From Oscillospiraceae bacterium (GTDB taxonomy: Bacteria; Bacillota; Clostridia; Oscillospirales; Oscillospiraceae), in contig JAFSNA010000142.1 in NCBI GenBank assembly GCA_017447645.1, positions 17,022-81,021 on the forward strand: a stretch of 64,000 nucleotides of DNA, read 5' to 3'. The notes beneath the pieces were generated by a model. That model was not told where the DNA came from. It made no database searches and saw only the letters and a list, made by a program, of their open reading frames with translations. The position numbers and the translations under genes were made by a program. Shown here piece by piece: positions 1 to 64,000 of the stretch. The number at the start of each line of letters is the position of its first letter. Position 1 is the stretch's first letter.

Positions 1-1038
1 CGTCTCCACCGCGTTGCGCACGAAATCGTTGCGCACGATGACGGCATAGATCAGGCACAGGAGCATCACGAGCACAAAGCTGAGGATGGACCAGAACAGC
101 ACATGTCTGTCGTTGGAAAAGATCTGATCCGTGTTTGCCACCGCGCAGACGACCGTGCTGCCGTTGAAAGTCTTGGAAACGCAGTAATACTGGATCCCGC
201 GGATCGTCTCGATACCGGCGTAGCCATCCTCCAGGGCCGCCCTCGACAAGCCGGCGTCCAGTGCGTTTTCTCCCGTCAGGATCTCGCCGCCGTTTTCATA
301 GTACAGGAAGGAGCCGTTCTCTGCGTCGACCGCGAAGAGAAAGCCGCCGTTGCCGACAGCCGCGCGGCTCAGCACCGCGGACACGTCCTTTAATGAAGCG
401 GTCTGCTCCTCCAGCGCGGAGGCGTCAGCGCCCAGGACGAGGCAGAACGTCTGTCCTCCGTAGGAGAGACGTTCGGAATAAAAGCAGATCCGTCCCTCTC
501 CCGTATCGCTTGTGACCGGGCTGACCGTGCCGTCCGGCGCGCGGGTGCCCTTCAGCAGCTCCTTCTGATCCTCAGAGCTGAGCAGTCCCTGTCCCGCCAG
601 ATCCGTGCGGTAATACTTCTCCTCCGGGGCGAGAACCACTTTCCCTTCGCTGTCCAGGACAAACAGGCAGACCACATCGGAACGCTCCGCGATGACCGAG
701 AACACTTCGGAGCGCGCCTGTCTCGTCTGCGCGGCAAGCGAGTCGAACAGCCCGCTGGTCAGCAGCTCCTTCAGATCGGTCAGGATGTCCTGGTTTCCGT
801 CGTGGAAGACGTCGCTCAGATCCTTCGCGTCGCGCGCGTTTTCCTCCAGCGTCGAAACGGCCTCCGTGAGGGCGAGCGCGCTGTTTTCTTTTTGCTTGTT
901 CAGCGCCGCCTTCGTCTGTATGTTCCGCAGGAAAACGGCGATGAGTACCGCGCCGAGAACGATCAGCAGGGCGTTGAACGCGACCTTGACCAGGAAATAG
1001 GTATTTGCTCTTTTTCTGATGTTCGTATGCTCTGCCAT
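1..1038 (-). CDS. Membrane sensor protein, 3' end cut by window edge
   Basis: The reading frame is open for 346 codons from an ATG at 1038 (GGAGGG upstream) to the window edge, so the C-terminus is missing. A basic N-terminus is followed by a membrane helix at about residues 15-38, then about 270 residues that look extracytoplasmic, and a second helix at about 315-335 ending in VRNDFVRN. This is the layout of a dCache/double-PAS sensor. The output domain (diguanylate cyclase, kinase, phosphatase or chemotaxis signalling domain) lies outside the window, so the function cannot be given. The extracellular part contains segments such as FVLDSEGKVVL and GFLFAVDAENGSFLYY, which are typical of Cache folds. 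It is downstream of the YdcF-like gene on the same strand, across a 218-bp gap, so it is probably a separate unit. The gene call is secure; the family is inferred from topology. Confidence 0.8.
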   Translation of the reverse strand, partial: MAEHTNIRKRANTYFLVKVAFNALLIVLGAVLIAVFLRNIQTKAALNKQKENSALALTEAVSTLEENARDAKDLSDVFHDGNQDILTDLKELLTSGLFDSLAAQTRQARSEVFSVIAERSDVVCLFVLDSEGKVVLAPEEKYYRTDLAGQGLLSSEDQKELLKGTRAPDGTVSPVTSDTGEGRICFYSERLSYGGQTFCLVLGADASALEEQTASLKDVSAVLSRAAVGNGGFLFAVDAENGSFLYYENGGEILTGENALDAGLSRAALEDGYAGIETIRGIQYYCVSKTFNGSTVVCAVANTDQIFSNDRHVLFWSILSFVLVMLLCLIYAVIVRNDFVRNAVET

Positions 1039-1256
1039 GCTTTTCTCCCTCCGAGAATAGTCGCCGACGGGTCAGCCCGCCATGTAATGCCGTTTCCTGC
1101 GTGCGCCGCCTTCAGGCGCGTAAAGAAATGTCGGTACGCCGAATAAGAGGAGCTCTGCGCAGCGCTTTTCAAGCGGCGCGTCCTTCCTCCGACACGGCGT
1201 CATGATTTTGAAAATGTCCCCCTGCGGGACCTTTTGGCTGTATTATGTGCGCGCCG

Positions 1257-2468
1257 CTATCCGCGGAGCGCCAGTACCGTCAGCGCGGTATAAGCGGCGA
1301 TCAGGCCGCCCAGGATCAGAAGCTGCGTCCTCCTGTGCTCGGTGAGAAGGCCGATAAACTCCCGCACCGCGGCGTTCGGCCAGAAATACCATTTGGTCGG
1401 AGCCCCCGCGCCGACCGCGGCCAGCCCCGCCTGCCGCGCCTTGATCCCGGCGCGGAACACATGATAATTCGTCGTGAAATAAGCGCATCGGGCGTCCGGA
1501 AGGAGCCTGCGCACGATCTCGGCGGAAAAGCGCATGTTTTCCTCCGTGTCCGCGGAACGGTCCTCTACGAGGATCTGATCGTCCCTTATCCCCTGCGAGA
1601 TCAGATAGTCCCGCATCGCTGCGGCTTCCGCTCTGGGCTCGTCCCTGCCTCTGCCGCCGGAAACGATGAAGCGGGGAGCCTTTCCCGTTTCCCGGATCTG
1701 TCTTTCACAGAACTGCCTGGCCAGCTCCAGCCGGCCCTTCAGCAGCGGCGTAAGCTCGCCGTTCTTCCGGATGCCGCAGCCCAGGACGATGAGGAAATCT
1801 TTGTCCGGCTCCGCCTTTCGCCGCAGCACGATCACGTTTGCCGCGATCGTGCCGATCATCATGCACTCGAAGTACAGGTACATCGCCGCAAAGACGTTGA
1901 CGACGATATTCGGCACGATGAGGAGCTTCTCCGATCCGGAGGCCCGGAAGTCGAGTATGCCGATCCCGATCTCCCCCAGAAGCAGGATGATCGCCAGCAG
2001 GATCCCCAGCAGATTGACGAAGCGCCGTCCCTCATGGCGGATGAGACTGAGATTGGACACGAACAGCGCCGCGGAAAAGACGATCAGAAGCGGCGAGGTC
2101 AGAAACATATAGTTTTTCGCGGAGTGGAGCAGCGTAAAAAGAAGCTGTCGGTTGTCAAAGCGTCCCGGCTGTGAGAAATACAGCCAGGTCGTATAGCCGT
2201 GCGTGATCGCCAGCGACAGCACGAACAGGCAAAAGCCGGAATAGAAGATCGTGTTGTAGGAATAAGGCGATTCTCGGAGCTGCCTGCGGAACTCATGCAG
2301 CAGCAGAAGGCTCATCGCGGTGAAAAACGCCGTCAGCGCGGCGTTGGCCCGGGGGAGCCAGTTCTCCGGATCGAACCTGGTCAGCAGCGCCAGGATCGCC
2401 AGCAGAACGACGCTCAGGATCGCGCCCTTGGTGTAAAAAGGCGCAGCTGTTCCCTTCTCCCGCTTCAC
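1257..2468 (-). CDS. Polytopic membrane protein with C-terminal YdcF/DUF218 domain
   Basis: The 403-residue protein starts at a GTG with AAGGGTGAG upstream. Roughly the first 210 residues contain about six hydrophobic helices. Residues from about 225 form a DUF218 (YdcF-like) domain with the family landmarks LGCGIRKNGELTPLL, FIVSGGRGRDEPRAE, EDRSADTEENMRFS and TTNYHVFRA, and a last helix closes the chain. YdcF/SanA/ElyC relatives act in envelope and peptidoglycan-precursor physiology, but their reaction is not settled. It is the last gene of the minus-strand run containing the CW_7 peptides and the Nif11-type precursor, 61 bp after the latter, so it may be cotranscribed. Whether it serves the export system or is only a neighbour is not shown. 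Family assignment is strong, role unknown. Confidence 0.85.
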   Translation of the reverse strand: MKREKGTAAPFYTKGAILSVVLLAILALLTRFDPENWLPRANAALTAFFTAMSLLLLHEFRRQLRESPYSYNTIFYSGFCLFVLSLAITHGYTTWLYFSQPGRFDNRQLLFTLLHSAKNYMFLTSPLLIVFSAALFVSNLSLIRHEGRRFVNLLGILLAIILLLGEIGIGILDFRASGSEKLLIVPNIVVNVFAAMYLYFECMMIGTIAANVIVLRRKAEPDKDFLIVLGCGIRKNGELTPLLKGRLELARQFCERQIRETGKAPRFIVSGGRGRDEPRAEAAAMRDYLISQGIRDDQILVEDRSADTEENMRFSAEIVRRLLPDARCAYFTTNYHVFRAGIKARQAGLAAVGAGAPTKWYFWPNAAVREFIGLLTEHRRTQLLILGGLIAAYTALTVLALRG

Positions 2469-2529
2469 ACGATCTCACCCTTCACCCGGCGTCTGCAGGA
2501 CACCTTTTACCCGTTTTCCGCCGCGGCAT

Positions 2530-2877
2530 TCAGAAGCTCTGTGCTTCTCCCTGCTGCGGCGCGCTTTCCGTCTCGCTGTTCAGACCCATCAGCATGCGCA
2601 GGAAGGATACGAACCAGGAATAGGGGTTGATCTCTCCCTGGCTGAGCGGTATAAAGGGGTTTGCGCCGCCCGTCACGGATTCCAGGGCGTCGTCCGGCAG
2701 GCACGTCAGCTCGTCCGAAAGGCCTGCCAACTCAAAGCCGGACGCGGCGATCGCCTTCTGTACGGCCTCTATGGCGCTCCTGGTATCGGTGCAGGCATAG
2801 AGCTTTGAGAGCAGCGATTGATCCTCCGCCGCGATCTTTGCATAGCTTTCGATGTTGATCTTGTTCAGTTTGTTCAT
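2530..2877 (-). CDS. Nif11-type leader precursor peptide with double-glycine cleavage site
   Basis: This is a 115-residue protein. Residues 1-71 form a long acidic, helical leader of the Nif11/NHLP kind ending in the site DDALESVTGG (Gly70-Gly71). The predicted mature part (72-115) begins ANPFIPLSQGEINPYSW, contains a short hydrophobic amphipathic stretch (WFVSFLRMLMGL) and an acidic Gln-rich tail. It has no Cys, so lanthionine or sactionine rings are not possible in the core; the only cysteines (29 and 59) are in the leader. It follows the ECF sigma gene by 68 bp on the same strand and is probably a third substrate of the C39 exporter encoded about 4 kb upstream in the same direction. No maturase is nearby, so an unmodified peptide is the simplest reading. 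RBS is a modest GGGAG. The leader call is good; what the core does is unknown. Confidence 0.75.
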   Translation of the reverse strand: MNKLNKINIESYAKIAAEDQSLLSKLYACTDTRSAIEAVQKAIAASGFELAGLSDELTCLPDDALESVTGGANPFIPLSQGEINPYSWFVSFLRMLMGLNSETESAPQQGEAQSF

Positions 2878-2945
2878 ATCTCTGTTCTCCCGGGTCGTTT
2901 TTTCCGGTCCCTTCGCGCCGGCGTCTCCGCGGCGCGCCTTCGGCC

Positions 2946-3419
2946 CTATGCGAGCAGCGCGCGAAGCTGCCGGAGCGCGGACTGATGGGCGCGCTTGACC
3001 ACGCTGTAGGGCAAAACCAATTTATCGGAAATCTCGTGAAGAGAATTGTCGGCAAAGTAATGCAGGACGATGATGTCCCTCTCCCGCGCCGGGATACGGC
3101 GAAGCGCGCCGGCGAGGCTCTCCAGCCTCTCGGCGCTGAGTATCTCGTTTTCCGGGCCGCCGTCCGTCCCGACGTCCTCGTCCAGAGGACAATATACACG
3201 GTGCGTCCGGTAATAGTCGACGACCGTATTGCGGGTGATCGTATAGATGTACGAAGAAACGCCGGACCTGTCGGGGGCCATATGCTCCAGCACCTTACGG
3301 AATACTTCGCTGCAAAGGTCCTCCGCGTCCTGCGTTTCCTTCACGTGGCTGCGGATATAGTCAAGAACCTTCGGGCGGTATTCGCGATAAACGGCTTCAA
3401 ATCGTTCCGCGTCCGTCAT
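2946..3419 (-). CDS. ECF-type RNA polymerase sigma factor
   Basis: This 157-residue protein has region 2 at about 1-75 (ERFEAVYREYRPKVLDYIRSH, DAEDLCSEVFRKV, YIYTITRNTVVDYYR) and region 4 at about 100-157 (IPARERDIIVLHYFADNSLHEISDKL ending SALRQLRALLA). I chose the ATG at 3419, which has AGGAG seven bases upstream; an in-frame TTG at 3446 would add nine residues without a better site. The start lies inside the 3' end of the 70-residue gene, which suggests translational coupling. No transmembrane anti-sigma factor is visible next to it, which is unusual for this class. It sits between the CW_7 peptide genes and the Nif11-type precursor, so it is likely to regulate the export system or its substrates. 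Target promoter not identified. Confidence 0.88.
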   Translation of the reverse strand: MTDAERFEAVYREYRPKVLDYIRSHVKETQDAEDLCSEVFRKVLEHMAPDRSGVSSYIYTITRNTVVDYYRTHRVYCPLDEDVGTDGGPENEILSAERLESLAGALRRIPARERDIIVLHYFADNSLHEISDKLVLPYSVVKRAHQSALRQLRALLA

Positions 3420-3609
3420 GGTCAGGCTCCTGTATGGTTTTTTCAATGATTCCCGTTCCGGCTGCCGCCATGGTCAGATCGTCGTCCGTGAGGATCTGCG
3501 GCCGGTTTTGGGCGTAGTGATCCAGCACCTCGTCGATCACGTTCTGCAGAGGAACATTTTTCTCGAAGCGCTGATAATCGAACAGTTTCTTTAACGCAGC
3601 TTCCAGCAT
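3397..3609 (-). CDS. 70-residue protein of unknown function, coupled to the sigma gene
   Basis: The frame starts at ATG 3609 with a strong GGAGGAG site. The first 35 residues are a charged helix (LEAALKKLFDYQRFEKNVPLQNVIDEVLDHY). The second half contains ILTDDDLTMAAAGTG, which resembles the acidic end of a double-glycine leader with AAAG in place of GG, followed by a 20-residue hydrophilic tail. Its 3' end overlaps the chosen sigma start by 23 bp. Possible roles are a small anti-sigma partner of the adjacent ECF factor, or a further leader-bearing substrate. There is no membrane segment, no Cys and no recognised domain, so neither role can be chosen. The RBS and tight coupling make it a real gene. 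Confidence 0.65.
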   Translation of the reverse strand: MLEAALKKLFDYQRFEKNVPLQNVIDEVLDHYAQNRPQILTDDDLTMAAAGTGIIEKTIQEPDHDGRGTI

Positions 3610-3670
3610 CTGATCTCCTCCTTCTGCCGGATCGCCGTGCTGCGGGCTTTACACGTCCGTCTTTTTCAAT

Positions 3671-3702
3671 TTCCCCCGAAGTCTCTTTCGGACTCCGGGG
3701 GA
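3671..3702 (-). terminator. GC-rich hairpin between second CW_7 gene and 70-aa gene
   Basis: An inverted repeat pairs TTCCCCCG with CGGGGGAA (8 bp) and AGTC with GACT inside one mismatch. No T-run follows on the coding strand, so it is more likely an attenuating or mRNA-stabilising hairpin after the peptide genes than a full terminator. It could let peptide transcripts exceed those of the sigma gene. Confidence 0.4.
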
Positions 3703-3729
3703 ATCCGTTTGCTTCCGATCCCGAACGGA

Positions 3730-4071
3730 TCAGCCAAGCATCATTTTGTTGACCAGCTTCTGGATGACGTCGGGATCATAGCCGGCCTTGCGCAGCGCGG
3801 CCACGCGGTCGGCGCCGTTGCCGTACTTGCCGTTGATGACGTCACGGGCGACCTGCTCGTAGCCGGCCGTCTTCGGATCGTTGCCCGCCAGGATGGCGTT
3901 CACCATGCCCTGGATGACGTCGGGATCGATGCCCGCCTTGCGCAGCGCGGCCACACGGTCGGCACCGTTGCCGTAATCGCCGCGGATGCAGGCGTAAGCG
4001 GCCTGGATCTCCTTGGAGGTTCCGCCAGCGACGCTCGCCAGCTTCTCGTCAGTCAGTTTCTCGATGCTCAT
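3730..4071 (-). CDS. Secreted CW_7-repeat protein with double-glycine leader (paralogue 2)
   Basis: The protein has 113 residues. Residues 1-17 (MSIEKLTDEKLASVAGG) are a classic bacteriocin-type double-glycine leader. The predicted mature part (18-113) holds two CW_7 repeats at about 24-61 and 74-111, each with the family pattern I-x-G-x-(F/Y)-GNG-x-x-RV-x-ALRKAG-x-DP-x-V-(I/V)-Q-x-(L/M)-VN. CW_7 repeats are the cell-wall-binding repeats of pneumococcal phage lysin Cpl-7, which bind the GlcNAc-MurNAc-dipeptide part of peptidoglycan. The two repeats share the identical block GNGADRVAALRKAG. One Cys (28) lies in repeat 1. Compared with paralogue 1, the linker is seven residues longer. The RBS and flank (AAAGGAGAT) match those of paralogue 1. 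I infer export and leader removal by the C39 ABC exporter at 6.8-9.0 kb and binding to cell wall; whether it is toxic, protective or structural is not visible. Confidence 0.88.
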   Translation of the reverse strand: MSIEKLTDEKLASVAGGTSKEIQAAYACIRGDYGNGADRVAALRKAGIDPDVIQGMVNAILAGNDPKTAGYEQVARDVINGKYGNGADRVAALRKAGYDPDVIQKLVNKMMLG

Positions 4072-4100
4072 GGATGTATCTCCTTTTCGTTATTTCGTTT

Positions 4101-4120
4101 CCGGCGTTTTAAGACGCCGG
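4101..4120 (-). terminator. Hairpin between the two CW_7 genes
   Basis: A perfect 7-bp stem (CCGGCGT/ACGCCGG) with a 6-base loop lies after the stop of CW_7 paralogue 1. There is no T-run on the coding strand. It probably stabilises the 3' end of the first peptide message or attenuates; it is not a full terminator. Confidence 0.35.
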
Positions 4121-4146
4121 CGTTTTCCCTGACCGATCCTTTCGGA

Positions 4147-4467
4147 TCACTTCAGCAGCATGCCGTTAACGAGCTTCTGGATGACCTCGGGATCGTAGCC
4201 GGCCTTGCGCAGGGCGATCACGCGGGCCTCGCCGTTGCCGTACTTGCCGTCGATGACGTCGAGGGCGACCTTCTCGTTGCCGGCCAGGATGGAGTTCACC
4301 AGGCCCTGGACGACCTCGGGATCAAAGCCGGCCTTGCGCAAAGCGGCAACACGGGCGGCGCCGTTGCCGAAGTCGCCGCGGATGCAGGCGTAAGCGGCCT
4401 TCAGTTCGGCGGTCATGCCGCCGGCGACAGCTTCCAGTCTCTCATCGTTCAGTTTCTCAATGCTCAT
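4147..4467 (-). CDS. Secreted CW_7-repeat protein with double-glycine leader (paralogue 1)
   Basis: The protein has 106 residues. The leader is MSIEKLNDERLEAVAGG with Gly16-Gly17. The mature part has two CW_7 repeats at about 24-61 and 67-104; key positions visible are GDFGNG/GKYGNG, R-V-x-ALRKAG, (F/Y)DPEV, Q and VN. Only one Cys (28) is present and the segments read as folded domain rather than as a modifiable peptide. It is transcribed in the same direction as, and 144 bp downstream of, the second ABC exporter gene, behind AAAGGAGAT. The combination of exporter leader and muropeptide-binding domain points to a protein delivered outside the cell to bind peptidoglycan, either on the producer or on competitors. 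Leader and repeat calls are direct from sequence; the biological role is inference. Confidence 0.88.
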   Translation of the reverse strand: MSIEKLNDERLEAVAGGMTAELKAAYACIRGDFGNGAARVAALRKAGFDPEVVQGLVNSILAGNEKVALDVIDGKYGNGEARVIALRKAGYDPEVIQKLVNGMLLK

Positions 4468-4610
4468 TGTTTTATCTCCTTTTCTATATTTTTCTCCTCT
4501 GCAGCCTCTGTTGGAGGATCTGTGTCGGAGGGTTTAACATGAAGTGCTTCTTTTGCTTTCTCTGTCCCTTTATACGATGGAAAAGCGATTCGGGACGCTT
4601 TTGGGAAAAA

Positions 4611-6806
4611 TTATTTTTCCTGCGGGACGTCCAGACGCTGTCTTTCCACCAACTCGGCGAAAAAGCCGTTTCGGGCGATCAGCTCGTCATAGGTGCCGTC
4701 CTCGATGATGTGGCCCTTGTCCAGGACGAGGATCCTGTCGCAGTTCTTGATGGTGGACAGGCGGTGGGCAATGATGACGCGGGTGCATTTGAGCGCGTCC
4801 AGCGCATCGGAGACCTGCTTTTGTGTACGGTTGTCCAGCGCGGAAGTAGCCTCGTCGAAAAACAGGATCTTCGGCCTCGGCGCGACCGCGCGGGCGATCA
4901 TCAGCCGCTGCTTCTGTCCGCCCGAGATGCCGCCCTGTCCTTCGGATATGATGGTCTGCATGCCCATGGGCATGGCGCGTATATCATCGGCGATGCCCGC
5001 GATCTCGGCCGCGGCCCAGGCGTCGTCCAGCGAAAGCTGCGGATCGGAGATCACGATGTTGGAGTAAATATCGCCCGAGAAAAGGCTTCCGTTCTGCATC
5101 ACCACCCCCATGCGTCGGCGCAGGGAGCGCAGGTCGATCTTGGAGATGTCCTTTCCGTCGACGTAGATCGCGCCCTTCTCCGGTGTCTCAAAGCCGAGCA
5201 GCAGGCGAAGCAGCGTGCTCTTGCCGCAGCCGGTGGTGCCCACGATCGCGACATACTCGCCCGCCTTGATCTTCAAGCTCATCCCGTCCACCACATAGGG
5301 CATGCTGTCCTTGTAGCGGAAATAGACGTTGCTCAGCTCGATGCTGCCCTTCAGTGAGCTCAGCATCTCCTTGCTTTCGGAGGACTCCGGCTCGGCCTGC
5401 AGGATCGGCTCCGACATTTCCATGATGGGCTTGATCTGAGCGATCGACTTCGCCATGCCCGCGAGGGCGGCGAATGCGCCCGCCACCATGCCGTAGGCAA
5501 CGTTGAAGGTGATGTACTCCGAGGGGCTGACGCGCGTCTTGACCGCGAGGTAATACAGCAGGATCGTCCCCAGCAGGGAGACGGCCGTGGAAATGGCCGC
5601 GCTCGCCTTGAGGAACGTCGGCGGGTTGTAGCTGAGCTTCGCGATCTCCGAAAGGAGCTTTGCCCAGCGGGCGAAGGCGCGCTTTTCCGCGCCGGCCAGC
5701 TTGATTTTCTGCACGCCGGTGATCAGCGCGTAGCTCATGCCGTTTTCTTTGGCGCTGAGCTCCATGGACTGCTTGCTGATGCGCATCTGCGCGACAGTGG
5801 TCAGCAAGGAAAAGCCGAGCCCGACGAGGATGATCGCCAGGGCGGGCACGACCAGCGCGGGGGCGTACCGGAAGATCTGCGGGATGTACAGCAGGGACGA
5901 AAGCGAGGTCAGCCCGAGGGAAAACACGATGCCGACCAGCAGATCGCACAGCTGACTGACGGCTCCGAAGCGGGTGGACAGCTCGCCTGAGGAATAGTCG
6001 CGGAAGAAGCTCGCCGGCAGGTTCATGATGCGCATCATCATGGCGGCCTCGACCGACAGCGAGGTTTTGATCCCGATGCGTCCCATCATCAGCGAACGCA
6101 CCGTTTCGACCATCTGCGACGAGATGATCGCGCAGAGCATGAACACCGCCGTTCCGATCAGGAACGGGACGCTGCCGCTCTCCAGCACGCTGCCGGTGAG
6201 CAGGCGGGTGATGCGGATCATCGGCATGCCGAAGAGCGTCACGAGAAGCGTGAGCGCGATGATCAGCACGTAGTCTCCCGTGCTCAGGCAGTTTTTCAGG
6301 TAGGCCGCCAGATCCGGGATGCCGAGCTTTTTCAGCGGCAGCGGACGGTAAAAGCAGATCGCGTCCTCGGAGAACTGCTCCGCGTTCCGACGGTCTACCG
6401 TGGTCTTTTCTCCGCTGTCCGGGTCCTTGAACCAATAGCCGGTGAAGGACTTGGGAATGAGCGCGACCGGCGTGCCGTCGGAAGAACGGAAGGCCAGCAT
6501 CGGCCCGAAGGCGTCTTTATACCAGCCCTTTTCCAGCCTGACGTTGCGCCGCATCAGGCCGCGCGGGCGCAGGCAGTATTCCAGCTGTTCATCCGCGTCG
6601 GTGATGTTTTCGGGGATCTCGGGGCACTTGTAATGATAATATTTCAGGACGTCCTCGATCGCGGCCCTGGTCACGATTCGCTCGTCGTTGAGCGCGCCGG
6701 TGCCGCTTTTGCCCAGGACGGAGGCGGCTATGCAGAAGATGGAGTCTTCAAAAAGCTCCTGATCGCTCAGTTTTCTCTGGCGGATCTGTTCGTCGAACCA
6801 GCCCAT
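4611..6806 (-). CDS. NHLM-type bacteriocin exporter, ABC subunit without peptidase
   Basis: This 731-residue protein has an N-terminal region of about 150 residues that is not a C39 peptidase. A six-helix ABC exporter membrane domain follows at about 160-460, and an ATPase domain at about 485-720. Walker A is GTTGCGKST, the signature is ISGGQKQR and Walker B is ILFFDEATSALD, with an H-loop at IIAHRLST. This is the second exporter subunit usually paired with a peptidase-bearing subunit in NHLM/NHLP clusters. The gene starts 14 bp after the peptidase subunit stop, behind GAGGAGGG, so the two proteins are likely made together and may form a heterodimer. The N-terminal region may recruit leader peptides, but that is inference. 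No defects seen. Confidence 0.93.
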   Translation of the reverse strand: MGWFDEQIRQRKLSDQELFEDSIFCIAASVLGKSGTGALNDERIVTRAAIEDVLKYYHYKCPEIPENITDADEQLEYCLRPRGLMRRNVRLEKGWYKDAFGPMLAFRSSDGTPVALIPKSFTGYWFKDPDSGEKTTVDRRNAEQFSEDAICFYRPLPLKKLGIPDLAAYLKNCLSTGDYVLIIALTLLVTLFGMPMIRITRLLTGSVLESGSVPFLIGTAVFMLCAIISSQMVETVRSLMMGRIGIKTSLSVEAAMMMRIMNLPASFFRDYSSGELSTRFGAVSQLCDLLVGIVFSLGLTSLSSLLYIPQIFRYAPALVVPALAIILVGLGFSLLTTVAQMRISKQSMELSAKENGMSYALITGVQKIKLAGAEKRAFARWAKLLSEIAKLSYNPPTFLKASAAISTAVSLLGTILLYYLAVKTRVSPSEYITFNVAYGMVAGAFAALAGMAKSIAQIKPIMEMSEPILQAEPESSESKEMLSSLKGSIELSNVYFRYKDSMPYVVDGMSLKIKAGEYVAIVGTTGCGKSTLLRLLLGFETPEKGAIYVDGKDISKIDLRSLRRRMGVVMQNGSLFSGDIYSNIVISDPQLSLDDAWAAAEIAGIADDIRAMPMGMQTIISEGQGGISGGQKQRLMIARAVAPRPKILFFDEATSALDNRTQKQVSDALDALKCTRVIIAHRLSTIKNCDRILVLDKGHIIEDGTYDELIARNGFFAELVERQRLDVPQEK

Positions 6807-6820
6807 GCTCCACCCTCCTC

Positions 6821-9001
6821 TCAGTCGCTGGAGATGAGCTCGGTGTAGACGCCGCCCTTGGCGTAGAGCTCATCATGCGTTCCGCGCTCGATCACGACGC
6901 CCTTGTCCAGGACGACGATCTCGTCGCAGTCTCGAATGGTGGAAAGCCTGTGTGCGATCACGATGCAGGTGATGCCCCGATCCTTGACCGCCTTGACCAG
7001 TTCATATTCCGTCTTGGCGTCGAGCGCGGAGGTCGCCTCGTCCATGATGATGACGGAGGGATCCTGCGCCAGGACGCGGGCGATCTCGATGCGCTGGCGC
7101 TGGCCGCCGGAAAGGTCCTTGCCGCCCTCCGTCAGCCTGCCGTAGAAGCCGCCGTCCCTGTCCATGATGTCGTCATAGATCTGGGCGTCCCGCGCGGCGA
7201 GGATCATTTCAAAATCCTCGATGGAATTGTCCCACATCTTGATGTTGTTGGCGATCGTGTCCTCGAAGAGCACGATGTCCTGATCCACCACGGCCACCGA
7301 GCCGGTGAACACGCTGCGGTCGATCTCCCGGATGGGCTTCCCGTCGAAAAGGATCTCGCCGCTCCAGGGCTGATAGAGCCCGGAGATCAGTTTGGAGAGC
7401 GTGGATTTCCCGCAGCCGGAGCTGCCCACGAAGGCGACGCGATCGCCGGGCTTCACGCTCATGCAGAAGTCCCGGATCAGGGGCTCGCCGAGACGGGAAT
7501 AGCCGAAGGTCACGTTCCTGAGCTCGATCCGTCCGGAGAGCTTGGAATAGTCCGCGTCCTTTGAAAGAGGCTCGTCGGAATAAGCCGCGTCCAGCGGGTA
7601 TTCCATCACGTCCTCGACGCGCTCCATCTCGGTGCGCATCTCCTGGATCATCTGTCCGGCGGAGATCAGCGTCATGGCCGGGGACATGAAAGAGTTCAAA
7701 AAGCCCTGGAAGAGCATGATCTGGCCCAGTGTAAAGGATCCCTGCATCGTCAGCCAGACGCCCAGGACCATGACGGCGGCGTCGGCCAGCGTGGCCAGCA
7801 GCGAGGGGATCGCGCCGAGATACTGATTGAGCTTGGCGTATTTGACGCCCTGGTTGTTCACGGAAGCCTGGTATCCGGCCCATTTCTGGAAATACCCGTT
7901 TTCCGCGCCGCTGGATTTGATGGTCTCCACCATCTGAATGCCGGAGATCGTGGCCGCGGACAGCTTGCCGCTGTCGCGCATCTGAACGCGCGTGATATTG
8001 ACGCGCTTGGCGGAGATCAGCCGGGACACCAGAAGATTCAAAATGATCGTCACGATGCCCACGATGGTCAGCATCACGCTGAAGCGCAGCATGATGACCA
8101 GGTAAAACACCATCATGATCGTATTGAGCAGCAGCGGGGCGAAGGTGTTCACCAGCGCGGAGGCGATGGACGCGTTGGTCCCCTGCCGCTGCAGGATGTC
8201 GCCCGCCATGCGCTGGGAGAAAAACTCCATGGGCATGCGCAGGATCTTCCACATGAAGCTGCTGCTGCCGACGAGGGCCATTTTGCCGTTGATCTTCAGC
8301 GCGTAGACCGCCTGGATCCAGGTGATGATCACCTGCGCGGCGCCGAGCAGCGCCATCAGGCCCAGGAAGGGCATCAGGAGCTCCCGGTTCTCGCCGGTGA
8401 GCAAACGGTCCATAAAGAATCTGGAGAACACCGGGTTGATGATGCCGAAGAGATAAGCGATCACGGTCGAGAGCATCACGAAGGCAACCGCCGCGCCCGC
8501 GCCGACGAGGCGCTTACGCGCGAAGGCAAGCGTGCTCTTGCGTTTGCCGCCGGGCCGGAAATCCGGGCCGGGAACGATCCGGAGGCAGACTCCCGTGAAG
8601 GAGCGGCTGAACTCCTCCATCGAAACGCGCACCTCTCCGCGGGCGGGATCGTTCAGATACGCGTACTTGCCCCGAAAGCCGTCCAGCACGACAAAGTGGT
8701 TGAAGTTCCAGTGTATGATGCAGGGATAGCACATATCGCTCTTGAGCGCGTCCACCTCGCAGCGGAAGCCCTCCGCCTCGAGGCCGTAATTGCGCGCGGC
8801 CATCAGCACGTTTTTGGCGTTGGAGCCGTCGCGGGAAACGCCGCAGTCTACGCGGACCTGCTCAAGCGGCACCCATTTCCCGTAGTAAGCCATCACCATG
8901 GCCAGGCAGGCCGCGCCGCACTCGAGCGCTTCCATCTGCATGACCACCGGGACCTTGGCCTTTCCTCCGGTCACGGGCTGTTTCGTCCGTCCTTTATCCA
9001 T
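6821..9001 (-). CDS. NHLM-type C39 peptidase/ABC exporter
   Basis: This 726-residue protein is a peptidase-containing ABC exporter. The C39 domain occupies about 14-145, with catalytic Cys28 in EALECGAACLAMV, His102 in HWNFNHFVVLDG and Asp118 in YLNDPARG. The exporter helices span about 160-460. The ATPase at about 490-720 has Walker A GSSGCGKSTL, signature LSGGQRQR and Walker B VIIMDEATSALD. C39 exporters cut after the double glycine of leaders and send the product across the membrane. The matching leaders are encoded downstream in the same operon (two CW_7 proteins and the Nif11-type precursor). It begins 11 bp after the HlyD-like gene. All catalytic residues are intact, so I expect an active system. 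Confidence 0.95.
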   Translation of the reverse strand: MDKGRTKQPVTGGKAKVPVVMQMEALECGAACLAMVMAYYGKWVPLEQVRVDCGVSRDGSNAKNVLMAARNYGLEAEGFRCEVDALKSDMCYPCIIHWNFNHFVVLDGFRGKYAYLNDPARGEVRVSMEEFSRSFTGVCLRIVPGPDFRPGGKRKSTLAFARKRLVGAGAAVAFVMLSTVIAYLFGIINPVFSRFFMDRLLTGENRELLMPFLGLMALLGAAQVIITWIQAVYALKINGKMALVGSSSFMWKILRMPMEFFSQRMAGDILQRQGTNASIASALVNTFAPLLLNTIMMVFYLVIMLRFSVMLTIVGIVTIILNLLVSRLISAKRVNITRVQMRDSGKLSAATISGIQMVETIKSSGAENGYFQKWAGYQASVNNQGVKYAKLNQYLGAIPSLLATLADAAVMVLGVWLTMQGSFTLGQIMLFQGFLNSFMSPAMTLISAGQMIQEMRTEMERVEDVMEYPLDAAYSDEPLSKDADYSKLSGRIELRNVTFGYSRLGEPLIRDFCMSVKPGDRVAFVGSSGCGKSTLSKLISGLYQPWSGEILFDGKPIREIDRSVFTGSVAVVDQDIVLFEDTIANNIKMWDNSIEDFEMILAARDAQIYDDIMDRDGGFYGRLTEGGKDLSGGQRQRIEIARVLAQDPSVIIMDEATSALDAKTEYELVKAVKDRGITCIVIAHRLSTIRDCDEIVVLDKGVVIERGTHDELYAKGGVYTELISSD

Positions 9002-9012
9002 TCGCAGCGTCC

Positions 9013-9432
9013 TCAGTTGAACAGAAGCTGGAGCACCTGTGTGCTCCGATAGACGACGCGGGCGGCATAGCTCCCGTCCGCAAGCTCCGTCTGCGCGACG
9101 GCAAAGATGCTTCCGTCCTCCGCCGTTCCGACGCTGCCGATCACGGCCGCGCTGTCACCGATCTCGATCTCCATGCCGGCCTCGACCTTCTCGGCCTGCC
9201 GGGCGTCGTCGAAGGACACCACCATCATGCCGTTTTCCACCTGCGCCGTGCCGGAGGCGACGCTTTCGATCCGGGCGGAAGCGCCCCAGATCAGCATGCC
9301 CGTCAAAAGGAGGATCACCGCAGCCAGGACGACCCAGATCGCGGGATTCGTCACACGCATATAGTCGTTGAGCTGCTCCGGCGACTGGACGTGCTCCATG
9401 CTTTCCTTGCGGAACAGAGTCGATTGATCCAT
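9013..9432 (-). CDS. Short HlyD-like secretion protein (NHLM family)
   Basis: The 139-residue protein has a cytoplasmic start, one membrane helix at about 30-50 and a short extracytoplasmic part. The latter has HlyD-like features: GASARIESVASGTAQVENGMMVV just after the helix, and biotinyl-lipoyl-like segments ending in VVYRSTQVLQLLF. Usual HlyD-type adaptors are over 250 residues because of a long coiled-coil hairpin; that part is absent here, as expected for a single-membrane cell needing no outer-membrane reach. The reading frame is intact, the RBS is AAAAGGAGA, and the ABC exporter follows after 11 bp. It is first in the operon, behind a sigma-A-type promoter. It probably stabilises or gates the exporter. 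Confidence 0.85.
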   Translation of the reverse strand: MDQSTLFRKESMEHVQSPEQLNDYMRVTNPAIWVVLAAVILLLTGMLIWGASARIESVASGTAQVENGMMVVSFDDARQAEKVEAGMEIEIGDSAAVIGSVGTAEDGSIFAVAQTELADGSYAARVVYRSTQVLQLLFN

Positions 9433-9525
9433 GAGAGGTTCTCCTTTTCCTGTAATGCGTCGATAATAGGCCGGCGATGTCTTTTCCGGGCGGCAATGAT
9501 CTTATGTATACTAACTCGATTATGT

Positions 9526-9554
9526 ATTATATCATTTTGTGTTTTTCAACACAA
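9526..9554 (-). promoter_or_regulatory. Promoter and dyad upstream of the export operon
   Basis: On the minus strand a TATAAT -10 (9526-9531) is preceded after 17 bp by TTGTGT (9549-9554). The -35 lies in the right arm of a perfect inverted repeat TTGTGTT-4-AACACAA (9537-9554), a plausible operator. The surrounding 100 bp is clearly more AT-rich than the genes. Confidence 0.6.
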
Positions 9555-9673
9555 GCAAAAAATATGTTTTTTCAGCTCTTTCCGCCTCTTTTTGCTTCTT
9601 TTTTTTCGGCTCGGCCCCGGCGGAGCGGGCCGTGGCCGCCTTGCGCGTGCGAAAAACGGCGGAAAAAGAAAAG

Positions 9674-9706
9674 AACGGTCTGAAAGCGCAAGGCCTTCAG
9701 ACCGTT
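9674..9706 (-). terminator. Intrinsic terminator of the cystatin-like lipoprotein gene
   Basis: A perfect 11-bp stem (AACGGTCTGAA/TTCAGACCGTT) with an 11-base loop is followed on the minus strand by a T-rich tract (TTCTTTTCTTTTT). It lies 31 bp after the stop at 9737 and separates this gene from the export operon. Confidence 0.85.
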
Positions 9707-9736
9707 TCTGATCGATCACGTGAGATCGCCGACGTG

Positions 9737-10357
9737 TTATTCGCCGGCAGGCTGGGACAGCTCCGCGAGATCCAGCGGAACCGTCTTCACGATCTCGGTC
9801 TTGCCCTGCGTATCCGCGGAGACAAAGCACAGATTCCAGCCCTTGCAGAGCACGATGTGGTTGGTGCCCGCAGCGACCTGGGACGCCAGATGCATCACGC
9901 CGTCCGGTACCTCGAGGTACGACTCGCGGTCGAGCGTCCATCCGCCCAGCAGCGCGCCGCCGCTCGGCTGAGAATCCTCGATCCTGCCGCTCTCCTCGAT
10001 CTTGGCCAGATCCATCGCAGCAATGTTGCGGATCTCGGCCTTGCCCTGCGTGTCCTGATAGACCGTCACCACGGCGTAATAAGGCTGGGCGTCGGGGTAG
10101 ACGACCGCGGCCTCGCAGAGGAGGCAGAAATTGGTGCCGGAAACGATCTGCGTGCCCAGCAGGGCGACGGGCGTGTAGTTCACACCGACGAAGCCCTCCA
10201 TCGCCTTGTCAAAGGCGGCCTGTGCCTCGGGCGTGAGCGCGCCGTCCTCCGTCAGCGTCCAGCCGCCGACCGTCTTGGGCTCGGTCTTCTGCTGTCCGCA
10301 GGCTGCGAGCGCAAAAACCATCAGCAGCGCCAGAATAAGTGCCGTGATCTTCTTCAT
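9737..10357 (-). CDS. Lipoprotein with two cystatin-like QxVxG motifs
   Basis: The 206-residue protein has a lipoprotein signal peptide with hydrophobic core and lipobox (LAAC, Cys20). The mature part has two homologous units. Unit 1 starts VGGWTL (30-35) and carries QIVSGTNFCLL (70-80). Unit 2 starts GGWTL (138-142) and carries QVAAGTNHIVL (160-170). A conserved Gly near the N-terminus plus the QxVxG-TN loop are the protease-binding landmarks of cystatins, and both units end in DTQGK(A/T)EI. Cystatins block papain-like cysteine proteases; secreted bacterial members exist but are rarely characterised. I chose ATG 10357 because it has AAGGAGG and starts the signal peptide; upstream ATG 10438 would bury it. 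The gene is monocistronic, with its own promoter and terminator. Fold assignment is by motif only, so inhibition is inference. Confidence 0.78.
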   Translation of the reverse strand: MKKITALILALLMVFALAACGQQKTEPKTVGGWTLTEDGALTPEAQAAFDKAMEGFVGVNYTPVALLGTQIVSGTNFCLLCEAAVVYPDAQPYYAVVTVYQDTQGKAEIRNIAAMDLAKIEESGRIEDSQPSGGALLGGWTLDRESYLEVPDGVMHLASQVAAGTNHIVLCKGWNLCFVSADTQGKTEIVKTVPLDLAELSQPAGE

Positions 10358-10546
10358 GTCGTTTTCCTCCTTTTTCAGCCGCATCTTCGATCGTCCGTCA
10401 TCCGATGCTCCGATTATCCGTAAGGCCTGCCGCTTCACAGATCGCCATGATCCTCCGCTTTACACGGAGAAGCTCTGTCAGGCCCCGCTTCGCACACTTG
10501 TCCGGATCCGGCGGAAGCTTTTTCCTTTTCTTCCGGATCCCGGCGT

Positions 10547-10575
10547 ATTATAACACAGCCCCGACCGGCCTGCAA
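10547..10575 (-). promoter_or_regulatory. Promoter of the cystatin-like lipoprotein gene
   Basis: TTGCAG (10570-10575), 17 bp, TATAAT (10547-10552) on the minus strand. The expected leader is about 180 nt and contains a possible stem between GGATCCGGAAG and CTTCC..GGATCC at about 10501-10545. I recognised no known riboswitch in it. Confidence 0.75.
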
Positions 10576-10625
10576 TCGTTTTGCCCTCGCTCCGGGCCCG
10601 ATTTAATAATTCTTAAAAAACGGCC

Positions 10626-12386
10626 TCACGCGGCTTTGTCCAGCGAATCGCTGTTGATCGGAAAGGTGAAGTAAGTGTCGGGATAGGGCTCGTTCTCCAG
10701 CGTGAAATGCCACCACTCCTCAGCGAGCGGACGGAAGCCGTGCTTCACCATGACTTCCCGCAGCAGCATGCGCATGTCGTACTGCTCCTGCGTGATGGCC
10801 GTGTAATCGGGATGGCTGAGCTCGCCGAAATAATCGAAGGTGCCGCCCATGTCTGCCTCGCGCTCCGTTCTCATGTCAAAGAGCGTCAGATCCACGGTGC
10901 TGCCGCGGCTGTGGCCGGAATGCTCGGCGATATAGCCCTGCGGGAAGAGGACGTCCTTGTCGAGCTCGGGATAGAAGTAGTCCTTCATGCGCGTGTCGTC
11001 GACGTCCAGCGCCCAATTCATGAAATGCGTCACGGCCATCTGGGGACGGTAGGCGTCGAAGATCTTCAGCCGATAGCCCATATCCATGAGCTCGTCGCTT
11101 GCCTCCCTGAGCGCGGCCGCCGCTTCCTTCGTCAGCATGGCCAACGGCTCCTCATAGCCGTCGATCCGATCGCCCACGAAATTGTAGGTCGAGTAGTAGC
11201 GGATCTCCAGAATGACGTCCGGCACCGCCTCGCTCAACAGCACGAAGTCTGAGGAGTCGTCCGAGAGCTTCACGTCCGAGGGCTGCGCCTGCCGCCCGGC
11301 CAGCCAGGCTGCCGTGCGCAGCGCCACGTTCTCGCGCAGGTTTTCAAAGAAGAACAAATAGTCGTACAGGTGGTACGAGCCCTTCGGGAAGATGTCCAGT
11401 CCCGGAGGATACTCCTCCGGCGTGACGTCGGTCACGACCAGCTCTCCCCGCTCGCCGATGTATGCGCCGCAAAGCGCGGCGAGCGGCTCGGCTCCGGTCT
11501 GCATGACGGCGCCGCGGTTGAGGGCGCGGTCCGCCGGCGTGCTGTCGGTCTTCCAGTTCAGCGGGTTGATGGACAGGGCCTTCACGCCCGCGGGGATGAT
11601 GATCGTCTCCGTCACGCTCCCGTCCTCGCAGTCGAAGCAGACGACGGTGCCGAGATCGTCCTCGCCCGCGGCCGGCACGATCTGCGGATATTTTTCCGTC
11701 ATTTCCTCCGTGACCGCCCATCCGATGGAATAGACCGAGATCAGCCTGTCGCGCAGGGCCCTCGCCTCCTCGCCGTCGCCGCCGTAGTATTCCTTCAGCA
11801 GCTCCAGGCACATTTCGCCGCCCTGGGAGAAGCCGGCCAGGATGATGCCGCGGCCGTCGTTCTCGTTGTCCAGATACCAGCGGAAGGCTGCGGAAACGTC
11901 CTTATAGGCGATCTGTCTGGCCAGCTCCCGCTCCGTTTCGGGCAGCAGATAGGCCTTGATGGACATCTGCCGGTAGAAGGGAGAAAACAGCCGTCCCGTC
12001 TCCTCATATATGCCCTTTTCCATGTCCAGGGCGTTGACGAAGATGCCCTTCAGCTTGTCGTTGAGCTCGAAGGAATTCGTCTCGCTCCGGGTGTCCACGG
12101 TGGGGCAGATCAGAAAGACGTCCACATCCCGATCCTCGCCCAGCTCAAAAAATGCCCAGTTCTCCGCCAGGCCGTAGTCCAGGGCGTCGGCGGCAGGCGC
12201 GGCCGTATCCGCGGGCTCCGGCGCTTCCGTCAAAGCCGCGTTCGGCGCCGGCCTTGTCTCTCCCGTCTGCGGGGCAGGCGCAGCTGCGTTCTCCCGGTTC
12301 AGAACGGCGTAGAGCATCCCCGCCAGCAGCAGGAGCGCGATCAGGCCGATCAGCGCGATATGTTTTTTGCTGTTCTTCATTTTCAT
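10626..12386 (-). CDS. Exported DUF3089 hydrolase-like / VanX-type D-Ala-D-Ala dipeptidase fusion
   Basis: The 586-residue protein starts with an uncleaved-looking signal anchor (8-28) and a Pro/Ala-rich linker. Residues about 70-360 match the DUF3089 alpha/beta-hydrolase family, with nucleophile elbow GFSQGGE. Residues about 375-575 match VanX/DdpX (peptidase M15D), with zinc and catalytic landmarks HSGHSRGSTVDLTL and EEWWHF, plus RYYSTYNFVG and FDAYRP. VanX enzymes cut D-Ala-D-Ala and are usually cytoplasmic or periplasmic single-domain proteins of about 200 residues, so an outward-facing fusion is unusual. A free VanX-like paralogue lies two genes upstream. No VanH/VanA ligase genes are present, so a role in wall-peptide scavenging or remodelling fits better than glycopeptide resistance. 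It is the last gene of the run. Confidence 0.85.
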   Translation of the reverse strand: MKMKNSKKHIALIGLIALLLLAGMLYAVLNRENAAAPAPQTGETRPAPNAALTEAPEPADTAAPAADALDYGLAENWAFFELGEDRDVDVFLICPTVDTRSETNSFELNDKLKGIFVNALDMEKGIYEETGRLFSPFYRQMSIKAYLLPETERELARQIAYKDVSAAFRWYLDNENDGRGIILAGFSQGGEMCLELLKEYYGGDGEEARALRDRLISVYSIGWAVTEEMTEKYPQIVPAAGEDDLGTVVCFDCEDGSVTETIIIPAGVKALSINPLNWKTDSTPADRALNRGAVMQTGAEPLAALCGAYIGERGELVVTDVTPEEYPPGLDIFPKGSYHLYDYLFFFENLRENVALRTAAWLAGRQAQPSDVKLSDDSSDFVLLSEAVPDVILEIRYYSTYNFVGDRIDGYEEPLAMLTKEAAAALREASDELMDMGYRLKIFDAYRPQMAVTHFMNWALDVDDTRMKDYFYPELDKDVLFPQGYIAEHSGHSRGSTVDLTLFDMRTEREADMGGTFDYFGELSHPDYTAITQEQYDMRMLLREVMVKHGFRPLAEEWWHFTLENEPYPDTYFTFPINSDSLDKAA

Positions 12387-12449
12387 CTATCCTCTTGCTT
12401 CCTTCGCCCGTTCGTGCAAAGGTACGCATTTCTTTTCTTCTCAAAAGGC

Positions 12450-13808
12450 TCAGGCCGGGATGAACACGGTGTCCTCGCTCGTCTTGTCGTTGACCCAGTG
12501 CAGCTTGCCGTCCAGCAGATAGAAGCTCCCCGTCCCGTTGAACTCTTCCTCGGAAACCGTGCAGGTGGTCTCGTCCGTATAGGTCTCGACCCAGGAATGC
12601 GCGTCCTTATAGATCATAATGTCGTCCTTGTAAATGTCGGCCGTCATTTCCCAGCAGGCGCGCTCGAAAGCGGAGCCGGACCACGCGATCTCCACGTTCA
12701 TGCTGCCCTCGCTCCGATAGCTGAAGCGGATCTGACAGCGGCCGGCGATCTCCTCCGCCCAAAGCCCTTCGAAGCCGCTGCGCTCCTCGGTGACCGGGAC
12801 CCACTCGAACACCATATCCTCACGCTCGGCCCGGTCCTCGTGCCAGGTGAAGGAAAGCCCCTCGCCGAAGGTGACGGTGCCGCTGCCGTCCTCATACTCG
12901 ACGTCCTCGCTCTTGAGCTCGCCGTTGTCGTCATACACGACGATCGTCTTGACGCAGCCGGAATAGGAGATGCTCAGCGTTTCGGTGTCGAGCGGTCCGG
13001 TGATCTCCCAATGCGCGTGCTCCCAGGCGCTGCTTCCCCAGTCGATCGTGATATGCGCCGCGTCGTCGCCGAGGCACTCGACGTGTGCGCGGGCTCTGTC
13101 GCACTGGTAGTCGCCGATGAAGTTCATGACGGGGTTCTGGCCGTCCGCGCCGACGTAATCGAATACGGCGACAAAGGCCGCGTCGTCATTCAGCTCGACC
13201 GTGATGATCGGATCGGTCGAGAAGTCCTCGCCGTCCTTCGTCCACTTGATGAAGGCCCAGCCCTCCTCGTCCGTCCGCGCGCCGAGGACATAGCTGCCGG
13301 GCTCCCACAGCGGGAAGTAGGAGGAAGTGAAATATCCCTCGAAGCTCAGCTCCTCCTCCGTTCTCGCATAGGCGATCTGGCCGGGCCCCTCGGTATTGAT
13401 GGAGACGGCGTGGTCCGCCGCGGGCATGTCCATCGGCTTGAAGTGATAGCTCTCGCCGCCCTCGATCGCGAGCAGCAGGCCGTCCTCCCCTTCCTCGGAG
13501 ACGGTGACGGTCAGCGCGGGATTATCACCTCCGGAGGGCAGGCTGCCGCGCAGGCTGTTCCCCTCCTGGGGCAGGATGCCGCCGTAGGAATCCAGGATCA
13601 GGTCCTCGCCGTTCGAGAAGCCCACGTACCAGCCGGGCTCGACGACGTCGTCCATTCGGGTGACGGAGAGAAAGTTTCCTTCCTCATCCGCGAAGTAGCC
13701 CTCGCGGCTCCATTCCGCGGCCGGCTCCTCCGCGGGGGCCGCGGCGCCGCAGGCCGCCAGCGCGAAGAGCATGCAGAGCGTCAGTGTCAGGCAGATCAGT
13801 TTTTTCAT
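12450..13808 (-). CDS. Lipoprotein of unknown function with two homologous C-terminal domains
   Basis: The 452-residue protein has a lipobox signal peptide (LFALAAC, Cys19). The N-terminal 200 residues are acidic and beta-rich. Two C-terminal units resemble each other: about 232-330 (FIGDYQCDRARAHVECLG ... IDWGSSAWEHAHWEITG ... SFTWHEDRA) and about 346-440 (FEGLWAEEIAGRCQIRFS ... IAWSGSAFERACWEMTA ... LHWVNDK). The shared W-x-S-(S/G)-(A/S)-(A/F)-W/E pattern and final hydrophobic-His-Trp support internal duplication. I do not recognise the family. It is between the two VanX-like genes and within the same strand run, so a wall-associated role is possible. RBS GAGGGG. Confidence 0.75.
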   Translation of the reverse strand: MKKLICLTLTLCMLFALAACGAAAPAEEPAAEWSREGYFADEEGNFLSVTRMDDVVEPGWYVGFSNGEDLILDSYGGILPQEGNSLRGSLPSGGDNPALTVTVSEEGEDGLLLAIEGGESYHFKPMDMPAADHAVSINTEGPGQIAYARTEEELSFEGYFTSSYFPLWEPGSYVLGARTDEEGWAFIKWTKDGEDFSTDPIITVELNDDAAFVAVFDYVGADGQNPVMNFIGDYQCDRARAHVECLGDDAAHITIDWGSSAWEHAHWEITGPLDTETLSISYSGCVKTIVVYDDNGELKSEDVEYEDGSGTVTFGEGLSFTWHEDRAEREDMVFEWVPVTEERSGFEGLWAEEIAGRCQIRFSYRSEGSMNVEIAWSGSAFERACWEMTADIYKDDIMIYKDAHSWVETYTDETTCTVSEEEFNGTGSFYLLDGKLHWVNDKTSEDTVFIPA

Positions 13809-13820
13809 CTTTTTCCCCTC

Positions 13821-14483
13821 TTACTTTCTTTTCAGATATTCCGTCGAAACCGGAAAGGCAAAATAGGTGTCCGGATACGGCTCATTTTCCAGCGAGAAAT
13901 GCCACCACTCGCAGTCGATGGGCCGAAAGCCGCCGCGGAGCATCGCGCGCCGGAGGATCATGCGGTTTTCATACTGCTCGGGAGTGATCGAGCGGCAGTC
14001 GGGATGTGAGATCGGGCCGAACAGGTCGAAGGGGCTGCCCATATCCAGCTCCTTGCCCGTCTTCATGTCCAGCAGCGTCAGATCGACCGCGCTGCCGCGG
14101 CTGTGGCTGGACTGCTTGGCGATATAGCCTTTGGAGAAAAGCTCCTGCTTCTCCAGCTCCGGATAAAAATAGGGCTTCATGCGGATATCCTGATCCTCGA
14201 TGCCCCAGAGCACAAAGTGCTTCACCGCGACGGCGGGCCGGTAGGCGTCGAACACCTTCAGACGATAGCCCCGGACGATCAGCTCGCTGCTGACCGCCTT
14301 GAGCGCACGGGCCGCCTCGATCGTCAGCAGGGCGCAGGGCTCCTCATAGCCGTCGATCCTCTCGCCGATGAAATTGTAGGTGGAATAATAACGGATCTCC
14401 TGCACGATATGGGGCACGAAGTCCGCCAGCAATACAAAGCCCGAGGGATCCTGCGCCGGGTCGTTTCGATAGTCCGCTCTCAT
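13821..14483 (-). CDS. VanX/DdpX-type D-Ala-D-Ala dipeptidase
   Basis: The protein has 220 residues from the ATG at 14483, which has GGGAG nine bases upstream; a frame-extending ATG at 14555 would overlap the hydrolase gene. There is no signal peptide, so it should be cytoplasmic. M15D landmarks are RYYSTYNFIGERIDGY, FDAYRPAVAV, SSHSRGSAVDLTLLD (zinc His and Asp) and CEWWHFSLENEPYPDTYF (catalytic Glu region and zinc His). The enzyme hydrolyses D-Ala-D-Ala. It is closely related to the C-terminal half of the exported fusion at 10.6-12.4 kb, pointing to gene duplication with retargeting. It follows the alpha/beta hydrolase by 20 bp. Confidence 0.88.
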   Translation of the reverse strand: MRADYRNDPAQDPSGFVLLADFVPHIVQEIRYYSTYNFIGERIDGYEEPCALLTIEAARALKAVSSELIVRGYRLKVFDAYRPAVAVKHFVLWGIEDQDIRMKPYFYPELEKQELFSKGYIAKQSSHSRGSAVDLTLLDMKTGKELDMGSPFDLFGPISHPDCRSITPEQYENRMILRRAMLRGGFRPIDCEWWHFSLENEPYPDTYFAFPVSTEYLKRK

Positions 14484-14502
14484 CTTTCTTTTCTCCCGTT
14501 TT

Positions 14503-15306
14503 CTACGACTCGAAAAAACGCAGGATCCGCTGCCGGTAATCCGGGGCGGTATCAAAGGCCGCGTGTCCGTAGCCCGTATACAAATAGAGCCTGAAATCCG
14601 GCCGACAGTCCAGCCGCTCGGCGATCTCCATCGTGGCGTCCGAATCCAGGACGCTGTCCTCGTACACGCCGACGGCCAAAACCGGGCATCGGATCCTGTC
14701 CAGCTCCTCCACGATGTTGAAGCCTTTCGTGCCCTCCGCGCAGAGGATGAAGCGTTTCAGGTCCTCCTCGGTCACGTCTGCCGCCGCGGCGATCAGCGTT
14801 TCCTTATACTGTTCAAAGACCTCCGGCGGATAGATCTCTCTTCCGAAGGAGAGGTACAGGCCTTCTCTGTCCCCCGCTTTTGCCAGACGGACCCACTCTT
14901 CGAGCACCCGGTACTGCTCCTCGCGCACATGGGCCGAGCTCGATCCCAGCACCATTTTGCCCACGAGCTCCGGATACTCGACAGCCATCACCAGCGCGAT
15001 CATGCCGCCCTGCGAGGCTCCGAAGAGGCAGACCTCCTTGAGGCCGAGCGCGCGGAAAGCTTCCGCCGTGTCCCGCGCCATATCCCGGATGGTATAGGGC
15101 GAGGGCATGTCCCTGCGTCTGTCAAAGACGTAAATCGTATAGCGCTCCTCCAGGGAGCGGTAGGCCTCGGCCACGGCGTCCGCCGCGCCCATGACGCTTT
15201 GAACGCTCAGTCCCGGCAGGATCACAAGCGTTTTCCCGCCGCTGCCGAAGCGGAAATAATCCATGGAAAAAGAATCCGTCTTTACACTCTCAATTCGGAT
15301 ACTCAC
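14503..15306 (-). CDS. Alpha/beta-fold hydrolase
   Basis: This protein of about 267 residues belongs to the alpha/beta hydrolase superfamily. The oxyanion/N-terminal strand is KTLVILPGLS, the nucleophile elbow is GASQGG, the late acid is near VYEDSVLDSDA and the catalytic His is in YTGYGHAAFD. The GTG at 15306 has AAGGGG eight bases upstream and is preferred; an ATG at 15342 overlaps the MATE stop (ATGATG) and could also be used by coupling. The substrate cannot be predicted. It lies between the MATE-ATPase fusion and the VanX-like gene in one transcription unit. Confidence 0.82.
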   Translation of the reverse strand: MSIRIESVKTDSFSMDYFRFGSGGKTLVILPGLSVQSVMGAADAVAEAYRSLEERYTIYVFDRRRDMPSPYTIRDMARDTAEAFRALGLKEVCLFGASQGGMIALVMAVEYPELVGKMVLGSSSAHVREEQYRVLEEWVRLAKAGDREGLYLSFGREIYPPEVFEQYKETLIAAAADVTEEDLKRFILCAEGTKGFNIVEELDRIRCPVLAVGVYEDSVLDSDATMEIAERLDCRPDFRLYLYTGYGHAAFDTAPDYRQRILRFFES

Positions 15307-15338
15307 AGTCGTTTCCCCTTGTCCGCGCCGAAGCGCCA

Positions 15339-17111
15339 TCATATCCGCAGCGTCAGCACGTTCAGGCCGAGGATGTTCTGATACTGTACGTCCCGGGCGA
15401 TCCTGAAGACCATGCGGATGCCGATGTTTTTCGTGATGTCGTCTCCCTCGGCGAGCTGTCTGCGCTCGGAGGGATCGAAGGGAATGCAGTCGTCCTTGAT
15501 GCGAAGGATAACGTCGTCGCCCTTGTGGGCCGCGCGCACGTCGATGGTGTGCGTCTTTTTGTCCTTCGTAAAGCCGTGGTCGACGATGTTGCCCGCCATT
15601 TCCTCCATGGCGAGGCCCGCCAGATGGGCGCGGCGCGCGTCGACGCCCCGCTCAAGGCAGAAGCGCTGCACCTGTTCGGCGACGCTGACGACGCCCTCCA
15701 TGCTCCTGATGCTCAGATCCAGGCGCTCGTCCTCCGCCACGCCGAAATCCTCGGGGATGACCATGAGGTCGTCCATGTCGCGCGGGAACCGTTTTCTCTT
15801 CACCCAGGCGTAGCCGATGATGCAGAGCGTCGTCACGACGCCGTTGAGGACGTTGGCGACGTAGACGCTGTTCATGCCGAGGGCACGGATCAGCAGCGCG
15901 GTGAAGGACGCCACGCACACCACGCCGTCAAGCAGCGCCATCACATGCACGAAGCCGTGTCTGCCGGAGGCCTCTCCGTAGCAGGAGAAGTGCATGAAGA
16001 TGATGCTCAGCGGCATGCACAGCGGCAGGATCCGCAGTCCCCAGACCGTCATCATGTAAACCGGCTCCGACGGATCGCGGTAAAAGATGCGTGTCAACGG
16101 CACGGCGCACAGGATGATGCCCGCGCAGATCAGGCCCATCAGCGGCAGGAAGCGGCGGAACATCACGCGCATGATGTCCTTGAGCGTCTGGCGGTCCTCC
16201 TCGCCGACGCTGACGCTGATAAGCATGCGGGACACGGCCAGCATGCCGGCCGGCACCGACCAGAAAATGCGCATGACGCTGTCGGAGGCGGCGAAGGCGG
16301 AGATGGCCACGCTGCCGACGAAAGCCTCGAGCAGGCGGTTCACGATCAGGCCTCGCGCGGTCTGGTAGACGTTGCTCGCCGCGCCGGGCAGACCGATATG
16401 CAGGATCTCGCGCGTCTCCCCCCAGTCTAGCTTATGAAAGCGGATCTTCATCTGCGTGCCGCCGGACAGGAAGGCCTCTGCCTGCACCAGCAGAAAGACC
16501 CACATGCCCAGCGCGGACGCCAGTGCGAGCCCGAAGGCCTGCATCCCCAGCGTCTTGACGAACAGATAGTTCAGCAGGATATTGACGACGATGTACACCA
16601 GGCTTGCGCTCAGCGTACGTCTGCCCTTGTTTTCCAGCGAAAGGAAAGCGGCGAGGGAATTGCCGAGCATCAGGGGCAGGATGCCGAAGGCCTGGCCCAG
16701 CAGGTATCCGTTGAAGATCGGCCTGACCGACTCGTCGTGCGAGAGAAAGCCCGTCAGATCGAATATCGACATCAGGGCGAAGGCGGCGATGAACAGCGCC
16801 GCGATCAGCGCCGAGGACGCCAGGTTCAGAGAAAACACGTTCTGCATTTTCTCATGCCGGTTCTGCCCCATATACTTCCCGCACAGGATGACCGAGCCGC
16901 CGACCAGGATGGTGCTGACCGAGGTGACCAGCATGCCCAGCGGCGCGTAGAGGCCGACCGCGCTCATCGCGTCGATCCCGACGAAATTGCTGGCGAAGTA
17001 GCCGGATACGATGCCGTTGACCGCTCCGACCGCGGCCAGCAGGACCTGGACCGGCAAGAGCCTGAACATCAGTCCGGCGATCATCCTCATGTTTGCCGCC
17101 TGTCCTTTCAT
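15339..17111 (-). CDS. MATE-family transporter fused to an RsbW-type ATPase domain
   Basis: The 590-residue protein has twelve hydrophobic segments over about 1-445 in the MATE pattern (for example NLASSALIAALFIAAFALMS and GLPGAASNVYQTARGL). A cytoplasmic domain at about 465-590 follows, with HATPase_c_2 landmarks: N-box EEMAGNIVDHGF, G1-like DDCIPFDPSER, and G2-like GIRMVFRIARD. RsbW/SpoIIAB domains are serine kinases or anti-sigma factors that phosphorylate STAS proteins. Joined to a transporter, the domain may sense transport state or gate it by partner switching with the STAS proteins encoded 4 kb upstream. MATE proteins normally lack this domain (about 450 residues). The frame is continuous and the RBS GGGAGAG is good, so the fusion is real. 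Confidence 0.87.
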   Translation of the reverse strand: MKGQAANMRMIAGLMFRLLPVQVLLAAVGAVNGIVSGYFASNFVGIDAMSAVGLYAPLGMLVTSVSTILVGGSVILCGKYMGQNRHEKMQNVFSLNLASSALIAALFIAAFALMSIFDLTGFLSHDESVRPIFNGYLLGQAFGILPLMLGNSLAAFLSLENKGRRTLSASLVYIVVNILLNYLFVKTLGMQAFGLALASALGMWVFLLVQAEAFLSGGTQMKIRFHKLDWGETREILHIGLPGAASNVYQTARGLIVNRLLEAFVGSVAISAFAASDSVMRIFWSVPAGMLAVSRMLISVSVGEEDRQTLKDIMRVMFRRFLPLMGLICAGIILCAVPLTRIFYRDPSEPVYMMTVWGLRILPLCMPLSIIFMHFSCYGEASGRHGFVHVMALLDGVVCVASFTALLIRALGMNSVYVANVLNGVVTTLCIIGYAWVKRKRFPRDMDDLMVIPEDFGVAEDERLDLSIRSMEGVVSVAEQVQRFCLERGVDARRAHLAGLAMEEMAGNIVDHGFTKDKKTHTIDVRAAHKGDDVILRIKDDCIPFDPSERRQLAEGDDITKNIGIRMVFRIARDVQYQNILGLNVLTLRI

Positions 17112-17148
17112 ATGGCTCTCCCCCCTGTTCCGCGCATTTTGGAGATCC

Positions 17149-17171
17149 GGAGACGCCGCAGCGGCGTCTCC
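17149..17171. repeat. 23-bp near-perfect palindrome in intergenic gap
   Basis: GGAGACGCCGC and its exact complement are separated by one base. A T-rich tract follows only on the plus strand, although both flanking genes are on the minus strand. It could be an mRNA-stabilising hairpin or a degenerate terminator between the PHP and MATE genes. Confidence 0.45.
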
Positions 17172-17202
17172 GTTTTCTCCCTGACTTCTTTTTTTGAACG
17201 CT

Positions 17203-18072
17203 TCACTTTCGGATCACGTTCACGTCGTTCAGAAAGCGTTTCAGGCCCTCCGGCCACTCCGTTTCGCCCTCAAGCCCCGTGTCGCCGAGCAGGACCATCT
17301 TGTTGCTGCCATGATAGTCGCTGCCCGCCGTGATATACAGCCCGTACTTTGCGGCGAGGGACAGGATTTCCCCGCACAGCAGCGGCGTGAAGCCCGAATA
17401 GAAGGCTTCAGCGCCCCGCAGGCCGAACGCCGTAAGGCGGCGGATACGCCCGTCCATCTCCTCGCCGAGGATCAGCTGGTCGCCGTCCCCGTAGCAGGGA
17501 TGCGCCAGCACGGGAATGCCGCCGGACTCCGAGATGGCGGGGATGACCTGCTCCGGCCGGAGGTACTCGCTCTTCATGCGCAGGCGGTTGAGAACGTCCC
17601 GGAACGCCTGATCCCTGCTTTTCGCATAGCCGTAGCGGACCATCAGATTGGCGATGTGCGGCTTGCCGGGATTGTCCATCGCAAATAGGCGCCGCTGCTC
17701 CTCCTCGGGGAAGTCTACGCCGAATTGGCTCTTCAGAACATCCAGTCTGGTCCGGACCTTCCTGATGCGCAGACTGTGCACGGTTTCCACCAGCCGGCAG
17801 ATCGGCCGGGCCTCCGGGTCGCAGCCGTAGCCCAGGATATGGTACTTTCCCTCCTCGTCCCGGCAGGAGAATTCCGCGCCGGTGACAAAGGCCGGATCTC
17901 CCTCTGCGAGAAGCGGAGGGATGATCCGGCCGGCCTTGAGGGCGTCATGATCCGTCACCGAAAAGAGTGCGATCCCCGCTTCCCGGACGCGCACGATGAT
18001 CTGCTCCGGCGAATCGGTGCCGTCGGAGACAGTCGTGTGCAAATGCAGGTCGATCTTTTCGCCTTGTTTCAT
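17203..18072 (-). CDS. PHP-domain phosphoesterase (YciV/RNase AM-like)
   Basis: The 289-residue protein has the PHP metal-site motifs in order: DLHLHTTVSDGTDSPEQ, VTDHDAL, GAEFSC, KPHIANLM, VLAHPCYG and GSDYHGSNK. The length and the internal helical insert match the YciV/TrpH type, whose members hydrolyse 3',5'-bisphosphates or nibble RNA 5' ends. It lies 18 bp after the STAS-kinase-ATPase fusion gene and is probably cotranscribed with the switch module; no reason for the association can be read. The metal ligands appear complete, so an active enzyme is expected. Confidence 0.88.
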   Translation of the reverse strand: MKQGEKIDLHLHTTVSDGTDSPEQIIVRVREAGIALFSVTDHDALKAGRIIPPLLAEGDPAFVTGAEFSCRDEEGKYHILGYGCDPEARPICRLVETVHSLRIRKVRTRLDVLKSQFGVDFPEEEQRRLFAMDNPGKPHIANLMVRYGYAKSRDQAFRDVLNRLRMKSEYLRPEQVIPAISESGGIPVLAHPCYGDGDQLILGEEMDGRIRRLTAFGLRGAEAFYSGFTPLLCGEILSLAAKYGLYITAGSDYHGSNKMVLLGDTGLEGETEWPEGLKRFLNDVNVIRK

Positions 18073-18090
18073 GATCCCGTTTCCGTCACT

Positions 18091-19644
18091 TTACAGATTT
18101 TTCTTCAGCGTCAGAATGTTCTGACCGTCTTTGTATTCATAGCTCGCATCGTCTACGAGCTTTCTGGTCATAAAGATGCCGAGGCCGCCGATCTCCCGCT
18201 CCTCCGCGGGTGCGCGGACGTTCGGGTCCTCTCTTGCCAAAGGATCGTAGGGGATCCCGCTGTCGATAAAGGTGATCGACACCTCATCCTGATCCTCGGA
18301 GAAGGCCACGCGGATCTTTGCTCTTCCCTTTCCCGGCTCATAAGCGTAGCTGGCAATGTTGACAAAGATCTCCTCCACCGCCACGCCGAGCTGCATCTGC
18401 GTCTTCAGCGGGCAGTCCGCCCTCTCCAGGCGTTCGTCGACAAAAGCCTGCACTTCGGCAAGATTCTCCGTCTCGGCCTCCAGATCCAGTTCATCGGGGT
18501 CAAAAAGGAGCGAATCCGTCTTTTCCAGCAGCTCGATCAGCTCGGATTTCCACAGTTCGATCTCCGAACGGCCCTCTTCCGTCTCGAGTCCCTTGCGGCG
18601 GATCGAGCGGCGGATCATGCGGGTATAGCCGATGATGCGCGCCTTGTCCTCGACCTCCCGGATCTTGGTTTCACAGTTCGTTCCCAGATAGGCCGCCAGC
18701 GACTTGTGCCAAAAGGCGGAGCCGGTCTCCCAATCAAAGCCCTGAAACCTTTTGATGGTCTCGTGGTCGTGCTCGGAGTAGCCGATAAAGGAATTGAACA
18801 TGCTCGCCAGCTCAAAGATCGGATGCCCGACCGCCAGCGTGTCCATGTCGATGAGCAGCACCTCGTCGTTCTGCAGCATCACGTTTTTCGTGTGGTAGTC
18901 TCCGTGGATCATGTGGTCGTCGTGCGGCACGGCCTCCACCATGGAAACCAGCTTTTCTCCCAATTTCTCCGGCAGATACTCGCGCATGAAGCCTGCCCAG
19001 GAGAGGACTGTCTCTCTCATATCCGGCAGCTTGCCGTCGGGGACCTGCGTGCCGTGGATGGTCTTGAGCAGCGCCACGTATTCTTTGACGCACCAATCCA
19101 TCTTTTCCGGCTCAGTTGCCAGGATCTTGGAAAAGGAAGTGGCGTTGAGCAGCTCGAATACCGAACCGTAGCTCTCGCCGACCTTGACAACATCGTAGGA
19201 GATCGCCGTAGGGATGCCCAAAACCAGGGCCAGCTTTGCCACCTCGCGCTCGTGCTGGATATCCTCCAGCGCGTCGGCGTTGAGGTAGACCTTGACAACA
19301 TTGTCCTTGTCGATGCGGTAGATGGCGCCGTTGGCGCCGCGGCCGATCTCTTCACAGCCCTCGACGGAGACTACACGATAGGCCTTCTCAACCGGCATCA
19401 TCTCGGTAAAGCCGGTCATTTCCAGGATCTCATAGACCTCGGAACCGACATTTGTGATCCGCAGATCCGAAACAGCCTTTTTGATGCGCAGGATCACGCG
19501 CAGGCCGGCAGAGGAAATATACTCCAGGGCTTCCGCGTTCAGTTCGACGGCTTCGTCCGTTCCGCCCGAGAGCTTGTCAAGGATCTCCTGTTCGATCTGA
19601 GAAGCGTTGCCGGAGTCGATCCTGCCGTTAAGTTCGATCGTCAT
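18091..19644 (-). CDS. STAS / APH-like kinase / RsbW-type ATPase three-domain fusion
   Basis: The 517-residue cytoplasmic protein has three parts. Residues 1-90 are a STAS anti-sigma-antagonist domain with the phosphorylatable loop YISSAGLRVIL (Ser44/45). Residues about 95-350 are an aminoglycoside/choline-kinase-like domain with IHGDYHTKNVML (catalytic Asp248) and LIDMDTL. Residues about 385-517 are a HATPase_c_2 domain with EEIFVNIASYAYEPG, DSGIPYDPLAR and GGLGIFMTRKLVDD. STAS and RsbW domains normally sit on separate proteins that switch partners. Here antagonist and kinase are on one chain, with a small-molecule-type kinase between. The start overlaps the phosphatase stop (19641-19644). 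The APH substrate is unknown. Confidence 0.9.
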   Translation of the reverse strand: MTIELNGRIDSGNASQIEQEILDKLSGGTDEAVELNAEALEYISSAGLRVILRIKKAVSDLRITNVGSEVYEILEMTGFTEMMPVEKAYRVVSVEGCEEIGRGANGAIYRIDKDNVVKVYLNADALEDIQHEREVAKLALVLGIPTAISYDVVKVGESYGSVFELLNATSFSKILATEPEKMDWCVKEYVALLKTIHGTQVPDGKLPDMRETVLSWAGFMREYLPEKLGEKLVSMVEAVPHDDHMIHGDYHTKNVMLQNDEVLLIDMDTLAVGHPIFELASMFNSFIGYSEHDHETIKRFQGFDWETGSAFWHKSLAAYLGTNCETKIREVEDKARIIGYTRMIRRSIRRKGLETEEGRSEIELWKSELIELLEKTDSLLFDPDELDLEAETENLAEVQAFVDERLERADCPLKTQMQLGVAVEEIFVNIASYAYEPGKGRAKIRVAFSEDQDEVSITFIDSGIPYDPLAREDPNVRAPAEEREIGGLGIFMTRKLVDDASYEYKDGQNILTLKKNL

Positions 19645-21281
19645 GATCCCTTTCCGTCCTTTCCCTTGAATTCCACGCAGAGCATCGTCAGGTCGTCGAA
19701 CTGCTCCGCATCCCGTACAAAGCCGTCAACAGCCCCGCGGACATGTTTGAGGATCTGCTCCGGCGAGGCGTCGGCGTCCTCATTGAGCGCCGCGAGCGTC
19801 CTCTCTTTCCCGAACATCGAGCCGTCCGGCGCCATTGCCTCCGGCACGCCGTCCGTATACACAAACAGCTTGTCGCCGCTCTTGAACTGCAGGTCGTATT
19901 CCTGATAGCTCATGCCGGACATGCCGCCGATGACGAAGCCGTGCTTGTCCGTCAGGAGCTCGAAGCGTCCTCCCTCGCGCCGCAGCGCCGGGTACTCATG
20001 CCCCGCGTTGGCAGCCGTCAGCTTTCCGGTCGAGAGCTCCAGAATACCCAGCCAGATGGTGACGAACATGTCGGCCGGATTGCGGGAACAGACGCGCTCG
20101 TTGACGTCGGAGAGGATCTCCGCCGGGCTGCCGCCCGCCAGCATTCTGTCGCTGATCAGGATGTTCGTGACCATCATGAACAGCGCCGCCGGCACGCCTT
20201 TGCCGGAGACGTCTCCGATCACCAGAGCGAGGTGATCGTCGTCGATCAGAAAGAAATTGTAAAAGTCCCCGCCGACTTCCTTGGCCGGATCCATGGCGGC
20301 ATGGATATCAAACTCCGTACGATCCGGGAAGGCGGGAAATACACTCGGAATGGAGTTCTCCTGGATCGTGCTCGCAAGGCTCAGCTCGGCGCCGAGCCGC
20401 TCCCTCTCCGCGGTAGCCCTGGTCAGGTTCTCTATATAGCTCACCATTTCCGCCTCCATCGTGTCAATGGACGCGGCAAGGCCGGCTATCTCCTCGAAGG
20501 CGCTGATTCTGCCGAGTTCTTCTTCCTTGGTGTTCTCTTTTGCAAAGCGCCTCGCTTCACGGGAGACCTTGCGGATGGGGTCGACAAACTGTTTCCGGAG
20601 AAAGACAGCCGCAAGCACGGAGGCAATGATCGCCAGCAGGATCGTCGACACGGCGATGCTGCGAAGATAGGGTCGGCGCGCGTCGTTGATCTCGCGGATG
20701 GGGCGCTGCATGCAGAGAATGGCGGCCACCTCGCCGGAGGATTTTTTCACCGGCACCATAGTCGTGATGTGCGGATGCTGTCCGTCGGTGGTCTTGACGC
20801 GGTAGACGGTCTCATACGGGGCCCCCTGCTCGTAGATGGCCCGATACTTCTGCCGGTATTCGTCGTTGGTGGTGTTGCGCTCGTACCCCAGTTCCCACTC
20901 TGTATAGGAGCTGTTGTCTACTGTATTGTCCACCGGGTTGAAGATGGAGACAAAGCGTCCGTAATCGCTTCTGTCCACCTCAATGACGTAGATCAGAGAG
21001 ACGCTGATCCTTTTGCAGTAGCCGTCCAGGTATCCCTTCGTGATAAGATACTCTTCCGTCTCTTCTCCGGCCAGATAGTCGTCCAGATGATCGCCGTTGA
21101 TCAGCGTCGTCGCCGTGTCCGCCATGTGGTAGGTGGTGACGGCGTATTCATTGAAAAAAGCTCTGGTAAAGCTGGCATATCCCAGCAGGCTGACGACCAA
21201 GCCAAAGATCGCAAGCACGAGCACAATGGCGCCGATAATGTTGAACGCCATGTTGGAGCGCAGCTTTTCCATGATCTTCAT
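19641..21281 (-). CDS. Membrane PP2C-type (RsbU/SpoIIE) phosphatase with extracellular sensor
   Basis: The 546-residue protein has helices at about 12-35 and 208-230 enclosing a sensor region, then a HAMP-like linker with coiled coil (about 235-310), then a PPM phosphatase domain. Metal-binding motifs are KEVGGDFYNFF, LALVIGDVSGKGVPAALFM, NAGHEYPALRR, YTDGVPEAM and DDLTMLCVEF. Such enzymes dephosphorylate STAS proteins in response to signals. The gene follows the free STAS gene by 4 bp and overlaps the three-domain fusion gene, so phosphatase, antagonist and kinase are made together. The signal is unknown. Confidence 0.93.
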   Translation of the reverse strand: MKIMEKLRSNMAFNIIGAIVLVLAIFGLVVSLLGYASFTRAFFNEYAVTTYHMADTATTLINGDHLDDYLAGEETEEYLITKGYLDGYCKRISVSLIYVIEVDRSDYGRFVSIFNPVDNTVDNSSYTEWELGYERNTTNDEYRQKYRAIYEQGAPYETVYRVKTTDGQHPHITTMVPVKKSSGEVAAILCMQRPIREINDARRPYLRSIAVSTILLAIIASVLAAVFLRKQFVDPIRKVSREARRFAKENTKEEELGRISAFEEIAGLAASIDTMEAEMVSYIENLTRATAERERLGAELSLASTIQENSIPSVFPAFPDRTEFDIHAAMDPAKEVGGDFYNFFLIDDDHLALVIGDVSGKGVPAALFMMVTNILISDRMLAGGSPAEILSDVNERVCSRNPADMFVTIWLGILELSTGKLTAANAGHEYPALRREGGRFELLTDKHGFVIGGMSGMSYQEYDLQFKSGDKLFVYTDGVPEAMAPDGSMFGKERTLAALNEDADASPEQILKHVRGAVDGFVRDAEQFDDLTMLCVEFKGKDGKGS

Positions 21282-21285
21282 TCCG

Positions 21286-21585
21286 TTATTCGATCGTCAG
21301 AATATCCGAGAAGCCCGTGACCTCGAAGATCTCCATGATGGTCTCGCCCACGTTCGTGAGCTTCATCTCGCCCTGCTTGCTCATGGTCTTCTGGGCCGCG
21401 AGCAGCACGCGCAGACCGGCCGAGGAGATGTACTCCAGCTCGGCGAAGTCCAGCGTCAGCTTGCTCACGCCGTCGAGCGACTCCTTCAGAGCCGTCTCCA
21501 GCTCGGGCGCTGTGACCGTGTCCAGCCTTCCCGCGAGCGCGAAGTCGGCGTTCCCGTTCTCAATGCTCTTCTTGATGTTCAGCAT
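21286..21585 (-). CDS. STAS-domain anti-sigma factor antagonist
   Basis: The 99-residue protein from ATG 21585 (AAAGGAGAG upstream) is a complete STAS domain. It has GRLDTVTAPELE, LTLDFAELEYISSAGLRVLL (phospho-acceptor Ser region) and a C-terminal helix. It resembles the STAS domain of the fusion at 18.1-19.6 kb. It is the first gene after the promoter at 21.69-21.71 kb. In known modules such proteins are phosphorylated by RsbW-type kinases and reset by the PP2C phosphatase. No cognate sigma factor is encoded nearby. Confidence 0.93.
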   Translation of the reverse strand: MLNIKKSIENGNADFALAGRLDTVTAPELETALKESLDGVSKLTLDFAELEYISSAGLRVLLAAQKTMSKQGEMKLTNVGETIMEIFEVTGFSDILTIE

Positions 21586-21685
21586 GATGATCTCTCCTTT
21601 ATATCCGTGTTTTGTTTGATCCTGTTCCCTGTCGGCGCGCCGGGCGCGGCGTGATCCGCGGGGCGGCGTGTGAATTATTCGATGT

Positions 21686-21714
21686 ATTATATCACAGTCT
21701 CGGCGCGGCGGCAA
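21686..21714 (-). promoter_or_regulatory. Promoter of the partner-switching operon
   Basis: TTGCCG (21709-21714), 17 bp, TATAAT (21686-21691) on the minus strand, about 100 bp before the STAS start. Confidence 0.75.
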
Positions 21715-21749
21715 TCATTTACAGCCTTCTGAGGCAATTTTTTTTGCCG

Positions 21750-21851
21750 GAGACGATCTCCTTCCGTTCCGTATGGGAAATGGTCAAGCTGATCGAAAAC
21801 GCCCTTGACACCGTTTGCACGGAGGAAGAGGAAGAGGCTCCGAACTGGTAA
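21750..21851 (+). pseudogene. 3' remnant of a WQG-family small protein gene
   Basis: Thirty-three codons ending at TAA 21849-21851 read ETISFRSVWEMVKLIENAL followed by an acidic tail ending APNW. This matches the C-terminus of the intact 158-residue protein at 54215-54691 (TISFRSIWEMVKLIETAV ... VPRW). Nothing upstream corresponds to the missing 120 residues; instead there is the operon promoter of the opposite strand. It is a truncated copy lying, as in the intact locus, just before a GGDEF gene. Confidence 0.8.
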
Positions 21852-21891
21852 AATAATCGCTGTTTTCAATGCTGCGAACGGAGATGAGGAC

Positions 21892-22794
21892 ATGGAAAAA
21901 AACGATGCGAAACTCTCCGAAAGACGGGACGGCATTTCTCTCGGCCGCTTTCATCTGTTCACGGCGGCGCTGACCATGGTCTTTGACCAGAGGTATCAGA
22001 GCTACAAGGACGAGATCCGGAATAACGTGTCCCTGAGCGTCGAGGTGCTGATCGGAGAGACGCGCGAGCAGCAGCGGGAAAGCTCCGCGAATCTGCTGAA
22101 CCTGATCCGCAGGGAGGAGATCCTGATCATCGCCCTGCTCCTGCTGGTCATCTTCCTCGTGCTCTCGACCGCAATCCTTGTCACCCGCCCCCTGAAGGAA
22201 TATATCAGCCGCATCAGGCGGGAAGAGACGCTCCCCGAGGCGGGGGCAAGCGAACTTCGCTTCCTCGCGCGGACCTATAACCAGGTGCACGAGCAGAACC
22301 GGCGCCACAACGAGCAGCTGAGCTGCGACGCGACGCACAACGCGCTCACGGGCGTGTCCAACCGCAGCGTTTTTGAAAAGCTGCGCATGCGCTTCAACGA
22401 GCGTGACAACACTCTTTTGATCGTCGACCTTGACCGCTTCAAGGAGATCAACGATCGGCACGGCCATGATATCGGCGACCGGGCGCTTTGCTTTGTGGCG
22501 GCGCTGCTGCAGAAAAGCTTCCGCGCGGAGGACCATATCTGCCGCATCGGAGGAGACGAGTTTGCCGTCATCATGGTCCATACGGGCTCCGCTCACCGAG
22601 CGCTGGTAGAAGACAAGATCCGCCGGATCAACGAAGAGCTTCGGACGGCGAAGGACGGTCTTCCCCCGATCTCGCTGAGCGTGGGCGTCGCCTTCGGCGA
22701 TCGCGAAAACCCGGGCGAGGACATTTTCAAAGACGCCGACACCGCGCTGTACCGCACCAAGAGCGCGCGTCTCGGCGGCTGCGAATTCTATTGA
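21892..22794 (+). CDS. Diguanylate cyclase that has lost its sensor domain
   Basis: The protein has 300 residues from ATG 21892 (GGAGATGAGG upstream). It is a close paralogue of the 454-residue cyclase at 52787-54151, but an in-frame gap removes about 150 residues. Segment LGRFHLFTAALTMVFDQRYQSY joins the equivalent of the paralogue's residue ~30 to its residue ~190, losing the first helix and most of the extracytoplasmic domain. One membrane helix (about 75-100) remains. The GGDEF domain (about 160-300) is intact: DLDRFKEINDRHGHDIGD, RAEDHICRIGGDEF with an RxxD inhibition site, and LSVGVAFGD. It could still make c-di-GMP, now without its normal input. It is preceded by the WQG remnant and ends at a strong terminator. 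Confidence 0.85.
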   Translation: MEKNDAKLSERRDGISLGRFHLFTAALTMVFDQRYQSYKDEIRNNVSLSVEVLIGETREQQRESSANLLNLIRREEILIIALLLLVIFLVLSTAILVTRPLKEYISRIRREETLPEAGASELRFLARTYNQVHEQNRRHNEQLSCDATHNALTGVSNRSVFEKLRMRFNERDNTLLIVDLDRFKEINDRHGHDIGDRALCFVAALLQKSFRAEDHICRIGGDEFAVIMVHTGSAHRALVEDKIRRINEELRTAKDGLPPISLSVGVAFGDRENPGEDIFKDADTALYRTKSARLGGCEFY

Positions 22795-22817
22795 CGCGCA
22801 GGGTCGCTCCCCCGTCG

Positions 22818-22865
22818 AAAAACGGATCCCCGATTTTGAAGCTTCAAAATCGGGGATCCGTTTTT
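22818..22865. terminator. Bidirectional terminator, 44-bp palindrome
   Basis: A perfect palindrome centred on AAGCTT at 22839-22844 (arms AACGGATCCCCGATTTTG and complement) has T-runs leaving both ends. It lies between the convergent cyclase and transglutaminase-like genes and should stop both. Confidence 0.92.
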
Positions 22866-22913
22866 TTTGTGTAAGTCAGGCACGGGGAGCGGCGATGGGG
22901 CTTTTCCCGCAGA

Positions 22914-23834
22914 TCAGTACCAGCCGCTGTCCGTGTAATTCCGCTCGTCGGCGACGTAGCTTTCCGCGATCCCGTTGTCCTGGGACGAGAGATCCAGACG
23001 GAACCAGCCGCGGGAGGAGGTGTAGACCATGTTCCAGGCGTGCAGGCCCTGCGCCCCGTTCATCTCGCCGTAGACGACCTTCGTGGGGATGCCCTGGCTG
23101 CGCAGCATCGCCGCTGCGAGCACGGAATAGTCCAGACAGGTCCCGCTCTTTCGCGAAAGGATCGCGTCCGGATCGCGGATAAAGCTCTGATCATCGCTTT
23201 CCGCAAGCAGCTCGTCATAGCTGAGGTTGTCGCAGATATAGTCCTTGATCCGTTCGATCTTTCTGTCGTCGCTGCTCTGGCCCGAGCAGATCCTCGCCGC
23301 CTCCGCCACACAGTCGGAATAGCCCGTGAACCACACATAGCTGCTCGGCCGGAGGAAGGGCTGGAACTCGTCGAACAGCATCGCCTCGCAGCTTCCCTGC
23401 AGCACCTGCACGTACATGTTTTCACCCTCGCTCGCGTCGGCTTTTTTCAGAAGCTGGATCCCATAGGTCCCTCTCCCGTCGCTCAGCGGATAATAGGACA
23501 CCAGTCCCGTGTGCGGGACGTTGTAAACCCGCTCCAGGCCGCCGGGCGCGATGAGCCTGATCTTGACCGGCTCTTCGCTTTTGGCGGTGACGGCGACGTA
23601 TCCTTCCGCGCCGTGCGTCGTATCCATCAGAAAAACCTCGTTCGTCTCCGCCGTGCCCAGATAGGAGTATACGGGGAGATAGCGCATCGCCGACACGGCC
23701 CGTTCTCGCGGAAGGAAGAGGCCGAGCGCTGATTCGGAAGAGGCCGTGTTGAGATATAGCGCCAGAAGTACGCACAGCGCGACCAGTCCGCCGACGATCG
23801 CATTTCCATCACGTTTTAGATTCATCATTCGCAT
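22914..23834 (-). CDS. Membrane-anchored transglutaminase-like protein
   Basis: About 306 residues. ATGs at 23834, 23828 and 23825 are all possible and none has a strong RBS. An N-terminal membrane anchor (about 12-32) is followed by a beta-rich region, and then a transglutaminase core at about 195-290. The triad is visible: Cys in GTCLDYSVLAAAM, His in GLHAWNMVY and Asp in FRLDLSS. The protein is paralogous to the lipoprotein at 59.7-60.7 kb, sharing DEFQPFLRPSSY and AMLRSQGIPT. Bacterial members act as papain-like proteases or crosslinkers outside the cell; activity here is unassigned. The esterase gene is 74 bp upstream on the same strand. Confidence 0.85.
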   Translation of the reverse strand: MRMMNLKRDGNAIVGGLVALCVLLALYLNTASSESALGLFLPRERAVSAMRYLPVYSYLGTAETNEVFLMDTTHGAEGYVAVTAKSEEPVKIRLIAPGGLERVYNVPHTGLVSYYPLSDGRGTYGIQLLKKADASEGENMYVQVLQGSCEAMLFDEFQPFLRPSSYVWFTGYSDCVAEAARICSGQSSDDRKIERIKDYICDNLSYDELLAESDDQSFIRDPDAILSRKSGTCLDYSVLAAAMLRSQGIPTKVVYGEMNGAQGLHAWNMVYTSSRGWFRLDLSSQDNGIAESYVADERNYTDSGWY

Positions 23835-23908
23835 CCATTCGTCTGTAATCAGGGGGATCGCTCCGCGGCCGCCCTTTCGGATCAGGCATGGCGGAAGAGG
23901 GTTCTCGC

Positions 23909-24661
23909 TCAGCTGAAAAGAAACTCGAAAAACACGCCGATGCGCTTTTCCCAGTCCGCCTCCCGATGCTGTGCGCCGGGCACCACGCGGGCCGCGACGT
24001 CCGCCCCGGCCCTGGTCAGCTCCTTCGCCGTGTCGAAAACGGCGGTGAGCGCGCGAGTGCGTTCCTCCGCTTCCGCGCTGCCCACGTCCAGGTAGACCCT
24101 GGTCGGCGTCTGCATCGGGTGCGTGCGGATCATCTCTCTCATCGCCGCCGGGTCGACCCACAGGCTCGGGGAGAGCGCGGCGGCGCGGGAAAAGACGGCG
24201 TTGTATTCCACCGCGGCATAGATCGCCATCAATCCTCCCATAGAGCTGCCGGCGATCAGCGTATGCTCCCGGTCCGGCAGCGTGCGGTACTCCCGGTCGA
24301 TCTCCGGCTTGAGCTCTTTTGTGAGATAGTCCATCGTGGTCCTGCCCCGGCCCTCGACCGTGCCGACGTCCCTTCGGGTGAAGCTCCAGGGGCTGTACTC
24401 GCCGAGACGCCGAAAGCCCTCGTGATTGCATTCGACCGCGACGAGGATCAGCTCGGCGCCGCTTTTCTTCAGATACTCCTTCATGCCCCAGCTTTTGCCG
24501 TAGGTGGCGTGGCTGTCATAGAACACGTTGTGTCCGTCGAACATATACAGCACCGGATATCTTCGCTCGCTATTATGATAGCCGCGCGGAAGAAAAATAT
24601 ACAGTCTGCGCGGCTTTTCCGTCGGCAGCGATGGGATCTGTATCCTTTTGACTCTGATCAT
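23909..24661 (-). CDS. Esterase D-type alpha/beta hydrolase
   Basis: The 250-residue cytoplasmic protein matches the putative-esterase family (EstD/Fes-like). It has LYIFLPRGYHNSERRYPVLY and MFDGHNVFYD, nucleophile elbow GSSMGGLMA, an acid near DVGSAEAE, and His in GAQHREADWEKR. Members hydrolyse acyl esters such as feruloyl, enterobactin or acetyl esters; the substrate here is unknown. It starts at ATG 24661 close behind GGGGAGAG and is first after a promoter at 24.81-24.84 kb, with the transglutaminase-like gene downstream. Confidence 0.88.
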   Translation of the reverse strand: MIRVKRIQIPSLPTEKPRRLYIFLPRGYHNSERRYPVLYMFDGHNVFYDSHATYGKSWGMKEYLKKSGAELILVAVECNHEGFRRLGEYSPWSFTRRDVGTVEGRGRTTMDYLTKELKPEIDREYRTLPDREHTLIAGSSMGGLMAIYAAVEYNAVFSRAAALSPSLWVDPAAMREMIRTHPMQTPTRVYLDVGSAEAEERTRALTAVFDTAKELTRAGADVAARVVPGAQHREADWEKRIGVFFEFLFS

Positions 24662-24807
24662 ACTCTCTCCCCGAGCAAGAGCTCTCCGGAACGGCCGCCG
24701 GTACAGCGGCCCTCCCCCCGGGCGGAGCGGCCGCTGATGATCGCGCCGCGCCTGAAGGGCGTTTCATGCTCGTTTCTCCTTGATTTGCGTATGGAATGAA
24801 CGCCTTG

Positions 24808-24836
24808 ATTATATATCACGGCCGCGGCGCTGGCAA
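24808..24836 (-). promoter_or_regulatory. Promoter of the esterase/transglutaminase-like unit
   Basis: TTGCCA (24831-24836), 17 bp, TATAAT (24808-24813) on the minus strand. Confidence 0.75.
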
Positions 24837-24857
24837 CCGTCTTTCGCCGCAAATCAA

Positions 24858-24892
24858 AAACTCCGCATCCCTGCCGGAGGGATGCGGAGTTT
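24858..24892 (-). terminator. Intrinsic terminator after the GltD-like gene
   Basis: A perfect 15-bp stem (AAACTCCGCATCCCT/AGGGATGCGGAGTTT) with a 5-base loop leads into TTTTTGATTT on the minus strand, 30 bp past the stop. Confidence 0.92.
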
Positions 24893-24921
24893 GAACGGGT
24901 TGCTTTACCGGGCGGGTCGCA

Positions 24922-27531
24922 TTACTTGCCGCTCATCTTGCGGATCTCGATCTTCTTCTGGCGCTCCGCGATGAACTGCGGCAGCACCTTCGGACGGTCG
25001 GCGTACTCGATGTTCTCGACGAAAGTGCGCTTGCGCAGATGGATCGCGTCGAACATGCAGCGCGTCGTGCAGACGCCGCAGCCGAGGCACTTGTTCGGAT
25101 CGACGTAGGAGGCGCCGCAGCCGAGGCAGCGGGCGGTCTCCTTCTTCACCTGCTCCTCGGTGAAGCTGCAGCGGTCGTCGCGGAAGGTTTTGGCCTTTGC
25201 CTCGTCCTTGCCGGGGATCTGACGCGCCGACGCGTCGTAATTGCGCTTGACGCTGTCGAAGTCGACGTTTTCCTTGTCGAAGGCACGGTAAGTCAGACGA
25301 TCGCGGCCGATCACAAGGCTCTGGCCCGGATGGACGTAACGGTGGATGGAGATCGCGGCCTGCTTGCCCTGGGCGATCGCATCGATGGCGAACTTCGGCC
25401 CGGTGTGGGCGTCGCCGCCGACGAAGATGTCCTTCTGCGCGGTCTGGTAGGTGACCTCGTCCGCGATCACGCGGCCCTTCTCGTCGCAGGCAAGCTCGCC
25501 GAGATCCAGGCCGCCCAGGTCGATGCGCTGGCCGATCGCGGCGAGGATCGCGTCGCACTCGATCCTCTTGTCGCCCTCGCAGACGAGCGCGGCGACCTTG
25601 CCGTCCCTGCCTTCGATCGCAGCGGGGCGGTGCTCGAAGAGGAAGGTCACGCCCTCTTCCTTCGCCTCCGCGACCTCGGCGGGATCGGCGGGCATGTCGC
25701 TTTCCTTGCGGCGGTAGGCCACGGTGACCTCCGCTCCCAGGCGCACAGCCGTGCGGGCGACGTCCATCGCGACGTTGCCGCCGCCGACCACGACGACCTT
25801 CTTGCCAATCGCGGGACGCGCGCCGGCGTTGACCTCGCGCAGGAAGTCAATGCCGCCCCATACGCCCTCAAGCTCCTCGCCCGGAATGCCGAGGGAGGCG
25901 CTCTTCTGCGCGCCGACGGCGAGATAGAAGGCGTCGAAGCCCTGAGCGCGAAGCTGCTCGATCGTCACGTCCTTGCCGATCTCCACGCCGCAGCGGAAGA
26001 TCACGCCCAGCTCCTTGAGCACGTCGATCTCGGCGTCGAGCACGGTCTTCTCCAGACGGAAGCTCGGGATGCCGTAGCGCAGCATGCCGCCGGGCAGCTC
26101 GTTCTTGTCGAACACGGTGACGCGGTAGTTGTCCGCCGCGAGGAAGTAGGCGCAGCTCAGGCCTGCGGGGCCGGCGCCGATGATCGCGACCTTCTTGTCG
26201 GAGAAGTCGTAGAGCTTTCTCGGCACGAAACGGGTGTCGCGCTCGATCTCGCGGTCGGCGATGAACTTTTTGACCTCGTCGATGGCGACGGCGCGGTCGA
26301 TGTCGCCGCGGGTGCAGGCGTCCTCGCACTTGCGGTTGCAGATGCGGCCGCAGACGGCGGGCAGCGGGTTTTCCTTCTTGATGAGCTCCAGCGCGTCGAG
26401 ATAGCGGCCCTGGGCGGCCAGCTTGAGATAGCCCTGGACGGCGATGTGCGCCGGGCAGGCGGTCTTGCAGGGCGCGGTGCCTTCGGGGGCGATGTACTCG
26501 CGGTTGGTGCGGTGCTCTACGTTCCAATGCTCCTCGGTCCATTCGATGTCGTCGGGCAGCTCCTTGTGCGGATGCTCGATCGGCGTCTTGGAGCAGAGCT
26601 TCTGGCCCATCTGGATGGCGTTGTTGGCGCAGTGATCGGTGCACTGGCCGCAGGCGACGCACTTTTCCTTGTCGATCTCGGCCACATAGTTGCTCGCGGA
26701 GGTGGCGGGGCAGTTGTAGTACTGCGTCACGCCGAGCGCCAGGCAGCTTTCCGTCATGCAGTTGCAGATGGCCAGAGACTCGTCCTGGTGGAGCGTCGTG
26801 ATCTGGTGGACGCAGCCGCGCGCCTCGCACTTTTCGATCAGGGCCTTGGCCTCGGCCACGGTGGCCGGTCTACCCTTGCCGTTGCGGTTGAACATGTCGC
26901 CGACATGGCCCAGGAAGAGGCACAGGCCCTCGTCAAGGTCGCCGCTGCCCTCGCCCATCAGGCGGCGGACACGGCGGCACTGGCAGGGCGTGATGCTGAT
27001 GTGGCCTTCGTTTTCTTCGATATACTTGCTGACGCGCTCGTTGTCGATCTGCTCCGTGCCGGCGGGGATGGCGCTCTCGATGGGGATGACGCGCATGATG
27101 CCCGCGCCCATCGGGGTGTTCGGCGCGTGCTCGATCTGGCTGGTGGTCGCGTGCTGGTGGAAGGCGTAGGCGATCTCGGGATGCGCGAGGCAGAACTTTT
27201 CGTTGATCAGCAGGAACTCGAAAATGCCGGGGGTATAGGGCGGCAGGAGATAGATCTCCAACCCGACCTTGGGCACGACGACCTGTACGCACAGGCCGAT
27301 CTCCGCGATCTCATGCAGGACTTCGCGGGCCCGCTTGACGGACATTTTGGCCTTGCGGGCGATCACGGGGACGAAGGCCGGCTTCATGCTGGTCAGTGCA
27401 TTCATGACGGCGATCTGGTCGTCGGTGATCCACTTCTCGAACACGCGGTATTCCGCGCAGTCCGGCGTGATCTTATAGTGCCCGTCGTTGATCTTCTCGC
27501 AGAGCTTGATCAGGTTTTCTCTCACTTCCAA
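24922..27531 (-). CDS. GltD-like FAD/NAD(P) oxidoreductase with added Fe-S and winged-helix N-terminus
   Basis: The protein has 869 residues from a TTG start with GGGAGG nine bases upstream. Residues 1-110 look like a winged-helix region and are followed by Cys-rich segments (ITPCQCRRVRR, ICNCMTESC). A 4Fe-4S ferredoxin motif is at about 290 (CVACGQCTDHC). The GltD module spans about 355-770: Fe-S entry CKTACPAHIAVQGYL and CGRICNRKCEDAC, FAD site GAGPAGLSCAYFLA and NADPH site GGGNVAMDVARTAVRLG. The C-terminus adds two more Cys clusters (CLGCG, CLGCGVCTTRC). It resembles electron-transfer enzymes feeding reductant between pyridine nucleotide and Fe-S partners rather than a true glutamate synthase, because no GltB is present. 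Transcribed alone. Confidence 0.88.
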   Translation of the reverse strand: MEVRENLIKLCEKINDGHYKITPDCAEYRVFEKWITDDQIAVMNALTSMKPAFVPVIARKAKMSVKRAREVLHEIAEIGLCVQVVVPKVGLEIYLLPPYTPGIFEFLLINEKFCLAHPEIAYAFHQHATTSQIEHAPNTPMGAGIMRVIPIESAIPAGTEQIDNERVSKYIEENEGHISITPCQCRRVRRLMGEGSGDLDEGLCLFLGHVGDMFNRNGKGRPATVAEAKALIEKCEARGCVHQITTLHQDESLAICNCMTESCLALGVTQYYNCPATSASNYVAEIDKEKCVACGQCTDHCANNAIQMGQKLCSKTPIEHPHKELPDDIEWTEEHWNVEHRTNREYIAPEGTAPCKTACPAHIAVQGYLKLAAQGRYLDALELIKKENPLPAVCGRICNRKCEDACTRGDIDRAVAIDEVKKFIADREIERDTRFVPRKLYDFSDKKVAIIGAGPAGLSCAYFLAADNYRVTVFDKNELPGGMLRYGIPSFRLEKTVLDAEIDVLKELGVIFRCGVEIGKDVTIEQLRAQGFDAFYLAVGAQKSASLGIPGEELEGVWGGIDFLREVNAGARPAIGKKVVVVGGGNVAMDVARTAVRLGAEVTVAYRRKESDMPADPAEVAEAKEEGVTFLFEHRPAAIEGRDGKVAALVCEGDKRIECDAILAAIGQRIDLGGLDLGELACDEKGRVIADEVTYQTAQKDIFVGGDAHTGPKFAIDAIAQGKQAAISIHRYVHPGQSLVIGRDRLTYRAFDKENVDFDSVKRNYDASARQIPGKDEAKAKTFRDDRCSFTEEQVKKETARCLGCGASYVDPNKCLGCGVCTTRCMFDAIHLRKRTFVENIEYADRPKVLPQFIAERQKKIEIRKMSGK

Positions 27532-27593
27532 AACAATAACCCTCCCAAAATAATAAAAAAGGATCTCCGTTTGACAAAAACTGTCTGTCTTTC

Positions 27594-27622
27594 AGTTTAT
27601 CTGTTCCGGGACGGATTGTCAA
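27594..27622 (-). promoter_or_regulatory. Promoter of the GltD-like gene
   Basis: Consensus TTGACA (27617-27622), 17 bp, TAAACT (27594-27599) on the minus strand. Confidence 0.75.
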
Positions 27623-27667
27623 TCACCGCTTTGCGCTGTTTGCGTCTCTTTTTCTGATCTCTCCCTC

Positions 27668-27695
27668 TTGCCCGGCAAGGCGAAACGTGTATAAT
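27668..27695 (+). promoter_or_regulatory. Promoter of the Pr6Pr-like gene
   Basis: TTGCCC (27668-27673), 16 bp, TATAAT (27690-27695). The start codon follows 25 bp after the -10 with AAGGAG between, giving a very short leader. Confidence 0.7.
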
Positions 27696-27720
27696 AAGAC
27701 ATGAAAAAGGAGCTGACGTC

Positions 27721-28311
27721 ATGCGGATCATTCTCAACCTCATCCTCTTTCTGTGCACCGCCTGGGCCTATATCGGCTGTTTCCACGACGAGAACGGCTG
27801 GCGGCTGCAGAGGGGGCTCGGGGTGCTGCGCTTTTTTACGGTCCAGTCCAACCTTCTCTGCGGCTTCGCCTCGCTGGCGATCCTGATCTCGCTGCCCGTC
27901 AAAGGCGAGATACCCCACTGGATCTGGCTGTGGAAGTATATCGGCACCGCCGCGGTGACCGTCACGCTGAACACGGTGCTTATTTTTCTCGGCCCGGCCG
28001 CCGGCTACAAAAGGCTGCTCTCCGGCCGCGATCTCTATCTGCACCTGATCGGCCCGCTGCTGGCGATCGTATCGTTTTGCTTTTGCGAGCGGATCTATCC
28101 CCTGTCCTTCCCGCTCGCGCTCACGGGGCTTCTGCCCGTGATCCTCTACGGCGCGCTGTATTTTTACAAGGTCATGCTGTGCTCCGGCGAGAAACGCTGG
28201 GAGGATTTTTACGGCTACAACCGAAACGGGAAATGGCCGATCAGCTGCGTCGCCATGCTGATCGGCGGCGCTCTTGTCTGCACGGCGCTGTGGGGACTGT
28301 ACAGGCTTTGA
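27721..28311 (+). CDS. Six-helix membrane protein, Pr6Pr/AIG1-like
   Basis: The 196-residue protein is almost wholly hydrophobic, with about six helices and the segment RFFTVQSNLLCGFASLAIL, the landmark of Pr6Pr/FAR-17a-like membrane proteins. Eukaryotic FAR-17a/AIG1 relatives hydrolyse hydroxy-fatty-acid esters; the bacterial members are uncharacterised. It is a single-gene unit with its own promoter, RBS AAAGGAG and terminator. Family assignment is moderate. Confidence 0.75.
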   Translation: MRIILNLILFLCTAWAYIGCFHDENGWRLQRGLGVLRFFTVQSNLLCGFASLAILISLPVKGEIPHWIWLWKYIGTAAVTVTLNTVLIFLGPAAGYKRLLSGRDLYLHLIGPLLAIVSFCFCERIYPLSFPLALTGLLPVILYGALYFYKVMLCSGEKRWEDFYGYNRNGKWPISCVAMLIGGALVCTALWGLYRL

Positions 28312-28326
28312 TCTCCCATAAATAAA

Positions 28327-28358
28327 AAACGCTCCGGATCGAAGGATCCGGAGCGTTT
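28327..28358. terminator. Bidirectional terminator
   Basis: A perfect 14-bp stem (AAACGCTCCGGATC/GATCCGGAGCGTTT), loop GAAG, has T-rich exits on both strands. It lies between the convergent Pr6Pr-like and GPH transporter genes. Confidence 0.9.
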
Positions 28359-28369
28359 CTCTTTTTTCT

Positions 28370-29764
28370 TTATCTCCCCAGCATTTCCGCCTCGTAGGCG
28401 CGCTGTTTTTCCTCGTGCAGGAGCGCCAGCTCCTCCTTGGTCTTGTCCCACTCCGGGCCGACCAGGGGGTAGAAGCGCCGGATCAGCGCCGCGCAGATCA
28501 TAAGCAGCGCGACCGGGATCGCGAGCCAGGCCACCCGGACGCCGAGCTTGGCCAGCTCGCTTTGCTCCGCGGCCTTCCGCGCGGTGTCGTAACCGAACCA
28601 GCCCAGCATGATCGGGAAGATGGCGTTGGCGAAGCTGATGGCGGGCTTGCAGATCAGGCTGTTTACGCCGGCGTACATGCCCTCGCGCCGCAGCCCGCAG
28701 AGCTTTTCGTCGCTGTCCATCACGTCGCCGAACATCAGCGGGACCTCATACATGCCGCCCGCGAAGCCGATGCCCGCGCCGAAGAAGCCGATGACGCCCG
28801 CCGCGGTGTACTGCCCGAGCAGCAGCATGACGGCCAGCGTGCCGCCGAAGATCAGGCACATGAGGATGATGCTCTTTTTGACCTTCCAGACCGCTCCCGG
28901 CTTCATCCAGAGCCAGATGCCGAAGAGGATCCCGAGGAACATCGCGCCGTAGCAGAAAAGATAGTTGATGCCGAAGGCGTCGAAGTAATAGCTCAGACCC
29001 ATCATCAGCGCGGTCTGAATAAAGGTGACGGAAAAGGAAATGCTCTCGAAAACCAGGAAGCTTTTATTTTTCAGACAGGTGACCAGAGAGCGGAAGAAGG
29101 GGTACTGCTCTTCTTCCTTCGTATAGCCGTTCTCTCGGTAAAAGAAGGTGGACACGAACATGATCGCGCCCGCGGCCGCGCCGATGATCAGCATCAGCGT
29201 GCGGAAGCTCTCCGGCGAGCTGCCGAGCAGGTTTTCAAGCTCCGCCAGCAGGACGAGCGGCACCGACAGCGCGGCGAGACCGAAGATCAGCTTGACGAGC
29301 ATGATCTTGCCGCGCGCCTTGTTGGTGACCGCCATCTCAAAGGGCATGATATACAGCGAGGTGGCGATGGCCGTGTAGAGGCTGTCAAAGAGGAAGAGCG
29401 AGAGGAACATCTGCGCGAAGAGCGCGGCGTCCGTCTTCACGGGGAACCAGAACTTCCAGGACAGGACGAATACCAGCGCGACGGCGATCGAGCCGTAGCG
29501 GATATACGGGATGCGGCGTCCGAGGCCGCTTTTCGTCTTGTCGGAGATATAGCCGAAGAGCGGATCGTTGAGCGCGTTCCAAAGCCCGAACAGCAGCCAG
29601 CAAAGGGCGCTCGATTCCTCTTTCATGCCGAGATGGTTGATAAAGAAATAGGTCAGCGCGCCGCCCGTGACGATGTTGTTGAGCGTCGTAATCATGCAGT
29701 CCGCGCCGCCCAGCCACATACAGCTCGACAGCCGCACCTTTTCGACCGGAGATCTGTCGTTCAT
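28370..29764 (-). CDS. GPH-family (MFS_2) sugar:cation symporter
   Basis: The protein has 464 residues from ATG 29764 (AGAGGGG upstream); an open frame continues further upstream but overlaps the Gate gene. Twelve hydrophobic segments and the landmarks LFGLWNALNDPLFGYISDKT and GLGRRIPYIRYG identify the glycoside-pentoside-hexuronide family. It imports a glycoside or related solute with Na+ or H+; the substrate cannot be read. It lies 17 bp after the Gate membrane protein gene and is likely cotranscribed with it. Confidence 0.88.
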   Translation of the reverse strand: MNDRSPVEKVRLSSCMWLGGADCMITTLNNIVTGGALTYFFINHLGMKEESSALCWLLFGLWNALNDPLFGYISDKTKSGLGRRIPYIRYGSIAVALVFVLSWKFWFPVKTDAALFAQMFLSLFLFDSLYTAIATSLYIMPFEMAVTNKARGKIMLVKLIFGLAALSVPLVLLAELENLLGSSPESFRTLMLIIGAAAGAIMFVSTFFYRENGYTKEEEQYPFFRSLVTCLKNKSFLVFESISFSVTFIQTALMMGLSYYFDAFGINYLFCYGAMFLGILFGIWLWMKPGAVWKVKKSIILMCLIFGGTLAVMLLLGQYTAAGVIGFFGAGIGFAGGMYEVPLMFGDVMDSDEKLCGLRREGMYAGVNSLICKPAISFANAIFPIMLGWFGYDTARKAAEQSELAKLGVRVAWLAIPVALLMICAALIRRFYPLVGPEWDKTKEELALLHEEKQRAYEAEMLGR

Positions 29765-29781
29765 CTCTGTTTCCCCTCTCT

Positions 29782-30969
29782 TTAACCAACCGCGCTGAAC
29801 AGCACGAAGATCCAGTGCGCCGCGATGCCCGCGCAGAAGCCGCCGAGCGTATGGCAGCCGATGGCCTTGCCGATGAGCTCCTTGCATCCGAGCGAGTCCA
29901 TCATCGAGGTATGCGTGCTCAGATAGCCGCTCCAGCACATGCACATCGCGGTGAAGACCGCGATGTCGCAGGGGCCGATCAGCCCCTGGCGGATGAGCGT
30001 GGCGGTCATGGACAGCGAAGCGCCGGCCGCGCCGAGCGCCGTGACCGGGACGCCGACCGCCTCGGGCGAGCTGAAGCCGAAGAGCGGCTTGAGGATGAAG
30101 TCGATCTTTCCCGCGAGCATCGGCAGCAGGCGGATGCCCTCATAGGCGCTGCCGGTGTAGGTCCCGTCCGCGGAGGGGCCGTTGATGAGCATCATCACCA
30201 TCGTGCAGATCACCAGCACGCCCGGCACGATGCTCACGCCCATTTTCACGCCGTTGTGGCCGCCCTCGAGCAGCGCGTTCATCATGCGGCTGCCGACGCC
30301 TCCGTCACGGATCGGACGCATTTTCTCGGGCGTATCCTCACTCACGCCCTCGGCGTTCGGAAGCTTTGCCTCGGCTCCGAAATGCTTTTTCGTGAAAACC
30401 AGCATCAGCCGCGTGCTGACGATACTGCCGATGAGCGCGCCGACGAGGCCCACGATCACCGCGAGGCCGAGGGGCTTGCCCATCAGCGGAGAGAGGCTGT
30501 ACATGTACGAGCATACGATCAGGCCCATGCCGAAGGCGGTGCCGAGATTGGTCAGCGCCGGGAACTGATAGGCCTTGAAATAACGGCGGAAGTTCTGGTC
30601 GTCGGCCAGGGCGAGGATGGCCGGGTTGTCCGAAAGGAAGGTCGTGACCACGCCGAGCGAGGCCGCGCCGGGCATGCCGAAGACCGGGCGCATCAGCGGC
30701 TGCAGCAGGCGGTTGAGAAGCGAGACGAAGCCGAATTCGCTCAGCAGGGCGCTGAGCGCGCCCATGATCACGCAGATCGCCGTGAGGTAGAGCACCGTGT
30801 CGATCAGCAGCCGGTAGGCCGTGTTCATCATGGTGTTGAGCGTGTTCGCCAGCCCCATCTTCACGACGAACAGCGCAAAGAATGCGATGAAGATCAGCGG
30901 GAAGATAAAGGTCTCGAAACCGAGCTCCTTCTTGAAAAAGCGGCCGTTTATTTCCGTCTTCCTGTCCAT
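29782..30969 (-). CDS. CD0519/CD1768-type Gate-domain membrane protein
   Basis: The 395-residue protein has about ten helices arranged as two related halves containing Gate (nucleoside-recognition) features. Examples are LGVVTTFLSDNPAILALADD in the first half and PVTALGAAGASLSMTATLIRQG in the second. It matches the clostridial CD0519/CD1768 family, thought to be transporters of unknown substrate and related to spore-maturation SpmA/B-like Gate proteins. It starts at ATG 30969 behind GAGGAAAAG. No catalytic residues can be assigned. Confidence 0.82.
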   Translation of the reverse strand: MDRKTEINGRFFKKELGFETFIFPLIFIAFFALFVVKMGLANTLNTMMNTAYRLLIDTVLYLTAICVIMGALSALLSEFGFVSLLNRLLQPLMRPVFGMPGAASLGVVTTFLSDNPAILALADDQNFRRYFKAYQFPALTNLGTAFGMGLIVCSYMYSLSPLMGKPLGLAVIVGLVGALIGSIVSTRLMLVFTKKHFGAEAKLPNAEGVSEDTPEKMRPIRDGGVGSRMMNALLEGGHNGVKMGVSIVPGVLVICTMVMMLINGPSADGTYTGSAYEGIRLLPMLAGKIDFILKPLFGFSSPEAVGVPVTALGAAGASLSMTATLIRQGLIGPCDIAVFTAMCMCWSGYLSTHTSMMDSLGCKELIGKAIGCHTLGGFCAGIAAHWIFVLFSAVG

Positions 30970-31039
30970 GTCTCTTTTCCTCTTTTACTCGTTTCAAACG
31001 GCGCTTCCCTTCCGGGAGCGCCGCATTTTTCTCCTTCTC

Positions 31040-31068
31040 ATTGTATCGGCTCGGAGGAAAAAAGTCAA
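31040..31068 (-). promoter_or_regulatory. Promoter of the Gate/GPH operon
   Basis: TTGACT (31063-31068), 17 bp, TACAAT (31040-31045) on the minus strand. The leader contains a hairpin (GGCGC..GCGCC, about 31000-31022) of unknown role. Confidence 0.7.
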
Positions 31069-31107
31069 TGATTACCACCGAAGAAAAGAAGGGCCGCTTT
31101 TTGCCGC

Positions 31108-31136
31108 TTGCAAAGCCGCGCGCTTTGGCTTACAAT
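31108..31136 (+). promoter_or_regulatory. Promoter of the sufC/sufB-like operon
   Basis: TTGCAA (31108-31113), 17 bp, TACAAT (31131-31136). It diverges from the Gate/GPH promoter 40 bp away. Confidence 0.72.
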
Positions 31137-31173
31137 AGAAAACCGAGTGAAAACAAAGGAGTTTATTGCCAAT

Positions 31174-31902
31174 ATGCTTGAGATCAGAAACCTCAGCTTC
31201 GCCGTGAGCGAGGCCGAGCGGGAAAAAGAGATCATCCACGATCTGAGCCTCACGATCGAGGACGGGAAGTTCATCGTCATCACCGGCCCCAACGGCAGCG
31301 GCAAGTCCACGCTCGCACGGCTCATCATGGGCATCGAAAAGCCCCTCTCCGGGCAGATCCTCTTCGACGGAGAGGACATCACCGCCCTTGACGTCACCGA
31401 GCGCGCCAGAAAGGGCATCAGCTTTGCCTTTCAGCAGCCCGTGCGCTTCAAGGGCATCCGCGTGCAGGATCTGCTGCGCCTCGCCGCGGGAAAGAATCTG
31501 ACGGTCTCGGCGGCCTGCACGTATCTGTCCGAGGTCGGGCTCTGCGCGCGCGACTACATCGACCGCGAGATCAATTCCTCCCTCTCCGGCGGCGAGCTCA
31601 AGCGCATCGAGATCGCGACGCTGCTCGCGCGTCAGACGCGTCTGAGCGTCTTTGACGAGCCGGAGGCCGGCATCGACCTGTGGAGCTTTCAGAACCTCAT
31701 CCGCATTTTCGAGAACATGCGCCGCGAGATCAAGGACAGCTCGATCGTCATCATCTCCCATCAGGAGCGCATCCTGCGGATCGCCGACGAGATCGTCGTC
31801 CTCTCCGGCGGGAGCATCACCAGGCGCGGCCGCCCGGTCGAGATCCTTCCCCTGCTGATCGGGAAAGCGGCCCCGGTGAGCGTGTGCGAAATGCTGCAGT
31901 AA
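31174..31902 (+). CDS. sufC: SufC-like ABC ATPase of a minimal Fe-S assembly system
   Basis: The protein has 242 residues from ATG 31174; an upstream in-frame codon at 31108 lies inside the promoter -35 and is excluded. Walker A is GPNGSGKST, the signature is LSGGELKRIEIATLL, Walker B is LSVFDEPEAGIDLWSF and the H-loop is IIISHQERIL. The SufC-type EAGIDLWSF differs from the DSGLDID of standard SufC and fits the short SufC of minimal SufCB (SMS-type) systems. It energises the SufB-like scaffold encoded 14 bp downstream. Cytoplasmic and soluble. Confidence 0.88.
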   Translation: MLEIRNLSFAVSEAEREKEIIHDLSLTIEDGKFIVITGPNGSGKSTLARLIMGIEKPLSGQILFDGEDITALDVTERARKGISFAFQQPVRFKGIRVQDLLRLAAGKNLTVSAACTYLSEVGLCARDYIDREINSSLSGGELKRIEIATLLARQTRLSVFDEPEAGIDLWSFQNLIRIFENMRREIKDSSIVIISHQERILRIADEIVVLSGGSITRRGRPVEILPLLIGKAAPVSVCEMLQ

Positions 31903-31916
31903 GGAGGCGGGAAGAC

Positions 31917-32843
31917 ATGGTCAAGCTCGATGCGATCCAGAAAAGACTGATCTCGGAGATCGCCGATCTCCACTCCGTCCCGGCGGGAGCCTACAACTTC
32001 CGTGCAAACAGCAAGCTCGCGGGACGCAACACCACGGCCAACATCGACATCGTCTCCAAAGACGACGGCAGCGGTATCATCATCCGCATCAAGCCCGGCA
32101 CGAAGAACGAAAGCGTGCATATCCCCGTCGTCATATCCGAGAGCGGCATCAAAGAGACGGTATACAACGATTTCTACATCGGCGCGGAGGCCGACGTCGT
32201 GATCGTCGCGGGCTGCGGCATCGACAACTGCGGCGGTCAGGACAGCGAGCACGACGGCGTGCACCGCTTTTTCGTCGAACGCGGAGCGAAGGTCCGCTAT
32301 GTGGAGAAGCACTACGGCTCCGGCGACGGGAACGGCAAGCGCATCCTCAACCCCGTGACCGAGTGCTATATGGACGAGGACAGCTCCATGGAAATGGAAA
32401 TGGAGCAGATCAAGGGCGTCGATTCCACCGAGCGCAGCACGATCGCCGAGCTCAAGGCCGGCGCGCGTCTCGTCGTCAAGGAGCGTCTGATGACTCACGG
32501 CAGTCAGAACGCCGTCAGCACCTATCAGGTGAATCTGAACGGCGCCGGCGCGACGGCGGACGTGGTCTCCCGCTCGGTCGCGCGCAACGACTCGTCGCAG
32601 ACCTTCAACGCCCGCATCACCGGCAACGCCCCCTGCAGCGGTCATACCGAATGCGACTCGATCATCATGGACCGCGGCCGCATCCTGGCCATCCCCTCGC
32701 TGGAGGCCAACGACGTGGACGCGATGCTCGTGCATGAGGCCGCGATCGGCAAGATCGCGGGCGATCAGCTGATCAAGCTCATGACGCTCGGCCTGACCGA
32801 GGCGGAGGCGGAGGAGCAGATCATCAACGGATTTTTGAGATAA
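31917..32843 (+). CDS. sufB: SufB/SufD-like Fe-S scaffold protein (short form)
   Basis: The 308-residue protein matches the SufB/D beta-helix core with GCGIDNCGGQDSEHDGVHRFFV, a mid-region rich in E-x-E repeats (SSMEMEMEQIKGVDS), and C-terminal CSGHTECDSIIMDRGR with EANDVDAMLVHEAAIGKI. The length is well below the roughly 470 residues of standard SufB and there is no SufD, SufS or SufU gene beside it. This is the two-gene architecture proposed for ancestral SmsCB systems. RBS AAGGAGG. It probably builds Fe-S clusters with the SufC-like ATPase; the sulfur donor must be elsewhere. Confidence 0.85.
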   Translation: MVKLDAIQKRLISEIADLHSVPAGAYNFRANSKLAGRNTTANIDIVSKDDGSGIIIRIKPGTKNESVHIPVVISESGIKETVYNDFYIGAEADVVIVAGCGIDNCGGQDSEHDGVHRFFVERGAKVRYVEKHYGSGDGNGKRILNPVTECYMDEDSSMEMEMEQIKGVDSTERSTIAELKAGARLVVKERLMTHGSQNAVSTYQVNLNGAGATADVVSRSVARNDSSQTFNARITGNAPCSGHTECDSIIMDRGRILAIPSLEANDVDAMLVHEAAIGKIAGDQLIKLMTLGLTEAEAEEQIINGFLR

Positions 32844-32856
32844 GGAGATCGTCAAT

Positions 32857-33102
32857 ATGTTTCTGAAAATCACGAAGCTCGTCGGGAAGCCCGTCTGCGT
32901 CGCGCTCTGGGCCGCCTTTGCGGCGCTCGCGGCCAAAAAGAAGCCCCTGCCGCTCGTCCTGCTCTTTGCGACGCACCTGGTCGAGACGCTCACCGTCGGC
33001 CGCAAGGTCGCAAAGGAGCACTCCGTCGGCGTGCTCGAGTGGATCGCGAACTGCCTTTCTTTCGGCTTCACCTGGTGGCTGCCGATCAAAGAGGACCAAT
33101 AA
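32857..33102 (+). CDS. Small membrane protein in the suf-like operon
   Basis: The 81-residue protein is preceded by AAGGAGAT and lies 13 bp after the SufB-like gene. It has two hydrophobic stretches (about 10-45 and 60-76) and a basic link (LAAKKKPLP). No family is recognised. The position before the operon terminator makes it a real last gene. A link to Fe-S assembly is only positional. Confidence 0.65.
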   Translation: MFLKITKLVGKPVCVALWAAFAALAAKKKPLPLVLLFATHLVETLTVGRKVAKEHSVGVLEWIANCLSFGFTWWLPIKEDQ

Positions 33103-33104
33103 GA

Positions 33105-33135
33105 AAAAGCCGTGTGCCAAGCGCACACGGCTTTT
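33105..33135. terminator. Intrinsic terminator of the suf-like operon
   Basis: A perfect 13-bp stem (AAAAGCCGTGTGC/GCACACGGCTTTT) with a 5-base loop and T-rich tail on the plus strand; the complementary A/T layout also suits the convergent msrC gene. Confidence 0.92.
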
Positions 33136-33148
33136 GTTTTTTGTGTTT

Positions 33149-33607
33149 TTATCGGAACAAGTGCTTTTCCAGCACGGCGCAGAGCTTTTCAAGCCCTTCG
33201 CGGTCCTCCTCGGAAAAGCGCGCCTCGACGGGGCTGTCGATGTCCAGCACGCCGATCACCTCTCCGCCGCCGTGCAGCGGCACCACGATCTCGGAGCGCG
33301 AGGCGCAGTCGCAGGCGATATGTCCCGGGAAAAGGTGCACGTCCGGCACAAGCTGCGTGCGGTTCTCCTTTGCCGCCGTGCCGCAGACGCCGCGGCCCCA
33401 CGGGATCTCGATGCAGGCGGGCCGCCCCTGGAAGGGGCCGAGCACGAGCTTCTCTCCCTCTGCGAGATAAAAGCCCGCCCAATTGAGCTCGTCGAGCGTC
33501 GTGTAGATCAGCGCGGAGACGTTGGCGAGATTGGCGACGAGATGCGGCACGCCGTCGATCAGGCCCTCGGCCTGGGCGATCAGCGCGGGATAGTCGGTCT
33601 TTTTCAT
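33149..33607 (-). CDS. msrC: Free methionine-(R)-sulfoxide reductase (GAF type)
   Basis: The 152-residue protein is a single GAF domain with the fRMsr signature: LNWAGFYLAEGEKLVLGPFQG, PACIEIPWGRGVCGTAA, VHLFPGHIACDCASRSEIVVPL and GVLDIDSP. The family cysteines are present in PACIEI, GVCGTAA and IACD. It reduces free Met-R-sulfoxide using thioredoxin. It is monocistronic, with RBS AAGGGG, and cytoplasmic. Confidence 0.93.
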   Translation of the reverse strand: MKKTDYPALIAQAEGLIDGVPHLVANLANVSALIYTTLDELNWAGFYLAEGEKLVLGPFQGRPACIEIPWGRGVCGTAAKENRTQLVPDVHLFPGHIACDCASRSEIVVPLHGGGEVIGVLDIDSPVEARFSEEDREGLEKLCAVLEKHLFR

Positions 33608-33734
33608 GGATGCAGCGCCCCTTTCTTTTCATGATGATAGCCCATCCTTCGGCGCTTGTCAAATCTCTTTCGCCGTGCTTTAAGTCGGATATCACCGCAA
33701 GGGAGGCGCGGCGACCGGCGATTTTGTTCTCCGG

Positions 33735-33881
33735 GTGCCGGTCGGACTCGCGGCCGGGCTGTGTTTTGGTTTCGTGATCGGCGCGCAGCGGAAGAAGGAT
33801 CCCCCTGTTCCCGCCGATGACGCCGATACGAAGGAGCCCGATGATCCGGAGAAGGAAAAACAACAGCGCCCGTCATTTTGA
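33735..33881 (+). CDS. Possible 48-residue glycine-zipper membrane protein
   Basis: From GTG 33735 the frame encodes one Gly-rich helix (VGLAAGLCFGFVIGAQRKK) and a charged tail rich in Asp, Pro and Lys ending at TGA 33879-33881. The nearest AGGGAGG is about 30 bp upstream, which is too far for a normal site, and the frame is open further back only to a TAA at about 33681. It may be a real small membrane protein, or the remnant of a longer one. It fills most of the 358-bp gap between msrC and the moxR-type operon. Confidence 0.35.
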   Translation: MPVGLAAGLCFGFVIGAQRKKDPPVPADDADTKEPDDPEKEKQQRPSF

Positions 33882-33898
33882 AGACGGGTGCTGTTGTT
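33859..33898. terminator. 16-bp hairpin before the moxR-type promoter
   Basis: AACAACAGC-G-CCCGTC pairs with GACGGG-T-GCTGTTGTT around an 8-base loop. The T-run leaves on the minus strand only (TTTTTCC). The right arm touches the -35 box of the next promoter. It could end the small frame at 33735-33881. Confidence 0.55.
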
Positions 33899-33925
33899 GA
33901 CATGGCAGAGCCGGTATTTTATAAT
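33897..33925 (+). promoter_or_regulatory. Full-consensus promoter of the moxR-DUF58 operon
   Basis: TTGACA (33897-33902), exactly 17 bp, TATAAT (33920-33925): a perfect sigma-A promoter in both hexamers and spacing. Confidence 0.9.
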
Positions 33926-33965
33926 TACCGGGAACGAACACCCAACGCTAAAGGGAGATGCATAT

Positions 33966-34907
33966 ATGAATACGGAAGCTTTCGTCAAGTTCAAAAACGA
34001 TATCGTGTAAAACTGCAGCCGCATTATCGTCGGCAAGGATGAGGTCATTGAACAGCTGGCCGTCTGTCTGATCGCCTCCGGTCATGTCCTGCTCGAGGAC
34101 GTGCCCGGCACCGGCAAGACGATGCTGCTGCGTGCGTTTGCCCGCAGCATCGGGGGCGATTTCAAGCGCATCCAGTTCACGCCCGATCTTCTTCCCTCGG
34201 ACCTGACGGGCATCAACTTCTTCAACCAGAAGACCAGTGAATTCGAGTTCAGGCCCGGCCCGCTCTTCTCCCAGATCATCCTGGCGGACGAAATAAACCG
34301 CGCGACGCCGCGCAGCCAGTCCGCCCTGCTGGAGGTCATGGAGGAAAAGCAGATCTCCGTTGACGGCACCAGCTACAGGATGACCGAGCCCTATATGGTC
34401 ATGGCCACGCAGAACCCCATCGAGTCTTACGGTACTTTCCCGCTGCCCGAGGCGCAGATGGACCGTTTCTTCATGCGTCTCAAGCTCGGATATATGAGCC
34501 GCGAACAGGAGATCTCGGTCCTGCGCCGTCCCGACTCGAAGCAGCTGCTGGAGGAGCTCTCCCCCGTCGTCAGCGCCGAAGAGATCGCTTCTCTGCGTTC
34601 TCTCTTTCCCGAAGTCCGCGTCAGCGATGATGTCGCAGGCTATATCATGGACATCGTCGAGCATAGCCGCTCGAACGAAAAGATCGCCAATGGCGTCTCC
34701 ACGCGCGGGACGCTTGCGCTCTATCGCGCGAGTCAGATCTACGCCGCGATGCAGGGGCGCGACTATGTCATCCCCGAGGACGTCAGGAAAGAAGCCCTCT
34801 GCGTTCTTCCGCACCGCATCATCCTCATCAGCAGCAGTCATAACGACAATACGCGGTTTCTTGCCAGCCTGATCGAAGAGATCGAAGTGCCGCTCGAAAA
34901 AGTATGA
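33966..34907 (+). pseudogene. MoxR-family AAA+ ATPase with in-frame stop at codon 15
   Basis: ATG 33966 has a good AAAGGGAG site and begins MNTEAFVKFKNDIV, but the 15th codon is TAA (34008-34010), after which the same frame continues NCSRIIVGKDEVIEQLAVCL through the whole MoxR protein. A Glu codon (GAA) is likely at that place in relatives. The remainder is intact: Walker A PGTGKTML, Walker B PLFSQIILADEINRA, ATQNPIES sensor region and a lid domain. A start at GTG 34101 would leave 268 residues but begin at the P-loop and lose the first 45 residues. MoxR ATPases act as chaperones for DUF58/VWA partners. Either a disabled gene, a strain polymorphism or a base-call error. Confidence 0.85.
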
Positions 34908-35947
34908 TCACCCTGATTTTATTTCTTCTCGTCATCATCCTCCTCGTGATCGAGGCCTTTAGTCTCTGGGGCGGTTCGCGCCGTCTGGAGGTCGAGTTCG
35001 ACCTGGATACGACGCTCGTCGAGCCGGGCGAGGTCGCGACGCTGTACTATACCGTCCGAAACCCGCAGCTTCTGCCGTTGCTGTATGTGGGCTTCACACT
35101 TTACTTTGATCCGAACGTAAAGATTTGCGAGAGCAAAGAATTCCGTCGGCTGCATGTCGGCGGCGACCATTCCGGCACGAGTGTGGAGCATCACTTTTTC
35201 CTGCTGGGGCATAGCAGGTTCAGCGGGAAGCTGCACTTTTCGCTGGACAAACGCGGCCTGCATGATCTCGGCCGCTACTATTTGGAGACGGGCGATTTCT
35301 TCGGCCTGTATCCGATCATCCGCACAGATGCGGTCTGCAAGAAGGTCGTCTGCACCTCCGAAAAGAGTCAGGGGAACGAGCTTGACGTTCTCGGCGGAGA
35401 GATCGGCGACATGTCCGTGCGGCGTTTTCTCATCGACGACCCGACGATCCTCCTCGGTTATCGCGACTATACCGGACGCGAGCCGATGAAGCAGATTTCC
35501 TGGAATCAGACCGCAAAGGTCGGCAGGCTGATGGTGCGCCAGAACGACTTTACCACCGACCGCGTCGCCGTCGTGATGGTGGATATGGACAGCTCGCAGC
35601 GTTCTCTGCTGGAGCAATGCCTCAAGCTTGTCCGTTCCGTCTGCGAGCTGCTTGAGGAGGCGAAGATCCCCTATGAGCTGATGTCGAACGGCGATCTGCT
35701 GTCGATCCCCGAGGGGATCGGAAGGGCGCATCTGTTCTATATCCTGCGCAGGCTGGGACTGTCTAGGCTCGCCGGCTACACGACTTTTGAAAACCTCGTC
35801 GAGCGCTGTGTGCGCCGCAGGCGCAGCAACTGCAGTTATATCGTCATCACGCCGTCCGTCGGGCCGAAAGATCGGGCCCTGATTGACTATCTCGGCGGTC
35901 ATATAGACAGCCGCCCCATCGTGATCGTCCCCGGCACGGAAGCCTGA
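34904..35947 (+). CDS. DUF58 protein, MoxR partner
   Basis: The 347-residue protein has one short N-terminal hydrophobic helix (LILFLLVIILLVIEAFSL), a beta-sandwich region, and the DUF58 hallmark at about 185-205 (GYRDYTGREPMKQISWNQTAK). A VWA-like C-terminal half follows with VVMVDMDSSQRSLLE. Its ATG overlaps the moxR stop (GTATGA), so its translation may depend on ribosomes finishing moxR, which makes the upstream stop codon relevant. DUF58 proteins work with MoxR and transglutaminase-type membrane proteins in envelope processes. Confidence 0.9.
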   Translation: MITLILFLLVIILLVIEAFSLWGGSRRLEVEFDLDTTLVEPGEVATLYYTVRNPQLLPLLYVGFTLYFDPNVKICESKEFRRLHVGGDHSGTSVEHHFFLLGHSRFSGKLHFSLDKRGLHDLGRYYLETGDFFGLYPIIRTDAVCKKVVCTSEKSQGNELDVLGGEIGDMSVRRFLIDDPTILLGYRDYTGREPMKQISWNQTAKVGRLMVRQNDFTTDRVAVVMVDMDSSQRSLLEQCLKLVRSVCELLEEAKIPYELMSNGDLLSIPEGIGRAHLFYILRRLGLSRLAGYTTFENLVERCVRRRRSNCSYIVITPSVGPKDRALIDYLGGHIDSRPIVIVPGTEA

Positions 35948-36009
35948 CTTCCCGGCCGGAAACCGTAATCCACCGCTCTGCACCCGTTCAGACGGGAAAG
36001 GAGGCGAGA

Positions 36010-37329
36010 ATGATTTCCAAATCGATCAGTGTATCAAGGCAGTACGCACCGCTGCGCGTATGCGCGGATATCTGTTTTTATTTCTTTGCGGTCTCCCTGT
36101 TTTCCTTTTCCGTACTATACACCGTTTCGGACGAGACGGGAGTGCATGGGGTCGTAACCAACCTGATCGAGCCCTGGTCGCTGCAGCTGGCGGTCTTTGT
36201 CGCCGTGTGCTTTGTCCTCGGGCTGCTCATTACGCATATCGACAGCGCCGCTCTGCGCTTTGTTCTGTCGCTGCTGCCTGGGCTGACCTTCCTCATGAGC
36301 CCGTTCCAGCCGATCATGCTGTTCCATGCCGCGCCCTGGATCTACTACATCATCGTGATGACGATCGGGAATTCTGAAGTGCATCTCGACGTATACCGCC
36401 GGCGCGCCGGCGTGATGCTCTTCGTGACGCTGATTCTTGCGCTTTGTCTGATCATTTTCCACTTCGGCACCGACGCCTGGTATTATGCCAAGCTTTTCGG
36501 CGGCGAGGTATACGGACTGCTCTTCTTTGTTCTCTGCGTGCTTTCTCTTCGCGGGATGTGTGCCAGCCTCGGCGCGCCGAAGAAGATGAAGCTGCTGGAC
36601 ACCGCTTATGTCGTCGCGCTGCCTGCGCTGCTCCTTTCCGTTATCTTCCTTCTGCGCAGCATGGTCCCCATGGTCACCTTTCTCTTCTCTCTGCTCTCGC
36701 GCTTTCTGATCCTGCTCAGCCGGATCTTCCCGCACAAGGAGATGCCGGATCTCTTCCATCAGTCGGAAGAGGCCGACGTCAATAAAAACGTCCAGGAAGA
36801 GCCCCTTCTTATTCCTCCCGCCGGCGACCATAGTCCGGGAGAAGAGATGATGAGCGGCGAAGACCCGCATTTCCGGATCTCTCCTCAGATCGCCTTCCTT
36901 CTCATGATCGTCTTTCTGGCCGCGGTCCTGGTCTTTATCGCGATCTGGCTGATCCACAGGAAGCAGAAGCGTTCCGACAAACCCAGGCTCGCGCGTGAGA
37001 GCATCGAGCGGACGCCGTTTGAAACGCTGCTGCGCCGCAGCTTCGGCGATTCCGTCCTCCCCGCCAACGTCAGACAGATCCGTAAGATCTACCGATCCTA
37101 CCTCGGTCACATCCGCTCTCTCCGGATGCGGATCTCCCCCTCCGACACCTCGGAGGACGTGCTTGCTTTTTCCACGAAGTATCTGGACATGCCGGAGAAC
37201 AAACAGCTGCGCGAGCTGTATATCGCCGCGCGATACGGCGACCCGAAGGCCGTCTCCGCCAAGAACGTGGGCGAGGCCAGGCACTGTCTGGGCGTGATCG
37301 AGGCGGCGAAGAGCCGCATGGCGGACTGA
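36010..37329 (+). CDS. Polytopic membrane protein of the MoxR-DUF58 operon
   Basis: The 439-residue protein has about seven helices in the first 240 residues, an acidic loop (about 255-290), one more helix at about 297-318 (AFLLMIVFLAAVLVFIAIWL) and a cytoplasmic C-terminal domain of about 110 residues rich in Arg (RTPFETLLRRSFGDSV, RKIYRSYLGHIRS). The layout resembles the TGase/DUF4129-type third component of MoxR-DUF58 operons, but no transglutaminase triad is present. RBS AAAGGAGG. Function unknown. Confidence 0.82.
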   Translation: MISKSISVSRQYAPLRVCADICFYFFAVSLFSFSVLYTVSDETGVHGVVTNLIEPWSLQLAVFVAVCFVLGLLITHIDSAALRFVLSLLPGLTFLMSPFQPIMLFHAAPWIYYIIVMTIGNSEVHLDVYRRRAGVMLFVTLILALCLIIFHFGTDAWYYAKLFGGEVYGLLFFVLCVLSLRGMCASLGAPKKMKLLDTAYVVALPALLLSVIFLLRSMVPMVTFLFSLLSRFLILLSRIFPHKEMPDLFHQSEEADVNKNVQEEPLLIPPAGDHSPGEEMMSGEDPHFRISPQIAFLLMIVFLAAVLVFIAIWLIHRKQKRSDKPRLARESIERTPFETLLRRSFGDSVLPANVRQIRKIYRSYLGHIRSLRMRISPSDTSEDVLAFSTKYLDMPENKQLRELYIAARYGDPKAVSAKNVGEARHCLGVIEAAKSRMAD

Positions 37330-37346
37330 CGAAACAGAAAACACGC

Positions 37347-37383
37347 AAAAAGGCTGCTGCAAGGGCTTTGCAGCAGCCTTTTT
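37347..37383. terminator. Bidirectional terminator
   Basis: AAAAAGGCTGCTGCAA and its complement form a 16-bp perfect stem with a 4-5-base loop; T-runs leave on both strands. It lies between the convergent MoxR-operon and MFS-spermidine synthase genes. Confidence 0.93.
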
Positions 37384-37397
37384 GTATGGAACATCGT

Positions 37398-38993
37398 TCA
37401 GGCAAAGCTTTCGATCAGTCCTTTGACGCCTTTGCGCGAATAGATTTCGCGCAGCCATTGCAGCTCGTCCGCGATCAGCGCGTCGATCGCCCGCATGCCG
37501 AGCAGCTCGACCGGCGCGCGGTCGTCGGTGAGGATATGCTCTCCGCCGTTTACGGTCTCGAGCCGGGCGTGAACGGTCCGCATCAGGTTTTGCAGCTCGC
37601 CGCGCCCCAGCTTTTCCGTCCCGGCAGCCAGGCGCTCGGCGATATCGCCCTCCATGCAGGCAAAGAGCTCCCGATTCGTATTGCCGGCGACGTCTACGGT
37701 CGAGACGGAGGGGAAGACCGCGGCGATCGTGTCGCACAGCGCCTCGTTGATGCTCCCCTCGCCGTCGGAGTGCATGTTCATGTTCACGGCCATCACGCCG
37801 CCGGGCTCAAGGTGATCGCGCACCATCGTGAAAAACTCGACCGAGGACATCTGAAAAGGGATCGTGATGTCCTGATAAGCGTCAACAAGGATCACATCGT
37901 ATTTTTCACCGACGGCCTGCAGAAAGGCGCGGCCGTCGTATTCGGTGACCTTCACCTCGTCCGGCATGGCAAAATAGCGCACGGCCAATTCGGTGATCTT
38001 CCCGTCGATCTCCACGCCCTCGACCGTGCAGCCGGGAAAATAGTTCAGGCACTGTCTGGCGTAGGTACCCGTCCCGTTGCCGAGGATGAGCACGCGCGGG
38101 GCCTCCCTGCCGCAGATCACGGGCGCGGCGAGCGCATAGTCGTAATACATGCCTGTGAGGCCGCCGTCCTTCATCATCACCGACTGGACGCCGAAGAGCA
38201 CGTTGGTCGCCAGCACGACGCTGTGCTCGTCCTCCCTGACCTGCAGATAGTTGTACACCGACTCGCCCTCATAGCGCAGCTCCTTCTCCCAGAAGGCGAA
38301 GGAATCGCTGCGGCCGAAGATCGCGCAGAGGATGTAGAGCACGACCGCGATCACGGACGCGCGCAGGCCCTTTTTCGAGCTGAAGAAAAACACAAGGGCA
38401 ATCACGAGAAGGATCCCGGAGAAGATCAGAAAGGTGACGGAGGTGCCGACCGCCGGGATCGTCACGAAGGTCGGCAGGAAGGTGCCGAGGATGCTGCCGA
38501 CCGTGTTGCAGGCGCCGAGACGCCCCACCGTACGGCCGCCCTCGTCCAGGCTCTCGGTCGCGGCCTTGACGAGCGAGGGCGTGACCGTGCCGAGCAGGAA
38601 AAGAGGATAGACGAACAGCAGCATACAGGAGAGGAAGGCCGCTGCGGCCAGATAATTCGTGCTGATCGTGAAGATCAGCAGGCCCGATACACCGAGGATC
38701 ACATACTTCCCCAGCACGGGGATGGCCGCGATCCAGATCGCCGCGATCAGGATGCGGCGATAAAGCGGCGCGGGATCGGGATTCTTGTCCGCGGCACGTC
38801 CGCCGTAGAGGTTGCCCAGTGCCATCGCGATCATGATCGCGCCGATGATGATCGTCCAGACGATCTGCGAAGAGCTGAAATACGGAGCGAGCAGGCGGCT
38901 CGCCCCGAGCTCGACCGCCATGACGGACACGCCGGCGAAAAACTCGGTCAGATATAAGAAAAGCTTGCTTTTCAGGATGGGGTATTCTTTCAT
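37398..38993 (-). CDS. Fused MFS-like membrane / spermidine synthase-like protein
   Basis: The 531-residue protein from ATG 38993 (GGGAGTGAGG upstream) has about seven helices (1-260), beginning YLTEFFAGVSVMAVELGASRLLAPYF, the typical opening of fused MFS/spermidine synthases. A Rossmann methyltransferase-like domain follows (about 270-500): VLILGNGTGTYARQCL, VEGVEIDGKI and DVILVDAYQ. The aminopropyl-acceptor Asp of true spermidine synthase is in the DAYQ motif, but many such fusions do not make spermidine. Substrate open. Transcribed alone from a promoter diverging from the macro-domain gene. Confidence 0.88.
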   Translation of the reverse strand: MKEYPILKSKLFLYLTEFFAGVSVMAVELGASRLLAPYFSSSQIVWTIIIGAIMIAMALGNLYGGRAADKNPDPAPLYRRILIAAIWIAAIPVLGKYVILGVSGLLIFTISTNYLAAAAFLSCMLLFVYPLFLLGTVTPSLVKAATESLDEGGRTVGRLGACNTVGSILGTFLPTFVTIPAVGTSVTFLIFSGILLVIALVFFFSSKKGLRASVIAVVLYILCAIFGRSDSFAFWEKELRYEGESVYNYLQVREDEHSVVLATNVLFGVQSVMMKDGGLTGMYYDYALAAPVICGREAPRVLILGNGTGTYARQCLNYFPGCTVEGVEIDGKITELAVRYFAMPDEVKVTEYDGRAFLQAVGEKYDVILVDAYQDITIPFQMSSVEFFTMVRDHLEPGGVMAVNMNMHSDGEGSINEALCDTIAAVFPSVSTVDVAGNTNRELFACMEGDIAERLAAGTEKLGRGELQNLMRTVHARLETVNGGEHILTDDRAPVELLGMRAIDALIADELQWLREIYSRKGVKGLIESFA

Positions 38994-39026
38994 GCGCCTC
39001 ACTCCCGCGGATCGGATATCGAAAAA

Positions 39027-39055
39027 AGCATAGCACATTTTTCCGCTCTTGCCAA
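39027..39055 (-). promoter_or_regulatory. Promoter of the MFS-spermidine synthase gene
   Basis: TTGGCA (39050-39055), 17 bp, TATGCT (39027-39032) on the minus strand. Confidence 0.65.
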
Positions 39056-39062
39056 GTTGCGC

Positions 39063-39091
39063 TTGAAAGCCTTTCCCGCTTGAAGTAAAAT
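39063..39091 (+). promoter_or_regulatory. Promoter of the macro-domain/GPH operon
   Basis: TTGAAA (39063-39068), 17 bp, TAAAAT (39086-39091), diverging from the neighbouring promoter. Confidence 0.65.
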
Positions 39092-39121
39092 GAGAGCGAA
39101 TACAAAAACGGGGAGAGAACC

Positions 39122-39829
39122 ATGCCGTACCGCGTCACACAAGAGGATATCCTTTCCCAGAGCGTCGACGCTGCGGCAGTCAGCGTGGAGATCTCGCTGG
39201 AGGTCAGCCCCTTCTCCGTCTGCCGCGCCATCGCCGAAGCAGGCGGCGCGGCGCTGTCCGCCGCGATCCGGGAAGCGCGTTTCATACCCGTCGGCAGCGC
39301 CGTTGAGGTCGATCCCGGCCCGCTGCCCTTCCCGCATCTGTTCGCGGTGGCAGCTCCTATCTGGCTGACGGGTAAGGCCAACGAGTTCCTGGCGCTGCGC
39401 CGCGCCTATCAAAGCCTTTTTGCCGCGGCGTCGACGGCGGGCTGCCGCAGCCTTGCCCTTCCCTTCCTCTCCGCGCTGCGCTACCGTTTCCCGCGAGACG
39501 AGGCGATCAAGATCGCCTTTTCCGAAGCGGAAAAGGCCGCGCTGGACCTGGTCTTTGTCGCCGATACGCCGGAGCTGTTTGCCCTCAGCCAAAAGCCCTA
39601 CCGAAAGCCGAAGATCGTCTCCTACGTCGGCTGGTACCGCGACCATGCGCTTTTCGAGCTGGACAACGGGCTTTTCGCGCGCGTGGACATCCGGCCGGAG
39701 ATCACGGACGTGACGCCCATCCCCTATTTTGAAGCCTGCTACCGCGTGGGCAACAATCCCCTGCAGCCGCCGCTGCCCGACGCGGAGATCGCGCGCCTGC
39801 GGCGGATCTACGAAGAAAACGACTGGTAA
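39122..39829 (+). CDS. Degenerate macro-domain protein
   Basis: The 235-residue protein keeps the macro-domain frame: strand VDAAAVSVEIS, LPFPHLFAVAAPIWL, helix LRRAYQSLFAAASTAGCRSLALPFLS, and FPRDEAIKIAFSEAE. However, the NAAN ADP-ribose motif is replaced by DAAAVSV and the Gly-rich GGGVDGAI loop by FSVCRAIAEAGG. An added C-terminal region of about 65 residues (KPKIVSYVGWYRDHALFELDNG) is not part of the fold. ADP-ribose hydrolase activity is therefore doubtful. RBS GGGGAGA; the GPH transporter follows after 16 bp. Confidence 0.75.
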   Translation: MPYRVTQEDILSQSVDAAAVSVEISLEVSPFSVCRAIAEAGGAALSAAIREARFIPVGSAVEVDPGPLPFPHLFAVAAPIWLTGKANEFLALRRAYQSLFAAASTAGCRSLALPFLSALRYRFPRDEAIKIAFSEAEKAALDLVFVADTPELFALSQKPYRKPKIVSYVGWYRDHALFELDNGLFARVDIRPEITDVTPIPYFEACYRVGNNPLQPPLPDAEIARLRRIYEENDW

Positions 39830-39845
39830 AAAGGAACAAAGAGAC

Positions 39846-41324
39846 ATGAACGAGAGCTATATCGCCCGCACCAGCGGCTTGAAAACGAAGGACTATCTCG
39901 GCTACGCGATGATCGACGCCGCGGGCTGCCTGGTTTTCAGCCTTGTCACGGTCCTCCTGCAGAAGTTTTACACCGACATCTTCCACCTCAGTCCCCTCTT
40001 CATCATGCTGATGTTCATCGCGGCGCGCGTCTGGGACGGCATCAACGACCCGATCATGGGCCGCATCTGCGACACGGTCCGTCCCTCGCGCTTCGGGCGC
40101 TACCGTCCCTGGATCCTGTACGCGGCTCTGCCGCTCTCCCTTTCGGCGGTGCTGATGTTCCTCAAATTCCCCGGCTTCGGCGAGGAAGGCCGCATGACGG
40201 CCACCTGCATTTACGCGACCGCGACCTATATCTTCTTCGGCATGGCCTACACCGTGCTGCAGATCCCCTTCGGCTCGCTGGCCTCCGTCGTGACGACCGA
40301 CGCGCACGAGCGCAGCCGCCTCTCCGTCTGGCGCTCGATCGGCGCGGCGCTCGGCTCGATCCCCGTGCTGCTGATCGCCTCCTTTGCGTACGCCAAGCGG
40401 CTGGATGCGAACGGCAATGTCGTGCTCGGGGAGAACGGCAAGGCCATCACCGACATGCAGTACGCGCCCGTGATCCGCGGCGTCGCGATCATGGCGCTCT
40501 GCTCGTTTATCATGCTCCTCATCGCCTTCAGGCTCAACCGCGAGCGCGTCAAGACCAAGCCGCTGAACGTCGAAAAGGGGGCGGCGCGGCGTGTGATGAC
40601 TCTGCTGTTTCAGAATCGCGCCTTCGTGTCCGTAAGCCTGATCTCGATGCTGCTGCTCTCGGGGCAGATGTTCACGCAGAGCTTTTACACCTACCTCTTT
40701 GACGATTATTTCCACGCCAACTGGATGAACCTCGCCTCGCAGGCCTGCACCTATTCGCCGATGCTCGTGATGATGTTCCTGCTGCCGAACATGGCGAAGA
40801 AGATCGGCAAAAAGGAGGTCTGCGCCGTGGGCGTCGCCGCGGCGGCCGCGGCCAACCTCGTGCTGTTCTTCCTGCGCGGCATGGATCCGGATATCCTCAT
40901 GTGGGTCTTCCTCGCGCTCTGCTTTGTCAGCGGCTGCGGACTGACCACGCTGGTCATGCAGCTCTGGGCGATGGTGACGGACGCGATCGACGACATCGAG
41001 GTCAGGACCGGCAGCCGCGACGACGGCACGGCCTACAGCGTGTTCAACTTTTTCCGCAAGCTCGGCCAGGTGCTCTCGGCCGTCTGCGTCAACGGCGCGC
41101 TGATGGGCATGCACTACAAGGTGGAAAAGGGCGCGGTGCAGACGACGGAAAACCTGCACAGGATGTACGATCTTGCCACGCTCATCCCCGCCGTGCTCTT
41201 CGCTCTGATGGCGCTGATGCTCTTCGTGTACTATCCCCTCTCCCGCAAAAAGGTGGAGGAACTGCAGCTGCAGAAGGAACAGAAGCTCAAAGAGCATTAC
41301 GAAAACAATACCATCGACATCTGA
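39846..41324 (+). CDS. GPH-family (MFS_2) sugar:cation symporter
   Basis: The protein has 492 residues from ATG 39846 (AAAGGAAC upstream). Twelve helices and the landmarks RVWDGINDPIMGRICDTV, SRFGRYRPWILY and AMVTDAIDDIEVRTGSRDDG are those of the GPH family. The C-terminus is charged and cytoplasmic. It imports an unknown glycoside. The family matches the transporter at 28.4-29.8 kb but the sequences differ clearly. GH31 and esterase genes close by on the other strand suggest carbohydrate use, without proof of a shared substrate. Confidence 0.9.
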   Translation: MNESYIARTSGLKTKDYLGYAMIDAAGCLVFSLVTVLLQKFYTDIFHLSPLFIMLMFIAARVWDGINDPIMGRICDTVRPSRFGRYRPWILYAALPLSLSAVLMFLKFPGFGEEGRMTATCIYATATYIFFGMAYTVLQIPFGSLASVVTTDAHERSRLSVWRSIGAALGSIPVLLIASFAYAKRLDANGNVVLGENGKAITDMQYAPVIRGVAIMALCSFIMLLIAFRLNRERVKTKPLNVEKGAARRVMTLLFQNRAFVSVSLISMLLLSGQMFTQSFYTYLFDDYFHANWMNLASQACTYSPMLVMMFLLPNMAKKIGKKEVCAVGVAAAAAANLVLFFLRGMDPDILMWVFLALCFVSGCGLTTLVMQLWAMVTDAIDDIEVRTGSRDDGTAYSVFNFFRKLGQVLSAVCVNGALMGMHYKVEKGAVQTTENLHRMYDLATLIPAVLFALMALMLFVYYPLSRKKVEELQLQKEQKLKEHYENNTIDI

Positions 41325-41338
41325 TCTCCATCCGAAGC

Positions 41339-41374
41339 AAAACCGGGGCTGTCTTTTACGACAGCCCCGGTTTT
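41339..41374. terminator. Bidirectional terminator
   Basis: AAAACCGGGGCTGTC/GACAGCCCCGGTTTT, a perfect 15-bp stem with a 6-base loop and T-run; between the convergent GPH and HTH genes. Confidence 0.93.
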
Positions 41375-41385
41375 TCGCGCCCGCG

Positions 41386-42150
41386 TCATCTTTTCCTGTA
41401 CAGCAGAAGTTCCGGGTCGGCCCCGTCCCTGCCGTAGCTGCAGACGAGGATGAAATCCACATTGGCGAGCACGCCGAAGCAGCGCCCGCTGCCGTCCTCC
41501 GCCTCCAGCTGATTTCCCAGATACGTCGTGCGGTCGTCCAGAAACTTTGCTTTCGCTCCGCCGGGAAGCGGATAGGCCAGATTCACATAGCTCCCGACAA
41601 GCGCGTTGAGCCTTTCAAGGCGCGGCATCCCCTCGATACGGAGGCCGTTGATCTCCCCGATCAGCGTTTTCTTGAGCGCCTCGAACGCTCCGTCGTCCTT
41701 GAGCTCCTCGTGCCTCTTCCAGTAATCCAGCTCGGGCAGCTTCTGTTTGAGATAAGCCCTGGCCTGTTCTTCGGAAAAGCCCGCGCTCGTCATGTTCCCG
41801 ACGCACACGTCGATCAGCTCGTCCATGTCGCCGTACATGTAGGTCCCGTCTGCATAGCACCATTGGCAGTAGTCCTCGTTGAGCGTGCCGTCCTTGTTCC
41901 GGCCGAGGATGCTGTCCTCCAGCGGCATCCCGCAGCACTGGCAGACAAGCCGGCGCGGTGAGCCCAGCAGCGTGTTGATGGAAACGTCGTACAGTCCGGA
42001 CAGCAGCTTCAGCGTCTCTGTGTTCGGGGTCGTTTCTCCCGTCTCCCAACGCGACACGGCCTGCCGCGTCACAAAGACCTTCTCCGCCAGCTCATCCTGG
42101 GACAGTCCGTGCTTTGTCCGCAGCCCATACAGGATTTCTTTCGTGTTCAT
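41386..42150 (-). CDS. XRE-family regulator with zinc-ribbon C-terminus
   Basis: The 254-residue protein from ATG 42150 (GAGGAGG upstream) has an HTH_3 domain at 1-60 (LSQDELAEKVFVTRQAVSRWE, TPNTETLKLLSGLYDVSINTLL). A zinc-ribbon with CQCCGMPLED and DYCQWCYADGTYMY follows (about 70-105; four Cys of the zf-ribbon_2 type), then a helical region and a C-terminal beta-part. It is likely a DNA-binding regulator whose signal is read by the C-terminal domain. The neighbouring GH31/esterase genes run in the same direction upstream. Confidence 0.87.
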   Translation of the reverse strand: MNTKEILYGLRTKHGLSQDELAEKVFVTRQAVSRWETGETTPNTETLKLLSGLYDVSINTLLGSPRRLVCQCCGMPLEDSILGRNKDGTLNEDYCQWCYADGTYMYGDMDELIDVCVGNMTSAGFSEEQARAYLKQKLPELDYWKRHEELKDDGAFEALKKTLIGEINGLRIEGMPRLERLNALVGSYVNLAYPLPGGAKAKFLDDRTTYLGNQLEAEDGSGRCFGVLANVDFILVCSYGRDGADPELLLYRKR

Positions 42151-42220
42151 ATACTCGCCTCCTCGATGCCGATTGTAACGCAAAACGCTCCGGCATGCAC
42201 GCAACTTGCTGTTGCTTTTC

Positions 42221-44266
42221 TCACGCCGTGGCGGCGCTCGGCAGCGAAGCCCCCGAGCGGAGGAACCACACCGGCTCGTCCGTGGGCAGGCAGGGCACGG
42301 TAACGGTCGCGCCGCCGGAGAAGGCTTCGCCCTCGCCGCGCAGCTTCCAGCCGTTTTCGTCGTGCGGCAGCGAGACCGTGACGGCCTCCGCGCCGCGGTC
42401 GAAGACCGGGCAGGCAAGGATCTCGTCGCCGCAGAAAAAGCAGTCGCTCTCGCAGTCGTAACCCGGCTCGGCGAGGAACACGGGCCAGATCAGCGGCTCG
42501 TTTTTCTTTCGCCTGCGCTCATACTCGCTCTGCAGATAGGGCAGCAGCCTCTCTCGCAGGGCGAAGATGCGCCGCACGCTCTCCATCAGATCGTCGTAAA
42601 GCCAGGGCATCGTGCTCTTTTCCCCCGGCTTCCAGGAATGCAGGACGAAACGCGGCGTGAACACGCCGTACTGCAGCCAGCGCAGGAACAGCTCGCGCTC
42701 CGGCTGCGGCCCGGCAAAGCCGCCGATGTCGGCTCCGAAGAAGGAAAAGCCGCTCAGCGCCATCGTCATCGCCTGGAAGTGATTATAGCGCAGGTCGGAA
42801 AAGTCCGTGCGGTTGTCGCCCGTCCAGGTCGTGGCGACGCGCTGCGTCCCGGCGATCGCGCCGCGCGAGACGTTGAAGGGAACGAAGTCCTCTCCCAGCG
42901 CCTCGATGCAGGCCTCGCGGCTGGCGCGCGCCATGAGATAGGAAAACAGCGGGCGGATCAGTCTTGCCCTCGTCTCATGCCCGAAGCCGTCCGCCAGAAC
43001 GGAGGCGTCGAGCACATCATACTCGTTGTTGTCGTTCCAGATGTGGCGATAGCCCTTTTCGACGAGCTGCTCGCGCACGCGGCTTTTCCAGAACGCGTAG
43101 GCGCCGCGGTTCGTGAAATCCAGATAGCTCGCCATGCCGCCCCAGAAGGGAAAGCGCGCGGCTCTGCCGTCGGCGTAGTGCAGAAAGTATCCCTTCGCCG
43201 CGAGCTCGTCATAGAGCGGATGCGTGGTCAGGAACGCGCTCTTGACGTTCGGAATCAGCTCCATGTCCCGCTCGCGGAAAAACGCGCTCAGCTCCTCCGG
43301 CGAGGGGATCTTCTCTCTGTTCCAATGAAACACGCAGCGCTGATCGCCGATCTGCGTATAGCCGCTGGAGAGGTAAAAGCCTCCCGCGCGGATGCCGTTC
43401 TCGGCGCACTTGACCGCAAAGGAGCGCACGCGTGCGTCCGCGTCCGGCGCGTCGGTATATTCCATCGTGCTGCCGCAGTAGCGGAAGGCCCAGTCCGGGA
43501 CCTCCGCCGCGCCGCCGCAGAGCGCGGTGAAGCGCGAGACGATCTGCGCCGTCGTGCCGAGGATGAGGTAAAACACCTGGTCCTCCTCCTCGAAGCGGGC
43601 GGAGGAGAAGGGCTCGAAGTAATTGTCGTGCTCCTGCCCGAAGTCCATGCGTCCGTTGGAATATGTATCGTAAAACATTCCGTAGCTGCCCGCGCTGTTT
43701 TCGCAGATATAAAACGGGATCTGCTTATAGAGCGGGTCGCTGTCCTTCGCGGAAAAGCCCATCGAGTCCGTTGCCGCCAGGGCGAAGCTGCGCCCGGCCT
43801 TGTTCACGGCGCCTCCCTTGTCTCCCAGGCCGAAAATGCGCTCGCCCGCCTCGCGCCGGACATAGTGCGCAAAGCCCTCTCCAAGCTCGCCGTCGAAATT
43901 GTAGGCAAGGCCGCCGCGGTCGGCGTACAGGAGCCCCCGCTCATTCCGCGCCGTGATGCGGAAGTTCTTTTTTTCCACCGTGAAGTCGACGCCGTCGAGC
44001 GAGAAGCGCAGTTCGTTATGTTCCTCCGTCACATCCGGGCAGGCCAAAGAGAAGCCCTCGGTCGAAAGCTTGTCCCTGCCCTCGAGCGGCAGCTCGCCCC
44101 CGCCGGGGCAGACGCTCCAGGTCGGAAGCCTTTGCGCCCCCTCGTGCAGCAGCGCCACGCGCAGCATTTGTTCAAAAAAGTCCAGGCGCATCGTCACGCC
44201 GTCCGCGGCGTAAACGCGCCGGGAACTCTCCGCTTCGACGAGCGCAAAGCGATGGTCGAATTTCAT
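42221..44266 (-). CDS. GH31-family alpha-glycosidase
   Basis: The protein has 681 residues from ATG 44266, whose ATGA overlaps the esterase stop (coupled translation). GH31 landmarks are GERIFGLGDKGG, PFYICENSAGSYGMFYDTYS, the nucleophile region HIWNDNNEYDV (where WNDMNEP is usual) and the acid/base region TTWTGDNRTDF, followed by GFSFFGADIGGF. There is no signal peptide, so it is cytoplasmic and acts on an imported oligosaccharide. The NNEY variant leaves the bond specificity open. The carboxylesterase upstream may remove acyl groups from the same substrate. Confidence 0.9.
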   Translation of the reverse strand: MKFDHRFALVEAESSRRVYAADGVTMRLDFFEQMLRVALLHEGAQRLPTWSVCPGGGELPLEGRDKLSTEGFSLACPDVTEEHNELRFSLDGVDFTVEKKNFRITARNERGLLYADRGGLAYNFDGELGEGFAHYVRREAGERIFGLGDKGGAVNKAGRSFALAATDSMGFSAKDSDPLYKQIPFYICENSAGSYGMFYDTYSNGRMDFGQEHDNYFEPFSSARFEEEDQVFYLILGTTAQIVSRFTALCGGAAEVPDWAFRYCGSTMEYTDAPDADARVRSFAVKCAENGIRAGGFYLSSGYTQIGDQRCVFHWNREKIPSPEELSAFFRERDMELIPNVKSAFLTTHPLYDELAAKGYFLHYADGRAARFPFWGGMASYLDFTNRGAYAFWKSRVREQLVEKGYRHIWNDNNEYDVLDASVLADGFGHETRARLIRPLFSYLMARASREACIEALGEDFVPFNVSRGAIAGTQRVATTWTGDNRTDFSDLRYNHFQAMTMALSGFSFFGADIGGFAGPQPERELFLRWLQYGVFTPRFVLHSWKPGEKSTMPWLYDDLMESVRRIFALRERLLPYLQSEYERRRKKNEPLIWPVFLAEPGYDCESDCFFCGDEILACPVFDRGAEAVTVSLPHDENGWKLRGEGEAFSGGATVTVPCLPTDEPVWFLRSGASLPSAATA

Positions 44267-45621
44267 GCCTTCGGCTCTCCTTTTTTCAGAAGATTGAACG
44301 TCATTTTCGCATAGTCCGCGCGGCCCATCGCCGTGCTTTTCGGCGAGAAACGCAGCACGCGCGCACGCCTTTTCGAGGCGCGCTCCCATTCCGGAAGGCC
44401 TTCGCCGTTCGGATCGCCGCTCCGGGCGAAGTTCGCCAGGTACTGCGCCAGCTGCGCCGCGGCCTCACGGTCCCGCGCGCCGTATGGCCGCCAGCTGCCG
44501 GAGAGCGTCTCGAAGATATAGCGCAGATCGCAGGAATGGAACGCGCCGCTGTCGTCTCCCGGCGCGTCAAGATCAAAGTAATAGACATAGCCGCTGTTCG
44601 CTCCGGCAAAGCGGTTGCCGATATAAGCCATCATGGGGGCGTACATGTCCGTGTTCGTATAGCCGATCAGATAGTCCAGCGCAAGCGGCTTCCCGATCAT
44701 CTCGTCGATCGGCTTCGGGATCAGCAGTCCGTCGATCACGGGCATGGTGTTGTAGGTGTTGTCCCTGCGGCGTTTCCTGATCTCCTCTGCCGCGTCGAAG
44801 AGCGTGTCGAGCGATGCCGCGCGGAGCTCGTCCAGGCTCCCGCAGCCGGCGAGCGCCATGAACTCCAGCCAGTAGGCGCGCGTGTCCTCCGCGCGGCGCG
44901 GCAGGGCGAAGCGCGGGAACATCCCGCCGCCGGACATCATCGCCGCGTGTTGGAACAGGCCCTTGTTGGCCGGGTTGAGACAGTGATACTGGATCGAGAT
45001 CGCCCCGGCGCTCTGGCCCAGCAGCGTGATATTGCCGCCGTCTCCGCCGAAGGCCGCGATATGCGTCCTCACCCAGCGGATCGCCGTAAGCTGGTCGTCA
45101 AGGCCGAAGTTGCCGTCGCGGCCGAATCGCTTTTCGATCTCCTCATGCGTCAGCCAGCCGAGCGCCCCCACGCGGTAGTTGGCAAAGACCGTGACGATCC
45201 CGCGTGAGGCGAGCCCCGCGCCGTCGAAGGGGTCCTCGCTGTTGATGCCGGAATCGAAGCCGCCGCCGTGGAAAAAGAGCACGACGGGGCAGTCCTTTGC
45301 GCCTTTCGGGGTGAAGATGTTCAGGTTCAGACAGTCCTCGCCGTAGCTGAAAACGCAGCCCTCGCGGAATTCTTTCTTATAAAAGCGCCGGGTCGGGTTT
45401 TCAAGATGCTCGTGCCAGGCGCGGTTCTGCGGGCAGGCCGGACCGGGCCGCGTCGCATCGAGCGCGCCTTCCCAGCTCCCGACTTCCGCGGCGTATTCCC
45501 ATCGCCCGGCCCGGGCGTACGGCACGCCCAGGAACTCCAGGCAGTTTTCTCTCTCGTTTCCCCTTACGGCGCCGAAGGGCGTCTCCAGCGTAAAGCCGCC
45601 TAGGATCATTTTTTCGACCAT
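44263..45621 (-). CDS. Type-B carboxylesterase
   Basis: The protein has 452 residues from ATG 45621 (GGAGGAGG, nine bases). Motifs of the COesterase family are EDCLNLNIFTP, FFHGGGFDSG, nucleophile elbow GQSAGAISI and late His in GAFHSCDLRYIF. There is no signal peptide. It hydrolyses ester bonds of unknown substrates. The gene is first in a two-gene unit with GH31, which suggests joint breakdown of an esterified glycoside. Confidence 0.9.
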   Translation of the reverse strand: MVEKMILGGFTLETPFGAVRGNERENCLEFLGVPYARAGRWEYAAEVGSWEGALDATRPGPACPQNRAWHEHLENPTRRFYKKEFREGCVFSYGEDCLNLNIFTPKGAKDCPVVLFFHGGGFDSGINSEDPFDGAGLASRGIVTVFANYRVGALGWLTHEEIEKRFGRDGNFGLDDQLTAIRWVRTHIAAFGGDGGNITLLGQSAGAISIQYHCLNPANKGLFQHAAMMSGGGMFPRFALPRRAEDTRAYWLEFMALAGCGSLDELRAASLDTLFDAAEEIRKRRRDNTYNTMPVIDGLLIPKPIDEMIGKPLALDYLIGYTNTDMYAPMMAYIGNRFAGANSGYVYYFDLDAPGDDSGAFHSCDLRYIFETLSGSWRPYGARDREAAAQLAQYLANFARSGDPNGEGLPEWERASKRRARVLRFSPKSTAMGRADYAKMTFNLLKKGEPKA

Positions 45622-45648
45622 CCCGCTCACCTCCTCCGGATCATTTTG

Positions 45649-45654
45649 ATTATA
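45649..45654 (-). promoter_or_regulatory. -10 element of the esterase/GH31 operon
   Basis: TATAAT on the minus strand, 28 bp before the esterase ATG; the -35 position (TGGCAA) is weak and overlaps the divergent mutY promoter, so the two units may compete. Confidence 0.55.
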
Positions 45655-45671
45655 ACAGCTTTACGCCGCAC

Positions 45672-45700
45672 TTGCCATACTTTTTGCCCTTTGCTATAAT
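45672..45700 (+). promoter_or_regulatory. Promoter of mutY
   Basis: TTGCCA (45672-45677), 17 bp, TATAAT (45695-45700). Confidence 0.75.
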
Positions 45701-45730
45701 CAAGTGGAAAAAAGACGAGAGGTGCCCCCG

Positions 45731-46765
45731 ATGACGGACAAGCAGATAATCGAACAGGCTCTGCCGCGGATCGCCGACTGGTACGCCGCGGCGCGCCGCC
45801 CGCTGCCCTGGCGCCTCTCGCCCACGCCCTACCACGTGTGGATCTCCGAGATCATGCTGCAGCAGACGCGCATCGAGGCTGTGATCCCCTATTACGAGCG
45901 TTTTATCTCCGAGCTGCCGGATATACCTTCCCTGGCGAAAGTCGACGAAAACAGGCTCCTGAAGCTCTGGGAGGGCCTCGGCTATTACAGCCGCGCGCGC
46001 AATCTCAGAAAAGCCGCCGTACAGGTCTGCGAGCGCCATGGGGGCAAGCTGCCCGCCTCGGCCGAGGAGCTGAAAAAGCTGCCCGGCGTCGGCGACTACA
46101 CGGCCGGCGCGATCGCCTCGATCGCCTTCGGGCTCGCCGAGCCCGCCGTGGACGGGAACGTGCTGCGCGTCCTCTCCCGTCTGCTCGCGGACGGACGGGA
46201 CGTGCTGAGCCCCTCCGTCCGCCGGGAAGCCGCGGCTCTGCTGCGCGCGGGCTATCCCGCGGGCGAGGCGGCCGCGCTCGTGACCGAGGGCCTGATGGAG
46301 CTGGGCGAGACCGTATGCGTCCCCGGCGGCGAGGCGCGCTGCGCGCTCTGCCCGCTCAAAGAGCTTTGCCGGGCGCGGAGCGAGGGCGCGGTCGAGCGCT
46401 ATCCCGTCCGCAGCGCCCCCAGGCCGCGCCGCGTCGAGGAGCGCACCGTGCTGCTGCTGCGCTGCGCGGGCAAAACGGCCATCCGCCGACGCGAGGAAAA
46501 GGGCCTGCTCGCCGGGCTGTGGGAATTCCCCTCGCTCGACGGCTTTCACGACGCGGACGAGCTGCGCGCGCTCTGGCCCGACGCGCTGTCCGTGACGCCC
46601 TGCGGCGAGGCGCGGCATCTTTTCACGCACGTCGAGTGGCGCATGCGCGGCTTTCTGATCGAACTCCCGCGCGAGCTTCCGATCTATGTGTGGGAGGATG
46701 CGCGGACGATCCGGGCGGCCTATTCCGTCCCCACGGCGCTGAAAGCCTTCCTCAGGCGGCTCTGA
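45731..46765 (+). CDS. mutY: A/G-specific adenine glycosylase MutY
   Basis: The 344-residue protein starts at ATG 45731. It has PLPWRLSPTPYHVWISEIMLQQTRIE (catalytic Glu in MLQQTR context), HhH motif LPGVGDYTAGAI and catalytic Asp in AEPAVDGNVLRVLSR. The Fe-S ligands are CVPGGEARC-AL-C-PLKEL-C, with seven residues in the first spacing where six is usual. A C-terminal NUDIX-like domain (VLLLRCAGKTAIRRREEKGLLAGLWEFPSL) recognises 8-oxoG. It removes adenine mispaired with 8-oxoG. It is monocistronic. Confidence 0.95.
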   Translation: MTDKQIIEQALPRIADWYAAARRPLPWRLSPTPYHVWISEIMLQQTRIEAVIPYYERFISELPDIPSLAKVDENRLLKLWEGLGYYSRARNLRKAAVQVCERHGGKLPASAEELKKLPGVGDYTAGAIASIAFGLAEPAVDGNVLRVLSRLLADGRDVLSPSVRREAAALLRAGYPAGEAAALVTEGLMELGETVCVPGGEARCALCPLKELCRARSEGAVERYPVRSAPRPRRVEERTVLLLRCAGKTAIRRREEKGLLAGLWEFPSLDGFHDADELRALWPDALSVTPCGEARHLFTHVEWRMRGFLIELPRELPIYVWEDARTIRAAYSVPTALKAFLRRL

Positions 46766-46826
46766 GCGGCATGTCAAGTCGATCGGCATAAGTCACCTTT
46801 CCTCTCCGAGACAAACGGATGCAGAT

Positions 46827-46870
46827 ATAGGATGGACCCACCCGGCATAAGCCGGATGGGTCCATCCTAT
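46827..46870. terminator. Long inverted repeat after mutY
   Basis: ATAGGATGGACCCA-C-CCGGC, loop ATAA, GCCGG-A-TGGGTCCATCCTAT: 19 pairs with one mismatch. No T-run follows. It lies between convergent mutY and the HPt gene and probably acts as a barrier or 3'-end hairpin. Confidence 0.6.
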
Positions 46871-46904
46871 GTTCGTCCGGGGATGGGGCGCTATCCCGCG
46901 GGCC

Positions 46905-47249
46905 TCAGCCTTCACGCAGCGCTGTCAGCGCTTCGCGCTGCCGGAGGAGCTTCTCGACAAGAGCGGCATAATCGGCGTCCGCGTTTACGCGCAGAAGCTC
47001 CGTTATCTCCGATGCGGAAGCATAAAGCGGCGTGAGGGCAAGATTGCCCAACACTCCCTTGAGTGCGTGAGCGGCCTCGAACGCAGCCTTCTTGTCACCG
47101 TTCCTGACAGCGGATGACAGCTTTTCGAAGCCGGCGTCATCCAGCGAAAGGCTGACAAGCCGGAGATAGAAGCCCTCGTTGTTCATGCAACGGCCCAGGC
47201 CGTCCTTTGTGTCCGCGCCGAACTGGCGCAGCGCGTCGATCGTAAGCAT
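46905..47249 (-). CDS. HPt phosphotransfer protein
   Basis: The 114-residue helical protein has the HPt centre AAHALKGVLGNLAL with the phospho-acceptor His at about residue 61. Such proteins carry phosphate between REC domains. It lies 26 bp after the permease-hybrid kinase gene, whose C-terminal REC is the likely donor. The final acceptor could be the REC of the GGDEF/EAL protein upstream. RBS GAGGTGA. Confidence 0.92.
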   Translation of the reverse strand: MLTIDALRQFGADTKDGLGRCMNNEGFYLRLVSLSLDDAGFEKLSSAVRNGDKKAAFEAAHALKGVLGNLALTPLYASASEITELLRVNADADYAALVEKLLRQREALTALREG

Positions 47250-47275
47250 ACAGTCACCTCATTAAAAACATCCTT

Positions 47276-50074
47276 TTATTGTCTGGCCTTCCGCAGTACC
47301 GCAGCCAGCGTTTTCATCATCACGCCCACGTCGATCGGCTTCGCGATATGGGCCTGCATCCCTGCGTTCTCCGCAGCCTTGACGTCTTCCTTGAAGGCGT
47401 TGGCGGTCATAGCGATGATCGGGATCTCGGCGAGCGCTTCATCGGGCAGCTCCCGGATGGCTTTCGTTGCCGCATAGCCGTCCATCACGGGCATCTGAAT
47501 ATCCATCAGGACAGCGTCGTAATACCCGTGCTGCGACGCTGCGACCATGTCCACGGCGATCCGGCCGTTCTCCGCCGTTTCCACTGTGAAGCCCGCCTGC
47601 TCAAGGATCATTTTCGCGATCTCCATGTTGATCGCGTTGTCTTCGACCAGCAACAGCCGCTTTGAAGAAAAGTCGATCTCCGCCTCCCCGGCTGCTTTGT
47701 CCGGCGCGGTCTCGCCCTTTCGGAGATCGTTCTCCTCCGCCAGCTTGAATTTCAGTCGAATGATGATCTGGGTGCCGGAGCCCGGGGCCGTCATCACTTC
47801 AATGGTGCCGCCCATCAGATCGACGATGCTCTTCGTGATGGACATGCCCAGTCCGGTGCCCTCCACGCCGCTGACGGTGGAAGTCCGTTCGCGCTCGAAA
47901 GCGTTGAACAGCTTCTCGGCAAACGCCTTGGACATGCCGATGCCGGTGTCCTGCACGCGTATCTCGTAGGCTCCGTAGCCGTTTTCTCCGACGCCGGACT
48001 CCCACAGCGCAGCGGTGATCGCGCCGCCCTCCGGCGTGAACTTGTACGCATTGGAGAGCACGTTCAGCAGCACGCGGTTCAGATTTTTACGATCGGCCCA
48101 TACGTAACGGTCCTTCACCTGCTCCGTGTGAACCTGAAAGTCCATGTTCTTCTGCTTCATTTGCTCGGCGAACAGATCCCGCATTCCGTAGAATACCGCG
48201 CACAGGTCAACCGGAACGAACTCCAGTTCGATCTTCCCGCTCTCGATGCGGCTCATTTCCAGAATGTCGTTGATCAGGGCCAGCAGATGCTGGCTCGAGC
48301 TGCTGATCTTATCCAGATAGGCGTGAATCTGCGGCAGATCCGTCTCCTTCTGCGCCAGATTGGTATAGCCCACGATCGCGTTCATCGGCGTCCGTATATC
48401 GTGGGACATGTTGAAGAGGAACTGGCTCTTGGCCAAGCTGCTCTCCACCGCATGGATCTTCTCCCGCTCCGCGGCCTCGTGCTTTTCCCGCACGACGTTC
48501 TGCACATACAGCATCACGGCGAGACCGACGAAAATGATCAGCAGCAGCACGACGCCGCCCCAGCCGAGAGAGCGCTTGATGCTCTCGGCAGTCTCTCCCG
48601 CATGGAGCAGCTTGGCAAGCCACAGAAGCGCGGAATAGAGCAGCAGCGAAAACAGCACGACCCCGGAGGTCGACATCCCGCTATACTCCGCCAGCGTGCT
48701 GTGGACGACCGTCCGCCAAAAGAACACAAAGCCCAGCAAACACCACAGGCTCAGCAGCAGAAAGGCCTCGCTGCCCATTCCCTCCATCGCGGCCAGCCGG
48801 GGCACCAGCTGCACGACGGCGAACACGAGCGAGATAGCCGTGCCGATCAGCCCGGTCGCTTCCGTTTTTTTATTGCCCTCCGTCCTGGCGATCTTATACG
48901 CCGCGGCCGACGTATAGCCGAAGCCGACGATCGCACCGAAGGAGGTCAGATCAACGAACCAGTTCAGTGTGTTTCGCCCCAGCATGGAGAGCAGGATCGA
49001 CAGCACCATGATAAAAACGATGCTGTATGTGGTCCTTGAGAACTTCTCGGAAAGGATTCGGTCCTCCGCCATTGTGGACAGCACGCGGAATGCGGCGCGA
49101 TAGCCGCCGATGATCCCGGTGAGGATCGCCGCCGCAGCTGTGACGGTCATGACCGTCAGGCCAACGGGTCCCATGACGGCCCTTGCCGCGTAAAAGGTCG
49201 GCACGGAAGCCACGCCTTTCAGAGAATCCAGCCCCGCGATATAGTCCTGCCAGGATGAAAAGCCGTCCGGCACGCTGGCCGTGCTGACAAGCGTCATGGC
49301 GATATACGCAAAGGCTGCCGCGAGGATTGAAACGGCAATGATCCGGGAGCGCTTCATGGGGAATTTGAAATGCGCGGTATCAAAGGCCGTTACCTCAAAG
49401 CCTACGAAGGCCCAGGGCGCCATGATGATCAGGCTGAACACGGCATAGCCTTTATTTAGCCCGAGAGTCCCGAAATCCCGCCAGACGCCGCTGGTCAGGA
49501 CGCGCGGCAGACAGAAGGCCGCCGTTATGGCGATGCCGGCCAGCAGCGTGATCGCCAGGATGGTATGCAGCCGCTGCAGCAGAGGCTTTGCAAAGACGAA
49601 CAGGCCGCCTACGCCCGCCAGCACGAGCACCGAAACGAGCGTCTCGCCGAGACAGATGTCGTTGCCCGCCACCGTATAGTGGAAGCCGCTGTTTGCCATG
49701 TCGGCAAACAGTGTCCGCACGATGAAAAAGAGCGCCGTACCGTTCAGGAAAATGATGGTCAGATAAGAAAGGCACAAAAACCAGGAGCTCAGAAAGGCGT
49801 GATCCCGGCCGAAAGCCTCCTTGGTATAGGAGTAGACGCCGCCCGTCATGGAGCTGCGCCCCATCAGGAAAGCGAAATTGCTTCCGATGACCAGCATGAT
49901 CACCATGCCGATCAGCATGGCGATCAGCGTTCCCGCGGGGCCAGCCACCGGAAGGAAGGACGTCCCGGGCATGGCAAACACACCCCAGCCTACCATGCAG
50001 CCGAAAGCCATACCCCATACGTCCGTGGGCGAGAGATAGCGGTCCAGCGCTTTCCCATTCAATTGTTCATCCAT
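47276..50074 (-). CDS. Amino-acid permease (APC) / hybrid histidine kinase fusion
   Basis: The protein has about 932 residues; ATG 50074 is chosen, GTG 50086 is possible. Residues 1-~460 are a full APC-superfamily permease (GWGVFAMPGTSFLPVAGP, SMTGGVYSYTKEAFG, GFEVTAFDTAHFKFPMKRS). Two further helices follow (about 470-530). A coiled linker leads to HisKA with phospho-His at about 558 (FNMSHDIRTPMNAI) and HATPase (NVLSNAYKFTPEGG, DTGIGMS, GTGLGMSI). A REC domain with phospho-Asp at about 858 (VLMDIQMPVMDG) ends the chain. It is probably an amino-acid-sensing or transport-coupled kinase passing phosphate to the adjacent HPt. Transport activity itself is not shown. Confidence 0.9.
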   Translation of the reverse strand: MDEQLNGKALDRYLSPTDVWGMAFGCMVGWGVFAMPGTSFLPVAGPAGTLIAMLIGMVIMLVIGSNFAFLMGRSSMTGGVYSYTKEAFGRDHAFLSSWFLCLSYLTIIFLNGTALFFIVRTLFADMANSGFHYTVAGNDICLGETLVSVLVLAGVGGLFVFAKPLLQRLHTILAITLLAGIAITAAFCLPRVLTSGVWRDFGTLGLNKGYAVFSLIIMAPWAFVGFEVTAFDTAHFKFPMKRSRIIAVSILAAAFAYIAMTLVSTASVPDGFSSWQDYIAGLDSLKGVASVPTFYAARAVMGPVGLTVMTVTAAAAILTGIIGGYRAAFRVLSTMAEDRILSEKFSRTTYSIVFIMVLSILLSMLGRNTLNWFVDLTSFGAIVGFGYTSAAAYKIARTEGNKKTEATGLIGTAISLVFAVVQLVPRLAAMEGMGSEAFLLLSLWCLLGFVFFWRTVVHSTLAEYSGMSTSGVVLFSLLLYSALLWLAKLLHAGETAESIKRSLGWGGVVLLLIIFVGLAVMLYVQNVVREKHEAAEREKIHAVESSLAKSQFLFNMSHDIRTPMNAIVGYTNLAQKETDLPQIHAYLDKISSSSQHLLALINDILEMSRIESGKIELEFVPVDLCAVFYGMRDLFAEQMKQKNMDFQVHTEQVKDRYVWADRKNLNRVLLNVLSNAYKFTPEGGAITAALWESGVGENGYGAYEIRVQDTGIGMSKAFAEKLFNAFERERTSTVSGVEGTGLGMSITKSIVDLMGGTIEVMTAPGSGTQIIIRLKFKLAEENDLRKGETAPDKAAGEAEIDFSSKRLLLVEDNAINMEIAKMILEQAGFTVETAENGRIAVDMVAASQHGYYDAVLMDIQMPVMDGYAATKAIRELPDEALAEIPIIAMTANAFKEDVKAAENAGMQAHIAKPIDVGVMMKTLAAVLRKARQ

Positions 50075-50152
50075 TCCTCCCGTCACCTCCCATTTGATTG
50101 CGGTCCGTCGGCGACGCTCCGGCCCTGATCTCTCCGACTCCTCGGCGCCGCG

Positions 50153-52381
50153 TCAGTATACGACGCACGCGTCCTGCCGCATTTGCTTCATCCGCCGCAG
50201 CGCGGTCTCGGCGTTCTCGAACACGTCTCCCTGCGGGTCTGTCCTGTCAGAGAAGGCCACTCCGACGCTCAGCAGAACGGGATCCTGCCCCTCCGGCGCG
50301 TTTGTCAGCGTTTTGCTGATCTTCTCTATCTTCTCCAGCACCAGCTCCTGCATAGCGCCCGTGATGCGGGACATGATGATCGCGAATTCGTCCTCCTGAA
50401 GACGGCATATGTCGTCCGTGGAACGGAAGCTGCCGCGCAGCACCTCTGCGACCCGTCTGAGCATCTGTCCTGCGCATTCTTTTCCCTTCTCGGCGCTAAG
50501 CGTCCGGTAATTGTCCACCGTGGCAAGGATGACCGCGATATTGTCCTGGTCCGCGTCGTGGAGGAGGATGTCAAAGGCGCTGTGGTTGTAAAGCCCCGTC
50601 AGCGGATCATGCATCGCGTCGTATGTGTACCGGTCCTTCGGTCCCTTTTTGCCTTTTTTCACGGCCAGGACCGCGGGATCCTCTTTTTTTTGCTCAAAGT
50701 TCTGGACGAAACGCTCAAACTCGTCGGCGCGCAGAGGTCTGGAGAAGAAATATCCCTGCACGATGTCGCAGCCGATGGCTTTGAGCGTCAGCATCTGCTC
50801 CGCCGTCTCCACGCCCTCGGCGATGGTGGGCAGATTAAGCGACTTTGCCAGTCCGATGACTGCCTCGAGCAGTCTGGTGTCCTTTCGGTCAAGAAAAGCG
50901 GTGCGGATGAACTGCATGTCCAGCTTGAGAGCGTCGATGGGCAGCGTAGTGATCATGTTCAAAGAGGAATAGCCCGTGCCGAAATCATCCATCTCGATGA
51001 CAAAGCCTCTCTGCCGCAGCGCGCTGACCCTTTCGATGACCTGCTCGGAGTTGTCGGTATAGGCCGATTCCGTGATTTCCAGATGCAGCTCCCCGGGCAA
51101 CAGCCCGTACTCCTCCATGAGGCCGCTCAGCGTTTCCATAAGCTTCGGATCATACAGATCGACGCGCGAAACGTTGACGGACACGGGGATCGAGCGGCCG
51201 AGCGTTTTCTTCCATTCCCGGATCTGAGCGGCGGTCTCCCGCCACACGTAGGAATCCAACTCCCGGATCAGGCCGTTGGCCTCAAAGAGCGGGATAAACA
51301 CGCTGGGGCTGATCATTCCAAGCGTCGGATGCCGCCAGCGCACAAGCGCCTCCGCGCTGTCCAGCACGGGCGTCTGGGAGCGGACGTCAAGCTTGGGCTG
51401 GTAATGCACGGTAAACTGCTTTTCACGGATTGCCGTGTGGAAATCCTCCAGCAGGCGCTCGTCGTAAAGCTCCTTCTCGCGCATGGATTCATCGTAATAG
51501 TGCACGGCCCGGGAAAAGCTGTTCTTTACCGCGTCGGCCGCCTGCTTGGCGCGGTCGAAGCGCTGCTCCACGTCTACGCCGCGGTCTGCTTCGGAATACA
51601 CGCCCATACGCACGCGCACGCAGTAGTTCTCGCTTCCCTCCATTTTAACGCAGACTTTTTCCAGGATCTCTCCGTAATCGTTGCGGTGGGGACAGTAAAT
51701 GAGGAAGGTGTCGGCCTCGCGGCGGCATACGATTCCGCCCGAGCCGCTCACCGCCTCCAGAAGGCTCTCCGCGACCCGTTTGAGCACCGCGTTGCCGAAC
51801 TCCCGTCCGTAACGCTCGTTGACCAGGCGGAAATGGTTGATGTTCAGCACAACGGCGTCCATCGGCGCCCCCGCATGAAAGGCGTCGAACTGGGAGGCGT
51901 AGTGATAGAAGAACTCGCGGTTGTAAAGTCCCGTCAGCTGATCGCGTTCAGTAAGGCGGATGGTGTCCCGGTCCTCAAACAGCTCGATCGTGCGCTGGAT
52001 GCGCGCCAGAACGATCTCCTGCTTGGGATAGGGCTTCGAGATGAAATCCGTCGCACCGAGACTGAGACATTCCACCTCCGTCTCCGAGTCCGCTGTCATC
52101 ACGATCACCGGCAGAGGAACCGTACGGGCGTCTTCCTTGATCAGGCGCAGTATATCCATGCCGCTCATGTCGGGCAGGTTCAGATCCAGCAGGACCAGAC
52201 TGAGATTTTTAGTCGGATCCTTCAGGATCTCCAGCGCCTGCCGACCGTTCTCGGCAAAGATGAGCTCAAAGCTCTCCCGCAGCATATAGCCGAGGATCTC
52301 CCTGTTGATCAGTTCGTCCTCGATAATCAGTATTCTTCGTTTTTCATTGATGGAGTAAAAAGCCGCCTGTTTCTCCGACAT
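50153..52381 (-). CDS. REC-GGDEF-EAL-GGDEF c-di-GMP signalling protein
   Basis: The protein has 742 residues from ATG 52381 (AGGAGG, nine bases). REC (about 15-135) keeps the phospho-Asp in LLDLNLPDMSG. The first GGDEF domain (about 150-300) is degenerate (CRREADTF at the motif). The EAL domain (about 315-565) keeps the catalytic landmarks EALVRWRHP, NVSR, LEITESAY, DDFGTGYSSL, LKLD and EGVETAEQ. The second GGDEF (about 595-742) reads CRLQEDEF. So the protein is predicted to be a phosphodiesterase whose two cyclase-like domains are regulatory. The REC may receive phosphate through the HPt and the hybrid kinase encoded downstream. Confidence 0.9.
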   Translation of the reverse strand: MSEKQAAFYSINEKRRILIIEDELINREILGYMLRESFELIFAENGRQALEILKDPTKNLSLVLLDLNLPDMSGMDILRLIKEDARTVPLPVIVMTADSETEVECLSLGATDFISKPYPKQEIVLARIQRTIELFEDRDTIRLTERDQLTGLYNREFFYHYASQFDAFHAGAPMDAVVLNINHFRLVNERYGREFGNAVLKRVAESLLEAVSGSGGIVCRREADTFLIYCPHRNDYGEILEKVCVKMEGSENYCVRVRMGVYSEADRGVDVEQRFDRAKQAADAVKNSFSRAVHYYDESMREKELYDERLLEDFHTAIREKQFTVHYQPKLDVRSQTPVLDSAEALVRWRHPTLGMISPSVFIPLFEANGLIRELDSYVWRETAAQIREWKKTLGRSIPVSVNVSRVDLYDPKLMETLSGLMEEYGLLPGELHLEITESAYTDNSEQVIERVSALRQRGFVIEMDDFGTGYSSLNMITTLPIDALKLDMQFIRTAFLDRKDTRLLEAVIGLAKSLNLPTIAEGVETAEQMLTLKAIGCDIVQGYFFSRPLRADEFERFVQNFEQKKEDPAVLAVKKGKKGPKDRYTYDAMHDPLTGLYNHSAFDILLHDADQDNIAVILATVDNYRTLSAEKGKECAGQMLRRVAEVLRGSFRSTDDICRLQEDEFAIIMSRITGAMQELVLEKIEKISKTLTNAPEGQDPVLLSVGVAFSDRTDPQGDVFENAETALRRMKQMRQDACVVY

Positions 52382-52481
52382 GTGGTTCATCCTCCTGTGC
52401 CGAACGGTATCGTTCTTCGCTCTTTGAGCGGGAACCGACGGGTTTCCGTCCGCTCCGCCGGGCCGAGCCCGTCCCCCGTGC

Positions 52482-52669
52482 TCATTTGATCAGGCTTTCC
52501 AGTGTTTCAAACAGCGTGTCTATCTGTACCTGCTTTGAGAGATGCGCATTCAGGCCCGCCTGCATGCTGCGCTGCACGTCCAGATCGTACCAAGGATCAT
52601 GATCAGAGCGATTAGCACGCTGCCCGCGATGGCCAGGATCGGCAGCTTGCTTCATTTTTCAGTATTCAT
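52482..52669 (-). pseudogene. Remnant of a hybrid histidine kinase
   Basis: The minus strand from ATG 52669 reads MNTEK, TGA stop, then SKLPILAIAGSVLIALIMIL, i.e. a nonsense codon at position 6 before an N-terminal membrane helix. This runs directly into SMQAGLNAHLSKQVQIDT and LFETLESLIK (the latter in another frame), the typical C-terminal end of a REC domain. Everything between (sensor, kinase, most of REC) is missing, so this is a gutted gene with at least a stop, a large deletion and a frameshift. The rest of the 52391-52786 gap shows nothing else. Confidence 0.75.
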
Positions 52670-52786
52670 GTGCGTGCCCCTGTATCGTTTGTTGTTTCTC
52701 GTCTGATGGGCTCCTGCCAGAAATAAGGATCTCTGTAAGACTGCCGCGGCTCTGTTCAGTCAGATCCGAACATGCTTTCAGGCGCT

Positions 52787-54151
52787 TCAATAAAACTCAC
52801 ATCCTCCGAGCCGCACGCTCTTTGTCCTGTACAGCGCTGTGTCCGCGTCCTTGAAAATGTCACCGCTCGGATTGTCACGGTCTCCAAAGGCCACTCCCAC
52901 GCTCAGAGAGATCGGCGGCAGGCCATCCTTCGGCGTCTTCAGGCTCTCGTTGATCTGACGGATCTTCTCCTCCACCAGCGAGCGCAGCGAGGACCCCGCG
53001 TGCACCATGATCACGGTGAACTCATCTCCGCCGATACGGCAGATATAGTCCTCTGCCCGGAAGCTTTTCTGCAGCAGCGCCGCCACGATGCACAGTGCCC
53101 TGTCTCCGACGTCGTGGCCGTACCGGTCGTTGATCTCCTTGAAACGGTCGATATCGACGATCAGAAGGGCCTTTTCCTGTCCGTCAAAGCGTGTACGCAG
53201 CTTTTCAAAAACACCGCGGTTGAACACACCCGTGAGGGCGTCGTGCGTTGCGTCGTAGCTCAGCTGCTCCCGGCGGCGAAGGTTCTGCGCGTGCACTTGA
53301 TTGTAGGTGCGGGCCAGAAAGCGCAGCTCGCTCGCTCCCTCCTCGGGCAACTTTTCGTCACGACGGATATGGCTGATATAATTCTGCAGCGGCCGCGTGA
53401 CGAGGCGTACCGTCGAGAGCACCAGAAGCAGCGACATCAGAAGCATGATGACGATTAGGACACTCTCCCGTCGGAAAGCCTTCAAAAACTGCACCGAGCT
53501 GTTCATCTGCTCTGCACGCGTATCATCGATGAGTACCTCGACGCTCAGGGACACGCTTTGGCCTATCGAATCCTTGTAGCCCTGGTACTTCTCGTCAAAG
53601 ACCATTCCCAGCGCTTTGTCGCGCTGTTCCTCAGCCGTCAGATGCAGATCCGCGTCCTCCAGGTCCACCTTGTGTAGCCTTTCAGGCAGCGCTGCGGGCG
53701 CGCAGCCGTAGCTCTCCGCGGCAAGGCGCATCGCATAGCACTCGATCTCAAGAAGCTTGTCAGAGCTGTCTTTTGCAGCGCTCAGATGGGCGATGGCGTA
53801 AGGATTGTCGAGGATCTCCCCGATGATCTCCAGCGCGCGGTCGCGTCTTTGGGTGACGTTCGCCTCTTCAAAAAAGCGCTCTGCTCTCGCCGTATCGCCC
53901 GTGGCAATGAAGCCACGCGCCTCTGCAGTCAGATAGTCTGACGCAGCCTGCATGTCCGCCGCCGCCTGCTGAGCCGTGATATAGCGCTCGGTCGCCTCTT
54001 CCATGTGGGTATAGCCCCTGCCTGCCTGATAGGCCGTGAGCAGCAGGAGCAACGCCAGCACGACAAAGAGTACGGCGGTGATGGCTTGGACGCGCCCCAG
54101 ACGGATCCCCTCCGATCCTTTCGGGGCCTCCTTCGCATCGGTTTCGTTCAT
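52787..54151 (-). CDS. Membrane diguanylate cyclase with extracytoplasmic sensor
   Basis: The 454-residue protein has a first helix at about 23-43 (AVLFVVLALLLLLTAY), a helical extracytoplasmic domain (about 45-230), a second helix at about 230-255, a HAMP-like linker and a GGDEF domain (about 300-454). The active loop CRIGGDEF is intact with an RxxD inhibitory site five residues before it (RAED), along with DIDRFKEINDRYGHDVGD. It makes c-di-GMP with product inhibition. RBS GAGGTGAGGAG. A sensor-less paralogue lies at 21.9-22.8 kb. It is probably cotranscribed with the pilus genes upstream. Confidence 0.92.
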   Translation of the reverse strand: MNETDAKEAPKGSEGIRLGRVQAITAVLFVVLALLLLLTAYQAGRGYTHMEEATERYITAQQAAADMQAASDYLTAEARGFIATGDTARAERFFEEANVTQRRDRALEIIGEILDNPYAIAHLSAAKDSSDKLLEIECYAMRLAAESYGCAPAALPERLHKVDLEDADLHLTAEEQRDKALGMVFDEKYQGYKDSIGQSVSLSVEVLIDDTRAEQMNSSVQFLKAFRRESVLIVIMLLMSLLLVLSTVRLVTRPLQNYISHIRRDEKLPEEGASELRFLARTYNQVHAQNLRRREQLSYDATHDALTGVFNRGVFEKLRTRFDGQEKALLIVDIDRFKEINDRYGHDVGDRALCIVAALLQKSFRAEDYICRIGGDEFTVIMVHAGSSLRSLVEEKIRQINESLKTPKDGLPPISLSVGVAFGDRDNPSGDIFKDADTALYRTKSVRLGGCEFY

Positions 54152-54214
54152 CTCCTCACCTCTTGTTCCCGGTTTTTGTCGCAGTCCCTTATATCTCTCC
54201 GCGGCGTCTCTGTC

Positions 54215-54691
54215 CTACCAACGGGGGACCTCCTCTGCGTCTTCCTCTGCACAGACAGTGTTTACGGCAGTTTCGATGAGCTTGACCATCTCCCATATCG
54301 AGCGGAAGGAGATCGTCTTGTCCTGCTCCATCCATGTGATCCGTCCCTGCCAGCTGCTGTTCTGTCGATGCTGCACGCGTACGATAAAGGTGCCGAGGTC
54401 GCCGTGCTTGCTCAATAGCGTTTCATCTCTCATGATCCTGTCCCCTTCTGTATAGTGCGTTCCCGTTTTTTTCACGGGGGCGAAGCTTCTCTCGTTTGTG
54501 CCAGTGTAAGGAAAATTCAGTGCGTTGTACAGCTCTTCCATGTGGCAGATCATCTGGTCGGCTCCGCCAAATTCGACGGCGTCGGTCTGGTAGCTGTGAA
54601 ACAGCCGCCCTGTGGGCCCGCCGCTGCGCATCGCGTCCACACACAGCACCACGCCGTTGGGCGCGCCGATATACCACTGTGTTTTCGTCAT
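54215..54691 (-). CDS. 158-residue WQG-family small protein of unknown function
   Basis: The start overlaps the BTAD regulator stop (ATGA at 54688-54691). The C-terminal half reads LGTFIVRVQHRQNSSWQGRI, TWMEQDKTISFRSIWEMVKL and an acidic end with VPRW. The N-terminal half (YIGAPNGVVLCVDAMRS, GRLFHSYQTDAVEFGG) may be a second small domain. I know of no function. The R-x-N-x-S-W-Q-G-x-(I/V)-x-W ... FRS pattern is seen in short clostridial proteins next to BTAD regulators, which is recalled rather than checked. A 33-codon remnant of a paralogue lies at 21750-21851, next to the truncated cyclase. Confidence 0.75.
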   Translation of the reverse strand: MTKTQWYIGAPNGVVLCVDAMRSGGPTGRLFHSYQTDAVEFGGADQMICHMEELYNALNFPYTGTNERSFAPVKKTGTHYTEGDRIMRDETLLSKHGDLGTFIVRVQHRQNSSWQGRITWMEQDKTISFRSIWEMVKLIETAVNTVCAEEDAEEVPRW

Positions 54692-55932
54692 GACTGATTC
54701 TCCTGTTTTCTCGGCTTGCCGAACTCCGGCTCCCAGAACACGCTGTTGACGTAGTACTGGATGGACGAACGCTGGCGGCCGATGATGAAGCGGTCGTTGA
54801 TACGCTTCTGGATCACAGTGCAGTTTTCGCGCGTCGTATTCACCAGCAGCGCCAGATACTGCCCCTTGCCGTACTGCGTCAGCGCGTCGCCCCGGCGGAT
54901 CGTCCGGCGGATCGCGTCGCCCATGCGTTTGCTGAGCTCCTCGAGCATCGGCCCGGAGCGCATGGGATTACCCTTGCTGTCCACGACCGTGCACAGCATC
55001 AGGTATACCGACTGGCCGCCGCGCTCAAGCATGCGCTCGATCATGCGGTAAATGCCCTGAAAAACCGGATAGCTGCAGTAATAGCCGCCCGGGCTGTCGT
55101 CATTTCTGCCGGAGAGCTCCCCCTGGATCTGATCCAGCACGGCGTATCGGTGCATCATTTCCTCGCCCAGCCGTTCAAACTGCACCATCAGCTTCTTCGA
55201 CGGACGCAGTCCTTGCTCGTTGAAGTAATAATCCACCGTGCTCTCATAAAGCCTGCGCGCCTCCTCATGGCGTCCCATGGAGACCAACGCCTCCATCGTC
55301 ACGGGCTCCCAGTCGGCCAACGGGTCTACCTTGGCGGCGTATACGCCCAGCTCCTCCATCTGGAAAAAGTCTTGCCGCAGCCGCAGCAGCGCCGCGGCCT
55401 TCTCCACGCAGTCGCAGAACATTTCGCGGTATCTCCGCGCCTCGTGCGCAGCCCATATGACCGCGGCCTGCATGGGCAGGAACTCCCCGGTGTACCAGTG
55501 GCAGGCTTCCATATAGAGCGCGATCCTCTCGTTCTCGTCCTCCGCGCTCTCCGCCTTCTGGTACAGGTCCTCAAAGCACGCGGCGTCCTCGACCAGTGGG
55601 ATCTCCCGGGTCCAGAAGAACACGCCCTTCTTATGCTCGATGTAATTCATCGGCGGCAGCCCCGCCAGCTCCAGCTTTTTCTTGGCGTTGTAGATAACGC
55701 TCTGCAGCGCGTGGTGGATGTTGCTCATGTCGCGGTCTTCAAACAGCAACTCCTCCAGCCGGTCGCGGGTCACGCCATTATCCCGGTTGTGGATCAGGAT
55801 CTGCAGCAGATAGGCGAACTGCGAGGCGTTGGCCTTGGAGCCGCCCGCGATCAGCTTCCCGTTCCACTGTGCGGAAAAGCCGCCGAGCATCCGCACGTAC
55901 AGCACGTCTTCCTTCATGTCTGTTATCCTCAT
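54688..55932 (-). CDS. BTAD/SARP-like transcription regulator with degenerate GGDEF-like domain
   Basis: The protein has 414 residues from ATG 55932 (GTGAGGACC upstream; ATG 55917 possible). Residues about 8-100 form an OmpR/SARP-type winged helix (VRMLGGFSAQWNGKLI ... NIHHALQSVIYNAKKKLEL). Residues about 115-260 form TPR-like BTAD helices (CHWYTGEFLPM, MGRHEEARRLYESTVDYY). The C-terminal 120 residues resemble a GGDEF fold (LEELSKRMGDAIRRTIRRGDALTQYG) but read YGKGQYL where GGDEF is expected. It may bind a nucleotide or protein rather than make c-di-GMP. It lies after pilT and probably regulates this locus. Confidence 0.85.
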   Translation of the reverse strand: MRITDMKEDVLYVRMLGGFSAQWNGKLIAGGSKANASQFAYLLQILIHNRDNGVTRDRLEELLFEDRDMSNIHHALQSVIYNAKKKLELAGLPPMNYIEHKKGVFFWTREIPLVEDAACFEDLYQKAESAEDENERIALYMEACHWYTGEFLPMQAAVIWAAHEARRYREMFCDCVEKAAALLRLRQDFFQMEELGVYAAKVDPLADWEPVTMEALVSMGRHEEARRLYESTVDYYFNEQGLRPSKKLMVQFERLGEEMMHRYAVLDQIQGELSGRNDDSPGGYYCSYPVFQGIYRMIERMLERGGQSVYLMLCTVVDSKGNPMRSGPMLEELSKRMGDAIRRTIRRGDALTQYGKGQYLALLVNTTRENCTVIQKRINDRFIIGRQRSSIQYYVNSVFWEPEFGKPRKQENQS

Positions 55933-55942
55933 GCCGCGGTCC

Positions 55943-57001
55943 TCACTGTCCGAGGCGTTTGGACATCGCCTCATAGTTGACGCAGCTCAGCAGTGCCGTG
56001 TCCTTCGTGATCCGGCCCTCACGGTAGAGCCTGAGCAGACTGCCGTCCATCGTGCACATTCCGTCGGCGGCTCCGGCCTGCATGGCCGATTCGAGCTGAT
56101 GGAGCTTGTCCTCTCGGATCATGTTCTGGATGGCGACAGTGCTCTTCATGATCTCGAAAACCGGGATCTGCGTGCCGTCGACAGCAGTCACGAGCTGCTG
56201 GCACACGACGCCCTTGAGGATCTGCGCAAGCTGGATCTTTACCTGCTTCTGCTGATTGGCCGGGAACACGTCGAGGATGCGGCTGATCGTGTTGGCCGCC
56301 GAGCTCGTGTGTAGCGTGCTCAACAGCATCACGCCCGTCTCCGCCGCCGTGATGGCCGCGGAGATCGTGTCGTAATCGCGCATCTCGCCCAGCAGAATCA
56401 CGTCAGGGCTCTCGCGCAGCGCCGAACGCAGTGAATCAAGATAGCCCGGTGTGTCGATGGAGATCTCCCTCTGGGTGACGATCGCCTTGTCGTGGCGGTG
56501 GATATACTCGATGGGGTCCTCCATCGTGATGATGTGGCAGTCTCGGCTCTTGTTGATCCGGTCAATCATGCAGGCCAGCGTCGTGGATTTGCCCGTACCG
56601 GCCGAGCCTGTGATGAGTACAAGGCCTTTTTTGTTCTCCGCGAGCGAGAGCACGCTCTCGGGAATACCGAGCTTGACGGGGTCCGGCAGGCCGAAACGGA
56701 TCACGCGAATCACCGCCGCCAGCGATCCGCGCTGGCGGAACACGTTGACTCGGAAGCGTCCGAGTTGAGGCACGGCGAAGGAAAAGTCGTCGTCCTCACC
56801 GCGCTCGCAGTGAATGCGGCTACGCTTGCTGATGGCATAGATCTCGTCCACGAGGACTCCGATCTCGTCGGGCATCAGCATGCCGCTCTCCATCCTCTGT
56901 TGACGTCCACCGCATTTAAAGGTCACCGGAAGGCCGGCGACTAGGAACACGTCCGCTGCGTCGCGCGCGACCGCGTTTTTAAGGATTTCCAGAATTTCCA
57001 T
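55943..57001 (-). CDS. pilT: PilT-type pilus retraction ATPase
   Basis: The 352-residue hexameric ATPase has Walker A GSAGTGKST, Asp box IITMEDPIEYIH, Walker B SPDVILLGEMRD, His box LLSTLHTSSA and the PilT hallmark helix AIQNMIRED. The N-terminal PAS-like domain (1-100) is complete. It powers type IV pilus retraction or twitching. It starts at ATG 57001, 3 bp after the preceding gene. No PilB extension ATPase is encoded in this window. Confidence 0.93.
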   Translation of the reverse strand: MEILEILKNAVARDAADVFLVAGLPVTFKCGGRQQRMESGMLMPDEIGVLVDEIYAISKRSRIHCERGEDDDFSFAVPQLGRFRVNVFRQRGSLAAVIRVIRFGLPDPVKLGIPESVLSLAENKKGLVLITGSAGTGKSTTLACMIDRINKSRDCHIITMEDPIEYIHRHDKAIVTQREISIDTPGYLDSLRSALRESPDVILLGEMRDYDTISAAITAAETGVMLLSTLHTSSAANTISRILDVFPANQQKQVKIQLAQILKGVVCQQLVTAVDGTQIPVFEIMKSTVAIQNMIREDKLHQLESAMQAGAADGMCTMDGSLLRLYREGRITKDTALLSCVNYEAMSKRLGQ

Positions 57002-57004
57002 GGA

Positions 57005-57403
57005 CTATCCTTCCTTTCCGAAGCTGCCGCTCCAGAGATTGTCTATCGTTTCCTTCTGCTCCCATATCTTTTCATGGCGCCAGGAGAGCACCTCCCAGCC
57101 GCCCTGTCCGTCGTCGCGCAAGGCGATATGCAGCATAAAGCCCCCGCGCTCAAGCTCGGTCCGGCGCACGCCGTCCTCGTCCGGATCGGGCGCGTTCTCA
57201 CGCCCGGCGTTCAGCCGACACAGGTATTCCTGGCCGTCCTTTTCAAGCGCATAGCGCGCCTGTATGGTCTCGGCGTATTTCTCCGCCAGACGCATGTCCG
57301 CCCGCGCAGTCGTGAAGGTCAGGATCGCGAGCACCGTCAGACAGATGCTGATGACCGTCAGCAGCAGGGCCAGCGGTCCCAGTCGGATCGGAGGGCTCTT
57401 CAT
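57005..57403 (-). CDS. Pilin-like minor protein 4
   Basis: The 132-residue protein begins at ATG 57403, overlapping the previous stop by ATGA. One N-terminal helix (LGPLALLLTVISICLTVLAILTFT) is followed by a helical stalk (ARADMRLAEKYAETIQARYALEKDGQ) and a beta-rich tail, the shape of a pseudopilin without an obvious prepilin cleavage site. The RBS is GGGGGGAG. It is likely a minor pilin or assembly subunit. Confidence 0.75.
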   Translation of the reverse strand: MKSPPIRLGPLALLLTVISICLTVLAILTFTTARADMRLAEKYAETIQARYALEKDGQEYLCRLNAGRENAPDPDEDGVRRTELERGGFMLHIALRDDGQGGWEVLSWRHEKIWEQKETIDNLWSGSFGKEG

Positions 57404-57843
57404 GCCGCTCCCCCCTTCCGGTAGCGCCCTGTCTCCAGGACGTATACGGGTTCCTCTTCCTCCGCGGCAAACACGGCGATGCGACTCATGACAAGCGCGG
57501 CGTCCTCCGCGGAGGGCTCCCAGCTCACTTTCAGGCGCAGCGCGCCTTGCCCGTCGGCGCACGGGCTTCCGTCGGCGAGATAGGCCGCCTCCAGCCCGTC
57601 CTTCACGATGCGGACGTTGCCGCCCTCGTCGAGCAGCGTCGACGCTTGCTCGGGACTGTCCGCGGCATGCACGGCCTCGGCCGCGTTGGCCGCGAGCGTC
57701 ACGGCCTGTGTGAGCCGCCGCGCTTCAGCGCTCCGTGCCCGCGCTGTGCCAAACACTCCCGTCAGCACGAGGATCATGGCCACGAAGATCAAAAGGAGCA
57801 AAAGCGCCTCGAAATAAAAAGACGTAAGCTGCTGTCTTTTCAT
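57400..57843 (-). CDS. Pilin-like minor protein 3
   Basis: The protein has 147 residues from ATG 57843 (GAGGAGG upstream). The N-terminus MKRQQLTSFYFEALLLLLIF resembles a class-III-like prepilin: a short basic leader, FYFEA, then a long hydrophobic helix. A coiled stalk (ARSAEARRLTQAVTLAANAAEAVHA) and small C-terminal domain follow. It overlaps its neighbours on both sides by ATGA, indicating tight coupling. A minor pilin role is inferred. Confidence 0.75.
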   Translation of the reverse strand: MKRQQLTSFYFEALLLLLIFVAMILVLTGVFGTARARSAEARRLTQAVTLAANAAEAVHAADSPEQASTLLDEGGNVRIVKDGLEAAYLADGSPCADGQGALRLKVSWEPSAEDAALVMSRIAVFAAEEEEPVYVLETGRYRKGGAA

Positions 57844-58304
57844 GGCGCCGCCTCCTCTGCGCTGCGCAGGCACAGCAGCGTCCTTCCCGCGTCTGTGATC
57901 ACGGTGAAAAGCCCGTTCTCGCTGCGCTCTACGCTAAAGCACCCGGTCGGCCCGACAGGCTGCGCGTCCTCGGGCATGAGCGCTGCGTCGGCGCGGGCGA
58001 AGTCCTCCACAAGCTGTCCGTCATAGAGATAGAAGCGCAGCGTATAGCCGCTCTCGCCGTCGGCCACGACGAGCACCTGTCCGAACGCGGAGTCCTCCGT
58101 GCTGACGGCGCCGCGGCTGTCGTTTGCCTTTACGCTCGCGGCGATATACGCGTTCAGGCCGCGCGCGTCCATGTTGCCGTACTGGCTGTCCACCACGTCG
58201 CGGTAGCTCCTCGCGCCGAATGTAACCAGCAGCAGGAAGCCCAGCAGGAACAGCGCCGCGAGACCGATGGACAGCAGCAGGATCGGATTCTTTCCGTTTT
58301 GCAT
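57840..58304 (-). CDS. Pilin-like protein, DUF4860-type
   Basis: The 154-residue protein begins ATG 58304. N-terminal helix (PILLLSIGLAALFLLGFLLLVTFGARSYRDVV), then a helical stalk and beta-region. The pattern TFGARSYRDVVDSQYGNMD is that of the clostridial DUF4860 family found with type IV pilus genes. AGGAGGG precedes it by 11 bases. Role in pilus assembly inferred by context. Confidence 0.75.
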   Translation of the reverse strand: MQNGKNPILLLSIGLAALFLLGFLLLVTFGARSYRDVVDSQYGNMDARGLNAYIAASVKANDSRGAVSTEDSAFGQVLVVADGESGYTLRFYLYDGQLVEDFARADAALMPEDAQPVGPTGCFSVERSENGLFTVITDAGRTLLCLRSAEEAAP

Positions 58305-58321
58305 CAAGCCCTGTCCCTCCT

Positions 58322-58639
58322 TTACGTCCCGCGGACGATCACACGGATCGACGGCGGCAGATTGGATGAGAAGCAGTCGTAGACCACATAATAATCCTCC
58401 GTGTTGATTTGGAGGCCGTAATTATCCTGCAGATACTGCAGATCGGGTGGATAAGCGTTTTCCACCACATAGCACTGCAGCGCGCTGCGTCGCACCGCTT
58501 CGCGGATAGCTGCTGCGCTCTCCTCGCTGACGTCGCGCCCCGAATGGCTGAAAACGGCGGCCGCCAGCACAGCCAGAAGCAGCAGCGCAAACACGAGGGC
58601 GAGCAGACCGCTCCTTGTTTTTCTGCGATCCGAATACAT
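58322..58639 (-). CDS. Pilin-like minor protein 1
   Basis: The 105-residue protein has a basic N-terminus (MYSDRRKTRSG), a single helix (LLALVFALLLLAVLAAAVFS), a stalk and a short C-terminal domain with Tyr-rich segments (YPPDLQYLQDNYGLQI, YYVVYDCF). It lies 10 bp after pilC. Its size and shape suit a small pseudopilin. Confidence 0.72.
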   Translation of the reverse strand: MYSDRRKTRSGLLALVFALLLLAVLAAAVFSHSGRDVSEESAAAIREAVRRSALQCYVVENAYPPDLQYLQDNYGLQINTEDYYVVYDCFSSNLPPSIRVIVRGT

Positions 58640-58649
58640 GGCGCCCTCC

Positions 58650-59693
58650 TCAGCCGATGGCGTTCATCATGCCGATGAGCGGAAGCATCACGCTGATGAG
58701 CGTCAGCCCGATGGTCACCATCAGGAACCCGGACAATGCCGGAGAAACGATTTCCACGAGTCGGTCCGTCTGATGGCCTACGTCCTCCTCCAGCAGCCCC
58801 GTCAGCCGCCCGAGCACCTGCTCCAGCGAGCCGCTGCGCTCGCCCGCAAGCAGCATGCGGCCGTATACCGGCTCAAGCAGCTCCTTGTCCCAGGCCGCCT
58901 GTGCGAAGCTGTGTCCCTCTTCCATGTGCCCGGCAAGGCTGCAGAGCTTTTCCTCCAGCCCCTCGTCGCCTGTCATCGGGATGCTCTTCAGCACGGCCTC
59001 ATCCTGCATTTCTCCGCTTGCGAGGTAAGTCCCCAGTGCGGAGGTAAAGCGAAAGAGCGCGTTGGTCTTTATTATGGAGCGGCAGCGCGGGAGCTTCTCC
59101 AGCACCGAGAGGACCATGCCGCGTCGGCCGCTCTTCCACAGCAACAGCCCGGCAAGCAGCGCGATTACCAGCAGCGCCATCACGGCGAGCGCGGCGGCGC
59201 AGAACACCCCTGCCCAACGGATATAGGCATAGGCCGAGGATGCCAGCGACCCAGTCAGTCGGTCATAGACCGCGCGGAAAGCCGGCAGCACGATGGTCAG
59301 CATGACGGACAGCACCGCGATGATGAGCACCAGCATGGCGGCCGGATAGGTCACCGCTCCGCGCAGCTTTTCGGAGAGCGTCTTTTGGTCGGCATAATAC
59401 CGCGCCAGCCGAAACAGAATGTTTTCCAGCCGTCCGGAGCTCTCGCCCGCGTCTACCATTCGCACGGCGTATTCCGGGAAAATATCTGTGCTCTTCATCG
59501 CCTTGGCCAAAGAACAGCCCTGATCCACCAAGGTTTTCATTTCTCTCAACCCCTGCTCCAGGACACCGCCGTTCTGGCTCTCGCTCTGCAACAGGGAGAT
59601 CGCCTCGTCGGTTTGGATGCCGGACTGGATCATCATCGCCATGCTTTCACAGAAGGCGCTGACGCCGAGCTCGTCCAGGTGTTTTTTGCTCAT
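58650..59693 (-). CDS. pilC: Type IV pilus platform protein PilC/GspF
   Basis: The protein has 347 residues from ATG 59693 (AGGAGG upstream). Two T2SSF repeats are visible: first about 15-145 (CESMAMMIQSGIQTDEAISLL, FPEYAVRMVDAGESSGRLENIL), second about 210-335 (FTSALGTYLASGEMQDEAVL, LLAGERSGSLEQVLGRL). Three membrane helices at about 115-140, 165-190 and 315-345. It is the inner-membrane platform that couples ATPase to pilin assembly. Confidence 0.93.
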   Translation of the reverse strand: MSKKHLDELGVSAFCESMAMMIQSGIQTDEAISLLQSESQNGGVLEQGLREMKTLVDQGCSLAKAMKSTDIFPEYAVRMVDAGESSGRLENILFRLARYYADQKTLSEKLRGAVTYPAAMLVLIIAVLSVMLTIVLPAFRAVYDRLTGSLASSAYAYIRWAGVFCAAALAVMALLVIALLAGLLLWKSGRRGMVLSVLEKLPRCRSIIKTNALFRFTSALGTYLASGEMQDEAVLKSIPMTGDEGLEEKLCSLAGHMEEGHSFAQAAWDKELLEPVYGRMLLAGERSGSLEQVLGRLTGLLEEDVGHQTDRLVEIVSPALSGFLMVTIGLTLISVMLPLIGMMNAIG

Positions 59694-59709
59694 CCCTCGA
59701 TCCTCCTTG

Positions 59710-60657
59710 TCAATAGAAATACACGTCCGTGTAATGGCTTCCGTCACCCACGAACTGATCATTCGCGCCTCCCGCTGAGAAGGTCAGGTCGATACGGTTC
59801 CAGTTTTTCCCCTTCACCTCAAAACTGACTGTTACCCAGCCGCTTTCCTCTGTATAAAACATATTCCACGCGTGATAAAGATTGTTCGGTGCCACGTACC
59901 CGAAGACGATCCTTGTAGGGATGCCCTGGCTGCGCAGCATGGCCGCGGCCAGCGAGGCGTAATCGAAGCATATGCCTTTCCCGCTCTCAAGCGTCTCGTC
60001 GGGATCTGGCAAATAGCCGGACTGCACGCTGCTTGCTTTCTTCTGATCGTAACGGATATGCTTGCAGACGTACGCATAGACCGCAGAAACGACACCCAGC
60101 CTGTCTGAGCAGGAGGACGCCAGCTCTGCCGCTTTTTTCACGCACGCTGAATCCCCGTCGTATGGGCAGTAATCGCTTGGGCGCAGAAACGGTTGAAACT
60201 CGTCAGACAGCAACACGCTGCAATTCGTGAGATAGGCCTGGGCGTATTTGTTGCTCTCGATATTCTCCATGATGCGGAAAGTATAGGCTCCGTCGCCGCA
60301 TTGGAGAGGAAAAAAGGAGACTTCACCGTCCGAGGAAATGTTGTAGGTGTACGTCCATTCGTCCTTAATGACCTGAAACTTCAGCCGCTTGTCCGATCTC
60401 GCCTGAACAGCCACATAACCCTCACTGGCAGCGGAAATGTCTATTTTCATGCTGTTGTTTCCCTCGGCCAGTTCGGAATGAAAAGCCACTGTCGCAAGGG
60501 GCGGCGCCTCATAGGGAGTGAACTCTTCGCCAGATACAGAGTCGGCCGCGCTTTGCCGCAGCGGTACGGCCGCCGTCTGAGTCCCTTCCGCGCCGCAGCC
60601 GCTCAGCAGCAGGCATACCGCAAGCAGCAGTGGAAAATATCGCGTTTTCAGATGCAA
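59710..60657 (-). CDS. Transglutaminase-like lipoprotein
   Basis: The protein has 315 residues from TTG 60657, with GGAGG eight bases upstream (GTG 60666 sits too close to the site). Lipobox LLLSGC (Cys21). A beta-rich middle part precedes the transglutaminase core, with Cys in GKGICFDYASLAAAMLRSQG, His in LYHAWNMFYT and Asp in NRIDLTF. It is a paralogue of the membrane-anchored protein at 22.9-23.8 kb. As first gene of the pilus operon it may process or crosslink surface or pilus proteins; this is positional inference. Confidence 0.85.
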   Translation of the reverse strand: MHLKTRYFPLLLAVCLLLSGCGAEGTQTAAVPLRQSAADSVSGEEFTPYEAPPLATVAFHSELAEGNNSMKIDISAASEGYVAVQARSDKRLKFQVIKDEWTYTYNISSDGEVSFFPLQCGDGAYTFRIMENIESNKYAQAYLTNCSVLLSDEFQPFLRPSDYCPYDGDSACVKKAAELASSCSDRLGVVSAVYAYVCKHIRYDQKKASSVQSGYLPDPDETLESGKGICFDYASLAAAMLRSQGIPTRIVFGYVAPNNLYHAWNMFYTEESGWVTVSFEVKGKNWNRIDLTFSAGGANDQFVGDGSHYTDVYFY

Positions 60658-60666
60658 GCGATTCAC

Positions 60667-60942
60667 CTCCTCCGGCCGTTTCTTATCAGCCGGACATCGC
60701 CGGTCGGTTACCCGATGCCGGGAACTCTGCTTTTCTTATTCCCGAGCTCCTCTCGGCAGGGAGATTATCTTTCAGTTTGTTCAATCGAGGGAGGGCAGGA
60801 GCTGAAAACCCTGCCGCGGCTTCCAATTGTGCAGGCCGCGCCGCCGTCCGCGCGTTTTTCCCCGCCGCGAAGACGCTTTGACAAAGCGCGCAAAGCGGGA
60901 TCTTTCGTCCGTGTCGACGCTTTTCTATAATGCACCTATTGT
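60667..60942 (-). promoter_or_regulatory. Long 5' leader of the pilus operon
   Basis: About 270 nt of transcribed leader contain several hairpin-prone blocks, including CCGGC..GCCGG (about 60670-60695) next to the RBS and GGCATCG..CGATGTC (about 60690-60720). I could not match it to a known riboswitch class; it has ACCGACCGG but lacks the rest of the c-di-GMP-II core. Confidence 0.4.
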
Positions 60943-60971
60943 ATTATACTATGCGCCCGCTTGCTTGTCTA
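60943..60971 (-). promoter_or_regulatory. Promoter of the pilus operon
   Basis: TAGACA (60966-60971), 17 bp, TATAAT (60943-60948) on the minus strand, directly after the terminator of the preceding surface-protein gene. Confidence 0.78.
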
Positions 60972-60972
60972 C

Positions 60973-61002
60973 GAAAAAAAAGCCGCGGTTTTTTCCGCGA
61001 CT
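60973..61002 (-). terminator. Distal terminator after the surface-protein gene
   Basis: AGTCGCGG, loop of six, CCGCGGCT, then a run of T on the minus strand (complement of the A-run 60974-60983). It shields the pilus promoter from read-through. Confidence 0.8.
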
Positions 61003-61090
61003 CAACGATCTTATATACACTCCCTCGAGTGTTTTTCGTCTTGGGCGTTTTCTCGCCACGCCTCTCTCTTTCATGCCATCCGGCGGTGCG

Positions 61091-61130
61091 AAAAAAGATT
61101 GGGGCTGCTGCGGAAAACCGCGGCAGCCCC
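61091..61130 (-). terminator. Main terminator of the surface-protein gene
   Basis: GGGGCTGC-C-GCGG, loop, CCGC-A-GCAGCCCC on the minus strand followed by AATCTTTTTT. A third hairpin precedes it at 61146-61175. Confidence 0.82.
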
Positions 61131-61145
61131 GTTCGTTCTCTCTGG

Positions 61146-61187
61146 CTCTCCCCGTCTCGCATGAGGCGGGGAGAGTTTGTCTTTTTC
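61146..61187. terminator. GC-rich hairpin after the surface-protein stop
   Basis: CTCTCCCCG-T-CTC pairs with GAG-G-CGGGGAGAG. Its T-run is on the plus strand, so in this orientation it more likely protects the mRNA end than terminates. Confidence 0.5.
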
Positions 61188-61219
61188 TGAGGGATTCGCG
61201 TTGTCAGCCTTTTCCTTTA

Positions 61220-64000
61220 TCAGGCTTTATCGGCTTCCTTCGCGTCCTCGGGCTTCTTGTTGCGGGTGAGATAAGCCAAGATGCCGTTCACCAGCAGGAT
61301 GCAGAGCATCGGGATGGTCCACTTGTCGACCATCACCATCGGGTCGTTCATGTTCTCCGTCAGAATGAAGAGCACAACCGATGCCACAGCCGGGATCACG
61401 CCGAAGAACTTGCTCTTCTTACCCTTCTGCTCGTCGTCACCGCTCTCCGCGCTCCTTACGGTCTGCTCACCATCGTCCTTCTCCTTCTTCTTGAAGAAAG
61501 TGACAATCATGCCGATTGCGGTCAGCACCGTGACGATCGCGGCGAGCAGGTTGATCAGAGCCCAGGCCGACATGTTCGCCAAAGGCGTGTCGGGCTCAAG
61601 GATCTTTTCAGGCTCGGGAGTGGGTTCGGGAGTGGGTTCGGGAGTGGGTTCGGGAGTCGGCTCAACGACCTGGTTCGGCTCCCACTGCGCGGTGTAGACG
61701 TTGTTGCCCGTCACCGTCGCGGACACCGCGGGCGACCAGCCGGTGAAGGTGTAGCCTTCACGCGTCGGCGTGCCCTTGAATGCAGGCGTAGCTGCACCGA
61801 TACGCAACGTGTTCGTTACCTGATTCTGGAACACCACCTCGTCGGCCACACCGTCGGTGTAGGTGACCGAATACCACACCATCTGGATCGTCCAGGAGCC
61901 GTGGATGGTCTTGTTGGCCGTCACGTCCGCAATATCACCGCTGTTCCAACCGCTGAAGCGGAGGACCGAGATCGGATTGCCGTTATCCGCGAATGCATAC
62001 GGAATATCCGCGTACTGCTTCGTGCTCACCTTGAAGCTGCCGTGTCTGTTTACCTTGACAGCCGCGGGAGCTGCGGGAGCACCTGCAGGAGCGGTGCCGC
62101 CGGGCCAATCAAAGACATAGTTGATGGTGTACTGAACCGTCTTGATCGTCAGCGTGCCGTTCTTATACGTGATCTTGTAGCCGCCGGTGACTTCCACGCC
62201 GGCCGCGTTCTTGATCACAGCGTCCTTCGCCACGTTGGGAACGCTGCCGACATCGGTGATCGTGCCGGTGACCGTGATGGAATCAATGGAGTCTCCGCTC
62301 AGCAGCTCGCCGCTCGTAAGCGTGTAGCCGTCGTTCGTCAGCGGAGTGCCGTCATAGGTCTTCTGGTCAGAAGCCGCCGTGATCTCGATGGGGATCGGCT
62401 CGGTCTGCACCGTCGCGGTGGCACTCTGCTCCTTTCCGGTTCCTTCTGCGAATCTGGCGTTGATAATGACTCTGTTCACGATCTCCGTATTCACCACGTC
62501 GCCCGCAGTCACGGTGTCCGCGTAAACGAGAGTCCACGACTCGCCGGGCTGCAGCCGGTCGTCATAGGTTCCGGCAAACTGCAGGGTGCTGTCCGGGTCA
62601 ATATGGTTCAGAATTGCCTCATCAACATGGAAGCCCGGGCCGGTTGTATACTCGGGAGTTGCGGAGTTGCTGATGATCGTGGGAACGATGCGGTCGGGTC
62701 TGAGATGTCCGTAGGTGTCGTCCCCCAAGTCGAACTCAGTGAGCGAAATGTTGCCGGTGTTCGTCACCGTAATGGTGAACTGCACGGTGTCGCCCATCCT
62801 GCAGAGCGTTTTATCCGCGGTCTTCGTCACTTCGAAGTCCGGATTCGCGTTCACAGCCACCGACGCAGACGCAGAAACCTCGGCAGGATTATCTCCGCGC
62901 ACGGCCGTCGCGTTCGCCTTGACGGTGTTCTTGATACCGTCCGCGGTGTTGATGCTGCCCGCATCCATGTCGTCCTGCGTCACCGTATAGGTGTAAGTGA
63001 AGGTCGCTTCTTCGTTCGGAGCCAGAGCAAAGGTTTCTCCGCTCAGATCCGCATGATCGTCCTCCAGCTTGCCGTCCTTCACGCTCACGTTGCCCGTGTT
63101 CTTCACGACCACCGTGTACGTGATCACTTCGCCGGCATTGTCGACGGAGCTCTTGTCCGCATCCTTCGTGATGCTCAGCGCAGCTGCCGCGTCGGCCGCG
63201 GTCACGGTCGCACTGTTCTCGACCTCGTCAGGATCGTCGCCGCGTACAGCGGTCGCATTCGCCTTGACGGTGTTCATGATCTCGCCCGCGTCGAAGTCAT
63301 CCTGCGTTACGGTGTAGGTGTAGGTGAAGGTCGCATCCTCGTTCGGAGCCAGAGCAAAGGTTTCTCCGCTCAGATCCGCATGGTCGTCCTCCAGCTTGCC
63401 GTCCTTCACGCTCACGTTGCCCGTGTTCTTCACGACCACCGTGTAGGTAACCGTGTCGCCGACAGCAACGCCGCTCGTCGGGCTCGCGCTCTTCACGATG
63501 CCCAGCTCAGCTGCAGCGGCCACTGTCGTGACCTCGGCGTCGTCAGACGCGGTCACTTTCGCATCCTTCGGATCCTTGCCCGTCGCAGTCGCCGTGTTCT
63601 CGATCTTGCCCGCATCCACGTCCGCCTGAGTGACCGTGTAGGTGTAGGTAATCGTCTTTACTCCCGAAGGAGCCAGCGTGAACGCCGCCTCGCTCAGAGT
63701 CACCAGGGTGTCTTCCAGAGCGATATCTTTGACCGTCACGTTGCCGCTGTTCGTCACAACTACCGTGTACGTAACCGTGTCGCCGACTGCAACGCCGCTC
63801 GTCGGATTGGCGGTCTTCTCAACCGTCAGCTTCGGATCCGCAGCCACTGTCGTGACCTCGGCGTCGTCAGATGCGGTCACTTCCGCATCCTTCGGATCTT
63901 TGCCTGTCGCAGTCGCCGTGTTCTCGATCTTGCCCGCATCCACGTCCGCCTGAACGACCGTGTAGGTGTAGGTGATCGTCTTTACTCCCGAAGGAGCCAG
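61220..64000 (-). CDS. Large DUF11-repeat surface protein, N-terminus beyond window
   Basis: The last 926 residues are in the window and the frame is still open at 64000. Order from the edge: one partial and three full DUF11 repeats of about 108 residues (pattern SGVAVGDTVTYTVVV-x-N-(S/T)-GNV-(T/S)-VKD), then a divergent fourth. An MBG/YDG-type domain follows (DQKTYDGTPLTNDGYTLTSG), then an InlB/Listeria-Bacteroides-type repeat region (REGYTFTGWSPA), a PTPE linker, and a helix with KKKEKDD. A charged stretch and two further helices end in NKKPEDAKEADKA. There is no LPXTG sortase signal; anchoring is by membrane helices. Likely adhesin or stalk. Terminators follow within 250 bp. Confidence 0.88.
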   Translation of the reverse strand: MAPSGVKTITYTYTVVQADVDAGKIENTATATGKDPKDAEVTASDDAEVTTVAADPKLTVEKTANPTSGVAVGDTVTYTVVVTNSGNVTVKDIALEDTLVTLSEAAFTLAPSGVKTITYTYTVTQADVDAGKIENTATATGKDPKDAKVTASDDAEVTTVAAAAELGIVKSASPTSGVAVGDTVTYTVVVKNTGNVSVKDGKLEDDHADLSGETFALAPNEDATFTYTYTVTQDDFDAGEIMNTVKANATAVRGDDPDEVENSATVTAADAAAALSITKDADKSSVDNAGEVITYTVVVKNTGNVSVKDGKLEDDHADLSGETFALAPNEEATFTYTYTVTQDDMDAGSINTADGIKNTVKANATAVRGDNPAEVSASASVAVNANPDFEVTKTADKTLCRMGDTVQFTITVTNTGNISLTEFDLGDDTYGHLRPDRIVPTIISNSATPEYTTGPGFHVDEAILNHIDPDSTLQFAGTYDDRLQPGESWTLVYADTVTAGDVVNTEIVNRVIINARFAEGTGKEQSATATVQTEPIPIEITAASDQKTYDGTPLTNDGYTLTSGELLSGDSIDSITVTGTITDVGSVPNVAKDAVIKNAAGVEVTGGYKITYKNGTLTIKTVQYTINYVFDWPGGTAPAGAPAAPAAVKVNRHGSFKVSTKQYADIPYAFADNGNPISVLRFSGWNSGDIADVTANKTIHGSWTIQMVWYSVTYTDGVADEVVFQNQVTNTLRIGAATPAFKGTPTREGYTFTGWSPAVSATVTGNNVYTAQWEPNQVVEPTPEPTPEPTPEPTPEPEKILEPDTPLANMSAWALINLLAAIVTVLTAIGMIVTFFKKKEKDDGEQTVRSAESGDDEQKGKKSKFFGVIPAVASVVLFILTENMNDPMVMVDKWTIPMLCILLVNGILAYLTRNKKPEDAKEADKA
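61611..61663. repeat. 12-bp tandem repeat encoding the PTPE linker
   Basis: Four copies of a 12-bp unit (GGTTCGGGAGTG on the plus strand) encode TPEP repeats between the InlB-like region and the membrane anchor. Copy number may vary between strains. Confidence 0.85.
63000..64000. repeat. DNA-level repeats of DUF11 units, period 324-327 bp
   Basis: Near-identical stretches recur, for example CACTGTCGTGACCTCGGCGT at 63521 and 63845 (324 bp) and TTCGGAGCCAGAGCAAAGG at 63015 and 63342 (327 bp). The period equals one DUF11 domain, implying recent duplication or gene conversion. Confidence 0.88.

Follow-up and report, generated by a model that had tools for sequence, protein, structure and literature searches.

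Some uncultured gut bacteria appear to send out bare wall-binding modules through a bacteriocin-type exporter

Peptidase-containing exporters are mostly seen as outlets for bacteriocins, pheromones and modified peptides. The closest described relatives of the locus presented here are the NHLM/NHLP export systems, whose known cargo consists of an NHLP or Nif11 leader followed by a modified core, hypervariable in the NHLP precursors (PMC2887384, in part). Our locus shares with these systems an orthologous ABC pair above the family cut-offs and a GG-type leader. Its cargo, however, seems to be a small, folded, enzyme-free domain that binds peptidoglycan, its leaders stay below the cut-off of the leader models, and its adaptor is shortened. 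The PCAT1-CtA pair of Clostridium thermocellum and LahT also have a C39-ABC exporter and a leader with Leu at -12 and -7, a hydrophobic residue at -4 and GG, as at our locus. The CtA cargo is flexible inside the transporter, and a wall-binding domain is not mentioned in the sections of PMC6959990 considered here.

The CW_7 domain, with the same main contact residues, is known as the tail of the phage muramidase Cpl-7 (PMC5705596 and PMC3466307, both in part). In another lysin a wall-binding domain of a different type anchors the enzyme to wall remnants and so limits the lysis of neighbours (PMC9045149, in part). At our locus, in contrast to Cpl-7, the CW_7 domain comes without a catalytic part and has its own leader and exporter. 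YneA-like proteins are small and contain one LysM domain, as does a second cargo family described below (17.7 bits with NF010723, cut-off 60), but they use another export route and are not known to have a GG leader. MAM of Faecalibacterium prausnitzii, which we liken to our cargo by description only, is a protein rather than a short peptide. It has GG at positions 20-21 and, in some strains, a PCAT gene nearby, and the sections of PMC8836110 considered here do not describe it as a peptidoglycan-binding domain.

The exporter type, the leader type and the domains are known already, whereas their combination appears to be new. Among the matches listed for the open-access literature other than bioRxiv, none combined a C39 exporter, a GG leader and bare CW_7 or LysM domains, in agreement with the original prediction, whose author knew of no described system of this type. 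If the reading given below is true, "bacteriocin transporter" annotations conceal a whole class of proteins of the envelope, and the natural ways to tune or block wall hydrolases would include bare binding modules.

The gene run and its exporter

The window, i.e. the whole stretch of 64,000 nucleotides that was analysed, contains a run of genes pointing in a single direction, from position 9432 to position 1257. The features are, in the order of transcription:

9674..9706, minus strand: terminator-like hairpin with a 14-pair stem, upstream of the adaptor
9013..9432, minus strand: shortened HlyD-type adaptor, 139 aa (partial TIGR03794 match)
6821..9001, minus strand: ABC1, C39 peptidase with permease and ATPase (NHLM_micro_ABC1; TIGR03796, Pfam and PDB sequence matches)
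4611..6806, minus strand: ABC2, partner ABC transporter without a Pfam C39 domain (NHLM_micro_ABC2; TIGR03797)
4147..4467, minus strand: CW7-A, 17-aa GG leader and two CW_7 repeats (open reading frame, Pfam)
3730..4071, minus strand: CW7-B, 17-aa GG leader and two CW_7 repeats with a longer linker (open reading frame, Pfam)
3397..3609, minus strand: leader-like small ORF of 70 aa, ending in LTDDDLTMAAAG plus 19 aa; overlaps the sigma factor gene
2946..3446, minus strand: ECF sigma factor (TIGR02937, 89.9 bits, cut-off 42.9)
2530..2877, minus strand: third GG-leader gene, a 71-aa leader ending in LPDDALESVTGG and a 44-aa acidic tail with PYSWFV
1257..2468, minus strand: DUF218 membrane protein, the final gene of the run

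The two CW_7 genes are adjacent, and each encodes a 17-residue GG leader and two CW_7 repeats, just as had been predicted from the letters. CW7-A (4467-4147) has 106 residues and starts with MSIEKLNDERLEAVAGG, CW7-B (4071-3730) has 113 and starts with MSIEKLTDEKLASVAGG. The mature chains would have 89 aa (9.4 kDa, net charge +2, pI 8.8) and 96 aa (10.1 kDa, net charge +2) respectively, each with one Cys. The string aaaaggaga lies 7 bases upstream of the ATG in both genes. The hairpin (9706-9674) is a possible upstream border of the operon; as evidence it is weak, since a hairpin scan of the region gave 11 such sites where 8.5 are expected by chance, its stem being the longest.

Both ABC proteins are above the cut-offs of their NHLM families: ABC1 scores 928.6 bits with TIGR03796 (cut-off 853.3) and ABC2 716.4 bits with TIGR03797 (cut-off 709.4). 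Against PDB sequences ABC1 gave 335 bits with PCAT1 (4ry2) and 242 bits with the C39 domain of 6mpz. Its Q, C, H and D, which are likely to be catalytic, were read by eye from the C39 motif. The adaptor reaches 27.8 bits with TIGR03794 (cut-off 156.2), over positions 2-49 only; in the loci of relatives it occupies stop-to-stop frames of 112-300 aa, most of them 140-170 aa, and is split in two at one locus. The predicted C39 exporter pair with adaptor is thus found in the run, but Pfam finds the C39 domain only in the first ABC protein and the adaptor is a 139-aa short form.

The leader-like ORF reads AAAG where the six genus relatives found (L060, L063, L064, L068, L092 and L110) read AAGG, with only a short tail after it. 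The third GG-leader gene has relatives in L134, L137, L138, L153, L154 and L187, and such SWF-type peptides adjoin DUF218 in the relatives; the members of this family that were scanned had no Pfam or NCBIfam match over the cut-off. DUF218 relatives are present in 15 loci, the window counted.

Leaders and distribution of the CW_7 proteins

The consensus of PCAT leaders is L(-12)xxxE(-8)L(-7)xxxxGG, in which position -4 is important for specificity (PMC6959990, in part). Both window leaders have the Leu residues at -12 and -7, a hydrophobic residue at -4 and the GG, while Arg and Lys replace the consensus Glu at -8. With the NCBIfam leader models, CW7-A scored 18.3 bits (TIGR03798, cut-off 32.3) and the third GG-leader peptide had no match. 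The same kind of leader is found throughout the genus set, where all 69 readable short CW_7 ORFs, two of them the window's, carry it. The residue at -12 is hydrophobic in 67/68, -7 is Leu in 67/69 and -4 is Val or Ile in 68/69 of these leaders; Glu at -8 is seen in only 22/69, and Asp or Glu at -10 in 69/69.

A strict leader pattern was found in 153 ORFs from 99 sources (1.57 Mb, window included), as against 0, 0 and 0 in three 3-mer shuffles, which rules out chance or spurious ORFs. The 153 comprise 68 CW_7, 59 LysM and 26 other ORFs; the share of CW_7 is biased, since most of the loci (L047-L116) were chosen for CW_7. None of the leader ORFs has a tail longer than 180 aa, so that no exported hydrolase of the GG-leader type was seen.

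Among 149 genomes searched (the window genome included), CW_7 was matched in 53, of which 50 belong to the genus (91 genus genomes in the set). The short form occurs in 48 of the 91, and two more (G020 and G072) have long frames only. In loci L047-L119, together with the initial 16 kb of the window, there are 78 CW_7 ORFs. Six of these are lysin-like (L108, L112, L113 and L117-L119, with L112 and L113 on one contig), three lack the N-terminus because they are cut at a contig end (L094, L095, L105), and 69 bear the leader. The window genome (87% complete) has four CW_7 matches, all of them in CW7-A and CW7-B. Beyond this set, 11 of 13 loci of a named contig collection have the leader, L016 and L017 being without it. 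In 300 genomes of the family CW_7 was matched in 11, five of the window's own genus (window included) and six of other genera. Five of these six were examined: two, of genus g388 (L186, L187), have the leader and three (L188-L190) do not, L190 being a short CW_7 ORF (123-aa frame) without it; the sixth (G683, 419-aa frame) is outside the leader count. Seven of 398 phylum genomes matched CW_7, one of them the window genome, and in the other six no leader is seen.

None of 15 viral CW_7 loci has a GG leader. Of the 95 phage records that matched, the 15 listed are annotated as lytic enzymes; three plasmid records contain CW_7, two under amidases and one unannotated. A lysin fragment or prophage remnant is ruled out by the recurrence of the leader-CW_7 form, both in 48/91 genomes of the genus and in another genus of the family. 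The string YGNG in the window proteins resembles the YGNGV motif of class IIa bacteriocins (PMC3546714, in part), which is a coincidence since it lies inside the CW_7 domain.

Genomes with the short CW_7 form tend to have the exporter as well. When the 91 genus genomes were scored by hand for the presence of the two, 46 had both, 2 only CW_7, 11 only the exporter and 32 neither (Fisher p = 6e-13, a value that overstates the association since the genomes are related). The two CW_7-only genomes, G009 and G079, are 65% and 80% complete. Outside the single-repeat type, an exporter gene was found in 33 of 56 loci (window included); the nearest one is on the strand of the CW_7 gene in all 33, and the gap between the two frames is at most 300 bases in 11 loci. 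The other 23 have no exporter gene in the fetched stretch, and several of the contigs end early.

A single-repeat subfamily (L048, L052, L056-L058, L061, L062, L079, L089, L091, L093 and L099) stands apart, with a conserved C-terminal DPYLG or DPYK and no exporter nearby in 12/12 loci. A gene with a weak, below-cut-off phosphoribosyltransferase match is common to ten of these loci, and nine share one that we take to be DHH-like.

CW_7 repeats, ligand site and selection

Pfam CW_7 (PF08230) matches CW7-A with 94.3 bits and CW7-B with 104.1 bits (cut-off 25), so the original domain assignment stands. It is the sole Pfam family over the cut-off in either protein, i.e. no catalytic domain of the endolysin or autolysin type was detected. 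The string GNGxxRVxALRKAGxDPxVxQxxVN, which had been noticed beforehand in the letters, is exact in all four window repeats. Among solved Cpl-7 chains, CW7-B gave 96 bits with 5i8l and 30.5 bits with 4cvd.

According to docking and NMR, the contacts of Cpl-7 repeat 2 include Val260, Ile261, Gly266, Asn267, Arg271, Gln286, Val289 and Leu293 (PMC5705596, in part). We mapped these positions onto the window repeats, where they are retained with two exceptions: the place of Val260 (R-11) is taken by Cys in the first repeat of either protein, and that of Leu293 (R+22) by Met in the last repeat. The Arg and the Gln are present in 4/4. The same two residues are near-invariant in 130 CW_7 repeats of the genus (Arg 123/126, Gln 126/127) and in control repeats from the lysin side (Arg 34/34, Gln 33/34). 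The mean entropy of seven contact columns, that of Leu293 left out, was 0.54, versus 1.66 in 33 other columns (p = 0.009). As the Arg of the Cpl-7 repeat is dispensable for the helix bundle (PMC5705596, in part), its conservation points to binding. With their contact residues nearly invariant, the CW_7 modules look able to bind muropeptide.

The CW_7 genes are under purifying selection. Among 69 pairs of relatives more than 75% identical, which are not independent since sequences recur between pairs, 64 had dS of 0.1-1.5, with a median dN/dS of 0.19 and a maximum of 0.42. Outside this range one pair had dS 0.039 and a ratio of 0.72, and four had dS above 1.5 and ratios near 0.1. The low ratios fit a maintained function, as opposed to the hypervariable cores of NHLP peptides.

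Other cargo and the possible role of the modules

Clustering of the neighbouring genes revealed a second cargo family, 53 ORFs in 30 loci, with a GG leader and one LysM-like domain; one of them (L094:3408) has an irregular N-terminus. Four were scanned and matched Pfam LysM at 42.6-66.7 bits (cut-off 20.9), and the leaders follow the same pattern as the CW_7 leaders. With a strong match to the alignment of the LysM cargo defined as E up to 1e-12, a limit set by hand after viewing the list, LysM cargo and exporter were both present in 52 of the 91 genus genomes, LysM only in 1, the exporter only in 5 and neither in 33. No GG-LysM match was found in the window genome, whose LysM matches fall in 3 long frames. 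The sister-genus locus L187, whose contig ends in ABC1, has in succession ABC1, ABC2, CW_7, leader-like ORF, sigma, third peptide, DUF218 and GG-LysM. This is the arrangement of the window with one CW_7 gene instead of two, and LysM added.

Of 34 exporter loci taken independently of CW_7, 31 entered the pattern scan (L125, L150 and L160 were left out). Their 22 leader ORFs comprise 11 LysM, 6 SWF-type, 4 of a 125-aa type and 1 other; that CW_7 is absent from these ORFs follows from the way the loci were chosen, and one CW_7 gene is cut at a contig end in L158. The 125-aa family (GG leader followed by some 125 aa that by eye look beta-rich) occurs in L054:14041-14505, L069, L081, L087, L129, L151:11900-12418, L159:1944-2912 and L186. 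Three members scanned with Pfam had no match over the cut-off, and two scanned with PHROGs had none. The SWF peptides and this family are cargo without a known wall link. Because such other cargo, together with LysM, lies beside the same kind of exporter in relatives, and a third GG peptide lies in the window run itself, to call the exporter dedicated to CW_7 proteins, as was first done, is too strong.

Two observations on these loci may be added. Beside more distant NHLM exporters there are arrays of many GG-leader genes, several of which have CxxC...H tails that look zinc-finger-like by eye (L156:1102-4668, L131, L133). In 18 loci of relatives, L116:723-2891 among them, the CW_7 and LysM genes have a large lipoprotein-like protein nearby, with frames of 549-939 aa; the one scanned had no family match over the cut-off.

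LysM has a fold unrelated to that of CW_7 and likewise binds peptidoglycan, and its GG-leader form at the same exporter loci is new here. From the presence of a second fold for ligands of this kind, wall binding would seem to be one main purpose of the exporter system. In the window, the leader would dock on the C39 domain of ABC1 through L-12, L-7 and V-4, given its fit to the PCAT consensus; C39 would then cut after GG, and ABC1/ABC2 would pass the chain out. We hold docking, cleavage and export, predicted from sequence, to be highly probable. Outside, the mature chain would fold into two CW_7 three-helix bundles, as its similarity to Cpl-7 suggests; this folding and the step between it and retention on the wall are, jointly, probable. 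Finally, the module may stay on the wall, most likely the producer's own, where it would occupy sites and limit hydrolases needing the same ones. This last step is the least certain, and we put it somewhat short of even. Taken as a whole, the core of the reading, namely that CW7-A and CW7-B are precursors of bare peptidoglycan-binding modules, seems rather likely to us. It is likewise likely that, in line with the original view, the cargo is a folded domain that binds the wall rather than a modified peptide, given that the CW_7 contacts are mostly kept, the leaders fit PCAT, the strand agrees with the exporter in 33/33 and there are GG-LysM kin. The first three alternatives below share everything up to wall retention and differ only in the last step, and the likelihoods given are not shares of a single whole.

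The modules could be antibacterial, either bacteriocin-like themselves or targeting subunits for the peptide 2877-2530, binding the peptidoglycan of neighbours and blocking synthesis or concentrating the peptide. The exporter family TIGR03796/97 is named for bacteriocins, the run itself contains that GG peptide, which has the size of a bacteriocin, and mature LysM cargo is cationic (median charge +3, n = 53), but the mature CW_7 proteins carry little net charge (median +1, range -3 to +5, n = 64). Purifying selection also speaks against it, hypervariable cores being typical of NHLP precursors (PMC2887384, in part), as does a ligand that producer and target share. Among the top 45 conserved neighbour clusters we recognised no immunity-type family, although the lipoprotein (18 loci) or DUF218 could be one. 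We regard an antibacterial role as unlikely, and the original suggestion of a wall-targeted toxin found little support.

Unlikely to the same degree is self-regulation, in which the modules would tune growth, separation or turnover by competing for wall sites with autolysins or division proteins of the producer itself. The ECF sigma gene in the run and the purifying selection agree with it, as does the small LysM protein YneA, which we take to be a division suppressor. The window genome, however, has CW_7 only in the two cargo genes, so that no CW_7 hydrolase of its own is seen for them to compete with, and its LysM matches are confined to the long frames noted above.

Still less probable is a decoy, in which exported lysin-type modules occupy wall sites and shield siblings from the lysins of lysing neighbours. 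The best PHROGs matches of the CW_7 cargo, and several of the LysM cargo, are indeed endolysins, as are by annotation (lytic enzymes) the 15 phage records listed. On the other hand, lysins as a rule act from inside, and the PADLOC phage-defence models match none of five proteins. The scarcity of lysin-like CW_7 ORFs in the genus set (2/91 genomes, many of them incomplete, and metagenome bins often miss phages) weakens the decoy somewhat further.

A RiPP precursor, with the CW_7 part only a scaffold or the product modified, is very improbable, for although the exporter family is tied to RiPP clusters (PMC2887384, in part), whole CW_7 domains are under purifying selection, 42 of 64 complete CW_7 cargo proteins have no Cys, and no modification enzyme was found among ten window proteins scanned with Pfam and NCBIfam. 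We give just as little credit to an unused leader, i.e. proteins that stay inside and an accidental exporter link: the single-repeat loci without a nearby exporter would agree with it, but every leader has its final GG, the rest of the consensus is present in nearly all of them, the strand always agrees with that of the exporter, and the ligand muropeptide is outside.

Returning to exported modules that bind the wall, a wider generalisation may be offered tentatively, as possible though on the doubtful side. Across this gut-bacterial family the C39 exporter might have as its main product a set of bare modules, unrelated in fold, that bind peptidoglycan (CW_7, LysM and perhaps the 125-aa family) and that would act by occupying sites, not by catalysis or membrane damage, as a shield against hydrolases or a brake on them.

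Some further genes of the window may be noted. Upstream of the operon, at 10626-12386 and 13821-14555 (minus strand), Pfam (M15) identifies two D-Ala-D-Ala dipeptidase domains, and DUF3089 is fused to the first of them; this cluster recurs in 9 loci, the window counted. A lipoprotein at 9737-10438 (minus strand) has two repeats, each with a QxVxG-like string that we thought reminiscent of cystatins, an idea that Pfam and PDB sequence searches did not support. At 61220-63943 (minus strand) there is a large repetitive ORF resembling a surface protein, the repeats of which are presumably of the DUF11 type.
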